A program made the translations under genes and the position numbers. Shown one piece after another: positions 1-64,000 of a stretch of 64,000 nucleotides of DNA; within the stretch, counting starts at the first letter, position 1; each line of letters opens with the position of its first letter. The notes under the pieces were generated by a model that saw nothing but the letters and a program-made list of their open reading frames with translations, did no database searches and had not been told where the DNA came from. Where the stretch lies: positions 1 through 64,000 of the forward strand of contig JAQVFO010000007.1 in assembly GCA_028697205.1 (NCBI GenBank), in the 5' to 3' direction. This DNA is from Candidatus Altimarinota bacterium. Lineage in GTDB: Bacteria > Patescibacteriota > Gracilibacteria > BD1-5 > UBA6164.

Positions 1-288
1 TGTTTGTTGTGGTATTGTTGGTGCTGTTGTTGGTGCTTTTGCGCTTGGTGTTTGTTGTGGTATTGTTGGTGCTGTTGTTGGTGCTTTTGCGCTTGGTGTT
101 TGTTGTGGCATTGTTGGTGCTGTTGTTGGTGCTTTTGCGCTTGGTGTTTGTTGTGGCATTGTTGGTGCTTTTGTTGGTGCTTTTGTGTTTGGTGTTTGTT
201 GTGGCATTGTTGGTGCTGTTGTTGGTGCTTTTGTGTTTGGTGTTTGTTGTGGCATTGTTGGTGCTGTTGTTGGTGCTTTTGTGTTTGG
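1..288 (-). repeat. Six in-frame 48-bp tandem repeats
   Basis: Units start at 1, 49, 97, 145, 193 and 241 and are nearly identical; variation is mostly single bases, such as GCG/GTG, and one ACA/AAA change. Each unit encodes 16 residues on the minus strand, so length changes keep the frame. The array continues beyond the left edge, so the copy number is a minimum. Confidence 0.95.
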
Positions 289-2274
289 TTTATTTAAATC
301 TCTAAGTATTGGATTTGGCTCAAATATAGTAATTGGTTCGAATAAATCAGAATCATTAATAATTCAAGTTTGTTCTAATTTTTTAGTGTTTAATTTTAAT
401 TTTTGATTTTTTTCTACTCATTTTGGAATATTATTTTCATGACTTTTTACCATCAAATCATCATTCCTATAAAGTAAATCAGTGATAACTTCTACAAAAT
501 TATTTATTTCAACACTTAATTGATCTATTGGAAAATTAGATAAAACTCTAGTAAATGCTTCTATTATAGTTTCATTTTTATTAATTTCTTTTGAAGATTC
601 TTTTTGCTTTCATTCTTCAGTTTTTATAACTACATTAACTGTTGTTCATTTTCTTCACAATACTTGTTTTGAATCATTTGGTAATTTTTTTTCTTGTTTT
701 TTAGCATACTTTAAAGATCTTTTTTCTAAATCATCTAAATACTTTCTTAATTCTTTATTTAAATTATCACCATCTATAGGGTTACCCATTAATGATAATA
801 TATTTTCTCTTTTTCTCTTAATTTCACGTTCTCACCAAAGTCTTTCTTGCTCAAGTTGTTCAAATATTTCATCAAACTCTTCATTTTCATCCCTAGCTTT
901 TAATATTCTTTTTCTTATTTCTGCTCTTTTTTTTGCTTCTAATTCTTGTTTTTGTCTCCATATTTCAGCATCTTTTCTTTCTTGTTCTCTTTTTAATTCT
1001 TCTTGTTTTTTATTTTGTAAATAATTTGTATCAGCTTTTTGTGTATATTGTTTTTGTAATTTTTCTCTTTTTTTATCCATTTCTATTTTTCTTATAGCAT
1101 CTTGTTGTTTTATTCTAGCCCAATCTTCACTTCTTGATTTCATTATATTTTGTCTGTCAATTTCTGCTTTCTTTGTTTTAGTAACTAACTCTTCTTTTAA
1201 TCTTTTTATTTCTACTTGTCTTTCTTTATTTGCTTTTTCTATATTAGATTGAGTTTTTTTCGAATTTTTTTCAAAATAATCTTCTATTTCAGCTATTCTT
1301 TCTTTCATTATATCATCCTTCAATTTCTCAGACAATTTTATTTGATCTTTTTGAGTTGGTACTTGCAAATCATAATTATCTTCATCATTTACTGATTTTG
1401 AAGAAATAGCTGGAACGTGTTTATAATCATATTTAGTTAATCCCCCTCTCCAGATTGAACTTCATATTCAATCTTCAATAATCTTTTTTCTTCTTTTTTC
1501 TTCCTCAATTGTGATTATATCTACATTTGACTTTAAAGATTTCAATTTATTTTCAACTACATTTCCTAAATTATCTTTATGTTTAATAATTTCTTTTTCA
1601 ACTAATTTTTTTAATTCTGGTTTAAATTTATCTTGTGAAACTATAAATTTTCAAAAAAGTATTTTTTTGAAAAGTCTAGCTCAAAGTGTTTTCTGAAGTA
1701 ATTGAATTACTTCTCATTCACTAAAATTTTTCTGAGATTTAAGCAAAGCATTGACCTGATTTAAACTCTTTCTTAATCTTTCAATATCTCATGAATTAAT
1801 ATCATTTTCAGCTCAATTAGAAAAAGTAAAAAATCTTCATGATGATGTAGTATTATTATAATAATCAATTAAAAAAGATAAATAATTTGCAATATATGAG
1901 GCTCTTTCTTTTACTTTATATTGTTTTAATGAATCTAAATCCTTTTTTGTAGAAGTAATTATATCACTTTTAAGTATTTCTAAATCTGTCTTTAAACTGT
2001 TTATATTTATATTTCAAGGATCTTGAACAATGTAAGTTTTAAAATAATATTTAATATTATATATTAAAATCCTAAATAATAACGGATCTAAGTCTTGATT
2101 TTCATTTAAAAAATCTTTTGCAACTTTTATCATTTTTTTACCATTTTCTGTTTCAATCTTCTTTCCATTTTCATCATATCCATACCATACATTTCATAAT
2201 AATGTTCTTATTTCTGCATTATCAATTTCTTTTTCCCAATCATTTTTTGAAATTCAATTATATTTTTCTGACAT
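1..2274 (-). CDS. Large coiled-coil protein with Pro/Thr/Gln tail repeats, C-terminus outside window
   Basis: At least 758 residues; ATG at 2274 and the frame runs off the left edge. I do not recognise a family. Residues about 300-480 are a highly charged Lys/Glu/Gln-rich stretch that should form a long coiled coil. The C-terminal part turns into a low-complexity tail of 16-residue repeats of the type APTTAPT-[IM]-PQQTPSAK, encoded by six 48-bp units. No signal peptide or membrane span is visible at the N-terminus, so a cytoplasmic structural or scaffold role is possible but is inference. It is transcribed divergently from the methylthiotransferase gene. TGA codons are read as Gly throughout. 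Confidence 0.8.
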
Positions 2275-2508
2275 ATTTTGTTTTTATATTTTAATCATTA
2301 TTATTTTATCACATATATTTTTATAAGTATAGATTTTTAAATTGACTTTTATATTTAATATTTTAAAAATAAAAATTATTTTATGTTAAATTAGGAAAGA
2401 AGCAAAAAAACAAGATTCACATATAAATTAATTTTGCAAAATATTTTTTTATCTCTAAAATCTACAACAATTCAATAATTTCAGACTTAAAATTTAAAAT
2501 TTATAAAA

Positions 2509-3756
2509 GTGCAATACAAAGTTTTTTGATGTAAAGTAAATAAATACTACACAGATGAATGGCTAAACTCTGAATATTTAAGTGATAAAAATTGATTATT
2601 TATCGCCTCTTGTGTAGTAACTGATAAAGCTAAAAAAAAATGGGTAAAATTTGTTCTACAAGAAATTTGAAAATTAAAAAATAATGAAAAAATTTATATA
2701 AGTTGATGTTGAGCTTTTGAAAGATGAAAAGAGCTAAAAAGTTTTTTTGAAATCTATCCTGAATTAAGTGCTTATGAAAAAAAAATAGAGATATTACAAG
2801 AAGCTCCTGAAGCTACCATAAAACAAAAAATAAATAATTTTAAAATAAATAAAAACATTCCTAAACTATCATTAACTACAAAAAAGTTCTTACTTATTCA
2901 ATGATGATGTAACAGCTTTTGTACTTTTTGTCTTACAGTATTAAAAAGATGAAAACATTTTTACAGAAGTAAAGAAGATATTGTAGATGATATAACAGAA
3001 TATGAATTAACTTGATGAAAAGAAATAGTATTAACTTGAGTGAATTTGTGAGCTTGGTGAGTAAATGATACAAATGATTATAAAAACCCTAAACTTTCTG
3101 AATTACTTGAATACATACTAGAAAAAACTGAAATAAGAAGAATAAGAATAAGTTCTCTATGACCAGAATTTATAGATGATAAATTATTAAAAATATTTAC
3201 AAATAAAAGAATTTATCCACATTTTCACTTATCAATTCAATCTGGAAATAGTACAATTTTAAAAGCAATGAAAAGACATTATGATGGAGAATATATAAGA
3301 AAAATTTTAGAAAAAATAAGAAAAATAAAAAGAGAAGATTGAGTTTATATAAGCATATGAGCCGATTTAATTGTATGATTTCCTTGAGAATCTGAAAGTG
3401 ATTTTTTAGATACTTATAATCTTGTAAAAGACTATAATATAACTAAGATACATACCTTCCCTTTTTCAAATCATACTTATTGAGAACATGTTCCTGCAAG
3501 TTTTTTTCCAAATCAAATTAGTGACTTACAAAAAAAAGAAAGATTAAATAGATTAATCTCCCTTTGAGATGAAATAAGAAATAATTTTATAAAGTCTCAA
3601 ATATGAAAAACTTTTGAAGTTTTAGTTGAATCTGTAAAAAATTGACAGTTTAATTGATGGACTGAAAATTATATAGAAGCTACAAATAATAATTTTGAAA
3701 TAATTTCATGAAATATAAAAAGAAATGAGATTATTGTTGGGAAACTTGTTGCATAG
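2509..3756 (+). CDS. mtaB: MtaB-like tRNA methylthiotransferase (radical SAM)
   Basis: 415 residues. Radical SAM methylthiotransferases insert sulfur and a methyl group into A37 of tRNA using two 4Fe-4S clusters. The N-terminal UPF0004 cluster ligands are Cys8, Cys35 and Cys67, and the radical SAM motif is Cys134-x3-Cys138-x2-Cys141. The GCKVN start and a VVTDKA stretch resemble the MtaB (t6A to ms2t6A) branch more than MiaB, but this assignment is by motif only. A TRAM-like C-terminal segment follows. The start is GTG at 2509, because an in-frame TAA at 2488 leaves no ATG upstream and GTG sits right before the conserved N-terminus. The stop is TAG. Its last 26 bases overlap the convergent small gene. 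Confidence 0.85.
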
Positions 3757-4042
3757 CATCTTCACATGACTTAGATATAGTATCTAAAACACTTTTATGA
3801 TAAGAATAAAAAGCTTTTCATGATAAAAACAATGCTAACTTTCAATTATCAGATGAATCTCATATTTTATATCTACATCTTTCAGACTTATCTGCTAAAT
3901 CTAAAAGATTACTATATTCAATATTTGGAATAGATATAAGTGACAAATTAACATCTTTAACAGATCATAAAACTTTTAGAAAATTTAACCCATCAGGTAT
4001 ATCATACTTATATAATCAAGCAAAATAATCTTCAACTCACAT
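3731..4042 (-). CDS. Small hypothetical protein
   Basis: 103 residues from ATG at 4042 to TAA at 3731. No family recognised. The frame is open only if TGA is Gly, and codon use matches the neighbours. It is soluble and mixed alpha/beta in character, with no Cys cluster and no transmembrane span. Its 3' end overlaps the convergent methylthiotransferase gene by 26 bases, which is common in this compact window. The function cannot be inferred from context. Confidence 0.65.
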
Positions 4043-4117
4043 AATTGTTAAATTAAATATATTAAATAATTAATTATTAATATAACTTATTATATTTATT
4101 TGTCAAGTATTTATTTT

Positions 4118-4144
4118 TTGACATTTTTTATTAAAAGATATTAT
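4118..4144 (+). promoter_or_regulatory. Possible sigma70-type promoter
   Basis: TTGACA at 4118-4123 and TATTAT at 4139-4144 have a slightly short 15-nt spacing, 31 bases before the ATG of the small membrane protein gene. The -35 match is perfect; the -10 spacing is the weak point. Confidence 0.4.
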
Positions 4145-4175
4145 CTTCTAACTTGATTTATAAAAACTATTAAAA

Positions 4176-4601
4176 ATGAGAAAAAGAATTATTTCATCAC
4201 TTCTACATGTATTACTTTTCGTTATAATTGAAATCTTGTTTGTTTTCGTAATACTTCATGAATTTCCTGAAGTTAGTTTTTTTGAAGATTTATGAGTTGT
4301 TCACTTACTTTATTGGGTTTCAATATTTGTAGCATGATATATAAGAGAAAATATACAAAAATATCAGATTAAATTTTTAGCAACATATATTCCTGTTGTT
4401 TTTCACATTATATGACACCTTTACATATGAGAAGAAACTATTAATCATATATGAACACACTCACATTCAACTGAATTTTGGTTAATTATATCAACTATAT
4501 CTCTTTGAGTTTTTATATTTATTTGAGAGTACTTACTTCATAAAAAATATCATTGTGATCACAGTCATCAAAAAGTACATAAACACTGTAAAGAAGATTA
4601 A
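4176..4601 (+). CDS. Four-span membrane protein with His-rich C-terminus
   Basis: 141 residues. Hydrophobic segments near residues 5-28, 43-56, 68-84 and 100-120 suggest four membrane spans. The C-terminal tail is unusually rich in His and Cys (HCDHSHQKVHKHCKED), which could bind a metal ion. No family is recognised. The gene ends inside a terminator-like hairpin, so it appears to form a single transcription unit with the promoter candidate upstream. Confidence 0.75.
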
Positions 4602-4616
4602 AAATCTTCTTTTTTA
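4591..4616 (+). terminator. Rho-independent terminator
   Basis: AAGAAGATT at 4591-4599 pairs with AATCTTCTT at 4603-4611 and is followed by a T run. The stem overlaps the stop codon of the upstream membrane protein gene. Confidence 0.7.
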
Positions 4617-4734
4617 TTTGCAAATTCCATATTTATTCCTATAAATTTAGTAATTCTCTAGTAGAAACAAGTTATTCTTTTACAACTTTATAACAAAAAC
4701 AAGTCAATTTTGTATTAATACTGATTAACAATAT

Positions 4735-5166
4735 ATGCTTTATCTAATACCAATATTCATTTTTCTAGATTTTATTTCAAAATATATTGCAAATACATAT
4801 TTAAACTGACAAATAAATTTATTATCGGATTTTATTTATTTAAAATTGGTCAAGAATCCATGAATTGCATTTAGTATAAATTTTCCTTTCTTAAAAATAA
4901 TTACTATATTAATTATAATATGAATTATTTTTTATTTTTTGAAATATGAAAAAAAGAAAAATAACTTACTTACAAATTTATCATTTTCATTGATAATTTG
5001 ATGAGCATTATGAAATGCTCGGGAAAGATTAATATACTCTTGAGTAACTGATTTTATTTGAATAAAATTTTTTTCAATTTTCAATTTTGCAGATATTTTT
5101 CTTAGTATCTGAGTAATTATTTATTTATCACTAATAGTTTTGAAAAAAGATAATGATTGAATATAA
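4735..5166 (+). CDS. lspA: Lipoprotein signal peptidase (signal peptidase II)
   Basis: 143 residues, four predicted spans. LspA cleaves signal peptides from prolipoproteins after lipidation in the inner membrane. The family motifs are visible: NPGIAFS near residue 41, GGALGN near 91 and the two catalytic-Asp regions, VTDF and FNFADIFLS. The usual GN-x-x-DRL motif reads GNARERL, with Glu in place of the common Asp; the catalytic Asp residues themselves are present. It implies that the host makes lipoproteins. ATG at 4735 puts the first span at residues 2-20. It is followed by another membrane protein gene on the same strand. Confidence 0.88.
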
Positions 5167-5252
5167 TAAAATAGCTTTAAAAGAAATATTTTAGATTAAG
5201 TAACATAAAACTTTATCTTAAAAACTTTTATTTAATTTTTAGCTTTATATTT

Positions 5253-5969
5253 ATGACTTTTTGACCTCAAAAATCTACTATTCAAGCTATTGCTATAAAT
5301 TCTATATGAACCTTGATAGCATGAATTATATGAAGCATGATAATTATTACAATGATGTTTTTATTATCAAGATTTCTTTGATTTAGTTTAAATTCATGAG
5401 ATTTAGAAACTTGAATTAGAATAAATAACATATTTCCTTTTTTCTTTTCATTAGTAACTTTTGTAGCAACTACAATAACTGTTTTAATAAATTATTATAT
5501 ACTTACTTTAACAAATATTGAAAAATATAAAAAAAACATAATATCTTCTTTCCATGTCCTATTTTTCTCAATTATAATATATATTTTAATCACCCCTATT
5601 TATATATATATTTGAATTAAATCTTATTCTGATATATTTTATGTATTTTTACTACACAACTTAATAATATTCTTATGAACTAGTTTAATTCTTGAATTAT
5701 TAAACAATTACAAATATGTATTGCTTTGATTTTATAGTAGTTTTATAGGATTTTTTATTACTATACTTCTACTTGTTCTTATTTTTTGAACAACCTCATC
5801 TTCTCAATGAAAAATACTTTCATTTGTTATTCTATTACCACTTGTAAATTTCTTAAGTTATTTATTTAAACAAATTTTTGAATTTTTATATTACCAATAT
5901 TATAAGTATACTTGAATGGATCAACTTTGAGATATATTTTACCAAATCGAACGCGATGAAAAAGAATAA
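5253..5969 (+). CDS. Polytopic membrane protein, unknown
   Basis: 238 residues with about six hydrophobic spans (near residues 12-38, 58-80, 96-118, 130-150, 158-180 and 192-215) and a charged, tyrosine-rich C-terminal tail ending QIERDEKE. No family is recognised. It lies 86 bases after lspA and 31 bases before the AMMECR1 gene, all on one strand, so the genes may be cotranscribed. TGA-encoded Gly residues occur within the predicted helices. Confidence 0.75.
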
Positions 5970-5999
5970 TTACAAAATTTAACATTTAATATTTAAAAA

Positions 6000-6539
6000 A
6001 TGAATGAACTTCTGAATATAGTACAACAAACAATTAAATTTTATATACAAAACAAAAAGGTACCTACCGTTGAACAATTAGAAATATGAAATTTATGAGT
6101 TTTAAATCAAAAATGATGTATTTTTATAACTTTATATAAAAATTGAGAAATAAGATGATCTGCATGAAATGTAAAAGAAATTGAACAAAGCATAATTCAT
6201 GAAACAATTAAAAGTACAATTGATGCAATAAGTAATGATAAAAGATTTACTCCAGTTCTTGAAAATGAGATAAAAGATTTAAAAGTTAGAATAGACTATA
6301 TAAAAGAAAGAAATGTTATCTCAGAATGAAAAATAAATACTCTTGATCCTTTAAAATCTTGAGTAATAACAATAAGTAAAGATTATGATTCATTAGCTGT
6401 AATCCTTCCAAACATTTCACCAAAACTTCTAACATGAGAGGATTTTAAAGATATTTTAGAATCAAAGATGAAAAAAGAATTTGATGAAAAAAACTATTAT
6501 GTTTATGAAATAAAAACTGATGTGGTAACTAATTATTAA
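6000..6539 (+). CDS. AMMECR1 domain protein
   Basis: 179 residues, nearly the whole length being one AMMECR1 domain. The diagnostic segment GCIFITLYKNGEIRGSAGN near residues 39-57 corresponds to the family's conserved LRGCIG region, and the C-terminal half carries the usual LLTGEDFKD and KFDEKNYYVYE-type elements. The biochemical role of AMMECR1 proteins is not settled; bacterial members are often near MEMO or radical SAM genes, neither of which is adjacent here. It ends 9 bases before the first gene of the Cys-rich array. Confidence 0.8.
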
Positions 6540-6548
6540 TATAAAAAT

Positions 6549-8243
6549 ATGTTTAAAAATGAAGAAATAATTCAAACAAAAACTTGTAACAACTGTAACT
6601 CAAATTTTAAAATCACAAATAAAGATTTGGAGTTTTATGAAAAAATATCACCAAATTTTTGATGAAATAAATATTTAATTCCTTTACCTAATCTATGCCC
6701 TGAATGTAGACAACAAAAAAGATTATCATTCCGTAATGAAAGAAAATTATATAAAAGAAAATGTGATGCAACTGGTAAAGATATTATTTCAATTTACTCT
6801 CCTGAAAAAAACTATAAAGTATTTAATCAAGATTTTTGGTGGAGTGATAATTGGGATGCTTTAAATTATGGAAAAGATTATGATTTTAGTAAACAATTTT
6901 TTGATCAATTTTGAGAATTATTAAACGAAGTACCAAAACAAAATCTAATATGAGCAAATAATGAAAATTCAACTTATTGTAACTTAACTGCTGATAATAA
7001 AAACTGTTATCTAATTTTTGAAAGCTCAAATAATGAGAATTGCCTTTTTTGACACTGGCTGCAAAAATGTAACAAATGTAGCGACTGCAACTTTATGCAC
7101 GAATGTGAATTATGTTATGAAAGTTTAGATTGCTATTTTTGTTATAATTCTAAATATCTTTTCTCATGTAAAAATTGTTATGATTCATATTTTTTAGAAG
7201 ATTGTGTATGATGTAAAAATTGCTTCTGATGCGTAAATTTAGCAGATAAAGAATATTATATTTTTAATAAATCTTATACTAAAGAACAATATTTTGAAGA
7301 AATAAAAAAATATAAAATTACAAATTATTTAAAAGATGATTTTCTAGAATTTTCAAAAAAATTTCCTAAAAAAAATTTAAGAATACTAAATTCAATTAAT
7401 TGTATATGAAATCAAATTGAAAATTCAAAAAATTGCATTTTATGTAATCACGCACATGATTCAGAAGATTGCAAATACTCTGAACATGTATGGAGAAATG
7501 CTAAAAATTGTATGGATGTTAGTACCGCTTGAAGAGATGCAGAATTTATTTTTGAATCAATTAATTGTTGAATTTGAGTTTATAATTTCAACTATTGTGT
7601 TCAATGTTGGACATGATCAAATTTAACTTACTGTATGTTTAATAGTAATATACATAATTGTTTCTGATGTGTTTGATTAGTAAATAAATCTTATTGCATA
7701 TTAAATAAACAATATACTAAAGAACAATATGAAACTATTGTTCCAAAAATAATAGAACATATGGTTTCAACATGAGAATGGTGAGAATTCTTTCCTTCTT
7801 CTATTTCTCCTTTTTGATATAATGAAACTGTAGCTGATGAATATTTTCCTTTAAGTAAAGATAAAGCGTTAAAAACTTGATTTAACTGGTCAGATTATGA
7901 AGCTCCTTTTCCAAAAGTAGACAAAATAATTCCTGCTTCAAAATTACCTGAAGACATAACAAAAATTCCTGATGATATACTAAATTGGGCTATTGAATGT
8001 GAAGTAACTAAAAAACCTTTTAAAATAATTAAACAAGAATTAGAATTTTACAGAAAACATAATTTACCAATTCCTAGAAGACATCCAGATAGGAGGCATC
8101 TTGATAGAATGAATTTAAGAAATTCTATAGGGTTATTCGATAGAAAATGTGATAAATGTCATAAAGACATAAAAACTACTTATTCTCCTGATAAACTAGA
8201 AATTGTTTATTGTGAAGAGTGTTATAATAAAGAGATATATTAA
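6549..8243 (+). CDS. Array member 1: Cys-rich solenoid protein with zinc-ribbon ends
   Basis: 564 residues. An N-terminal ribbon-like module has CNNC at residues 13-16, then FKITNKDLEFY, and CPEC near 49-52. Two Cys/Asn-rich stretches follow, with NC or CxxC every 8-12 residues, which looks like a short-rung beta solenoid. Each stretch ends in a cap of the form L-x-N-K-x-Y-x-I-x-N-K-x-Y-x-K-E (near residues 230 and 375). A FFPSSISPFGYNET element and a second ribbon (CDKC, CEEC) with its own LEFY motif close the protein. I recall similar proteins from other CPR genomes, often misnamed CaiB/BaiF; no CoA-transferase feature is seen. The function is unknown, and zinc binding is inferred. Confidence 0.85.
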
Positions 8244-8298
8244 AATTTGAAAATTAATTAAAATTCAGTAATATCATAAACAATAGATATTATTTATG

Positions 8299-8326
8299 TT
8301 GACATTTTGTAATATTATTATATAAT
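8299..8326 (+). promoter_or_regulatory. Sigma70-type promoter of the ATPase gene
   Basis: TTGACA at 8299-8304 and TATAAT at 8321-8326 with a 16-nt spacer. The predicted start near 8333 leaves a leader of about 23 bases holding the perfect palindrome ACTAATTAGT (8341-8350) directly before the ATG, a possible operator. Confidence 0.75.
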
Positions 8327-8355
8327 AACATAAATATTTTACTAATTAGTATTCA

Positions 8356-10602
8356 ATGAACAGCTATTTACTAAAAGTATATCATTCATTTTCATCTGGT
8401 AGAAAGCTTTTTGAGGAATTTCTTGATGATGTATGAAAGACACTAGAACATAAAAGAATGGTTTTTTGACTTAATTATAAAAAATGAGAGTTCTTTTATA
8501 GTTTAGATACTGATAACAAAGTTCTTCCTTCTTTTGAATCACAGTTTTATAGCTTTTTTAATAATTTTCAAATTGATTTAGATACAAAAGATTATTTAAA
8601 TTATGATATAAGTAAATCAATTATTTGAGAAGTGTATCTAAAAAATAAGTACTTTTTCCCTTTTAAAATGGATAGTTCAGATAATACGGACTTTATATTT
8701 AGTATATTTAGATCTTTTGAAAATCTAAATGTAGCAACAGATAGAGTTGGATTTTTCATAGACATCACTCCTATAAAAACTGAAAGTATTTTATTTTATG
8801 TCAAATCTAAATGGAAATTTTTTATTTTCAAAATTAAACTAAAATTTCAATTTTTTAAATATATGTTTAATTTCAAGGTACAAAAAGATTGGAAACAAGA
8901 ATGATATAAATACTATAAATCAAAAATAGATCATGAACTTTTTGAAACAAAAATATATATAATAGTCCAATCTTCATCTAAAGAAATGGCTATATCCAAA
9001 CTTGGCTGAATAGCATCAAAATTACTCGTTTTTAAAAACTATCCTCAGAATCAATTTGATATAAGATTAAACAAAAATCCTAATTTAGAGGACTATAAAA
9101 GTGGAAACTATTGAATTTCTATGAACCTAACGGCTCTTGAAATTTCAAATTTATTTTGTTTTCCTAAGGATCCAAAAAATGAAACTGGACTTTTAAAAGT
9201 TACTTCAAAAAAATTAGCTTTACCTATCTGAATACCAACATACGATTATGATAAAACTAAAATCTGAGAAATAATTCCAAAGAATATCCCAGATGATATA
9301 AATATAATATGAGTTTCAGATTATAGATCTATAACAGTCCCAATCTGAATTTATGATGAAGATAGACTAAGACATATCTATGTAATTTGAAAAACCTGAA
9401 CTTGAAAATCAAAGTTTTTAATAAGTAATATCATAAATGACATTACTCAATGAAGATGAGTAGCTATAATAGATCCTCATTGAGATTTATTTGAAGAAGC
9501 TATTGCTCATATCCCAGCTAACAGAGCAAAAGATGTAATTATATTTGACCCAACTGATGAGAAATTCCCTTTCTGTATAAACCCTCTTGATGTTACTCCT
9601 GACGAATCTAAACAAATTCTTGCAAAATGATTTATAGACATATTTAAAAAGTTTTTTTGAGCAAATTGGAACCCTAAGCTAGAACATGTTTTAAGAATGA
9701 TATTTTTAGCATTATTAGATAAAAAATGATCTACACTTTTTGATATAATTAGAGCTTTGACAGATAAAGATTTTAGATATGAAATGATAGAAGCAATTGA
9801 AGATGATGTAGTAAGAAACTTCTGGACAAATGAATTTGCTTGATGGTCTCAACAATTCAACACAGAAGCCATTATGCCAATACTAAATAAAGTCTGACAA
9901 ATACTTTCTATAGAAGTTTTAAAAAATATTTTTGCAGCAAAAGAAAACAAACTTGACTTCAGAAAAGCAATGGATGAGAAAAAAATCCTACTTATAAAAC
10001 TTCCAAAATGAAAACTTCAAGAAGAAATTATGTGATTTTTATGAGCTATGTTTGTAACAAAAATCTATCAAGCTGCAATGAGTAGACAATGAATTGAAAA
10101 AGATAAAAGAGTCCCTTTTTTCCTTTATGTAGATGAGTTTCAAAACTTTGCAACAGATACTTTTTGAGAAATCCTGTCAGAAGCACGTAAGTACTGACTT
10201 GGTCTTTCTGTTGCACACCAATTTATAAAACAAATTCCTGAAAATCTTACAAGAGCACTTTTTGGTAATGTATGAACAATTGTAAGTTTCAGAATTTCAA
10301 GTGAGGATTCACTTTACATGAAACAACATTTTGAACCGTTTTTAGATGCTTATGATTTAGCTAACTTAAACCAAAGATCTTTTTATTGTAAAACTATGGT
10401 TAAATGACAAGTTAAAGATCCTTTCTCTCTTAAATCCCTTTACATACCAGATGTAAAAATAGATAGAAATTTTTTAGAAAAACTTTACGAATTATCAAGA
10501 AGCAAATACAATAGAAGCTTAATGGAAGCTAAAAAAGTAATAGAAGTAGAGCAAAAAGATGTTATCAAAAAACTTGAAGACTTTGGAGAACCTTTGATTT
10601 AG
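8356..10602 (+). CDS. VirD4/TraG-like (DUF87/HerA-type) conjugative ATPase
   Basis: 748 residues. The Walker A motif GKTGTGKS is at residues 345-352 (three of its Gly are TGA) and the Walker B motif FFLYVDEFQNF ends in Asp593-Glu594. Between them lie AIIDPHGDLFE and FCINPLD, typical of the type IV coupling-protein family found in many CPR genomes. The N-terminal third has no clear domain; a Lys/Phe-rich segment near 160-185 could touch the membrane. Such ATPases energise DNA or protein transfer. No relaxase, VirB4 partner or other mating gene is seen nearby. It has its own strong promoter and sits inside the Cys-rich array. Stop TAG. Confidence 0.85.
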
Positions 10603-10610
10603 AAATTCTT

Positions 10611-10665
10611 GCAAAACTCACCTTTTCCTTTATTATACTAGTAATTTTATTTACTAGTATTTTTT
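10611..10665 (+). promoter_or_regulatory. Array leader copy A: -10 box plus inverted repeat
   Basis: A 55-bp segment ending at the ATG. It has TATTATACT (-10-like) and the perfect inverted repeat ACTAGTAA-n6-TTACTAGT at 10637-10658, then T6 and ATG. Near-identical copies stand at 14032-14086 and 22341-22395. The palindrome could be an operator, a leader hairpin or a terminator stem for the preceding gene. Confidence 0.75.
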
Positions 10666-12156
10666 ATGCTTGACTTAAAAATCTGGGAAGAAAAAATCAA
10701 GGAAAAAAGAAAAAAAACTCAATTTAAAAATTTTGTTAAAGAATTTGCAAGTTGGGAGGTTTTAAATCTATATAAAAATAAATGACAAGTTTGTAGATAT
10801 CCAGATAGCTGAAGAGTTAAAAATCTTGATAACAAAGAATCTCAAAATGCTTCAAGTTATTTTTTAGACTATGATTTTAATTTAGATTTTTTTAAAAATT
10901 TTCATAAGTTAAACAATATTGTACCATACCAATACCTAATATCTTTTTGAGATATGAATGAAAATACAATTTTTGCTGATGCTGTATTTTGAGCAAAAGA
11001 TTGTTATTTGTCATTTGTTTTATGAAGAGAAGTTGAAAGAATCTTGTATAGTGCTTTTGTAGTAGTTAATTGTAAAAATATTATTAATAGTTTTCTTGTA
11101 ACATACTGATCTGAAAATATATGTATGTCAGCATGAATAACAAATTCATTTAATATTTTTTATAGTAAATATATAACTGATTCAGCAAATATATGGTTTT
11201 CAACAAACTTAATTTGATGTCAAGAATGTATTTTTTGTAATTGATTACAAAACCAAAGATATTGTTTTCAAAATAAAATTTTAGAAAAAGAAGAATATTT
11301 TAAAATCAAAAAACAGATTTTAGAAAAAAAATATAAATTTCTAGAAAATTATATTTTTATTTCAAAAAATGAACCTATAAATTATTTATCAGAAAATATA
11401 AATGGTAAATTTAATATAAAATGTAGCAATATTAAAGATTGATATTGGCTAAATAATATGGAAAATGTTAGAAATTGAATTATTGGTTTTAGTGATTGAT
11501 GAGATGCAAAGAATTTTTATGATTGTGTAGATTTTTGAATTACTTCACAAAATATGTATGGTTGTGTTGCAAGTTGAAATGAGTGTAAAAATATATATTT
11601 ATCAACTCAATTAGATAAAAGTTCAAATATATATTATTCATATTTTATGACCAACTGTTCTTTCTGTATTTGATGTATCTGATTAAAAAACAAATCTTAC
11701 TGCATTTTAAACAAGCAATATTCCAAAGAAGAATGGTATAACTTAGCAAATAAAATATTTGAACAAATGGATAAGGATTGAATTCTTTGAGATTTCTTTC
11801 CTTGATCTTTAAACCCTTTTTATTTCAATGATACTATGGCTTATCTTATAGATGATAGTTTCACTAAAGAAGAAGTTGTCAATGAATGATATATGTGGAG
11901 AGATAGTGAGATAAAAGTTGATATACCTGAATGAGCTGATATTGTAGAAGCTAAAGATATAAATAATTTCCAATGATATGACTCAAATTGAGATTGGTAT
12001 ATAAATTCTGAGATTATGAAAAAAGTTATTATTGACGAAAATTGAAATTATTATAAGATAGTTCCTATGGAATATGATTTTTTGATGAAACATCAATTAC
12101 CACTACCAGAAATTCATTGGCTTGATAGAATAAAATTAGGATTTAAATTTAAATAA
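10666..12156 (+). CDS. Array member 2: Asn-rich solenoid protein, ribbon-less type
   Basis: 496 residues. It begins with a basic WEEKIKEKRKKT segment in place of the N-terminal ribbon. The body has two solenoid stretches in which N-x-[IF]-[YF]-x-S recurs about every 11 residues, with fewer Cys than member 1, each closed by the family cap (near 205-225 and 343-362). It then has FFPGSLNPFYFNDTMAYL and ends WLDRIKLGFKFK without a CxxC ribbon. Its closest relative is member 7 at 22396, which shares both ends. The role is unknown; loss of the Cys pairs suggests that this subtype no longer needs metal at its ends. It is preceded by the 55-bp leader. Confidence 0.85.
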
Positions 12157-12168
12157 TTTTTAATAAAA

Positions 12169-14028
12169 ATGGATAAAAAACTTTTTGAGTTTGTTTCAAA
12201 AACTACAAACGAAAAAATCTTAGAATATAAAAAATGTAAATGGTGTAATGATGAATACCCTATTTATGAAAGAGAAAAAAAATTTATAGAAAATCATAAC
12301 TTTGAAATTTCAGATTTATGCTTTGATTGTAGATATAGAAATATGCTTTTATGGAGAAATGAAAAAAAACTATATTGGAGAAAAAGCGATAAAAGCTGAA
12401 AAAAAATACTTTCGCTTTATTCACCAGAATATGAAAGCAAGGTTTATAATTATGATGAATGGGAATCAGAGGGATGATTTTCTCATATAAATATGGATTT
12501 TGATTGAAAGAATTTTATAGAAAACTTTTATGAATTATTTAAAAAAGTTCCAAAAGCTTGAACAGATATTTTCTGGACAAATGAAAATATACATTATTGT
12601 AATAGAGTTTGATACTTAAAAAATGCATATTCAACTTATGCTTGTTTTTGAGATTCTGAAGATGTCTATTTTTCTATAAATATTTCAAATTCAAAAGATA
12701 TTTATAACTCTACAAAAATTGATAAATCAAATCTTGTCTATGATAGTGTAATGGTTTATAATAGCTATGAAATATTTTTTAGTGATGCAATTAACAATTG
12801 TAAAAATATTTATTTTTCTTACGATTTAAGAGACTGTGAAGAATGTATATTCTGTTCAAATTTAGTTTGAAAAAAATATATGATTTATAATAAACAATAT
12901 GAAAAAAATAAGTACGAAAAAATTAAAGAAAATTTAAAGCAAAATACTGCAAGTTATAAATGACTTGAAAAACTACTAAATGATTTTGAAAATTTAAAAA
13001 TAAAAGCAATAAGAAGATGAACTTATAATATATGATGAGATAAAGTTTTATGAGACCAATTAAATAATTGACATGATACACTTTTTTGATTCCGGATGGA
13101 TGAACCAGATGATTGTTTCAACTCTGCAAATTGATTCCCTGCTATACAAAAAAAAGTTTACAATTCCTTTGGTTTCTGAATGGTAGAAAATATGAGTTTC
13201 TGACAAGGAAATTGACCTTGAACAAACTTACATTTCACACTAAATGTTCAAGAAAGTAGTGATATTTATTTCTCACAAAAAATGAAATGATGTCACAATT
13301 GTATATGATGTTATTGACTTCAAAATTCTGATTATCACATATTGAATAAAGCTTTTTCAAAAGAAGATTATGAAAAATTATTTCCTATAATGTTAGAAAA
13401 TATCAAAAAAAATTGATGATTAAGAAATTATTTTGAACCTGAAAAAAGTCCTTATCCTATAAATGATTGTCAATTATTTATAGAATTTCCTGCTTTTTCT
13501 ATAAGAAAAATTATCTGATATAAATGATGAGAAATAGACAAATATAATTTTGAAGAGCAAATATTTGATAAAAATTGAAAATGAATTGTTTATATTTTGT
13601 ATCCTGAAAAAGATATATCTGAAGCAATTTTTGATTTATGATGACAAAAAAAAGTACATACAAAATGGAAAAATAAAGAAACAGAAATAGATATTCCTGA
13701 CTGAATGATAAAAATAGAAGTTTGTGATATAAAAGACTATGCAAATGATATTGATGAAAATATTTTAAATTGTGCTATTCCATGCATAAAAACTTGAAGA
13801 TACTTTAGAACTATCAGAAAAGAAATAGAGTTTTGTAAAAAATACAATATAGCTCTTTCTAGAGTTCATCCAAATAAAAGAATTGATGATAGAAGAAAAA
13901 GATCTCCAAAATTGTGACTTGAACTAACTAATTGCAAAATCTGCTCTAAAGAAATTTTATCTGCTTATGATAAGAATAGTTTATATAATATAGTTTGTGA
14001 AGAGTGTTACGAAAAGCAAGTTTATTAA
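12169..14028 (+). CDS. Array member 3: solenoid protein with zinc-ribbon ends
   Basis: 619 residues. The N-terminal ribbon has CKWC and CFDC, and the C-terminal ribbon has CKIC and CEEC. Two solenoid stretches end in caps near residues 240 and 395. A segment unlike member 1 follows: a beta-rich stretch with IVYILYPEKD and QKKVHTKWKNKETEIDIP, also found in member 6. It starts 12 bases after member 2 with no separate promoter visible, so the two are probably cotranscribed. Members 3 and 6 form a subtype; here the metal-ligand Cys are intact, while in member 6 they are lost. The function is unknown. Confidence 0.85.
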
Positions 14029-14031
14029 TTT

Positions 14032-14086
14032 GCAAAACTTACCTTTTCTTTTATTATACTAGTAATTTTATTTACTAGTATTTTTT
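14032..14086 (+). promoter_or_regulatory. Array leader copy B: -10 box plus inverted repeat
   Basis: Same 55-bp leader as copy A, with the inverted repeat at 14058-14079 ending 7 bases before the ATG at 14087. It begins four bases after the stop of member 3, so it may also end that transcript. Confidence 0.75.
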
Positions 14087-15949
14087 ATGTTTCAGAATGA
14101 AAAAGTTGTAGAAACTAAAATTTGTAAACATTGTAATTCTAAATTTGAAATTACTGATAAAGATTTAGAATTTTATGAGAAAGTTTCTCCTGTGTTTCCT
14201 TCTAGCCCACTTGATAAAGGGGGTAAGGGGGATTTCCCTTATAATAATAACAATCAAAATATCAAAAATTCTGAAACAATCCCCAAATCAAGTTCGAAGA
14301 CTAAAGGTTCACCAGGATGACAAAATGTTTTAATCAAAGATTTATGAAACTGAAAAGTTCGCTACTTAATTCCCTCTCCAACTCTTTGCCCAGACTGTAG
14401 ATTTCAAAATAGACAATCTTTTTTGAATTGTAGAAATTTATATAAACGTACTTGTGATTATTCAAAGAAAGAAATTATTTCAAATTATTCACCTGATAAA
14501 CCATACAAAGTTTATGACCCAAAAATATGGTTTTCAGATAAATCTGACAGTATAATATATTGAAAAGATTTTGATTTTTCCAGAAATTTCTTTGAACAAT
14601 ATAATGACTTGTTTAAAATAGTACCAAGAATGGCTCTTGATCAGTGAATAAATATGAACAATAGTTCTTTTAACAATTATGCTGATTTTTTAAAAGATTG
14701 TTATATGTGTATTCATGCGATTAACGATGTAAATTGTTATTATGACTATTCAATTTTTGAATCAATTGATTGTATTGATTGTTACTGATCTTATGAAAAT
14801 AAAAACTGTTATGAATGTATTTCTTGTAAACAATCATATAATTTATTTTATTGTAACTTATGTAATAATTGTAACGATAGTTATTTTTTAAAATCTTGTA
14901 TATGATGTAAAAACTGTATTTTTTGTACTAATTTAATAAGTCAAGAATATTGTATACTTAATAAGCAATTATCTAAAGAAGAGTATAATATTGAAAAAGA
15001 AAAATTCTTAAATGAACTTAAAAAAAATAAACAAAATTTGCAAAAAAATTTCATAGAGTTTTTATGAAAAAATATTGCAAAATATGCAAGTATAACAAAT
15101 AGTGAGAATTGTACATGAGACAATATAATGTGATCAAAAAATTGTAAAAAATGTTTTAGTTCAAATAATTCTGAAAATGTTGCTTACTCATTTATGACTG
15201 ACAAAGCAATAAATTGTTATGATTGTGATAGTAACAACAATTTAGAAAATTCTTATTATTCACTTATAAGTTGAGCATCTGCATATAATTGTCATTTTTG
15301 TATCGCTTGATGGGATAACTGTAAAAATTTACTTTACTCAGATTATTGCTTCTTTTGTTCAAATTGCTTTTGATGTATTTGATTAAAAAATAAATCATAT
15401 TGTATATTAAATAAACAATATACCAAAGAACAATATGAAACTCTTGTCCCAAAAATTATTGAACATATGATTTCAACACAAGAATGGTGAGAATTTTTTC
15501 CTTCTTCAATTTCTCCTTTCTGATACAATGAAACTGTTGCTGAAGAGTACTTACCTTTAAGTAAAGCTGAAGCGCTAAAAAGTTGATTTAAGTGGTCTGA
15601 TTACGAACAACCATTTCCAAAAGTTGATAAAATTATTCCGGCTTCTAAACTACCTAATGATATATTTTCTATTCCTGATGATATATTAAATCGGGCAATA
15701 GAATGTGAAATTACTAAAAAACCTTTTAGGTTAATAAAACAAGAATTAGAATTTTATAGAAAGCATAACTTACCTATTCCAAAAAGACATCCAGACCAAA
15801 GACATCTTGATAGAATGAGTTTAAGAAATCCAAGAAAGTTGTTTGATAGAAAGTGTTATAAATGTGGAAAAAATATTAAAACTACATATTCTCCAGATAG
15901 AAATGAAATTGTTTATTGTGAAGAGTGTTATAATAAAGAGATATATTAA
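14087..15949 (+). CDS. Array member 4: Cys-rich solenoid protein with a GC-rich insert
   Basis: 620 residues, same subtype as member 1. The N-terminal ribbon has CKHC and, after a 50-residue insertion, CPDC; the two solenoid stretches are very Cys-rich; caps lie near 284-302 and 428-446; the C-terminal ribbon has CYKC and CEEC. The insertion (about 14198-14352) separates the FYEKVSP motif from the LIPSPTLCPDC motif and starts with the GGG/GGT-rich segment DKGGKGDFP, very unlike the base use of the gene. The last 90 residues match the ends of member 1 and of the 94-residue member 8. The function is unknown; metal binding is inferred from the Cys pattern. Confidence 0.85.
14204..14243. repeat. 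GC-rich REP-like insert inside a coding gene
   Basis: A G-run segment (GGGGG, GGGG) in otherwise AT-rich coding DNA, read in frame as SPLDKGGKGDFP. It resembles short dispersed repeats of the type with alternating CCCCC/GGGGG runs that I recall from several bacterial phyla; only one copy is seen here, so repeat status is inferred. Confidence 0.5.
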
Positions 15950-15991
15950 AAAGTTATCTTAAATTTTGTTTTTAGGCAAAAAAATGATAAA

Positions 15992-16003
15992 ATTATACTA
16001 GTA
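15992..16003 (+). promoter_or_regulatory. Half operator / -10 box before the TrmB-type regulator gene
   Basis: ATTATACTAGTA is identical to the left half of the three array leaders, and the T run plus ATG after it is also alike, but the right arm of the palindrome is degenerate (TACCAT). It is consistent with weak autoregulation of the regulator gene, by inference. Confidence 0.55.
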
Positions 16004-16022
16004 TTAATTTTACCATTTTTTT

Positions 16023-16760
16023 ATGTTAAATGAAGTTTTAAAAAATTACTGATTTTCTGATAAAGAAGCAAAAATTTACCTGTCTTGTTTGGAGCTTGGT
16101 AATGCGATTGCCAGTTCTATAGCTAGAAAAGCGTGAGAAAATAGAGTTACTACTTATTCTATTTTAAAAGAATTAATTTCAAGATGAATAATAAATGAAT
16201 TACAAAAAAATTGAGTTAAATATTTTTCAGCAATTTCACCAGAAGAACTTATAAAACATGAAGAACAAAAATTAGAAAAACTTAAGTGAGTTTTACCTGA
16301 ACTAATGGCTATTTCAAATGCTTACAATAATAAAACAAAAGTTTATTATTATGACTGATTAAATAAGGTAAAAGAATTGTTTATAGAAATTGTTGATGAA
16401 TGAGATTACTTAAATGAACCTTTTCTAGTATTTGTAGGAACACAAAATATGGATGAAAGATTTAAAGAATTTTTTGATTGAGAATTTAAAGAATACAGAT
16501 TAAAACAAAAAACCCCTACAAAAGCAATCATATCTGACAGAAATTCAAACTATTCAAAATACCATCAAGAAAACCATAATACTCTAATTATTGAAGATGA
16601 AGTTTTTGAAATGTGAAATGAAATAGTTATATACTGAGCAAAAGTAGCAATATTAAGTTATAACAAAGACGAAATATATTGATTAGTTATAGAAAGTAAA
16701 GTACTATCAAAATGATTAAAAAGTATGTTTAATCTAATACGGAAAACATATAAAAAATAA
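16023..16760 (+). CDS. TrmB-family transcriptional regulator
   Basis: 245 residues. Residues 1-70 form a winged helix of the TrmB type: FSDKEAKIYLSCLELG, then ARKAGENRVTTYSILKEL and a wing ending GVKYFSAISPEEL. A short coiled-coil linker follows, then a PLD-like C-terminal effector domain (DGLNKVKELFIEI, FVGTQNMDERF, EIVIYGAKVAILSY). TrmB-type proteins usually bind palindromic operators as dimers and sense a ligand. It lies in the middle of the Cys-rich array, and its leader shares 12 bases with the array leaders, so the array genes are plausible targets. The start ATG at 16023 is the only good one. Confidence 0.8.
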
Positions 16761-16786
16761 AAAAATATTAAAACAAAAATAAAAAA

Positions 16787-18937
16787 ATGGATATTTTATG
16801 AAACGTAGCATGAAAATTATCAAACAATTTTCAAAGTACAAAAGAAAAACTAGAACAAATATCAAATGTATTAAGAAAAGTACCTGATATTTTAGTTTTC
16901 TCTTTTTCATGAAAAAAAACAAATAACTTACCAAAAATAAAATCAGATAACTTTAGATTGTATATATGACAAATATTTACTGATTGAAGATGATTATATG
17001 ATGAGGAATTTTTAATCTGATCAATAAAAACTTACTTAGAAAAATTAGAATATTGAGAAAACCTAATAATTGAAAATTCTTCTATAGTTAGTTGGATAGT
17101 AAATTGATTAAGAGAAGATGATAATGCTATTTCAAGCAATGAACAAGTTGTTTATTTAGAACAAATAATTAATAAATATTTTCCTAAACAAAAAAGTAGA
17201 ATAATTATTTCAAAAATTGAAGATTCTCATAAAGAACTATTATCAACTATTGAAAAAAAATGATTAGAGTGACTTAAATCAGATGAAAATATATGACTTA
17301 ACAAAAACTTTACAAGTTTAGATATAGCTAAACTACTCTATAAAGCTAGCCAAAAAAATGATAATTTTTTTACAAGGTTAGTTAGTACAATGAAAAAAAG
17401 AAAATGAGTTGAATATAATAAAAATGATTTAGAGAGCTATTATACACTTATTGAAATTGCAATTAGATTAACTGATTTTGTAAAATGAATTAGCATTCAA
17501 TGATGAGAAGCAAGACAAAGTTTATATGACCATATAATTATTGATATATTAAATTGAAATTTTGATGAAATTACAGAATTAAAAACTATCAAAAATTTTT
17601 GTTTATACACTGCAAAAATACCTTTCTTTAGAACTCTAAATTTTAGTAAAGAAAAATACAAACAAGAACAAGAAAGACAAGAACAAGAAAAAATATTTAA
17701 GAATAAAACTAATAAAATTGCTATCCCTACAGCACTTTTAGTTACAGCTTTAATTTGATGACAAATAAAATCAACTTATGATGATTATACAAAAGAACAA
17801 GCACTTGATGAAAGAATAAATGCCGTACTAGTTGAAGCACTAAAAGACAAAACTATATTTACATATTTTAAACCTGCTTGGTGAGCTAAATACGAAACAG
17901 ATAAAGAGAAAATACATTATCTAGATGAAACTTGATGGACTTTAGTAAAATTATTTAAATCAAGATATTGAGAATGAGATGCTAGCGACAAAGAATTAAA
18001 ATTATTTTTTATATGAGAAATGATTGAATTAATGAGTTTTCCATTTTACGAAGATATGACTTGAGAAGAATCATATATAAAGTTTATTGAAAGAGTTTTA
18101 CAAATTCCTCGTGTAAAAAGAGAACTTATATCTATGTGATTTAATGTAGATAATAATTATCTAAAATATGAAAAGTACAAACAAGCATTTTCAACTACAT
18201 ATAATTACTCTTGAAATCTAAATCAAACAAGTAAGCTTGACTTTGCAAGCAATACCCTTGAATATATAGATAGTAAATGAACTATATATCAAGTTGAAAT
18301 ACATACTTGTAAAACAACATGGCCATCAATTCCATCAAATTGATGTTTGATAAGCCAAAATGTATGAGATAATTATATATTAGCATCAAAGTGGAATTAT
18401 TGAGATTATAATTTAAAAGATTGAAAAAAAGTTGCTCTTGATTTTCTCTCAAGTCCATATAATAGACTTATACAAAAAATAATTATAACTTGAACTACTT
18501 TTTGAGATAATTTTTTTAATTTAGAAGATGATATAAGAAAAAAAATAGTTGATTTAGTAATAGAGAAAAAATACAGTGAGGAAGAAATAAAATCTTGGGA
18601 AACTGAAGACATAATAATATTTTTACAAAATAACTTCAAAGAACATTTAAATACAGATTTTAAAGAAATTGCTGCAAATACTCTAAACTTAGATGAAAAA
18701 ACTATAAATGAATTATCTAAACATAAATGAAATTTTTTCACAACTAAAATATGAAAAATAAAAATATGAGTAATAGATTACTCTATAAATATATTTGAAT
18801 TTAAATGAAAAAAATATTTTTACCTAGATTTTTGAAATTATAATAATTGAGAATGATTAAATCTATATTGATTTAAAGTTGATAATGATGATACTACAAA
18901 ATTTTTACAAGATTTATTAGAAAAGTTAAATAAATAA
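16787..18937 (+). CDS. Large hypothetical protein with one central membrane span
   Basis: 716 residues, starting 27 bases after the regulator gene and probably cotranscribed with it. Residues 1-300 look cytoplasmic. A charged KQEQERQEQEK coiled segment precedes one hydrophobic span near 308-325 (IAIPTALLVTALIGG). The remaining 390 residues, mixed alpha/beta with several Trp, could be outside the cell. No domain is recognised. The pairing of a soluble sensor-like half with a larger external half would suit a membrane-spanning signalling or surface protein, but this is inference from topology alone. A strong terminator follows. Confidence 0.75.
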
Positions 18938-18950
18938 TTCAAAAACAAAT

Positions 18951-18984
18951 AAAGCTGTTGTAGACTTTCTACAGCAGCTTTTGT
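18951..18984 (+). terminator. Rho-independent terminator
   Basis: AAAGCTGTTGTAGA pairs with TCTACAGCAGCTTT (one G-T pair) across a 3-4 base loop and runs into T residues. It ends the regulator/large-protein transcript. Confidence 0.85.
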
Positions 18985-19050
18985 TATATCTGACTTTACA
19001 TACATCTTGACTTTATTATAATTTATTTTAATTATTATTAATATGTTATT

Positions 19051-20607
19051 ATGCAAAACCCAGCAAAAATCCTACAACAATTATGAGCCTTTTGGCAACA
19101 CTTTTGAATCCATAAAAGAAAATCAGATTTCTCCTGAAAAAATATAGTTTCAGTATTTTCTGAAAAATGCCCATATCCAGTTTGGCACAAAGATGAGTGG
19201 ATATCAAACTCAAACCCTCCATTTACAATTTATGATGATAAAAAAGATTTTTGGGAACAGGTATGGCAGTTATTTTCAACTTGTCCTATGGCTCACAATA
19301 CAAGCTTATGAAATGAAAACTGTGAATATACAGATGACTCTTGGTATAGTAAAAATTGTTATCTATGTCATTCCATAGCAAATTGTGAGGATTGTAAATA
19401 CAGTTACAGAACATTTCAAACAAAAAATTGTTATTTTACTGTATTTTCATTTGATAGTGAATTTTGTATAGATTTGGTTTACTGATATAACTGCTACAAT
19501 GTAAAATATGCAATAGATGTAAAAAGGTGTAAAAATAGTGCTTTCTTATTTGATTGCCAAGATTGTGAGGACTGTCTTTTATGCTGGAATTTAAGAAGCA
19601 AAAGGTACTGTATAGCAAATAAACAATATGAGAAAAGCGAATATGAAAAAGAAGTAAAAAAGTACAATCTCAATTCAAAAAAAGTTTACAATACTCTAAA
19701 AAATCAATTTTTAGATTTTATAAAAACCAATGCTTGGTGGAAGTCTCTACATTTTGATAATGTAGAAAATTCAAGTTGAGATTATTTAGCAAATTGTAAG
19801 GATTGTGAAAATTGCTTTTCAATTCAAGCATCAGAAAACAATAAAAATTCTGTGAGAGCATACAATATAAAAAATACATCTTATACAATATGAAATTATA
19901 ATTGTGAAAATACTCACTATTCAACAATAGTACAATGAAACTGCTATGATGTTAAATTTTGATACAATGTAGCTGAATCAAAATTTATGGAATACTGTAT
20001 AAATTGTCAAGATTGTGAAAACTGTTTTTTATGTGCATGACTAGTTTGAAAAAAATACTTTATATTAAACAAAGAATATTCAAAAGAAAGTTATGAAACA
20101 GAAAAAAACAGAATAGTTGAAAGTATGAAAATGAAATGAATTTATGGAGAATTTTTCCCTGCATATTTTTCACCTACAAGTTATGATGAAAGCTTATCTA
20201 GTGTATATGTTCCATTAACTAAAGAAGAACAAAAAAAAGAGTGATTTAGAGTAATTGAAGAAAACTATGGACAAAAGTGAGATTATAAAGATATAAGTAA
20301 ACTCCCTGATAACTTACTTGATTTTAACTCTGATGATTTGATAAAAAAATGATTTTGGGATGATGATTACCATAGACCTTTTCAAATACTAAAAGAAGAT
20401 ATAGAATTTTATAAAAAATTATGAGTTCCAGTAAATGATAAATTTTATATAAAAAGAATTAGAGAAAATTTTTCACTTATGTTTCAAAGTTTTGAACTTA
20501 GAGAAACAGTTTGTGCAAAAAGTTGAGAAAAAATACTTACAACTTTACCAAAAGAATTAGATAAAAGAATAGTTAGTCAAAAAGAATATGAAAAATTAAT
20601 TTATTAA
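19051..20607 (+). CDS. Array member 5: Cys-rich solenoid protein
   Basis: 518 residues. It lacks a clear N-terminal CxxC ribbon, starting with a Trp/Phe-rich helix. The body has two Cys-rich solenoid stretches with NCxxC, CQDCEDC and CQDCENC and the family caps near 190 and 340. FFPAYFSPTSYDES replaces the usual FFP element and the C-terminus has only one Cys, so the terminal ribbon is gone. It keeps the interior Cys pattern of members 1 and 4 while losing the end modules. A TATAAT at 19017-19022 lies 29 bases before the ATG. The stop is a double TAATAA. The function is unknown. Confidence 0.83.
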
Positions 20608-20617
20608 TAATACTTTT

Positions 20618-22330
20618 ATGGAAAAAATCATAGAAACAAAAGTCTGTAAATGGACTTGAGAAAAGTTTAATATTTACGAAAAAGACTTAGAAATACTTGA
20701 AAAACTAAGCCCTGTTATTTGATGACAAAAATTTCTTCTACCAACTCCAAATTTATCACCAAAAGCAAGAGAAATAAATAGACTTATGTTTAGAAATGAA
20801 AGAAATTTTTACAAGATAAAAACTGAAAATTGAAAAAGTGAAATATCTACAATTCACCCTGATATGAGAAAAAGAATTATTGATATAGAAAATTTTAACA
20901 ATTATGACTTTACAAAAGAATGAATTGATTACACTTGAAATTTCCTTGAAGATTTTAGAAAATTAATATTAAAGTCCCCAAATCAATCAAGGTTAATTGC
21001 AAATATGGAAAATTCTCCATATTGTAATCAAGAAGCAAATAATAAAAATTGTTATCTAAATGCTTGATGATTTGAAAATGAAGATTCTATGTATAACACT
21101 TTTGCAACAGTATCAAAAGATGTAGTTGATAACTACTGGGTATTTAATAGTAGTATAGTTTATGATTCTATAAATATTTTTTCATCTTCAAAAGTATTTT
21201 TTAGTACAGAAGTCAAAGATAGTTATAATTGCTATTTCTCATACGATTTAGTTTGATGCCAAAATGTAATTTTTTGAAGCAGTTTAGAAAATAAAAATTA
21301 TGTATTTAAAAATGAAGTTTTATCAAAAGAAAAATGGGAAGAAAAATATAAAGAATTCAAAGATAAACTAAAAACAAGAAAATGATTAAATGAATTAAAA
21401 AAAGAATTTGAAGATTTTTTAAAAAAAGCATGAAAAAAAGAAGTTTTTATTGAGTCATCCGAAAATACATACTGAAATATAATTATAAACTCAAAAAGTA
21501 GTTTTGAAGTACTTTATTGAAACAAAAATGAAAACATAAGATATGCAAATATAGTATGGGAAGTAAATGATTCTATGGATATTAATTCATTTGCATATTG
21601 AGATAAAGTTTATAACTGTGCAAGTTCTGGGTTTGTAAAAAGTTCTATTTCATCATCTCATATTATTTATAGTGACAATATATTTTACAGTTTCTGAGTT
21701 GATTCTATTAATCATGCTTTTTGATGTTTATGATTTTGATTAAAAAATAAATCTTATTTAATTTTAAATAAAAAGTATGAAAAAGAAGAATGGGAAAAAA
21801 TAGTTCAAAAAATAATTCTAGAACTTCAAGAAAAATGACTTTGGTGAAAATTTTTATCTCCAGATTTAAGTCCTTTTCCTTACAATGACACAGTTGCTAT
21901 GGAGTACTACCCTATTAAAAAAATAATGATTCTTGAATGAAATAATATAGTTTCAGAAAAAATAAATAGTGAAGACGGAATCTGAACTGTATACATTCTG
22001 GAAAAAGATAAATTTATAAGTAAAGCTATTATAGATTTCTGATGAGTAGAAAAAATACATACTTATTGGAGAACAAAAGAAATTGAAGTTGATATACCTA
22101 AAAATATGGAAAAAATCTTATGAAATGAAATTCCAGAAATTGACACAATTGATGAGTCAATTTTAAACAAAGCAATAATTTGTGAAAAATCAAAAAGACC
22201 TTTTAGAATAGTTAAAAAAGAACTTGAGTTTTATAAAAAGTATTCTCTTCCAATTCCAAGTTTACACTATAATGAAAGACACTTAAATAGAATAAAAATG
22301 AAAAGTAATAATTATTATTTTGTAGAATAA
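20618..22330 (+). CDS. Array member 6: solenoid protein with lost ribbon cysteines
   Basis: 570 residues, related to member 3 by the VYILEKDKFISKAIIDFGG and HTYWRTKEIEVDIP segments. The N-terminal ribbon positions read CKWT and LSPKAR, so three of the four expected ligands are absent, and the C-terminal ribbon is cut off after RHLNRIKM. The solenoid stretches use N, S and Y more than C (for example YDSINIFSSS and NSSIVYDS), with caps near 225 and 388. It starts 10 bases after member 5 and looks cotranscribed. It shows that the fold tolerates loss of the Cys, so metal binding is probably not essential to the solenoid itself. Confidence 0.83.
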
Positions 22331-22340
22331 TATAAATCTT

Positions 22341-22395
22341 GCAAAACTTATTTTTTCTTTTATTATACTAGTAATTTTACTTACTAGTATTTTTT
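22341..22395 (+). promoter_or_regulatory. Array leader copy C: -10 box plus inverted repeat
   Basis: Third copy of the 55-bp leader, with the inverted repeat at 22367-22388 and the same 7-base distance to the ATG at 22396. The base changes relative to copies A and B fall in the outer AT-rich part and in the loop, not in the arms. Confidence 0.75.
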
Positions 22396-23880
22396 ATGTC
22401 TGATTTAAAAGTTTGGGAAGAAAAAATCAAAGAAAAAAGAAAAAAAACTCCTTGGAGAGAATATTTAATTTGAGTATGTTCTTGGTTACCATTTTCATAT
22501 TATAAAAATTCTTGATTTATATCTAGATATCCTATTTCAAATAGAATAAAAAACTTAGTTGATATAAATAATTTTCTTGAAAATGAATTTTCTACTGATT
22601 ATGATATTTCAAAAAACTTCTTTGAGCAGTTAGTAAATTTCCAAAGAAAAAGTACACTATGAAATATTTTACATTATTCAAAAAATGAAAACTCTGATTT
22701 TAGTGATATAGTCTTATCTTCAAAAAACTGTTATTTAAGTAATTCTATTATTATAGATTGATTAAATGTATTATATTCTTTTCAAGTTAAGGAAAATTCT
22801 CATAATATTTTTAATAGTACTTTAGTTTGGAATAATAGCGAAAATATTTATTTTTCATCTTGAATAATTAATTCATTTAAGATTTTTTACTCTAAATTTA
22901 TATTAAATTCAAATAATATATGGTTTTCATGAAATTTAAATTGATGTAATGAATGTATATTGTGTAATAATTTAGAGAATAAGTTCTATTGTATAAAAAA
23001 TAAACAATTTGATAAGGAAACATATTTAAAAGAAAAAAAGAAAATTTTAGAAAGTAAAAAAAGTTTTATAAATATTTATTTAAAATTGAATATCAGATGA
23101 AATAATAACTGAGAAAATATTATAAATTCTTATTTTGTTAGAGAAAGTGAAAATGTTGTAAGTTGATTAATGTGTTATAAAATAAAAAATTGAAGAAATA
23201 TAATGTTTTGGTGATGAAAATGAGATAATGAAAATATTTATGATTCAATGAGCTGATGAACAATTTGAAATACAGATTTTTATTGAGTTTGAAGCGCATG
23301 AGCAAATTCTAGTAACATTTATATATGTAACAATATAACATATTCTTCAAATATTTATTATAGTTTTCATTTAGAAAACTGTTCTTTCTGTATTTGATGT
23401 ATCTGACTAAAAAATAAGTCATTCTGCATTCTAAATAAACAATACTCAAAAGAAGAATGGTATGAACTAGCAAACAAGATATTTGCTTCTATGGATGCTA
23501 ATTGAATCCTTTGAGACTTCTTCCCTTGAAGTCTAAATCCTTTCTATTTTAATGATACTATGGCTTATCTAATAGACGATAGTTTTACTAAAGAAGAAGT
23601 TGAAGCTAAGTGATATATGTGGAGAGATAGTGAGATAAAAGTTGATATTCCTGATTGAGCTGAAATTGTTAAAACTTCTGATTTGGTCAACTTTCAATGA
23701 TTTGACTCAAATTGAAACTGGCATATAAATCCAGAAATAATGAAGAAAGTTATTCAAGACGATAATTGAAATATATATAAAATTGTTCCTATGGAATATG
23801 AGTTTTTGATGAAGCATAATTTACCTTTACCTGAAATTCATTGGCTTGATAGGATAAAATTAGGTTTTAAATTTAAGTAA
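22396..23880 (+). CDS. Array member 7: Asn-rich solenoid protein, close paralogue of member 2
   Basis: 494 residues. The first 18 residues (DLKVWEEKIKEKRKKT type) and the last 130, including FFPGSLNPFYFNDTMAYL, YMWRDSEIKVDIP and WLDRIKLGFKFK, are almost the same as in member 2, while the solenoid interiors differ strongly (for example GNTDFYGVGSAGANSSN here). Caps are near 205 and 341. It carries the same leader as member 2, so gene and control region were duplicated together. Conserved ends with a variable middle suggest that the interior surface is the part under diversification. The function is unknown. Confidence 0.85.
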
Positions 23881-23912
23881 TTTGTAATTTTAAATTAATA
23901 ATTTATTTTTAT

Positions 23913-24197
23913 ATGTCTTTTGAAAATGAGAAAGTTGTAGAGATTAAAACTTGTAGACATTGCTATAATCAGTTTGAAATCACAGACAAAAATTTAGAAT
24001 TTTACAGAAAGCATAATTTGCCTATTCCTAAAAAACATCCAGATCAAAGACATTTAGATAGAATAAGTTTAAGAAATCCTAGAAAATTATTTGATATGAG
24101 GTGTGAAAAATGTGGAAAAGATATTAAAACTACTTATTCCCCAGATAGATCTGAGATTGTTTATTGTGAAACTTGCTATAATACAGAAATTTATTAA
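23913..24197 (+). CDS. Array member 8: 94-residue mini-protein, N-ribbon fused to C-ribbon
   Basis: 94 residues, free of in-frame TGA. The first 33 residues match the N-terminal ribbon of member 4 (NEKVVE, C-x2-C, FEITDKNLEFY) and the rest match the C-terminal 65 residues of members 1 and 4 (RKHNLPIP, HPDQRHLDR, CEKCGKDIKTTYSP, CETCYN). The two solenoid stretches are missing. The join falls exactly at LEFY, a motif present in both end modules, as expected for recombination between internal repeats. Its many silent differences from member 4 suggest that it has been kept as a functional gene. CxxC pairs at both ends could make one or two zinc ribbons. Confidence 0.85.
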   Translation: MSFENEKVVEIKTCRHCYNQFEITDKNLEFYRKHNLPIPKKHPDQRHLDRISLRNPRKLFDMRCEKCGKDIKTTYSPDRSEIVYCETCYNTEIY

Positions 24198-24235
24198 AAT
24201 TCTAAAAACTAATATGTAACCTTTTATATAAAAAT

Positions 24236-25354
24236 ATGGAAATAATTCTTTGAGTAATAATCCTAGCTCTAATCTGAGCAATTGTATTTCTTATAATTAA
24301 ATGAAATAAAAAAGAAGATAGTGATTCTATGAGATTATTACAAGAACAAGTAATGAATTTAAATAGAACACTAGATACAAAACTAACAGAAAATACAAAA
24401 AGCATTGAAGAAAAATTATCAAATACAAACAAGACTTTAGATACAAAATTATCTGATGCAAATAAACTGATAACAGATAATATGCAAAAAACTTTTGCAA
24501 CTTCAAGCAAGATAAACGAAGATGCAAATAAAAGAATCGAAGATATTACAAAAAAACTTACACAACTTGAAGAAACAAATAAACAAATCAAAGATATTTG
24601 AGGACAACTTAGATGACTTGAAAATGTATTAAAAAATCCAAAACAAAGATGAAATTTATGAGAATATTTTCTGCAAGAACTTCTTGAAAATGTGTTTAGT
24701 GAAGATCAATACAGAGTTCAATATCAATTAGAATGAGTTTGAATTGTTGATGCTGCTTTATTTATTTGATGAAAAATAATTCCAATAGATTCAAAATTTC
24801 CTCAAGAAAATTATGAGAAACTTATAGCAAGTGAAGATAATGAGTTCAATATAAAAAAATATTCTTGAGAATTAAAAAAAGATATAAAAAATAGAATAGA
24901 TGAAACTTCAAAATATATACTTCCAGAAAACTGAACTACCGACTTTGCATTTATGTTAATCCCTGCAGAGTGACTTTATTATGATTTATTTATAAATAAA
25001 GTTTGAGAAATAGAACCAAGAAAACTTATAGAATATGCATTTTCTAAGAAAGTAATTATATGCTCTCCTTCAAGTTTTTATGCATATTTACAAACAGTTT
25101 TACAATGAATGAAAGCTCTTCAAATAGAAGAACAAGCAAAAGAAATACAAAAATACGTAATAAAACTACAAAAAGATTTAGCAAACTATGAAGAACTTTT
25201 TCAAAAAGTTTGAAGAAATTTATGAACTACAGTAAACTCATATAATGATGCATATAAAAGATTTAATATTGTTGATAAAGATATAATAAAAATCACAGGT
25301 GAAGCTTGATGAACAATTGAAATGCTACAACTAGAAAAACCAGATATTGAATAA
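24236..25354 (+). CDS. rmuC: RmuC-family DNA recombination protein
   Basis: 372 residues. An N-terminal span (residues 3-21) is followed by a coiled coil to about residue 120 and the RmuC nuclease-like domain: GNLGEYFLQELLE, VDAALFI, IPIDSKFP, and GTTDFAFMLIPAEGLYYD. RmuC limits inversions and is related to restriction-type nucleases; the Asp and the DSK of the fold are present. The N-terminal anchor suggests a membrane-associated protein. It overlaps no gene and lies 10 bases before the DAHP synthase gene, perhaps in one transcript. Confidence 0.88.
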
Positions 25355-25364
25355 TTTTAAAAAA

Positions 25365-26363
25365 ATGACAAAAATAATCTGAAAATTAATACAAATCAAA
25401 AGACTAAAATCAAGTTATCATTTATCAAAAGAATGAAAGAAAAAAGTACAAAAAGCAAGAACTAGATTACAAGATATAATTTCAGGAAAATCTCCTAGAA
25501 AAATTCTTATAATCTGACCTTGTAGTGCTGATTTTGAGGAAAGTTTATATAAATATGCTGATTTTCTAAAATGATTAAAAGAAAAATATAGTGATAAATT
25601 AGAGATAGTTATGCGTTTTTATACTGGAAAACCAAGAACTGTTTGATGATGGAAAGGAATACTACACTCTGCTCCAGATAAAGAACCAAATTTAAAAAAT
25701 GGAATCAAAGAAGCAAGAAAGATAGCAATAAACTTGATAGAAAAATATGATATGAGTTTAGCTGATGAACTTCTTTATCCTGAACTTTCTTCTAGACTTT
25801 GGGATTTATATTCATATATGGCAGTTTGAGCCCGTTCTAGCGAAAATCAATTTCATAGAGAAGTTGCTTCTGGTCTTTTATTTCCTGTTTGAATTAAAAA
25901 TCCAACAAGTTGAGATTTAAAAATCATGACAAATTCTATAAAAGCAAGTCAAAATCCTAGTATTTATGTACTTGAAAGAACTATTTATCAAACTCCTTGA
26001 AATTCATTTACACATGCGATACTTAGAGGATGAGGAAACTGACCAAATTATGATATAAAATACATAGAAGAAACTTATAATTTACTACAAAAGACAGAAA
26101 TTAAGAATCCAAGTTTAATAATAGATTGTAATCATGATAATTCAAAGAAAAAATATGAAATACAAATAAAAATAATGAAAGAAGTAATGAAAAATCTATG
26201 AGATTATAAAAGTTTTGTAAAATGATTTATGGTTGAATCTTACCTATTTGATGATAGACAAGAAATAAGTAATGCAATTAAAAAATGACAAAGCCTTACA
26301 GATCCTTGTATATGACTTGACAAAACTGAAGAACTTGTAAAGGAATTGTATAACTCTCTTTAA
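25365..26363 (+). CDS. aroG: Class I 3-deoxy-7-phosphoheptulonate (DAHP) synthase
   Basis: 332 residues. It would join phosphoenolpyruvate and erythrose-4-phosphate in the first step of the shikimate pathway. The active-site motifs of the AroF/G/H class are present: GPCSADF, MRFYTGKPRTVGGWKG, GARSSENQFHREVASG, CNHDNSKK, ESYLFDDRQ and GQSLTDPCIG, including the metal Cys in GPCS and the later His, Glu and Asp. The length is slightly below the usual 350. No other shikimate or aromatic amino acid gene is in the window, and this lineage is thought to be largely auxotrophic, so it may serve an incomplete route or a changed substrate. Symbol by similarity only; F, G and H cannot be told apart. Confidence 0.87.
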
Positions 26364-26443
26364 ATTTGACTTACAAGATTTTATAAATAAACTCTAAATG
26401 AGAATAATTCTTATTTTAATTTAAAATATAATTGTGAAATAAA

Positions 26444-27358
<915 letters not shown>

Positions 27359-27365
27359 TCATTTA

Positions 27366-27725
27366 ATATGTATTATAGAGTTAATAAAATTTATTAACTC
27401 TTTTTTTGATGAAAAAAGAATATGAGATTTATACATTGTTGATAAAAATAATGATGATACATGACATTCATTTGTATATTTATGAAATAAAGATTGAACT
27501 GATTTATTTATAAATATATATTGAATAAATTGATACATCAATGAATATTGAAAATTTATTGATAAAGAATTAGACCACTGAAATTTTAAAGATTTGTTAT
27601 ATATAAAATGAAAATCTATATTTGTTAAAGAATGAATAAGATTATGATGACCTTTAATTATTACTACAATTTACAATATAATGAGATGACATGAAAATAG
27701 AAAAATATCAATTTATAGGAAATAA
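27366..27725 (+). CDS. Small hypothetical protein, start unresolved
   Basis: About 105-119 residues, open to TAA at 27723 if TGA is Gly. The downstream part (FVYLGNKDGTDLFINIYG, then GPLIITTIYNIMRGHENRK) has normal composition and looks coding. There is no ATG in frame near the 5' end: candidates are ATA or ATT codons between 27366 and 27393, and the segment overlaps the trxB terminator hairpin. The ATG at 27368 is in another frame and stops after nine codons. It could be a gene with a non-standard start or a 5'-truncated remnant. No function assigned. Confidence 0.45.
27378..27407 (+). terminator. Rho-independent terminator after trxB
   Basis: GAGTTAATA pairs with TATTAACTC and is followed directly by seven T. 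Confidence 0.8.
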
Positions 27726-27750
27726 ATTTAAATAATTTTGAAAATCAACT

Positions 27751-27787
27751 CTATTAAAAAACAAGCAAATTGCTTGTTTTTTAATAG
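27751..27787. terminator. Bidirectional terminator
   Basis: CTATTAAAAAACAAGCAA and its reverse complement form a long perfect stem with A/T runs on both sides, between two convergent genes. Confidence 0.85.
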
Positions 27788-28482
27788 TTTATTTCAATGT
27801 TTACTTTTCAACATTCAAGACCTAAATCCTCATAATTATAGTTTAAAACTTTTGCCATAGTAAGTGGTAGTATATGTTCTTCTTTTATCTGATTTTGTAA
27901 AAATGTTTTTTCATCATCTCATAAACTTTCAATAAATATTCATGCTATACTTCACCTATTAACTCATTTAAACATTGCTTTTACTTGTCCTGCTTCTCTA
28001 ATCGGTGGAATAAAAAATATATTTTTTCAAAATCTTTTATAATCACTTCATCTCCACATAAGGTTTCTGATATTTACAGAAACAGAAACAAGAGGAATTT
28101 TGTAATCAACTTTAAAACAATTTATACTTTCATCAAAAAATCACAAATTATCATAATATTTTTCAAGTATTTCAATTTCCTCTCAAAGTGTTACTCAAAT
28201 TATATGAGTTCTTTTTTCTGTTTTAATTGCATTTTCAAAAATAGAAGTAAATATTTCAAATTCATCTTTTGGAGAAAAAACTTCACTCCACATAGCAGGA
28301 TGAACTTTTACTTTTTCAAGTAATTCATTGTTTTTTTTATTTTTTAATAAATCTTCTAAAAAAATTATCTCAACATCATTAGATTTTACTCACTTTGAAA
28401 AATCATAAATTTCAAACAAAAATTTATTATCAAAATAATTTTGATCTATATTTATAATCTTATCTTTAAAAACTTGTTTCAT
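27781..28482 (-). CDS. Hypothetical protein
   Basis: 233 residues from ATG at 28482. No family recognised. It is a soluble alpha/beta-type sequence with a NIRNLMWRGSDYKRFG stretch, an IGVTLGEEIEILEKY segment and a Pro-rich FFIPPIREAG motif in the C-terminal half. It is followed after a few bases (reading the minus strand) by nothing else, and is preceded by the 65-residue gene on the same strand, four bases away, so the two form an operon-like pair. Its stop codon lies within the bidirectional terminator. Confidence 0.7.
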
Positions 28483-28486
28483 AAGT

Positions 28487-28684
28487 TTATTTTATTTTTA
28501 TTATTTCTCTAACTGCTTTAACTATTTGTTCTTCATTCATTCCTAATTGTAATTTAAACCTAACAATAAGATCCTCATCTAATAAAATACTAGGATTTCG
28601 TATCCACCCTTTAATTATTGCTGATGTTCATTTTTTTCACGTTGAAAGAGTATCGCTCCTTAAAAAATCTTCTCATCATCACAT
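28487..28684 (-). CDS. Small hypothetical protein
   Basis: 65 residues from ATG at 28684; the first codons are ATG TGA TGA TGA GAA, giving MGGGE, so standard code would miss it. The C-terminal part (FKLQLGMNEEQIVKAVREI) is a likely amphipathic helix. It ends four bases before the start of the 233-residue gene, pointing to translational coupling. No function assigned; its small size leaves room for doubt that it is real. Confidence 0.55.
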
Positions 28685-28736
28685 AACAATCTATTTAAAA
28701 GCTAATAATATTAAAAACAAATTATATATAAAAAAA

Positions 28737-28766
28737 ATTAATTACAAATTTTGTAATTAATTTAGG
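28737..28766. other. AT-only hairpin
   Basis: ATTAATTACAAA and TTTGTAATTAAT form a perfect stem in the divergent intergenic region, similar in sequence to the terminator after the next gene (30911-30941). It could be a terminator for read-through or part of a promoter region. Confidence 0.45.
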
Positions 28767-28795
28767 TATTGGATTTCTTTTAAATTTAATGGTAA

Positions 28796-28824
28796 TTGCA
28801 TAAATAAATTAATTATGATAAAAT
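28796..28824 (+). promoter_or_regulatory. Sigma70-type promoter
   Basis: TTGCAT at 28796-28801, 17-nt spacer, TAAAAT at 28819-28824, 27 bases before the ATG of the transglycosylase-amidase gene. Confidence 0.6.
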
Positions 28825-28850
28825 ATTTACAATACTAAAAAAAATTAAAA

Positions 28851-30917
28851 ATGACTGAAAAAATAGAATCAATAGAACAAGTTTCAGAAAGTAAAAAATA
28901 TGAAAAATACTTTTCATGGAAGAAAACAGAATTACAACAACAAAGTAAAGAATCAATTCATGATGCCTTAAAAGCATTAAATGAAGCATTTTTAAGGCTT
29001 AATGCAAATAAAACTTTCAGAACAAAATATCCTCATATTAAAATTGATGATGTCCTTCCTTTGATGATTAAGGAAAGTCATTTAAATAATTCTAAAAAAA
29101 GTGATACTTGAGCAATTTGATACTTTCAACTAATGCCAAGAGCTGTAGATGATGCAAAAGCTGAATTAAAAAAGTTATGAATAAAAAAATCTTACAATGA
29201 AAAAAATCCAATTGATAATTGTATATTATGAATTATGTATCTTTTACATAATAAAAGTTTACTAAAAAATGAGCTAAAAAAATACTCCTATGGAGAAGAA
29301 TTTGAATTAATGTCATATAATTGATGAGCTTGAAGAGTTGCCTCAATAGTTGAATCATATAAAAAAGAAAATCAAAAAATTTGAAATAATTTGAATTGGA
29401 AGAATTTTGCAAAGTGGCTAGCCTGAAAACTTGAAAAAAATTCTACAGAAAAAAAAGATTTTTCAAATGATTATAATGTTTATTTTACAAATTGGTTTCA
29501 AAAAAATTGGGAAAATGATAAATCAACTATACTATTTTCTAAATGAAAAGAAACTGAAAGAGGAAAGATTTATCAAATGATAAATTACGTAGAAAAAATT
29601 AAATCTATTAGAGAAACAAATCAAGAAAAACAAAATAAATCTACCGAAGTAAAAGAAATAATTATAAGGCAACAAAAAGTAGTAGCACAAACAAAAGCAC
29701 AAATTCAAAGATTATCTTTATCAATAGATTATGATAAAAATAAAGATCAATTTCAAGGCGACTGATTTCTTGATAAAAGTTGGTATAATTTTAAAAAATG
29801 GAATTGATATAATTCAAAATATAAACAAATTCAAGTGATGCAGTGAGATTGAGTTATAAGTATACTTAAGAGAGCTTGAATAGAAGCAAGCAGAGAAAAC
29901 CAAAGTCTATTCTATGATATAAATGATTTAGATGATAATAGCCATTGGTTAGTAAGTGAAGATTTACTACAAAAATGAGCCTATTATCTATTACCAAATG
30001 TAGAAAAAAAATTAGAACAAGAAATTCCAATAACTAATAAAACTCATAATGAAAAAGAAATAACATTATGACCTAAACCAGATTTTTATAAATGGCTTGA
30101 TAGTTTAGAGGTTAAAAGCTATGAATTAAAATGAAAACTTTTTATACTAGATCCATGACATGGATGATGAGACTCCTGAGCTATCCCTGTAGCAAAAGAT
30201 GAGAAATGAAAAGAAATTCCATATATTAATAGTGACATACTTTATTGAAATATGGTTAAAAACTGAAAATGAGATAAAAAACTTCATGTAATTGAAGCAA
30301 AAGTTGCCATGGATGTAGCTTATAGATTAACTAAACTTATCAAAGAACATTGATGAGAAATTAAAATTACTCATTATTTCCAAAATTGAATAGATAACTG
30401 AATACAAACAACATCTTCAAATCATGACGCTCCTTGATTATTAGATGAAATTCAAAATAATGATACTTGGTGAGATTGAACAAATGAAAAGTTTAATGAT
30501 TTATCAAAGAAATGATTAACTAGAAGAGTTAAAGTAAGAGAATGATTCAAAAAAAATCATAATAAGAAAAATACATATTTTATATCAATTCATGCTGATA
30601 GAAGTTGAGAAAAAACTGATTTAATATGAATAAATATATTACATGCAAAAAATTTTACACCACAAAGTATATTTGCAAAAAAACTTGCTGATGCAATATG
30701 ACCTGTAAGAAATATGCAAACAACTTACTGAAGTAGAGAAAAACCAATTTATGTTTTAAATCCAAGAGTATGAGCAACAGATCAAAATGTATTAATAGAA
30801 CTTTGAAATATGAATAATGAAAATACTGCTTATGTACTTAGAAACTGAGAAAAAAGGCAAGAATATGCCGAATGAATTTTTAAATGATTATTAAAAGTTG
30901 CTACTGAAAAAAAGTAA
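28851..30917 (+). CDS. Lytic transglycosylase - N-acetylmuramoyl-L-alanine amidase fusion
   Basis: 688 residues with two peptidoglycan-cutting modules. The SLT-type transglycosylase domain near residues 55-180 has the catalytic Glu in MIKESHLN (about residue 75), then TGAIGYFQLMP and MSYNGGAGRV. A long linker includes a possible coiled coil near 245-290. An Amidase_3 zinc domain starts at DPGHGGGDSGA (Asp434) and keeps the later Glu in HVIEAKVAMDVA, the His in FISIHADRS and the final Glu in LIELGNMNN. No classical signal peptide is seen at the N-terminus, which is odd for a wall hydrolase; export may be non-classical. One enzyme could cut both glycan strands and stem peptides, useful for division or for attacking a host wall. 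Confidence 0.85.
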
Positions 30918-30941
30918 TTACAAATTGTAATTACTTTTTTT
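30911..30941 (+). terminator. Rho-independent terminator
   Basis: AAGTAATTACAA pairs with TTGTAATTACTT and runs into T residues, between convergent genes. Confidence 0.85.
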
Positions 30942-32124
30942 AACCACTAAAATTATCAGCATCAAAAGTATCACTATAAATACATCAACAATAATTTTGT
31001 CTATAAATATTATGTTTTTTTGTATATTCAACACTCCTTTTAAATCAATCATTTTTTCTAAAAGCTATTTTTAAAAACTCAAGATTTTCTTTTAAACTAT
31101 ACTTATCTCATATAGTAAAAAGTTTTTCAAGATCTTTATGTGGAGAAATATTTAGTGTTGTAGTCCAATATTTTATACCTAATTTCTTGGCTTCCCTAGA
31201 TGCTCTTTCAAGTCTCATATCATAACAATTTGTACACTTGTCTCACTTCTCTGGAGTATGCTCAAGTCACTTTATATTATAAAAAAAATTCTCAACATCA
31301 TACTCTCATTCTATATATGGAACTCATTCAATTTCACAAACTTTTTTAAAAGCTTTTAACCTTTTATTATACTCACTTTTTGGTTGAATATTTGGATCAT
31401 ACCAAAAACAAGTTATATCATATTTATCTTTTAAATCGAGAATAGGAACTGTTGCATCAGGTCAACAACAAATGTGAAGTAAAAGTTTTTCTTTCTTTTC
31501 TAAAACACTTTTTACTGGTTTATATGAAGTTCTATGAATTCAAGTAACTTTAGATTTATCACTTAAATAATCTATATGTTTTTTTGTACCATATCACTTA
31601 TGATTCTCTAAATTTAAATCAGGATATAAAAGTGAATAAGTCTTAATTAGCTGATCCCTAAATACTTTTGCTACTATTGAAGCAGCTCATATTTCCAGAA
31701 TTTTTCCATCTCATCATATTACATAAATTGGCTTCTTTGAAAGTTCTTCAAAGATATATTTATCATTTCAATCAATCAAAACTGAGTCAATTTCATCTTT
31801 TTCTATCTTCCTTTGTAGTTCTATAATAGCTCTTCTCATGGCTTCTCTATTAGCTTTTTTTATATTTATTTCATCAATTAAAAAGTTATCAACAACCCCT
31901 ACTCAAAAATAAACTTTTGGATTTTCTCAGATTGATAAATTTATAAGTTCCTGAAAAATTTCTTCTCTTTTTTTCTCTGTTAATTTCTTACTATCATTTA
32001 TTTTTGAAAGAAATTCTTTACTCGGAATATTTTCAGGATTAAAAGTTAAAGCACAAGCAACAACAGGTCAAAGCCAAGGTCATCTACCTGCTTCGTCAAT
32101 TCAGATTTTATATTTTTTAGACAT
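30940..32124 (-). CDS. rnhB-queH: RNase HII - QueH (epoxyqueuosine reductase) single-ORF fusion
   Basis: 394 residues. Residues 1-205 are RNase HII, which removes ribonucleotides from DNA: GIDEAGRGPWLGPVV at 8-22, the later Asp in LIDGN and GDGKILEIGAASIVAK. Residues about 212-394 are QueH, which reduces epoxyqueuosine in tRNA to queuosine: HICCGPD, FWYDPNIQP, CTNCYDMRLERA and YCGCIYS. The frame is open through the join (RTSYKPVKSVLEKKEKLLL), with no stop and no internal ATG at the boundary, so one polypeptide is expected. Both parts keep their catalytic residues. I know of no common RNase HII-QueH fusion. The small gene on the same strand begins two bases after the start side. Confidence 0.88.
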
Positions 32125-32125
32125 A

Positions 32126-32380
32126 TTAATTTGAAAATCAAAATATAATTTTTAAAGCATATTTATTTTTAGCTTTTACTGCAAATCAGTTTTTATATCA
32201 GTATGAAATTACTTTTTTAAAAACCCATGTTCTTATATAAACATCACTAATTTTATCAATTTTCTTCCATCATAATCATCTTTTTTCATAATCTCAATCT
32301 TCTAATTCATAAGAAAATCAAATCCAATTTCCTTTTCATAAAACTAAAGACATTCAAAATTCATTATATATTTTTTGCAT
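32126..32380 (-). CDS. Small basic hypothetical protein
   Basis: 84 residues, rich in Lys, Tyr and Trp (GLWWKKIDK, YIRTWVFKKV). It ends one base before the start of rnhB-queH and begins 11 bases after the ABC exporter gene, all on the minus strand, so the three are likely one operon. No family recognised. Six in-frame or more TGA codons are read as Gly. Confidence 0.65.
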
Positions 32381-32390
32381 ATTAATTTTA

Positions 32391-34127
32391 TTAAAAACCA
32401 CTCTGTAAATCAAGCATCTTTTTATATTTTCAATTTAATTTTACTAATTCACTATGTGTTCAATCTTCAATTATTTTTCAATCCTCTATATAAATTATTC
32501 TATCAGCATGTTTTACTGTTTGTAATCTGTGAGCAATAATTACAACAGTTTTTCATTTAAATAAATTATATAAAGCCTCTGAAACCTCGTCTTCATTAAA
32601 ACTATCCATTGCACTTGTTGGTTCATCTAAAAAAATTATTTTGGGATTTTTTAACATTATCTTTGCAATAGCAAGTCTTTGTTTTTGTCATCAACTCAAG
32701 CGAATTCATCTTTCTCAAATTTCTGAGTTCAATCATTTTTCATAATTATATATAAATTCACATTTTGCTTGTTTCACAACTTTTTCAAGTTCAAAATCTT
32801 CTAATTTTCTATCTATAGCATAAGTTAAATTATCATAAATTGTTCAGTCAAAAACAGAAGGTTCTTGTGTAAGATATCATATATGTTTATAATAACTTTT
32901 TAGAGATATCTTGGATAAACTTTGTCAGTCAATAACTATATCTCAAGAACTTCCGTGAATATATCATGAAATAAGTTTTACCAAAGTAGTTTTTCATCAT
33001 CAACTTGGTCAAACAATTGCAAGTTTTTTTCATCATTCAATATTTAAGGAAAAATCTTTGAAGATATAATCTTTAAAGTACTTAAAACTAATTTTCTCAA
33101 GTTCTATATCTCATTTTTTAAAATTAAATTCTTTTCAATTATTATATCATCTCATCATAGGTGCCTCATTAAAAAAATCCCAAAGTTTCTCAACATCGTC
33201 AAAAATCTGTGTAAAATCAATGTATAAATTTATAAATTTAGTAAGTATCTGATCAAAAATATAAGCAATTGACATAAGAGCTATAAATTCTCAAAAATTG
33301 ATAATATTGCCAAAAAGTCCAAATCAAAAAACAATTATCAAAAATATTTTACTTCAATCAACTATAAATTTTGTTAATATAGTTGTCCAAATTCATAAAT
33401 CCCTTAACTTAAAGTTTAATTTCATATTTTTTGTTAAAGAATCTGCTATATCTTTTGCTTCTTCTTTTCATTTATCATTTTGTAATATCTCAAATTTAGT
33501 CATAAGTACTTTAACAAATCTTCTAGTCAAAATAATATTTAATTCTCTTCTTTCTATTCTTATAAGTTTTGATTTAGCTTGTAAAATCACTGTCAAATAG
33601 AATGTAATTGCAAATAATAATATCAAGACAAAAGCATAATATATATTTATAAAAGATATAAAAATAAAAGAAAAAATCATCATCAAAACTCATGGGAAAA
33701 CATCTTCAAATAATCTATTAATTAAATCAACCCATGCATTCATTCACTTTTCCAACATTGCAATAAGTTTTCATGTTCATTGTTTTTCAATATAATTATT
33801 ATCTACATAAAGGTATTCAGGAATAAACTTATTATACATATATCGTCTTAGCATAGGATAAAGAGTTGCATGAGTCCAAGTCCTAGTAAGAATTATTATT
33901 AGATAATTTAGTAAAACTAAAAAAATAAAGATAAAAAGTAAGTTAATTATTCAATAAAATCAATCCACTAGCTTATTTGTTATATCTTTTATTAGATAAA
34001 CTGATATAATGTTGATTATACTTGTAAATATAACTGGAAATGTTGCCTTTAATGTTATATCTTTTCTTTCAATTACTGGAACAAAAAATTTTTTTACTAT
34101 TTCAAAAAAACTTCTTTCTTTTTTCAT
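32391..34127 (-). CDS. ABC-type exporter, membrane and ATPase domains fused
   Basis: 578 residues. Residues 1-330 form a six-span ABC_membrane domain, and 345-575 the ATPase: Walker A GPSGGGKTT (several Gly as TGA), Q-loop YLTQEPSVF, signature RLSGGQKQR, Walker [14 protein letters not shown] and H-loop IIAHRL. Half-size exporters dimerise to export lipids, peptides or drugs, or to import chelates in some lineages; the substrate cannot be read from the sequence. It appears to head an operon with the 84-residue gene and rnhB-queH. The start is ATG at 34127, giving a basic N-terminus. Confidence 0.88.
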
Positions 34128-34260
34128 AAAAATTTTTAATTTAGTTAACTAACTCTTCTAAATTATATAAACTTTTTTCTTTTAACAAAATATTTCAAAA
34201 ATAATTGATTTTTTGTATTTTATACTTAAAATTTAAGAAAATAATTTATAACCATTTTTT

Positions 34261-34779
34261 ATGGATTTAGTTAGAGAACTTATTATAAAAATAGAAACAT
34301 TAAAACAAGATAAAAAATTTAAAGAAGCTTTAAAAATGCTTAAAGATGCTAGTCTAAAATATAGTGATGATTATAGAATATATGAAGAAATTGCTGATAT
34401 TTATTTATATGAATGAAATTTAATTCAAGCTACTAAAGCTGTTAATTTTGCTCTTTCTTTAAATAAAGAATCAGCAACTTGAAACTACTTAAAATGATTT
34501 ATTTTACTTTCAAATGATAAACCAGATGAATCAATAAAGTACCTTATAAAATCTAATAAATTAATGTGAAATAATGCTGAAGTTTTAAGAAACTTAGGTT
34601 GGGCATATACTATGATTTGAGAACAAGAAAGATGAATTACAGTTTTAAAAAGAGCACTAAACATATCCCCTTGAGATGAACTAATAACTGAAGATTTAGC
34701 TATGGCATTAATTTGAAATTGAAATATAAAAGATTGAAATCAATTACTTGAGAAAATATGAAAAAATTATAAAAAATAA
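34261..34779 (+). CDS. TPR-repeat protein
   Basis: 172 residues made of about four to five tetratricopeptide-like helical repeats; the clearest are residues 20-50, 75-105 and 110-140 (AWAYTMIGEQERGITVLKRAL type). TPR proteins act as assembly scaffolds. Its stop overlaps the start of the next gene by one base (TAATG), so the two products are probably made at linked rates and may act together. No signal peptide seen. Confidence 0.75.
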
Positions 34780-35960
34780 TGCTTATGTTTGAAAAAAAAG
34801 AATTATGAACAAATAACATAGCAATTATAGATATATGAAGTTATAAAATAAAAATTGCTAATTGTAGATTTAAAAAAGATGAAATAGATATAGTTTCTTA
34901 TAGTGAAAAAAGACAAGAACAAAATATACTCACAAATTGAGAAATTTGAGATTTAAAATCAATTTGTGAAAATTTAAAGATTGCATTCAAAAAAGTTGAT
35001 CCAAATGATAATATAAAAAAAATTATATTAAATTCAATTACCCCTGACATATTTCTAAATTCAAATAAAATATCAATAGTAAGAGAAAATAAAGACTTAA
35101 AAATTTCAAAAGAAGAACTTTTTCATATCATAAAAAATATTGAAAATGAATGTATTGAAAAATGAATTAAAATTATAAAATCAAAAACTTGATATCTAAA
35201 ATCAGATCTAAAAATTTTATCAAGCAATATAAATCATATATCAATTGATTGAGTACAAGTTAAAGATTTGATTTGAAAAACTTGAAAAAATATTTCAATC
35301 TCAATAACAAATATATTTATCCCCAATGATAAATATGATATAATAGAAGAAATATGAAAAATATTAAATAAAGAAATAATTACTATTCTACCTGAGGAAT
35401 ATAGTATTTCTAAGGTATTCAATGAAGAAAATGATGTAGTTATAATAAATATATGAAATACAAATACATTTATTTCAATAAAAAAATCAGACGAAATCAT
35501 CTGATCTACAAGGATAAATATTTGAATGAATGACTTATTTAAAAAAATAAAAGAAAAAAAAATTATCCCTACAGAAAAAATTATAAGAGATATTGAAAAT
35601 AATTTTTTTGATGAAAAAATAATTTTTTTAGAAACATTAAAAGATTGTTTAATTGCATGATTACAAGAAATACTTGAATGAAAAATTTGCCCAAGTAACT
35701 TTTTTATAACTTGATGATGAGGAAAAGGTCTTTTTATAAAAGATTATTTACAAAAAATAGATTTTATCTCAAATTGAATAAAAATAATTAAAAATATAGA
35801 ATTTATTACCCCTGATTTCTCTCTTAATGAAAGTGAAATTGATAAAATATGAATTGATAATATTAATATTTTATCAATGATTTTTGTGGCTTATAAAATA
35901 TTTTATGATGAAAAAAGTTTAATAACTGATATGCTTAAAGAAGTTATATCTGAATTATAA
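34779..35960 (+). CDS. FtsA/PilM-like actin-fold ATPase
   Basis: 393 residues. The actin-fold phosphate motifs are visible: phosphate 1 at IAIIDIGSYKIKIA (about 14-27), phosphate 2 at VVIINIGNTNTFISI (about 225) and the adenosine motif FFITGGGGKGLFI (about 315). The spacing fits FtsA or PilM. FtsA links FtsZ to the membrane in division, while PilM joins the type IV pilus inner-membrane complex. No FtsZ gene is adjacent and pilB is 7 kb away, so neither role is fixed. The end lacks a clear amphipathic anchor helix. Translational coupling to the TPR gene is likely. Confidence 0.65.
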
Positions 35961-35983
35961 TTAACTACAAAAAATTTTTAAAT

Positions 35984-36018
35984 AAAAAGCATATACTACA
36001 AGAAGTATATGCTTTTTT
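35984..36018 (+). terminator. Rho-independent terminator
   Basis: AAAAAGCATATAC and GTATATGCTTTTT form a 13-bp stem with a short loop and T tail, between convergent genes. Confidence 0.85.
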
Positions 36019-36027
36019 ATTAATATA

Positions 36028-39000
36028 TTAATTTTTGAAACACCTTAAAGTAAATCAAGAAGTACGATTACTCATATCACTAGGATCAATTCATCAATTT
36101 GCATCTATCCATAAACTATATCATGCTGAACTATAATAAGGAGATGATGACCAATAATATCAAACCATTCACTGAAATGAAGATGTATCATTTATACGAT
36201 TTCAAGCTAAAGGTAGTTTCAAATCATTAATCATTTTTAAAGAATCTATTCACCAAGCACCAGCATTAATTAAATTAACAAATTCTTGATGGCTTGGAAT
36301 ATGATATCATATTGAACAAGATCATTGTCTTGCTATACTTGTATTTGTAGTATCTCACCATAAATTATCATTTTGATTAGATGACCAATCTAAATTATCC
36401 TTTATAAATATTGAATTATTGTAATAATTTCATGGACCATATCAAGTAGTATTTACTTGTACGTTAGTTGAAGGAGTTGAAGATGTCATTCATGCAATAT
36501 TTCACCATTGAAAGATATTTCAATAACTTGCACTTCATGTTCATGAAGTGTTAGTACCCAAGTTACATGATGAAAGAATATATCATGTTCAAACTCATGA
36601 ACATACAATTATATCATTTGAATCACAATATCAATATTTACTTACAGCTGTTTTTATTTCTCAAGATGCAAAACAGCTAGTATAATCATTTGTACAAGTT
36701 CATGCAATATTATTTATATTTGTAGTTAATGTACTTGGTCATTGTGTTGTTGTTGTACATGTATATCAAGATTTTATTGCTTGTATATTACTACAGTCTG
36801 CTCATTGAGATATTAAAGTACTAAAATTTCAATTTAAATCAGCTATAACATTTTTTCAACAAACATTTATTGTAGCTCAAGAAGCATTACTTCAAAATGT
36901 TCAACTAACAGAGAAAGTATCTAAATTCTTCATACAACGAACTGGTAATCAAAATGCACGATAAGTAGTATATCAATTTATAATTGATGAAGAGTCAAAA
37001 TATAAATCAAATGAATTTGAATCATCTAATCATGGAGTTCACATAGATGATGACCAATATATTCAATAAACTCATTGATCTATCATATTTCAATTAGCCC
37101 AATTACGACCTCATCACATTGGTAATTTAAGATCATTCTGCATTTTTGTTCAATTACTTCACCATAATCAAGCATCAACTATATTTACCCATTCTTGATG
37201 ACTTGGTATATGATAAGTTGACAAACATGGCCCTTGTCTTGCATCACTAGTATTTGTAGTATCTCACCATAAATTGTGATTTTGAGGATAAGTCCAATCA
37301 TATGGAGATGATAAAGATACTCATCAAATAAAAGTTGTATTATTATAATAATTTCAAGGCCCATAAGATGAAGCATCAACTAAAGTTCAACTTGGGGTAA
37401 CATTTCAACTTGGTGTTCATCAGTTATTTCACCATTGATAGTAATTTCAATAACTTGCACTTCATGTTCAAGAAATATTTGATCATATATTACAAGCAGG
37501 TATTGTATATCAAACTCAAGCTCAAGAACATACAATTATATCATTTGAATCACAAGATCAATATTTAGATGCTGATACTAGAAATTGTCCTTTTGCAGAA
37601 CAGTTATATATAGTTACTGGTAAACAAGAATTACCACTTCTTGTATATCCAATACTACATTTCCATTGACAAGTTCAAAGTGTAGGAGTTGAATTATATC
37701 AAGCAACTATAGCATCATCAGTCGGAGACCAAATTCATCATCACCAAGACTGAGAAATAGTATAGGCATTTAAATTATTAGCAAACAAAGCATTTGTAGG
37801 TAAATTTATACATGATTTATTTCTTGTATCACTCACACAATTAACCGAATCTTCTGTATGAAATCATGTATTACATATATATCTACAACTTTGAGTATCC
37901 GCAGTAGTATTATATGCAGTTAAAGAATCCGCAGGCAACCATGTAGATCAATTCCAAGTTTGAGAATAATTACTTACAGTATTCCAAACTGAATTAGATG
38001 GATTTGCAGAACAAATAAAAAGCCTAAAATCTGGGTTACACACTGGATTATTCCAATCTCAATTAAATGTATAATTTAGTCAGCATATTGCTTCTGAAAT
38101 AGCACTTCAAACTTTTACTAGAACTCAATCATTACAAGTATATGTAAAATCTACTATCAATGTTCCATTTGCAGGAGATGATCCAAAAGAAGAAGCTCAT
38201 GAGTTTGTCTTTGTTAATCAACTAAAAAGAATTAAATTACCTTGAATTTGATAACTTAATCAATTATATGTATCAATTGTTGGAATATTACATGCTTTTT
38301 TACAAGACATAGTTACATCATCCCAAGAATATCAATCTTTACAATTCCAAGTACAAATTCATGGAGTAATAGATCTCGTCCAGTTATATGAAGAATCTTG
38401 ACTTGTTGCAGTAATTAATGCATTTATATCTATAACTTCTCATCAACAAGTTCATGTTCATGCTGTTCAAAATACAGCATTATTAGTTAAATTTGATAAT
38501 TCTTTAATTTTATCTCATATTATTATATTTCCAGTAGAATTTAATGATTCATTATTTTGTATTTTTAAATCATAAAATCCAATCAATGCCCCAGTAAAAT
38601 CTATATATCATTGTGATTTTATATTAAGTAATTCTTGTACTGGTATATTTGTTCATTGTTCTAATAATATTCATAATTTATCTCATACCATATATGGATA
38701 TCTATCTTCATAGTCTATATTTCATGCATATGTTTTTGATATTATATATGATATTTCATTTATATTGCTTTCATTCTCTAAAAATCATAGTAATTGAAAA
38801 CTTTTAAAATCTCTTGATGAATAATATGTATAAAATATTTTATCTTTTGGATCCTTTCATCACTCAACTCATGTATAATCAATTTGTTTTAATATACTTT
38901 CTGATAAATATCACTGATATCAAGCCACAACTCAATCTACTCTTACCTCAATATTTTTATCAGGTGATGGTAGGATGTTTTTAAATTTATATGTATTAAA

Positions 39001-39168
39001 TGAATTTTCTAACTCTCATAAATGCGCTATTCTTGATGCATCTCTTCAATCAGAGATATAATTTGAATATGACATAAATCATATTGTCCCTATAATTATT
39101 ACTATTGTTACTGTTATTATTAATTCTATAAAAGTAAATCAATATTTCTTTTTCATATACATAAACAT
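36028..39168 (-). CDS. Pilin-headed giant surface protein with two FISUMP-like modules
   Basis: 1046 residues. The N-terminus is a type IV pilin signal and helix: KKKYG then FTFIELIITVTIVIIIGTI, with Glu at +5. A central region has Cys pairs of the type CxWxCxxGYxxxxxSC, found about three times. Two Fib_succ_major (FISUMP) modules follow, near residues 590-790 and 855-1046, each with YYQWGN or FQWGN, YHIPSHQE[WF]VN, a LKLP[ML][GA]G motif, YYWSSS or YWSSS and an ending RC[MF]KN. Three in-frame ATGs (39168, 39162, 39156) precede the signal; the first is used here. It would be processed by prepilin peptidase and displayed on or near a pilus, as an adhesin candidate. Confidence 0.85.
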
Positions 39169-39211
39169 AATTTATTATTATAATAGAAATATTATACATC
39201 TTTTATTTATC

Positions 39212-39247
39212 AAAAAAAAATATTGTTAACTTTTTAACAATATTTTT
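39212..39247 (-). terminator. Rho-independent terminator after recJ
   Basis: AAAAATATTGTTAA and TTAACAATATTTTT pair across a short loop; the stem lies just downstream of the recJ stop on the minus strand. Confidence 0.75.
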
Positions 39248-39265
39248 GATTGACTAAATATATAT

Positions 39266-40912
39266 TTAATTGATAATTATGTCTTGAATATTTAACATTA
39301 AATTCTTTCTACCATTGAATGTATCTAAATTTAATTCAAAAATTATTGATATATTTTCTGATTTTTTGATTTTCTCCATAAATTCTCATAAACCAAAAGC
39401 ACATATTTTGAAACCATATTTTGTATCAACTTTCAAGTGGTCTACTCATTGTCAAAGATAAGATATTTTTTCGTAATTTAGATTTTTTATTAAAAAAACT
39501 GGTTTTTTATTACCCATTCAAAATGGTTTATATTTATTTATCTTGTTTAAAAAATTAAATCAAATATCTTCAGGTCTTATAATTTTATCAATTTCAATAG
39601 TTTTTTTATGGTTTGTAAAATCTATTTTATTTACTTCTTTCAAAATTTCTTTTTTAAAGTCTTCAAATTTACTTTTCAAAATAGTAAATCAAGCTGCCTG
39701 TTTATGCCCTCAGAATGCTACAAAATAATCTTTATATTTTTCAAGTATTTCAACAATTGAAAAAAATTCTGGACTTCTACAACTTGCTACCAATTTTTCT
39801 TCATCCTCAATTAAAACTATTGATGGACGATAGTATTTTTCAGTTAGTCTTCAGGCAACAATTCATATAATTCAATGTGTAATTTCAGTTGAATGATAGA
39901 AAATTATATTATCATTTGGGTTTATATTTTCTAGTGCAAGATTTACAAATTTTGTAGTTAAAACTTTTCTACTATTGTTTAAATTTTCAATTTCTTCAAT
40001 AGTTTCTTCAACACTATCAGAATTATTAAGTATTAGATTTACAGCTTTATATGGAGTATCAAGTCTTCCAGCTGCATTGAGTCTAGGTCAAATAAGGAAT
40101 CAAAATATATCACTATCCAAATCATCATGTATTTTTTGTTCAATCAATTTTCTAATTCATCTGGATCTTGATTTTTTTATTTGTTTAAGTCCTGCTTCAA
40201 CTATAATTCTATTTTCTCAAACTATACTCATACAATCAGCTACAGTTCAAATTGCAGCTATATCAATTGTTTCTTCTATATACTTTTCTGCTTCATTTTT
40301 TGATAATAACTCATGTGCCAAAGCTGACATAAGTTTAAAAGCAACTCAAGCTCAAGATAAATATTTAAAAGGATAACTACAATCAGGCCTTTTTGGATTT
40401 ATAATAGCAATTGCTTCTTCTGGAATTATTTCAGGTACAGAATGATGATCTGTAATTATAACATCAATTCATTTTTCTTTTGCGTATTTAATTACCTCTA
40501 TATCGCGAGTTCAACAATCAACTGTAATTACTAAATCAATTCAAATAGAATCAAACTCATCTATAAAATAATTTTTTAACCCATATCAATCATTAATTCT
40601 ATGAGGTAATCTATAACTTGCAATTATTCAAACTTTTTTAAAAAAATGCATAAGTATAGAAGTACTAGTAACTCAATCAACATCATAATCTCAAAAAATC
40701 ATTACTTTCTCAGAGTTTTCTTTTGCTTTTTTTATTCTTTCTACAGCCTCTTTCATTCATACAAGAAGATATGGATTATGTAAATCATCCAATGATACTT
40801 CTTCTTTAAAATCTCAATTAAATCTCTCTAAAAGTATATCTTCTATATCTATGAATTCAGATTCTTCATTATATTTTATTATGTTTCATTTCAAACTAAG
40901 TAGTTCTTGCAT
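39266..40912 (-). CDS. recJ: Single-stranded-DNA-specific 5'-3' exonuclease RecJ
   Basis: 548 residues. RecJ digests single-stranded DNA from 5' ends in recombination and repair. The DHH-family motifs are present: FGDYDVDGVTST near 72-83, LVITVDCGT, the namesake DHH in VIITDHHSVPE, AGVAFKLMSAL, then the DHHA1 glycine-rich motif FGGHKQAAGFT near 440. The C-terminal OB-fold part ends at the stop. It starts 18 bases after the stop of the MgtC/DUF4010 gene on the same strand, so the two are probably cotranscribed. Confidence 0.92.
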
Positions 40913-40930
40913 TTTTATATTTTTACAGAA

Positions 40931-42292
40931 TTATCCAAATATTCTAAGTAATCATAAACCAATTATTCAAAAAAACATGGAAACTAAAAATCATAACATT
41001 ACTATTTTTCAAAATCTTTTTTCTCAAAATCTCCAAGCTATTAGTCATTTTACTATATTATTTGACATAACAGCTACTATGATAGTCATACTAGCAACTC
41101 AAGAAAGCAGTTTAGCATCCTTCGCATCAACAGACATTGTTTGACTTATAGCATCTACATCTGCAAGTCATGATATTATTCATAATGCATAGTAAAAATA
41201 ATCTCCCCAAATATCTTTGTATTCAGATCAAATTGCTGCAACAAACTTTATAAAAAGTACAAATAAAGCAAATTTTATAGCAGGTCAAATAGTAAAAGGA
41301 CTTTCATAATTTCAGTCTATTTCTATATTTTGATCCAATTTTTCTCTTTTAGATTTATTATAAAAATAATATATATATCATCCTAATCAAACAAGCATAA
41401 ATAAGGCAGGAGTTATAATTGAATTTATCATATTTATATTAAACATAAGCACAATAAGTATAACCCTTACAAACATAATTGCTGAAGCTATAAGTGTTCC
41501 TACAACAAATAAATCAATATTTTTCTTATCATTATTAGATCTCTCTGTCATTGATGCAGTAACTGCTGTTGAAGATACAAGTCATCAAATTGCACCTGAT
41601 GCAACTATACTATTTTTTTCTCAAATTATTTTTGAAAGTATATATCAAACATAACTTATTGCTGACATCAAAACCACAAAAAACCATATCCCATAAGGAT
41701 TAAAAAACTTTATATTTAAAATAGAAAAATTTATTAAATCTCAAGAGTATCCTAGAAATTGTAATACTTCAAAAATAGAAAATCTTTGATCTGGTAAAAG
41801 TGGAAGTACAACTATTGATATAACTGCAAATTTAAGTGTATTACTAAGTTCTGTCCTACTTATTTTTTCTTTTACTTTATTTAAGAATTCCTTAAGTGAA
41901 AGAATAAAAGTAATAATTATAGAAAGAATAACTGCAAACTTTGCAAATCATAAAACTACAAAAACTCATATAAAATATGTAAGAAAAACTGAAATTTCAG
42001 TTGTCATCCCTAGTTGTCAATATTTAAAAACTGAATAAATATATGAAACCAATGTAAAAGCTCAAATTATAACAATTGATGTAATTAATAAAAAATCAGA
42101 TTTAAATATATCTCACAAAGCAGCACTTACTCATCAAAAAAGTGAGATTAATGAAAATGTTCTTATTCATCAAAACGAAATTTTCTCTTTAAAAAGTCAA
42201 TCTTTTTTATCAAAAATATCTCTCTCAGCTCAAATTAAAGCTCAAAGTAATGCTGCAAGCACTAAATATAAAACCAAAGTTACTAAATCCAT
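40931..42292 (-). CDS. MgtC/SapB and DUF4010 membrane protein
   Basis: 453 residues with about twelve spans. The N-terminal part matches the MgtC/SapB fold (ALLGALIGAERD, then GGIRTFSLISLFGG and GMTTEISVFLTYFIG), and the C-terminal part matches DUF4010 (LKFAVISIVVLPLLP, GLVSSTAVTASMTER, ADVDAISQTM). MgtC proteins are linked to magnesium limitation and P-type ATPase control; the function of the two-domain form is not known. It appears to precede recJ in one transcript. Confidence 0.82.
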
Positions 42293-42397
42293 AAAAAGAT
42301 GATTAAATATTAAAATTTTAAATTAGAAAATATATTCTAATTAATTAATACAGAGAATGCTAATAATCTTTACAAAAAAATCAAAGTTTTTTAAAAA

Positions 42398-42988
42398 TTA
42401 GTTCTCAAAGATTGATTTTTCAATGTTTTTTCATCAAATATTTTTTAAAACTTTGTATGTTTTTGAAACTCAATAATAATCTTGAGTAGAATTAATTAAG
42501 AAACTAGATAATCATCATAAATTGCTTACTGTTAAGTCTGATCTATCATAATCATTTCATAAATATCAAATAAATAAAGTTCAAGAATTTATCTGTGATA
42601 TTATTCAAGAATTTACTAAACTATATTCCAGATTATTAGATCAACTAAAAGAGGTAATTTCATAGTATATAGGTCATCAGCTTTTTAGTTTTATACTTCA
42701 TGAAAATGAAATATTTCCAGAAAAAGAAAAAATTAAATTTTCTTCATTTTTTAATGTATATAAATTTTCGGTAGAAACTAAAAATTCATTATCTCATAAA
42801 TTTCCAGCTCATCATAATTTTATTAAATTCTTTATTGTAGTATTTTTATTTAAAAATCACTCTAAATAACTATTTAATCTAATACTTTGATTAACTTTTG
42901 TTGAAACAAAAACAAAAGTTAAGGAAATAATTAAACTTAAAAAAATACTCCAAATAAGAATAGATCACTTTTTATTACTTTTTTGCAT
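42398..42988 (-). CDS. Pilin-like or PilX-like single-span protein
   Basis: 196 residues. A short basic N-terminus (MQKSNKKG) is followed by one hydrophobic helix (residues 8-29, SILIWSIFLSLIISLTFVFV) and an Asn/Ser/Gly-rich extracellular part. This layout resembles PilX-type minor pilins of Gram-negative type IV pili, which begin KQxGxxLI; the typical Glu at +5 is absent. It is divergent from the pilB gene, 66 bases away, which supports a pilus link. Assignment is by layout and context only. Confidence 0.6.
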
Positions 42989-43054
42989 ATATCAAAAAAA
43001 TATGATAAAATAAACTAAATAACTTAAAGGCTCTTAATCTTTTCTATTTATTAT

Positions 43055-44389
43055 ATGCAAACTATCCCAAAAACAACAAAAAAGACAAAAAAAGAACAAG
43101 ATCAAACTAGAAATGAAGATTTAAAAAAATGGATTCTTGCTTTAGAAAAAAAACAAGAATATTCTTCTGATAAATTTGATAAAATAGAATGAAAAGTAAA
43201 AGATAGTATTGCTAAGCAAAGTACAGATGAAGCATTAAGTGATATAACTATTTGAGCTTTAGTTCTATGAAGTTCAGATATTCACTATGAATGTTTTGAA
43301 GACAAAATCTCAATAAGATTTAGAATAGATTGAGTTTTAGTTGATATATTTTCTATAAATTATAAAGAATATAAATTATTATTAGAAAGATTAAAATATT
43401 CAGCTAACTTAAAGTTAAATATTACAAATCTACCTCAAGATTGAAAGTATAGTTTAAAAATAGATAATAGAAAGTTAGACATAAGAGTTTCAATATTACC
43501 TACAAAATATGGAGAAAATGCTGTATGTAGATTACTTGATTCTCAAAAAAGCATAGTTAATTTTGATGAACTAGGGTTTTTCTGGACTGCAAAAAGAATA
43601 ATAGAAAAAAGTTTAGATAAAAAGAATGGTATGATTTTAGTTACTTGACCTACATGATCTGGTAAAACTACTACACTTTATACAATGTTATCAAAATTAA
43701 ATACTAGAGATAAAAAAATAATTACCCTAGAAGATCCAATAGAATATGAAATGCCCTGAATAGTACAAACTGAAGTAAATGAAAAAAATTGATTTACATT
43801 TCAAAACTGACTTAGAGCAATCCTTAGACAAGATCCAGACATAGTTATGGTTTGAGAAATAAGAGATGAAGAAACTTTAACAACAGCTACAAGTGCTGCA
43901 TTAACTTGACATCTAGTACTTTCTACATTACATACAAAAAGTGCATCTGAAACTATTGACCGTCTTATAAGTATGTGATTAAAACCATTTATTATGGCTT
44001 CTGCTCTAGATGTAATTATAGCTCAAAGACTTGTAAGAAAAATATGTCCTTTTTGTAAAAAAGAAAGAGAAAAAACTCCTCAAGAAATAGCTATTATTAA
44101 AAATATGATGGAAGAAATCTGAATGAAAAATATAACAACTGATAATATAAAACTTTATGAATGATTGTGATGTGATAAATGTAATAATAGTTGATATAGA
44201 TGAAGAGTATGAATATATGAAATAATTCACCTTAATGAAAATATAAGAGATTTAATTAGATGAGCAAATAAAACTGAGGATATTCTTAGAGCAGCAAAAG
44301 AATCATGATTTATTTCTATGAAAGAAGATTGAATATTAAAAGCTATAAAATGATATACAACAATTGAAGAAATACTTAGAGTAATTTAA
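43055..44389 (+). CDS. pilB: Type IV pilus assembly ATPase PilB/GspE-like
   Basis: 444 residues. A hexameric secretion ATPase that drives pilus extension. Walker A GPTGSGKT is at 198-205 (two of its Gly are TGA), Asp box ITLEDPIEY, Walker [17 protein letters not shown] and His box STLHT follow, and the zinc-binding CPFC...CDKC pair near 335-375 marks the PilB/GspE class over PilT. The N-terminal part is shorter than in proteobacterial PilB, lacking a full MshEN domain. Pilin-like genes lie nearby, and a GGDEF-EAL protein 1 kb away may control it through c-di-GMP. Confidence 0.9.
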
Positions 44390-44423
44390 TAAAATTTATA
44401 AACAATAGATAAAAGCAAATTTG

Positions 44424-44466
44424 AAAAAAGTAATTTTTTATATAAACTATAAGAAATTACTTTTTT
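44424..44466 (+). terminator. Rho-independent terminator
   Basis: AAAAAAGTAAT and ATTACTTTTTT form the stem with an AT-rich loop of about 20 bases. Confidence 0.6.
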
Positions 44467-44475
44467 ATTAGATTT

Positions 44476-45420
44476 ATGAAACTTATTCAAGTTAAATATC
44501 TTTTTCTATTACTTTCAATTTTTTCCTTTTTATTCCTTCAAAAGTTTTCATATGCAGATAACTGAAGTGAATGATGTATGGGAAACACTTGATTTGAAAA
44601 CTATTCATCAAAATGTGTTTGAAAAAGTTGATTTGAATTATATGAGTGTAGAGTTACAAACATTTGCCAACCTTGTATAATAAACTGAACCCAAAGATTA
44701 TACCAAACTGAAAAATATGAAAATGCTGAAATCTATAGAGATGACATAACTTTATTATGAGATACAGCATTGAAACCATTTGAAAAAGTAAAAGAAATTT
44801 ACAGAAATAATCAAAATTCAATTTATCAATGTGCATTAATTGATGCTCAAGAGAGATGACTAAAAACAGTTAAAGAAAAACTTTTAAAAATTGATAGAAC
44901 ATGAATTTTAAGAACAAATGTTGAAGATAGAATAAGTTCACAAGAAATAAAATTAGCAGCAAAGAAAAATGCTCTAAATTGTAAATGATCTTGAAATAAT
45001 AATTGAAAAACTCTTTTCACAAAAAAAGAAGTTTTAGATGAATCTACTTTTGAACTATGTAAATATACTTTTTACCTTGATTATTTGAATTGATACTATA
45101 ATAATATAAAAAATATATCTTGATTAACAACTGAAGAACAAGAATCTATGTCAGCAAAGAATCAAGGTCTAATAATTAAAAAAATATGATATGATTATTG
45201 AAATATTAAAACAAAAATTTGAATAGAAATAAATAATACTTATAAAGTTTTTCCTCTTGCCTTCGAAGCATATAATGAATATGAAAATAACTTTCAACTA
45301 CATTTTCTACTAACGATTATTAGAGAAGACTATATTGTTGTAAGAGACTTACTAGCTCAAGTATTATGACCTATAAATCAACTTGTGTATAAGATAAAAG
45401 ATGCTATGAGCTTAAACTAA
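44476..45420 (+). CDS. Secreted Cys-containing protein
   Basis: 314 residues. The first 27 residues are a typical signal peptide (basic start, LLLSIFSFLFLQ core, then SYA before DNG). The mature part has Cys pairs in its first 60 residues (EGCMGN, SKCVGK, YECRVTNICQPC) suited to disulfide bonds, followed by a helical, charged body. No family recognised. It directly follows the pilB terminator, so it is expressed separately. A surface or periplasm-like location is likely. Its stop overlaps the convergent GGDEF-EAL gene by four bases. Confidence 0.75.
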
Positions 45421-47162
45421 TCTCACTTTTTTGGTTTAGAAAAAAGAAATCATTGACTATAATGAACTCACATTGCCTCCAAAATACTTTGATCTGCATC
45501 ATTATCAACATATTCAGCAACTACTTTAGATCATATTATTTGTGCTAAATTCAATATACTTCTTACGACACTCTGCATATCTTTATTTTTTGATATTCAT
45601 TTAATTAAACTTCAATCAATTTTTAAATGATTAGGTTTTAAAATCATAAGTCTAGCAAAATTTGAATATCATGTTCAAAAATCATCAATAGCAATCTTTA
45701 CTCATAACCCTTTTAATTTTTTTATATTTTCAAAAAATAAATCACTATTTGTTATAGTTTCTAATACCTCAATTTCTAATAAATCAGGAGAAATTCAACT
45801 CTCATTAATTGAATCTATAATTAACTCAACTATAGTATCCTTTGATAAATCTTCTTCAGATATGTTTATTGAGCATAATCTTTTATATTTCTTTATTCTA
45901 AAAATTACATCTTTTAAAACAACTTTTGTTACCTCTCAAAGTAATCCTCATTTTTTTGCCTGCTCTAAAAAATGATATGGAGTATAAACTTTTCAATCTT
46001 TTTCAATTCTTACTAAAGCTTCCTCTTTAATAATTTCTCATGTATTATTATCTCTTATTCATTGAAAATAAGTAACTAAATTTCAATCTTTTAATGCCTC
46101 CTTAACAATAATAATTCATTTTATATTATTATTTATCCTTTCCTTAATTAATGATTCAATAGTAGGAGAATAAATTGCATATCATAAAGTTCATTTTGAT
46201 TCATATAAAGCTTTACAAGCCTTATCATATAAATCATCGTCCCCTTTTGCTCATCAAATTGATATTCTTATAGGCAATGATATTCCTCATAAATTTACCC
46301 CAAAAATTCTATTTGCTTCATAAAAATCTCTAAAAAAAAGTTCATCTCATCAAATTATTCAAAATTCCAACCCTGAAATTCTATATAAAGTTAATCACCT
46401 ATCTTGAAAATAATTATTAAATTTTTCAACAACTTTTAATAAAACTTCATTTCATATATCATATGAATATCACAAGTTTATATCTGAAATTCAACTTAAT
46501 TTTATTAAATGAATTATATTAGATTTGCTTTCTTTTAAATCATTTTTAAACTTTTCTAAATTTGGCAATCAAGTTCATTCATCAAAATAAATAGCTTCTT
46601 CATGCTTTAAAAATATATCAAGAATGTCTAGTAAATCATTTAAATATATAATAGATTTAAAATCATTATTATTTCTAATTTCAGAATGAAACTTCTCATG
46701 AAATTCTTTTATCAAAGTTATTATACTTAATAAAAATTTATTTTTTATTTTGTTTTCATTTTCAGCTAGATAGTGAGAAAACGCACAGTCATTATGATCC
46801 TTTTCCATAACTATTTTATTTTCTCATTTTCTTATTTCATCTAAAAATAATATGTGAATTTTTTTGAGAGCATGAACTATATCTCTAAGTGTATTCATTT
46901 CCTCATAAATCACATAATCAGAATCATCATTTCAAATATTTTCTGATTTTTTTAAGCCTGATAAAAATCATTCATATGACAAACTAGCTAAATCTAATCA
47001 CTTAGATTTAGCTAATCCAATTATAAAATCAACCTGTTTTCTTTCAGAATCAACTATAAGCAAAATATCTCATGATAAAGACATTTTTGCTAAAGCAAAA
47101 ATTCTTTTGTCTATTTTTTCTAATTTTTCTTCAACATCGCAAACTTTAAGGTTTTTAGGCAT
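45417..47162 (-). CDS. GGDEF-EAL protein, degenerate GGDEF and intact-looking EAL
   Basis: 581 residues. Residues 1-190 have no clear sensor domain. The GGDEF domain (about 195-350) begins GTGLPNLEKF and aligns well, but its signature reads SGLEF, so cyclase activity is unlikely. The EAL domain (about 360-575) keeps key residues: EALVRI, INIS (Asn), LEIEVLE (Glu), IDDFGTGYS (two Asp), KIDGSLI (Lys), VVAEYVD (Glu) and SQGFLFSKP (Gln). It is therefore a predicted c-di-GMP phosphodiesterase with the GGDEF part possibly acting as a GTP sensor. Placement near pilB suggests control of pili. Stop TAG. Confidence 0.85.
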
Positions 47163-47232
47163 TGAATTATAAATTATTTTTATAGTATAGATAAATATAC
47201 ATATTAATCAATAAAATACAAATATATTAAAA

Positions 47233-47262
47233 AAAATTACCTTTTAGTAGGTAATTTTAATT
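47233..47262 (-). terminator. Rho-independent terminator after the LysM-CHAP gene
   Basis: AAAATTACC and GGTAATTTT flank an 8-base loop, with a run of A on the plus strand (T on the minus transcript). Confidence 0.7.
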
Positions 47263-47278
47263 TTTTATAAGATATTGA

Positions 47279-48418
47279 TTAATCTGCATAAATATATCAT
47301 TTAATAGAAGAATCAGATACTGGAACTTTTCTTACGGTTACCTCATTTAAAGCACGATAATTCATATCTTTAACTATTATATTTCATCATTTAACAGATG
47401 TAACTATTCATACATGACCATATCTTGGATTATATCATTTTCAATTAAATACAACTATTGCTCATGACTTTGGATTAGTACCAGTTGCAACTCAACTTGC
47501 TTCCGCATTCCTTAACCAATCTTTAGCATTTCATCACCAAGTTACATTTTTGTATTGTGCTACATACCGAGTACAGTTTCACCAATAAAATGATCTTTGT
47601 GGAGAAACTTTTGTTAAAATATATTCTCATTCCTCTTCTACATACTCAGCTATTGATGAGTTTGAGTAACTATATCAAGTTTGAGCATACTTTTGTGTAG
47701 TTTTTGTAGATTTCTTTGTTAAAAGTTTATTTGATTGTTTTATAACTGGAATAACTTCTTTTATTCATCCAGGAATTACTAATTCGTCTCATACTTTTAT
47801 AGGATCCTCACTAGTTAAAAGATTTTGTTTTAATATTTTTTCCTCATCCACCCCATATTTTTTAGCAATAGTAGATATAGTATCTCATTTTTTTATCTCA
47901 TGAATTAATCATGACACAGGAGGAACTTTTATCTTATCTCAAGGATGAATAACTACATTATCAGAAAAATTATTAGCCCAATATATAGAATTTCTTGAAA
48001 CTCAGAATTTTGATGCTATTGATGCTATAGAATCTCAGTTTTTTACATCATAATTAATAATTTCATTAGATCATGATAAATCTCTATCTCATTTAAGAAT
48101 TGTATTTACAGATAAAAAATTTCAATCTTCAGATTCAAACATAACTGTATCTTGGTTTGATCATTCTCAATCATCTCAATAATATGATGACAAGATTGAT
48201 GATTCATCAATATCTCATCTATAAAAATCTACAACTGAATTATCATATACAAATGAAGCTAGTACTGGATAAAGAGGAAAAATAAGTACCACAAAAAATA
48301 ATACTATCTTGTATGATAAACTATATTTATTTTTTGAATTATTTGATTGAAATAAATTTTCTTTAAGTATTCTGCTATGTCTTTCTATCTTAGCCTTTAG
48401 ATTTATCTCGGATCCCAA
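47279..48418 (-). CDS. LysM-LysM-CHAP cell-wall hydrolase
   Basis: 379 residues. A basic N-terminus and one span (near 32-50, IVLFFVVLIFPLYPVLA) anchor or export it. Two LysM peptidoglycan-binding repeats follow (about 115-160, VKNGDSIASIASKFG type; 168-212, IKKGDTISTIAKKYG). The C-terminal CHAP domain (about 265-379) has the catalytic Cys in WGNCTRYVAQ and His in GHVGIV. CHAP enzymes cut stem or cross-bridge peptides. The start is TTG at 48418, the only plausible one before an upstream stop. Three wall-lytic activities in this window are notable for a small genome. Confidence 0.85.
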
Positions 48419-48443
48419 AATAATATTTTAGAAAATAAAAAAA

Positions 48444-48499
48444 TTCTAATTACTTCAATGATTATATATTATATTTTATCACTTTGTAATTAGAATTCA
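48444..48499 (-). terminator. Possible terminator after rplU
   Basis: AATTCTAATTAC at 48442-48453 pairs with GTAATTAGAATT at 48486-48497 across a 32-base AT loop, with T residues following on the minus transcript. Confidence 0.5.
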
Positions 48500-48503
48500 A
48501 GTT

Positions 48504-48815
48504 TTATGCTATTGACAAGACTTCTAATTTTGTCATAACAGCTCTAAATCATATTGTTCTAGCATATCTTTTCTTTGATTTCATCTTAAATACTGAAACT
48601 TTTTCATCTTTAAATTCTTCTACTACTTTTAATTCAACTTTTGATCCTTCAACAACTGGAGTTCAAACCTTTACATTTTTTCCATCTTCTGATGCTATAA
48701 GTAAAGCTTCTACAGTCAGATTAGACCCAACTTCATTTTCTTGTCTTTTTACATCAATTATATCTCATACTTTTACAGTAAATTGATTCCCACCTAATTC
48801 TATTACAGCTAACAT
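48504..48815 (-). CDS. rplU: Ribosomal protein bL21
   Basis: 103 residues, the usual size. It begins MLAVIELGGNQFTVKVGD, the conserved bL21 start, and includes FKMKSKKRYARTIGFR, the rRNA-binding basic segment. bL21 contacts 23S rRNA in the large subunit. The usual partner rpmA (bL27) is not adjacent. A 140-base leader with a long inverted repeat and an unidentified structured RNA lie upstream on the same strand. Confidence 0.92.
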
Positions 48816-48859
48816 AATTTTGATTTTTTAAATATTAAATTTTAATTTGTTTGTACAAA

Positions 48860-48924
48860 TTTTAAGTAAATTACAAATTTTACCCTAATTAAAATTTATA
48901 ATTATCCCAAAAATTTACTTAAAA
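48860..48924 (-). promoter_or_regulatory. Inverted repeat in the rplU leader
   Basis: TTTTAAGTAAATT at 48860-48872 and AATTTACTTAAAA at 48912-48924 are perfect 13-base arms around a 39-base loop, 45-109 bases before the rplU ATG. It may be an autoregulatory leader stem, as in other ribosomal protein genes, but no known bL21 leader motif was recognised. Confidence 0.5.
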
Positions 48925-48955
48925 ACAATATTTTATATTTTTATTTTCACTTATT

Positions 48956-48977
48956 ATGGCTGGGATGGTAGGATTCG
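48956..48977. repeat. Direct repeat of the tRNA-Gln 3' end, copy 1
   Basis: 22 bases identical to 49166-49187, the 3' end of the tRNA gene including CCA. The two copies are 210 bp apart. A duplicated tRNA 3' end is typical of an integration scar or of a partial tRNA duplication. Confidence 0.85.
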
Positions 48978-49110
48978 GCTCTTTCGTTACAAGCTATTAC
49001 ATAGCTAGTAACTCCAGTAGGCCATCCGGCAAAATCAACTTTGGTTGATTTTGATTAATTACAAGTCGATTACATCTCCTAGTAATTAACTTCCCTCCTT
49101 TCGAATCCTC
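48958..49110 (-). ncRNA. Unidentified structured RNA sharing the tRNA-Gln 3' end
   Basis: About 150 nt on the minus strand. The 3' end is CCATCCCAGCCA, like the neighbouring tRNA. AGGATTCG near the 5' end (49102-49109) can pair with CGAATCCT (48970-48977) to close the whole element. Inside, three stems are visible: GTTAATTAC/GTAATTAAT, AAAATCAAC/GTTGATTTT and GTTACTAGCTAT/ATAGCTTGTAAC. An alternative pairing GGATGG/CCATCC would make a tRNA-like acceptor. GC content is higher than in the flanks, as for real structured RNAs. It does not match features I know of tmRNA, RNase P RNA or SRP RNA. It may be a degenerate tRNA derivative, an rplU leader or a novel RNA. Confidence 0.5.
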
Positions 49111-49166
49111 ATAGTTTTATTTTACTGCAAGATTCTACTTTTTTAACCATATTTTGCTTTATTTAA

Positions 49167-49242
49167 TGGCTGGGATGGTAGGATTCGAACCTACGGAATG
49201 GCGGAGTCAAAGTCCGCTGCCTTACCACTTGGCGACATCCCA
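49167..49242 (-). tRNA. tRNA-Gln (anticodon TTG)
   Basis: The acceptor arm TGGGATG/CATCCCA, D arm, anticodon arm GCGGA-CTTTGAC-TCCGC and T arm GTAGG-TTCGAAT-CCTAC are all complete. The loop gives anticodon TTG, reading CAA. The 3' CCA is encoded (49167-49169). Its 22-base 3' end is repeated at 48956-48977. Confidence 0.95.
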
Positions 49243-49402
49243 ATATAAAAAAGCTTGAGTATTATATAAAAAATTTGTAAAAGTCAAAAATATTTTATTG
49301 CAAAAATTAAAAAATTTATATAATCAAAAGTATGAAAGTAAAAAGAAAGGAAAACAAATCAAAACTTTTTATCTTTTATTTATTATTTTTTATTTAGAAA
49401 TT

Positions 49403-49855
49403 ATGCTTTGATTAATAAATTTATTAAAAAAGAGACCTACAGATAAAACAATTCTTTTATCTAGAATTATTTTCTGACTTGTTTATATAGGATTAATTTA
49501 TTATAACCTAATTTATTTAAATAAATCTATAGAAACAAATTATTTTTGGGTTGATGTCAGTGAAGAAAAGCTTTTATATATAAAATATTGATTCTTAGCA
49601 GTATGAATAATTCCAATCATAATGTGAATTACAAATATATGTTTATTAAAAAGTAAATATATAAGAATTATACAAATAGCTTTCTCATTTATACTTTTTT
49701 ATATTTCATGAAAAATAGCTTCAAGTCCAACTCTAGATGTCGATATCTTAATCTGATTAATGTGAATATTTCCATTACTAGCATGAATTACTTGAAAATG
49801 TATTACTACAAAATGTATGAAATATGGTGAAAAAATAACTAAAGTCAGAGTATAA
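49403..49855 (+). CDS. Four-span membrane protein, unknown
   Basis: 150 residues with four predicted spans (about 19-38, 62-83, 90-107 and 115-135), short loops and a Cys/Lys-rich end (GKCITTKCMKYGEKITKVRV). No family recognised. It is monocistronic, between the tRNA and a strong convergent terminator. Confidence 0.75.
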
Positions 49856-49868
49856 TTTTTTTTAAAAA

Positions 49869-49906
49869 CATTTTAAAAGCCACATAATTTATGTGGCTTT
49901 TAAAAT
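49869..49906. terminator. Bidirectional terminator
   Basis: AAAAGCCACATAA and TTATGTGGCTTTT form a perfect 13-bp stem with flanking A and T runs between convergent genes. Confidence 0.88.
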
Positions 49907-49915
49907 AAAATAATT

Positions 49916-51076
49916 TTATATATGTTTCTTTCTAAAGTAAATTAGTAAAGAAGCAAGAAAAATTGACATAAAAACTATAAATATACTTTCAGGTCATGAT
50001 GTTGGTAATTTTTTATTACCTAAAGCAATTTCTTCGGATGTTGGAGAAACTCATCATATATCTTTTCAAGCAAGTCAATAATCCTCAGTTTGCATAACTC
50101 AAGAATTAAGCTCTATTTGATTTTGATTATCAATATTATCTTGTGATTGAGGTTGATTATTTACATTATCTTGTGTTGATGTTTGATTATAGATATTCCC
50201 TTGAACTGATGTTTGGGTAACTGTATTGTCTTGTGGTGGAATTTGATCATCTACATTATCTGGTGCAGAATTTAAATCTATATTTTGATCTTGATTATTT
50301 TCAGTAGAGTTAGTAGTTCATGTTATTACAGTTGTTGTAGTTGAAGTTGTTGTATTAGTATATGTAGAATTTGGAGTTAATTTTCAATCAGCACTGCTTG
50401 TTGATGTTGATGGAGTAAATGTTGATGGAATAATAAATTTAGTCTCTGCATCAATTCACTCTTCAATGTTTCTTCAAGTACTATCTGTTATATATAAAAT
50501 AGTTAATTTATATTCTCAAGGTGATAAATTCTTATTTAAAATTAAATTTAATTTATTTTTCTCCTTAGTATTTAATTTTGTATCTTTCACTAGTGCTACT
50601 TCTTTATTATTTTGAGATATTCTGAATTCTCTAATAGCTCAACTTGATGAATCAAGTAATGAATTAAAAATTAATTCTAACTCATTAAAATTAACTGGAT
50701 TTATCTCTGTCAATCAAAATTTATCTCAAAATCAAGTTTTTGTATTAAACACTCACTCAGGAGAATTAAAACTTTCATTATTTTTATTATCAAAAGCAGT
50801 AACAACTACATAATATGTAGTATTTGGTAAAAGATTAGACAAAATCGCTTTATTTTCAGCAAATGCATCTCAAAAGTTTTTATAATCTTTTCAAGATACA
50901 GTTGAATAGTATACATAATATCACATAGCATCTGTTACTTTATCCCAAGATATACTTAAAGTAGTAGCAGATGAAGTAACTAAATATGGCGCTTTAGTTA
51001 AAGACGATATTGCATAAGTGAAATTACTTACAAAAAATGTAAAAATAAAAATAAGAAATAAAAAAATCTTCCTCAT
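49916..51076 (-). CDS. FN3-domain surface protein with LPTSG sorting signal
   Basis: 386 residues. A signal peptide (1-22, ending TYA) precedes a fibronectin type III domain at about 28-115 (APYLVTSSATTLSISWDKV, GYYVYYSTVSG, LPNTTYYVVVTAFD), a second beta domain (120-220), then a low-complexity Asn/Gln/Thr/Asp linker with QDN repeats. The C-terminus is a cell-wall sorting signal: LPTSG, a hydrophobic stretch and RKKHI. Sortases join such proteins to the wall or to other anchors. No sortase gene is in the window. The protein is probably displayed outside the cell for attachment. Confidence 0.83.
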
Positions 51077-51171
51077 ATTTAAATTTTTATTAAATAAAAA
51101 TTTGTTTTAAATAAAAAATATTTAAAATAACGCTATTAGTATAATGATTTTTACTTTTTTTCAAACTTTAT

Positions 51172-51708
51172 ATGAAAAAACAAGCATTCACATTAGTTGA
51201 ATTAATGGTCTCAATATCAATAGTCTGAATTTTATCTATATGAATTTTAAATTTATATTGAAATGGAATACAAAATAGAGAAATTTTAAATATATTTTTA
51301 AATAAAATAGTTTGAAGAATTGAAACAGTTAAAAACAATTCATTAGTATGAAAGTGAATATGAACAAATCTAGAAACACCAAAATACTATAAAGTGATTT
51401 TTTCTACATGAAATTATATGAGAACTTACTATAATACATGATGAGTAGATATTTTATTTAATAGTTTAAGTATTAATCCTTTTGAAAATTTTTATACTAT
51501 TAAATCTATTGAATGTAAAAAAACAGACTTATCAAATATAACAACTTCAAATTTAATTACACTAACTTATAAATGAACAGATATATCCCTAACTTGATGC
51601 AATAATAATTATCAAAAAATAATTGATCTTAAATTTGATTATAAATGAATGGAAAGCACAATAAGATTAAATACAATTAGTTGAGTCCTAGAAAAAATTA
51701 ATAACTAA
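51172..51708 (+). CDS. Type IV pilin-like protein
   Basis: 178 residues. The prepilin motif is exact: MKKQA then FTLVELMVSISIVGILSIG, with Phe at +1 and Glu at +5 after a very short leader. The head has two Cys (in EC and TGC) that could form the usual pilin disulfide. It resembles minor pilins or pseudopilins in length. TATAAT at 51140-51145 lies 26 bases before the start. Its 3' end overlaps the convergent flippase gene by 11 bases. Confidence 0.83.
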
Positions 51709-53179
51709 AATTAAATTTCTTATATAAGAAATAAAAAAATCAAACATATAAAAATCAAATTATTCATCCGTAAATAATTATATCTAAATAAAACGATATT
51801 TCATAGTTTTGTATAAAATAATTTCAAAGTAAAAATATTAAAATAGAAAATAAAATATTTAAAATAATAAATTTTATAGGAAAATGAAATTTTGTTATTT
51901 TCTTAGTTTCTATATATCCTAACATAAATAGCAAAACTTGACTTAAAACTGTTATAATAGCAGATCACATAAATGAAAAATATGGAATTACAATTATGTT
52001 TCATATTATGTTAAACAAAGCAACTATTATATTTATTTTTAATAATTTCGCTTGATTATTTGATGAAATTAAAATATAAATAAATAAATTGGAAATAAAA
52101 TAAAAAACAACAACTAATAAAACAATAAAAAATACATCAGATGAAGAATATAAATGTTCAGAACTATAAACATAACTTTTATTTGCAACAAGTTCAATTA
52201 TATAATTTCTAAATAACGTTCAGAAAACAAGTAAAAATAAAGAAAAAGAAAAAAGGATTTTAAATGAGATTTTAAATATATTTTTAACTTTTTCTAAATC
52301 TTTGTTTTCAAAATTTCTTGATAATTCTCATAAAATTGAGTTTAAATAAAATCAACCTATAATCATCAAAACTTCTACAATTTTCATTGGTAAACTATAT
52401 AAAGCGATTGATATATTTGCTATTTTTTCTGGTTCTAAAATAGATAATATAACCACATCAACTTTAAAATATACAACAGATAAAAATAAAGCAAGTCAGT
52501 AAGGAATAGATATTTTAAAAATATGTTTTATATATTTCCAATCAAAACTAAATCAAAAAGAAGTTAACCTCTTTGCATAAAAATAATTTAATCAAGTAGT
52601 CAAAATAATTCATATAAGTCATGATAACATAATGAAATAAAAAGGAATAGAAAAATTATCAATATTGCTTTTCTTGAAAACTAAAAAAACAACAATCATA
52701 ATTCATCAAAGAGTTAATAACTTTCACAAGATAGTTGATAATAAAGAAAATTCCATCTTTAAATTAGCTTGCATTAAAGCTAATACAGAAGAGTTTATTA
52801 AAGAGAAAAATGTAAAAACTGAAATTATAAAGATAGATATTAAAGCTATATTATCATTATATCAAGGTAAAAAGTAAGCAAGTCATACTGAAAGAAAAAT
52901 AATTATAATTCATAATATACTTCTCAAAGTCATAACATTTGAAACAATTTTTGAGGAATCATCTTTATTTTTTGTTATTTCCCTAATCGTAATTGTATAA
53001 AGTCATAAATCGGCTAAAAATACAAAAATTCATAAATAATTATAAACCTTTGAATAAAGTCAAAAAAGATCTTGAGTTAAGTAATTTGTTAAAACTGAAA
53101 GTAGAACTATTGAGATTATAGCAGTTCAAGCCTTTGATATAACTTGAGCTAAAGTATTTGAAAGTATTTTTTTAAACAT
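51698..53179 (-). CDS. Wzx/MOP-type polysaccharide flippase
   Basis: 493 residues with 12-14 predicted spans. The N-terminal half resembles O-antigen flippases of the MOP superfamily (FGLYSKVYNYLGIFVFLADLGL, TIREITKN, then the KISIPYGLALFLSVVYFKVD segment near 225-245). Such proteins move lipid-linked sugars across the membrane. It is not clearly MurJ. With GalU 2.4 kb away it suggests a surface polysaccharide pathway. Convergent overlap with the pilin gene is 11 bases. Confidence 0.8.
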
Positions 53180-53294
53180 AAAACAATAATAAAATACAAA
53201 ATGTAAAACTAAAAGTAAAAACTTACTTGAAAATTTTTATTTAAACCATATTATAAATGTATTATAAAAAAGCAATAATATCTAAAAAAAATAA

Positions 53295-54809
53295 ATGAAA
53301 AAGAAAATATATCTTACAATAATTATATTATTTTTAATAACAATTATATGAATAATATTTATAATATTTAAAAAAGATATTTTTATTCTAATAAATTGAA
53401 ATTACCAAAATAAAATTACAAATCAGAATAAACTAGATAATAACGAAAATAAAGTTACAAAAGTAAGTGAAAAAGATATTCAAGATAAAGTTGAAATACT
53501 AAAAAATAGAGTAAAAATAAAAGATTTATTATCTATTTGAGATAATTATTTTCAAAATGATCAATTAACATTAGCATTAATAAAATATAAAGATGCTCTT
53601 AGAGGGAATCCAAACGATGATTTAATAATAGAAAAAATTTGAGATACTATAACTGAAATGAAAAAGTTTGAAGATGCCTCAAATTACTATGAATTATTGA
53701 CAAAAAATGATAATTTTGATATCTCAAAATATTTATTAACACTTATTTATTCTAAAGATTTAACAAAAAAAGAAAATATAGATTTCATAAAAGAAAAAAT
53801 AAATAAAAACATTGTAGATCCTGAAAAAATATTTTTCTATACAAATACCTTATACTGTTTAGAAGATTTTCATCAATGTAAAAAAAACTTTGATAATAAA
53901 TTAATTACTGAAAATTCTTCAATATCACTAAATGAATTAAAAGAAGTAAAAACAGCCATTGAAACATATACAAATTTTTGACTTGTTGATATTTACTACA
54001 AAAATGCTCTAATGATATGAGCATTTATGAAGTTAAAATTGTACCCTATTTCAATAATTTTATGAAAAAACTTACTTAATGAAAAAAATGATTATAAAGC
54101 TATTATGCAAATAATTTCCCAAAGTTATTTTGAACTTTGAGATTACCAAAATGCAAATGTGTACTTAAAAAAATACTTTGAATTAAGTCCAAATGACTCA
54201 AACGCAGCATATATATTATGAATTATAAACCTAAAATTATGAGAATATATTTTAAGTAATATTTACTTTAACAAAGCATTAGATTTATGACATAAAGAAT
54301 CTTTAAATGTAAAAAGAAAGCTAATTTATAATTATTACATTCTTGAAAATTATGAAAAAATGTATACGACATTTGGTGAAATGCTTAAAAATGAAAAGGA
54401 TATAAGTTTAGATGATATTATTCCTGTTATAAATTATGCAATGGAAAATAAACAAGAAGATAAAGCTTATGAATGGTCTGATCTTTCAATAAAGTTATTT
54501 CCAAAAGAACCTATATTTTATGCATACAAATGAAAAATAAAATTAGATAAAAATCAAATAGACCAATCTTCAACATATTTAAACCAATGATTAAAAATAG
54601 ATCCAAATAATCAATTACTAAATTATTATTTATGATTATTAAAAATTAAAAAAAACAGTCTTGATGAAGCAAAAACACAATTAAATATTTCTCTTAATTT
54701 AGATAAAAAAAGTGATCTAGCAAAAGAGATAAAAGCTGAAATAGAAAAAATTGAAAATTGATTTTACAAAAAAGAAATTAAAATTGAAACTTGAGAAATT
54801 AATAATTAG
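53295..54809 (+). CDS. Membrane-anchored TPR protein
   Basis: 504 residues. One N-terminal span (5-26, LTIIILFLITIIGIIFIIF) is followed by a polar linker and about nine tetratricopeptide-type repeats from residue 75 onward (for example FQNDQLTLALIKYKDAL, DYQNANVYLKKYFELSPND and LNQGLKIDPNNQ). It probably scaffolds an envelope complex. Divergent from the flippase gene and followed by a hypothetical gene. Stop TAG. Confidence 0.78.
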
Positions 54810-54865
54810 AATTATTAGCCTTAATAACTTAAGTTATCTATACTTTAACATTTTTACATTCCTCT

Positions 54866-55510
54866 ATGACAAAAAATATTGAGATACTTGAGAATAAAGA
54901 ATCAAATGAATGACTTTCTTCAAGACAAAGACTGGATTTACTTAAAAATGAAGTATATCAAAGTATATCAAAAGAATTTAATGTATCATATAAAACTGCT
55001 GAAAGACTTTCAAATCTAAAAACAGAAACATGATTAAATAGTTTAAATAGTCTAAAAATAGAATTATGAAACAATAAATTAATTGATTCAAAAGATAGAA
55101 ACAATTTATTATCACTTGAAAACAATAGATTACAAGATTTATACAATGCTTTAAAATGAGCTGATAAAATTACATCAAAAGAAGCTATAGAAAATATTGA
55201 AGTTATACAAATATGAAATAATGATTGATTATCAAAAAATCTTTTTCCAAAATTATATGAAAAATCCATAAATCCTGAAAATCCAGCAGATCAAGTACTA
55301 TGATTTTGTCTTGGTTGACTTGATAGTTGTAGTACAACAATTAAATTTTTATTTGATATATGAAGCTGAGCAATTTTAAGTCCACATCATACATACCTTA
55401 TAATCTCATGAAAATGACAATACAAAAAAGTAGATAAAAAGAACTTCATTCTAGCACTGATTCTAAGTATCTTATGAATCCTATATATAATTTACAAATT
55501 AGTTAATTAA
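54866..55510 (+). CDS. Hypothetical protein with C-terminal membrane anchor
   Basis: 214 residues. The N-terminal 130 residues are charged and helical. A Gly/Cys/Ser-rich stretch (GFCLGGLDSCSTTIKF) and one C-terminal span (FILALILSILGILYIIY, about 193-209) follow, so it is tail-anchored with the bulk likely inside the cell. No family recognised. It starts 56 bases after the TPR gene and ends in a strong terminator. Confidence 0.7.
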
Positions 55511-55544
55511 AAAAGTTGGTTTAAAATTAAACCAACTTTTTTTT
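55509..55544. terminator. Bidirectional terminator
   Basis: AAAAGTTGGTTTAA and TTAAACCAACTTTT with flanking A and T runs between convergent genes. Confidence 0.85.
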
Positions 55545-56415
55545 AAATTATTTTTAAACTTTTTATATAATCAATAATTTCTTCTCTCATCCCATCTTTT
55601 TTTAGTCCTTCATTTATACATGCTTTTAAAAATCATATTTTGCTTCAAGTATCGAATCTAGTTCATTTTACTTTTAATCAATAAATATCTTTTTCTTTTC
55701 TCATTATTTCAAAAGCATCAGCAAGTCTAATTTCTCAAGATTCTTTTTTTGATGCTTTCTCAAGATAATCAAATATATCATAACTTAAAACATATTTTCA
55801 TATTACACCACATCTAGATTTTGTATCTTTTGAATCAGGTTTTTCTAAAAACTTTTTTACTGCAAATACTTCTTTATCACTTTCAACAGACTCAATAATT
55901 CAGTAAGATGATACTTCATCATCAGTTACAGAGATTGTAGAAATAATAGGAGCATTTTTCCTATAAAATGTTTCTATTAATTGAGTAGCTGCTGATTCTT
56001 CATTATCAATTAAATCATCTCAAAAAAGCACTAAAAATGGTTCTCATTCAGTTATAAAACTTTTACTTCTCAAAATTGCATCACCATCTCATCTAGGATA
56101 TGGTTGTCTTACATATGCTATATTTGCTATAGTATTTAGAGATTTTACTTTCTCTAAACTTCTCATTTTTCAATCTCTCTCTAAAATCTTTTCAAGCTCA
56201 TAATTTGAATCAAAATGATCTTCAATTGCTCTCTTATTTCTTCATGTAACTATTATTATATCAGTACATCAAGCATTTACAGCTTCTTCTACCAAGTATT
56301 GCATAACAGGTTTATCAATTATAGGAAACATCTCTTTTGGAAGAGCTTTTGTTGCAGGTAAAAATCTTGTTCAAAATCAAGCTGCTGGAATTATACATTT
56401 TGTTACTTTTTTCAT
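55543..56415 (-). CDS. galU: UTP-glucose-1-phosphate uridylyltransferase
   Basis: 290 residues, the usual length. It makes UDP-glucose, a donor for surface polysaccharides. Nucleotide-binding motif [20 protein letters not shown] at residues 10-29, then VEEAVNAG, LVLFGDDLI (metal Asp) and [13 protein letters not shown] with the catalytic Lys. It starts 30 bases after the NIF3 gene on the same strand and may be cotranscribed. The flippase upstream is a plausible user of the product. Confidence 0.93.
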
Positions 56416-56445
56416 ATTGTTATTTTAATTTTTTAAACTTTAAAT

Positions 56446-57222
56446 TTAATATTTTTCATCCAAAAATGCTATTTCAATTCCAAACTTATCTTTCAAATGA
56501 TAAGCAAGTAATTTAGGTCAAATTTTTTCTGTTTCCCGATGTCAAGCAAGCATTATAGATTGTCATAATTCTTTTGCTCACATTATTTCATGATGAGCAG
56601 CTTCTCAAGTTAGATAAACATCGCAATTTGCATTGAAAGCTTCAAGCATATGCCCACCTCATCATCAACTTATAAATCAAATACTTTGTATAGTTTCTTT
56701 CTTTCAAAAATTATATAATTTCTTTTGTAACCCAAAGGTATCAGAATAAATTGTTTGTAAACTTGAAATGTGTATTTTTCTATTAAATCTCAAAACATAT
56801 CCTATACTTTGTCAGTTATAAAATCAAAAATTCTCTATACTATATTCATCTTCATTTAATCAAAATACATTTATAAATCATTTTAATAATCCTATATTAT
56901 TTCATACTTCACTATGAGCATCAAGAGGAAGATGACAAGCATAAAGTGCTATATCAGATTGAATCAATTTTTTTGCTCTAAGATAAGGAACTCAAACTAA
57001 AACATTTTCATATCACCAAAACATACCATGATGACATAAAAGCATATCAACTCATTCTTCATTTGCTTTATCAAATATATAAGTTGATGCATCAACACTA
57101 TACCCTATTTTTTTTATTTCAGTTTTAGAATTATCAACTTGTAACCCATTCTTTGAACTGTCTTTAAAATCAGATATTTTTAGATATTCATTTAAATAAT
57201 TTATCAATTTTTGTTTTTGCAT
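56446..57222 (-). CDS. NIF3-family (DUF34) metal protein
   Basis: 258 residues. Family metal-ligand motifs are visible: CHHGMFW near 63-69, ACHLPLDAH near 94-102 and GHRETEK near 228. The insert YbgI/NIF3 signature GGGGGHMLEAF is also present, with Gly residues encoded by TGA and GGN. The family has a di-metal site and has been linked to GTP cyclohydrolase I-like chemistry, without a firm general function. It probably heads a transcript with galU. Confidence 0.87.
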
Positions 57223-57291
57223 AATTTTAATTTTGTTTTTAACATCTAATTAATATTATTGTATAAAAATATTTATAATTTCCAAATTTTT

Positions 57292-58329
57292 ATGTCTAAA
57301 ACATATATACTTCATCAAGACATTGATAACTGATATATAAATAGAAATATTTTTTATATTCTTTGATTTGATTCAAGCTTAGGAACAATTATTTTTGATG
57401 ATAAAAAAGTAATTTTACTTTTTGATAATCGTTATTATCAACTAATTAAAAATTTAAAATATAAAATTAAAAATAGATTTGAATTTTTATTTTGAAAGAC
57501 TTATGAAATAGAAATTATATTACTTGATCAAACATTTGAAAATAGGCTAAAAAATATTATTAAATGAAAATCTGTAATTATTGAGGAAAATATTCCTGTT
57601 TTATTTTATAAAAATATAAAAAAACTAACCCAAAAAAATATTGAGTTTACTGACAATATATTTAAACAAGAAAGATTAATAAAATCTAAAAATGAAATAA
57701 AAAATATAAAAAATGCTATAAAAATAATAGAAAAAGTTTATAAGGAAATATATTTGATAAAAGAAAAACTAATTTGAAAAAAAGAATATGAAGTTAGACA
57801 AATAATCCAAAAATTAATTATTGAGTTATGATGAGAATGAGAAAGTTTTCCTACAATTGTAGCTTTTGGTAAAAACTCTGCAATTCCACACCATCAAACT
57901 TGAAATACAAAAATATGAAACTGACCATTACTTATAGATATGTGAGTAATTTATAAATGATATTGTAGTGATTTTACTAGAACATTTTGGATATGAGAAA
58001 AAACAAAAAATTATAACGAATTTATCAAAATAAAAAATATAGTTAAAAAAGCCCATGATTTATGAAAAAAATTTACAGAAAAAAATATTAATATCACCTG
58101 AAAAGAACTAGATAAAGTTGTTAGAAACTTTATAAATGAAAAATGATATGGTGACTATTTTACTCATTCTACATGACATTGAGTATGAATTCAGATACAT
58201 GAACAACCATGGATTTCAAACAAAAAATGAGACCAAACACTAGAAAAGTGAATGGTCTTTACCATAGAACCAGGGATTTATTTGCCAATGAATTTTTGAG
58301 TAAGATGGGAAAATATAATTATTATATAA
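57292..58329 (+). CDS. M24-family aminopeptidase (Xaa-Pro type)
   Basis: 345 residues. A creatinase-like N-terminal domain (1-120) precedes the M24 catalytic domain with all five metal ligands: Asp in LLIDMG, Asp in YCSDFTRT, His in STGHGVGI, Glu in FTIEPGIY and Glu in VRWENIII. IPHHQTGN is also conserved. It should remove N-terminal residues before proline. TATAAT at 57274-57279 lies only 13 bases before the ATG, so the leader is very short or absent. It ends two bases before the convergent hisS stop. Confidence 0.88.
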
Positions 58330-58331
58330 TT

Positions 58332-59621
58332 TTATCACATTGTTAAATCACGAGCAGGACAATAAAAATCTAAGTTATTTTCTCCTATTTTTCAAATAAT
58401 ATAATTTATTAAATCATCTTGATTAACTTCTTCTTGTGTTCATTTTAGCATATCTCTTACCTGAAACCTTCCATTTCTTGCTTCCATTATTCAAACCATA
58501 ACTACAAATTTTGCTCAAGTTCTTTGAGCCTTAAGAATTTGTTCTTTCATAGATGGAGTTCAAAGTGAGACCATAGTTTTCACTCATTTTTCTCTTGCTT
58601 CCAAACTTAAATTCAAAACAAGTTTTTTTGCTTCATCTCATAACTGAACAAAATATAAATCAAGTTCATCTTTATTTCTTATTTTAATTTCTTTTTCCTT
58701 TAGCATTTTTATCAAACAATCTACATTTATTGTAAATCATACTGATGGAACTTCTTTATCAGATCATATAATCTTTGATAAGAAATTATGTCTTCATCAA
58801 CTAGAAATAAGTTTATTTGTACCAATCTGGTTAACATTCCAAATTGTATTTGTACAATATGAAAATTCAGGAACTAATAAATTATCAATTTCATATGGAA
58901 TTTTTAAAAAATCAATGTATTCCTTAAATTTTTCAAAATGAGCCTTTGAATCTTTTTTAAGAAATTTTGAAATTATAGGTGCTTCACGAGCTAAAATCTG
59001 TTCATCTTCATGAATAGAATTTAGTAATTTTAATGGTGATTCATTTAGATTTTGCAATCATTCATCACTTAGAAGATGCTTCTTATTTTCATAAAAATTT
59101 TTCAACTCCTCTAAATATTTATCCATTTCTTTTTTACTTGGTACAGAATTTATTCTTATTTTGAAAGTATTTTCTAATCAAATCTTATTTAAAGTTGAAT
59201 AAGTAATATATACTAATATAGCATCAAGTATAGCATCAGACTCTCAAATAATATCTCATCCAATTAAATAATTTTCTCTATATCAACAAGTTGATATAGT
59301 TTTTGAAAAATATCTATCAACATGATATAAATGAACTGGTTGTATTTCTTCATCTAATTCTCTTAGTAAATATGCTTTTAAAACTCATAAACTAGGATCA
59401 GTTCTAAGTCACATATTATCATCTACTTTAAATATATTTTCTGAAACAAACTTTTCTCAGTAAACATCTTTTTGCATAGATAAATTTTCTATAATTGGAG
59501 TTGAAATTCTTCTAAATCAATTTTTACGAAATTCGTGACGGAAAACTTTTTTTAAAAAAGTGAAATACTTATGATCATCAGGTAAAAAGTCTTTAGTTCA
59601 AAAAATTATTTTATCTAGCAT
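58332..59621 (-). CDS. hisS: Histidyl-tRNA synthetase
   Basis: 429 residues, near the usual length. Class II features: motif 1 region GTKDFLPDD, motif 2 region VHLYHVDRYFSKTISTCGYRENYLIGGDIIGES, motif 3 region GGRHNFL...VPSVGFTINVDCLIKML. The C-terminal anticodon-binding domain has LYFVQLG, AREKGVKTMVSLG and GAKFVVMVG. The usual LRPEGT motif reads LRTDPSL, and HisA-type positions are partly changed, so a HisZ-like paralogue is an alternative, but the anticodon domain favours a true HisRS. Confidence 0.85.
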
Positions 59622-59744
59622 AAAAAGATATTAAAGATATTAAAATGAGTAAAAGTACAAAAAAAAGAACTTAAAAAAAATTGAAAGCTCTAGGAATTTA
59701 AGTATTATAAATCTATTATATATATTTTTTTTATTTTTTCAATT

Positions 59745-59771
59745 TTGATTAATAGTTTTTTTTTATATAAT
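59745..59771 (+). promoter_or_regulatory. Possible sigma70-type promoter
   Basis: TTGATT at 59745-59750 and TATAAT at 59766-59771, with a short 15-nt spacer, 78 bases before the PAP2 gene start. AAGGGAAAAAAG lies downstream in the leader. Confidence 0.45.
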
Positions 59772-59848
59772 CTAAATACAAGGGAAAAAAGATTAAAAGT
59801 TTAATTATTTCTCCTACTATTTTTTATTATTTACTTACTTTTCCATCT

Positions 59849-60439
59849 ATGTTTCTACAAACTTTTAACGAAGTATGACTTACATATTTGAATTCATTTT
59901 CCATAAATAATAAAATAGCAACTATAGTTTGAATTTTTGCAGATGCTCCAATATTTTTTATCCCTATTTTTTTAATAGTAACTTGGGTTCTTCTAAATTA
60001 TAAAAAAAAGTGAGATAAAAAAGAAGAAATCTTAATAATTTTTTACTCAACTATTATATGAATAGTTTTTGCTTTAATAATACAACACCTAGTTCATATG
60101 GATAGACCAGAAAACTATATAAAAACTACTTGAAAACTATTATTAAAACATATTCCAGATGCATCATTTCCATCTGATCATGCAACAGTATCATTTGCAT
60201 TTCTTACATCACTATATTTTGCTAATTATAAAAAAGTCTTTTATGCTTTTTTACCTTTTGTTTGTATAATGCTTTTATCTAGAGTAATAGCTTGAGTTCA
60301 CTGGCCTCTTGATATAGTTGTATGAACAATTATTTGAATATTTTCTAGTTATATAACTTTTAAATATTTAAAAAAATTAGAAATTATAAAAAAAATAAAT
60401 AAACTAATTTTAAAAATAGCTTCTTTTGTTAAATTATAA
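59849..60439 (+). CDS. PAP2-family undecaprenyl-diphosphate phosphatase (BcrC-like)
   Basis: 196 residues with five to six spans. The three PAP2 signature parts are present: DRPENY (near 84), PSDHA (near 108) and SRVIAGVHWPLDIVVG (near 143). Membrane PAP2 enzymes of this size recycle undecaprenyl diphosphate for wall and polysaccharide synthesis. The murG gene starts 30 bases later, supporting that role; a phosphatidylglycerol phosphatase is an alternative. Confidence 0.83.
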
Positions 60440-60468
60440 AATACTTTTATCCTTTTACCTTAATATCT

Positions 60469-61503
60469 ATGACAACAATAGCATTAACTTGATGATGAAC
60501 TGGAGGTCATATATATCCATTATTATCACTTTACAACTATTTCAAAGAAGATAAAGATTTAAAATTTGTCTGGATTTGAGAATTTGATAGTTTAGAAGAA
60601 GAGGAAGCATTAAAAAATAGAATTCAATTTGAAGATATATCAGCATGAAAAATAAGAAGATATTTTGATGTTAGAAATTTATATGAACCATTAAAAAACA
60701 TTTCTTGAATTGCTCAATGAATCCAATATATAAAAAAACACAATGTTGATATAATTTTCTCAAAATGATGATATGTAAGTTTACCTCTATGCATCGCATG
60801 AAAAATACTTTGAAAAAAAATATATGTTCATGAATCAGATGCAGTTCCTTGAATTTCAAATAGTTTAATTTGAAGACTAGCAACAAAGATATTTTATACA
60901 TTTCCAAATGATAAAATAGATGGGAAAAAACATATATTAACATGACAAATACTTAATCCTGAATTAATTGATTATATAGATGATGTTGAAACTCAGGAAA
61001 ATCAAAATTTAAATGTAATGGTTATAGCTTGAAGTCAATGATCTACACGTATATTTAATTCATTATTAAAAATATTACCAGATTTAGAAGATATAAAATT
61101 TCACGTAATATTATGAGAAAAAAATATGCACTTTAGAAATGACTTTAAGGCTTTCCCAAATGTAATTGCTCATGATTATGTAACTCAAAAAAGACTTTGA
61201 AAAATATATAAAACTATAGATATTTCTATAACTAGATGATGAGCAACAACTTTATGGGAATTAAACAATTTTTGAATTCATGCTATAATAATTCCTTTAA
61301 CTGAAAGTGCAAACAATCATCAAATTGAAAATGCAAAATATTTTAAAGAAAAATTTTGAAGTGATATAATATATGAATCAAACAATATGTGACTAGAAAT
61401 ATTTAGACTACTTCAAAAATATAAAGAGTTAAGAAAAGTTTGATTAAACCTAGATAATTTCTTTGACCCGCTAAAAAAAATCAAACAAGAGATGGATATA
61501 TAA
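60469..61503 (+). CDS. murG: MurG: lipid II synthase (UDP-GlcNAc transferase)
   Basis: 344 residues. It adds GlcNAc to lipid I on the cytoplasmic face of the membrane. The GGGTGGH loop lies at 8-14, the SKGGYVSLP motif near 100, HESDAVPG near 125, IAGSQGSTRIFN near 195 and the UDP-GlcNAc motif ESANNHQIENA near 285. Many of these Gly residues are TGA, so code 25 is required. Together with the PAP2 gene it forms a lipid-carrier pair. Confidence 0.92.
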
Positions 61504-61516
61504 TCCATCTTTTTTA
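61490..61516 (+). terminator. Rho-independent terminator after murG
   Basis: GATGGAT (61491-61497) pairs with ATCCATC (61503-61509), followed by a T run. The stem overlaps the murG stop. Confidence 0.82.
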
Positions 61517-61574
61517 TTGAAAATATATTTATAAATTAGTCAATTGATTTTTTAAGTAAAAAATCTCTTATCAC

Positions 61575-61603
61575 TTGAATACGAAAAAAAAATATGATAC
61601 GAT
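61575..61603 (+). promoter_or_regulatory. Sigma70-type promoter of the VTC gene
   Basis: TTGAAT at 61575-61580, 17-nt spacer, TACGAT at 61598-61603, 64 bases before the ATG. Confidence 0.55.
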
Positions 61604-61666
61604 AAGATTATCCTAAATAAGGAAAAACAAAAACAAATTTATTTTTTCTAAAACAAAAACAAAAGT

Positions 61667-62458
61667 ATGTGAACAGATTTAAATAATAGGCTAAAAACTT
61701 TTAACCAAATAAGCTTAAGTGAATTAAATGCTCAAGCAAGTTTTCTTGATAGAATTGACACTAAATATTTATTAACTGAAAGTGAATTTAATGAAATTCT
61801 TAAGGATTTAGAAGAAGAATTTTATATATTAGATATAAAAGAAAAATCAGTATTTGAATATGAAAGTATTTATATGGATACTGAAAATTATGAATTCTAT
61901 TTTCAACATCAAAATTGAGAAAAAAATAGAACAAAAGTTAGAACAAGACATTATTTAGATAGTTGAATCGCATTTTTTGAATATAAACAAAAACAGAAAT
62001 GAATTACAAGAAAATTTAGATATCAATTTAAAGATGTAAAAGAACATGGAACAATGACATGTGAATCAACTAAATTTTTTGAATGAGCATACCAAACATT
62101 TTATTGAAAATCTCCTGAAAAGATTTTTCCAGCACTTGCTACAAAATATCATAGAATAACTCTTTGCAGTAAGTCAAATGATGAAAGAGTTACTGTCGAT
62201 TTCAATATAAAACTAGAAGACCTAAGAAATAAATGAAAAGAAATTATTAGCCTAGATAATCTAGTTATTCTAGAAAGTAAATCTATGACTAGAAAATGAA
62301 AAAGTTCAGAAATAATGAAAAGACACAATGTAAGAAAATCAAATGCTTGTAGTAAATATAGCCTAGGAATCTGTTATCATAAAATAGTAGAAGATAAAGA
62401 TATGACAACTTTTAAACCTACAATGAGAAAAATAGAAAGAATTAAAAATTCAAAATAA
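61667..62458 (+). CDS. VTC-domain protein (polyphosphate polymerase family)
   Basis: 263 residues. The VTC fold is a triphosphate tunnel with basic and acidic residues from paired strands: RIDTKYLL near 30, YESIYMDTENYEFYFQH near 66, RTKVRTRHYLDSGIAFFEYKQKQK near 88-112 and late LVILESKS. Eukaryotic VTC4 makes polyphosphate; bacterial members lack a membrane part, as here. The codon after ATG is TGA (Gly), so standard code would end it at once. It is followed convergently by two CYTH genes of the same superfamily. Confidence 0.82.
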
Positions 62459-62497
62459 AAAAATAAGCGATTCAAATATGAATCGCTTATTTTTTTA
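62457..62497. terminator. Bidirectional terminator
   Basis: AAATAAGCGATTCA and TGAATCGCTTATTT form a perfect stem with flanking A and T runs, between the VTC gene and the convergent CYTH gene. Confidence 0.88.
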
Positions 62498-63019
62498 TAA
62501 ATTCTTATATGGGACTTTGTAATATTCAAATAATCATCTAGATCAAAAAGTCTTTCTTGTATGGTTTTCAAGTCACAACTCCTTTATCCATTTTTCTATT
62601 TCTTCATCACTATGAGCTTCAATCTCTAAAAGTGTTGGAATTCATTCATAATCATCTATGTCAAAATGTGTATCATCTATATAATAAGATAATCTCATTT
62701 TTTGTTTTTCTCTAGCTTTTACTAGACCATATTTTTCAAGTGTTTTCTGAAATCAATCTATATTTGAAATCTCTATTTCTTTTTCTTGACATATTTTTAT
62801 AGTTTCAGATTTCTCCTTTTTCTTAATTGTATACATATAACAATTCCCCTTTTTTCTTATTCTAAAGCTTCTTTTTCATTCATCTATTTTTCACTCAGGA
62901 TAATCATAATAAATATCATGAATAACTTCTTCATAATCTTTAACTGCTCAAATCTCTTCAAGTTTTTTTATTAAAGAATTTTTATCAATATCAAGTATTT
63001 TAATTTCTTTTTCAAACAT
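62495..63019 (-). CDS. CYTH-domain protein
   Basis: 174 residues, one CYTH domain. The hallmark E-x-E-x-K appears as FEKEIKI at residues 2-8, followed by YYDYP, RSFRIRKKGN, YTIKKKE, the CQEKEIEI strand, FDIDDYEGIPTLLEIEAHS and GSRGLFEYY. CYTH enzymes act on triphosphates (thiamine triphosphatase, class IV adenylate cyclase, polyphosphatase); the substrate here is not known. It lies 11 bases downstream of a second CYTH gene. Confidence 0.85.
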
Positions 63020-63030
63020 GTTTTTATTAA

Positions 63031-64000
63031 TTATTTTTTAGATTTTTTTGTAGCTTTTTGTGAATTAGCATAATACTTAAATAATCATCTAGATCATGTA
63101 ACTAATTTTACATTTCATTCAAATCATAATTTTCTAATATAAGTATTTGCTAAAGCTTCACAATTTGTTTCTATTTCAAGTATAGTAGGAATAAAAACTT
63201 CTTTTCAATCAACTTTTACAATACCATAATCATCTATATCAAATTTAACTGATAATTCACTATCATCCTTATCATAAACTGTAAAAGATATTCTATCCTT
63301 TGCTTTTTCTCTAAATTTACTTAATCAAAATCTTTCCAATATATGTAAAAGTCAATAATGTCTTTTTATTCTCATCTCTATTTCATAACACTCTCTAAAA
63401 TCAGTCTTAGTATCTTCTGTCTTTTTTCTTTTTATAGTATAATATAAATCTACATCTCATTCAGTAAAATCAGTTTTTTCTCTGATTCTAAAACTTCTAT
63501 TTCCTCATCATGTTCATTTTACTTTATCTAGTCTTCAATCTGAAAAATCAAAATAATCATCTTCAACTCTTCACTCAAAAGTTCTTATAGCTCACAAAGC
63601 TAATAAATCAGCAACTAATTTATCTTTGTCTACTTCAAGTATTTTATTTTCACTTTCTACTTCAAATCTATTTCATATATTTTCACTAAGTTCTATAAAA
63701 GAACAAGAAATTAAAAATATAATCAAATACGCCAATTCTTCTTCTCACTCAAGTATATTATATATTTGTCTTTTTAATATATCCGGAACTTCCACAAATT
63801 CACTTGGAACTTTTATCCCAGAATCAACAAGTGAAAATTTTATATAAGAATTAAATAATTCAGTTCAAAGTCTTTTTAAAAATGAATCAATGTATTCTTT
63901 TGTATAATTATTTTTAGCCAAGAACTTAGAAAATTGCAATAAATAACTATTTATATTATCTTTAACATTTAATCTATTTGATTTTTTAATTAAGTCCCAA
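63031..64000 (-). CDS. Longer CYTH-domain protein, N-terminus outside window
   Basis: At least 323 residues; open at the right edge. About 100 N-terminal residues in the window are helical and unassigned (NTP-pyrophosphohydrolase-like helices are possible: EEELAYLIIFLISCSFIELSENI). The C-terminal 210 residues are a CYTH domain starting VESENKILEV, with RVEDDYFDF, NRSFRIREK, YYTIKRKK, CYEIEMRIKRH, FDIDDYG, PTILEIETN and GSRGLFKYY, and a Lys-rich end. It differs from the neighbour by the extra N-terminal domain. With the VTC gene it makes three triphosphate-tunnel proteins in 2.3 kb. Confidence 0.82.

Follow-up and report, generated by a model that had tools for sequence, protein, structure and literature searches.

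Small stand-alone proteins of the zf_Tbcl/zf_Tbcl_2 type are an already known architecture, and the 94-aa protein M8 described here is a lineage-specific variant that converges on it. Two other described domains bear comparison. The CxxC-x17-CxxC treble clef domain TIGR04272/PF23477 is matched by the C-terminal half of M8, which adds an N-terminal half ribbon, and the second treble clef of M8 resembles the second finger of LIM domains (profile E of 0.0005 to 1ctl), although the spacing between the two sites differs and Foldseek gave no significant PDB match for M8 or for its full-length relative M1. More generally, microProteins of plants and animals are defined as short, single-domain relatives of larger multi-domain proteins (PMC4807768, PMC5381583), and the gene-fusion method takes domains that one lineage has fused and another encodes separately as suggestive of interacting parts (PMC2248599).

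The window, meaning the whole 64,000 nt stretch of DNA that was analysed, carries one cluster of eight paralogues, M1 to M8 (Table 1), and all ten matches to M8 in its own genome lie inside this cluster. The layout of a full-length member is an N-terminal module of two treble clefs, a beta-rich and cysteine-rich body, and a C-terminal module homologous to the first; M1, M3 and M4 carry the body, while M8 is without the whole of it. In this Gracilibacteria genome TGA encodes glycine and long reading frames are seen only under code 25; the ORF of M8 has an ATG start, a TAA stop and no TGA codons. A 716-aa protein encoded between the TrmB regulator and M5 (16787-18937) has no Pfam match.

Table 1. 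Features of the paralogue cluster and its neighbors (window positions).
Feature	Position	Strand	Basis
M1, full-length family member	6549-8243	+	domain matches, CxxC survey
T4SS coupling-protein-like ATPase (TrwB_AAD_bind)	8356-10602	+	homologues near body-mini pairs elsewhere
M2, second ribbon-less body, full-length M3 12 nt later	10666-12156	+	no CxxC at either end
M3, full-length family member	12169-14028	+	CxxC survey
M4, nearest full-length paralogue of M8, 620 aa, N module + body + C module	14087-15949	+	alignment
TrmB-type winged-helix regulator	16023-16760	+	homologues near body-mini pairs elsewhere
M5, family member, degenerate terminal modules	19051-20607	+	CxxC survey
M6, family member without any CxxC	20618-22330	+	CxxC survey
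M7, body without CxxC at either end, 32 nt before M8, proposed partner	22396-23880	+	CxxC survey, gene order
M8, 94-aa stand-alone two-treble-clef mini-protein	23913-24197	+	ORF; PF23477 match; AlphaFold2 model
M8 N half, residues 1-31, N-module origin, CRHC retained	23913-24005	+	alignment, bit scores
M8 junction repeat TTAGAATTTTAC (LEFY), common to N and C modules	23994-24005	+	M8-M4 comparison
M8 C half, residues 28-94, C-module origin, CEKC-x17-CETC	23994-24194	+	alignment, bit scores
M8 HPDQRH, where N modules and stand-alone minis have the second C..C pair of their first ribbon (e.g. CPDC/CPEC)	24036-24053	+	alignment
RmuC family gene directly after M8	24236-25354	+	gene order

There are three CxxC motifs in M8, at residues 14, 64 and 85. 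Residues 57-91 match PF23477 (zf_Tbcl_2) at 30.3 bits, above the Pfam gathering cut-off of 27, while TIGR04272 scored 24.1 bits, under its cut-off of 36, and PF13451 (zf_Tbcl, gathering cut-off 24 bits) gave no match in M8 up to E = 1. The AlphaFold2 model (mean pLDDT 88.5) contains two treble-clef-like units, a confident fold model from which the M8 module is predicted to fold. All eight invariant residues of the module are retained in the alignment, and a nearly invariant arginine is replaced by Met62. One complete zinc site is expected, in the second treble clef with its CEKC-x17-CETC, and the first site is doubtful because CRHC is accompanied by HPDQRH in place of a second CxxC. PADLOC gave no match for M8, M1, M4 or M7, and only weak HerA/mad8 matches for the ATPase of the window; PHROGs returned nothing usable for M8, and viral contigs yielded no relative.

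M8 is chimeric, with halves of different origin that each match their own module type. Residues 1-31 align with residues 1-30 of M4, and residues 28-94 with residues 554-620, at 80-85% DNA identity, leaving 523 aa of M4 (31-553) missing from M8, close to the 520 or so given in the original prediction. Median scores of the N half were 41 bits for N modules, 22 for the stand-alone minis described below and 15 for C modules; the corresponding values for the C half were 117 (C modules), 66 (minis) and 47 (N modules). Because of these half-specific scores, and a PF23477 match above cut-off, the resemblance of M8 to the end modules is not a chance one. The joint is the shared TTAGAATTTTA repeat, which codes for LEFY; the junction DNA of M8 reads TTAGAATTTTAC, and both corresponding sites of M4 read TTAGAATTTTAT, which makes a direct repeat of 12 bp. 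That the two end modules are joined at LEFY, as predicted, is thus borne out by the alignment, the repeat at the joint and the bit scores, but the motif had been given as DLEFY/ELEFY, and M8 reads NLEFY. Deletion between the direct repeats would be the simplest route to M8. The module tree places M8 within the C modules of Gracilibacteria, with a support of 0.91. M4, from whose ends the prediction had M8 built, is its nearest paralogue in the genome, but it is not proven to be the parent, since paralogues elsewhere in Gracilibacteria are as close to M8 in the C part (85% DNA identity) and a C-module tree of 104 DNA sequences places M8 beside M4 and a paralogue of genome G035 with weak support (64-69).

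M8 and M4 differ by 24 silent changes on 54 silent sites and by 22 replacement changes on 228 replacement sites. The differences are therefore not 'largely silent', as had been claimed; it is the per-site silent rate that is higher, at 6-7 times the replacement rate. Pairwise omega is 0.15 (bootstrap 0.06-0.32), which is not neutral. Lineage values were obtained from three-way distances, the M8-M4 distance being split with the other paralogues as outgroups. For the C part, omega was 0.20 on the M8 lineage (0.06-0.59, with 0.25% of bootstraps at or above 1) and 0.10 on the M4 lineage, with a family C-module median of 0.21; for the N half of M8 it was about 0.10, from 27 codons only. When a 94-codon frame was left to drift unselected over 0.3 substitutions per site, it remained open in 4.5% of simulations. 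Given this result and an omega of 0.15-0.20, free drift does not describe the M8 branch as a whole, and the claim that M8 is kept under selection holds, though the constraint may partly be older than the deletion, and the deletion could be much younger than that branch. Neither a second chimera of an N half and a C half nor a close relative with the same LEFY joint, by which the deletion could be dated, was found in searches that covered 60 near genomes and, class-wide, 353 genomes.

It is conceivable that M8 is a recent deletion remnant, not yet decayed and functionless, with a low dN/dS that accrued before the deletion. The occurrence of the chimera in one genome, the simple deletion route offered by the direct repeat, the faster M8 lineage (dN of 0.069 versus 0.023 for M4) and the change to Met62 would all fit, and full-length members commonly follow M7-like genes. 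We nevertheless regard this as unlikely: every invariant residue and the exact reading frame are retained, the N half shows its omega of about 0.1 even without its partner CPxC, and so few unselected frames survive in the simulations. Features of a pseudogene or decayed remnant were not seen in M8, in which the frame is intact and omega well below one.

For the same short form in relatives the outcome was divided, the same chimera being absent and independent stand-alone single-module forms being widespread. Before the latter were found, M8 was the sole intact mini form among bounded family frames, and apparent short forms in other Gracilibacteria were rejected as TGA-coded full-length genes, contig ends or frameshifted pieces. 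A family member at a distant locus in Peregrinibacteria (L159) is immediately followed by a single-module gene for 89 aa, and a search with this gene recovered many stand-alone minis in standard-code families of the class. These minis are common in related Patescibacteria and consist of a single module of 85-96 aa with four CxxC, as in 19 of 19 extracted minis, where the extraction pattern itself required four. Canonical minis match PF13451 above its cut-off (32.6 and 25.5 bits) and zf_Tbcl_2 below it. The minis (L159 and L168-L216, of the zf_Tbcl plus zf_Tbcl_2 type) share with M8 a single-module gene of about 90 aa with two treble clefs, which immediately follows, on the same strand, a body gene belonging to the family. 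They differ in their four CxxC and their PF13451 match: M8, in which HPDQ stands in the first ribbon, is left with three CxxC and reaches the zf_Tbcl/zf_Tbcl_2 pairing in its second half only; nor does M8 cluster with them in the module tree. M8 was assembled from local N and C modules and is thus convergent with the stand-alone minis rather than orthologous. Separately, a sequence at a contig end (L039 / L135, 2-301) has a pentapeptide-repeat-like stretch (RGCINLKNISFEKSKVLESEFYG...) before the C module, possibly another, incomplete, kind of fusion.

The surroundings of 30 mini loci, picked by mini similarity and not by neighbors, were compared with those of M8. At 27 of them a body gene on the same strand precedes the mini, at a distance of -8 to +145 nt (median 17), and at the other three there is no detectable adjacent body. 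Nineteen of the 27 bodies are ribbon-less proteins of 313-360 aa, equal to about 117-435 of M1 minus both modules, and the remaining eight (416-425 aa) have one module. The ribbon-less M7 followed by M8 at 32 nt has the same layout, a likeness that is an analogy. Between M7 and M8 no terminator was found, and promoters showed no excess over shuffles. A body and module that are fused in some lineages and split in others would suggest interacting parts. The neighbors at the 30 loci include a coupling-protein-like ATPase in nine, a TrmB-type regulator in seven and RmuC in three, and the window carries all three; RmuC is also downstream of the mini (and UvrD) in L197, L201 and L202. Body-mini pairs with a T4CP-like ATPase or TrmB regulator often nearby were seen at L197-L216 and L255-L265. 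A survey of T4SS in Patescibacteria reported thousands of VirD4-type homologues, a minority of them near virB4 (PMC12102498), and the isolated coupling-type ATPase of the window fits this survey but is not explained by it.

Within the arrays of Gracilibacteria, a ribbon-bearing member is not commoner behind M7/M2-like genes (15/23) than behind other members (42/65), and a preferential ribbon-bearing follower after ribbon-less bodies was dropped when the rates proved equal with more loci. In 10 of 15 cases, exactly 12 nt separate an M7/M2-like gene from the ribbon-bearing member behind it (window 12157-12168; L052-L056, L083, L250), with a wide spread for other neighbors. Since the follower rates are equal and the M7-M8 gap of 32 nt is unlike this 12-nt spacing, M8 may sit where the next full-length member of the array once was, and its adjacency to M7 could be a mere product of the tandem array. 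M7-like proteins do not always need a neighboring ribbon partner, because in G035 no ribbon-bearing member of the family follows the M7-like genes. At two loci of that genome (L235, L236), which are without ribbon-bearing members, there is an alternating series of M7-like genes with genes for AAA-type ATPases (MFRKIYDQ.., MIKRDIIQ..) and a carboxypeptidase-like gene. In G122 (L076, 4488-4799, minus strand), a small zinc protein with an RNHCP domain (PF12647) is encoded just behind an M7-like ribbon-less gene.

The reading we prefer, and to which we give about an even chance, is that M8 is a body-loss product of a full-length paralogue, kept by selection as a zinc-binding subunit that acts in trans on M7 and perhaps M2. 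A paralogue with N module, body and C module would have lost its body between two LEFY-coding copies of the repeat, leaving a single hybrid module of two treble clefs with its own start and stop, and selection would then have retained this module. M8 would bind the ribbon-less M7 encoded just upstream, and perhaps also M2, and would give them in trans what full-length members have in cis, the ribbon module; the stand-alone minis presumably supply the ribbon module to their bodies likewise. By analogy with the body-mini pairs we infer physical binding of M8 to M7 as the probable outcome, and the two would be co-translated. M8 had been put forward as a regulator or binding partner of the full-length proteins. 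Circumstantial evidence favors binding in a modified form, in which the likely partner, from the analogy with body-mini gene pairs, is a ribbon-less body (M7, maybe M2) and not the full-length members; nothing specific speaks for a regulator.

Treble clefs are often nucleic-acid or protein binders, and M8 might instead work independently of any body, such as in the role of a small adaptor or nucleic-acid-binding protein tied to the T4SS coupling ATPase. The T4CP-like ATPase genes in the window and near the nine mini loci are in keeping with this, as are the three minis with no adjacent body detected, but the tie of minis to a body gene (27/30) is far above the ATPase association, and we consider such a role quite improbable. 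Least probable of all is a microProtein-type regulator that, in competition with the end modules of full-length paralogues, would titrate the partners or target of the latter: M8 is indeed a short, single-module relative of multi-domain proteins, but there is no sign of module-module pairing and no hint of inhibition, and the gene-pair pattern indicates a structural subunit of the body.

Placed in a wider setting, the subunit reading of M8 leads to a tentative proposal, held with a little less assurance, of an undescribed two-part system of Patescibacteria. In it, a cysteine-rich, beta-rich body and a treble-clef module would come either as one fused protein of 564-620 aa or from neighboring genes for 313-360 aa and 90 aa. 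A T4SS coupling ATPase and a TrmB regulator would often be encoded next to them, amplification would reach dozens of copies, and Gracilibacteria, in which the fused form prevails, would have re-created the split form once, as M7 and M8. The open-licence papers searched contained no account of the body family or of its pairing with a mini. If the proposal is correct, a natural deletion has revealed a piece, capable of standing alone, of a large, massively amplified and uncharacterised family, and the recurrent fused and split forms amount to a testable prediction of its subunit structure. The neighborhood of body, mini, coupling ATPase and TrmB regulator spans lineages with TGA as glycine and lineages with the standard code, and might, as a speculation, have to do with host or DNA interactions of these ultra-small epibionts. 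The family is absent from some genomes, even within the same genus (G001), and is hugely amplified in others, with 72 matches in G010 and 84 first-look candidates in the 0.9 Mb of G145.
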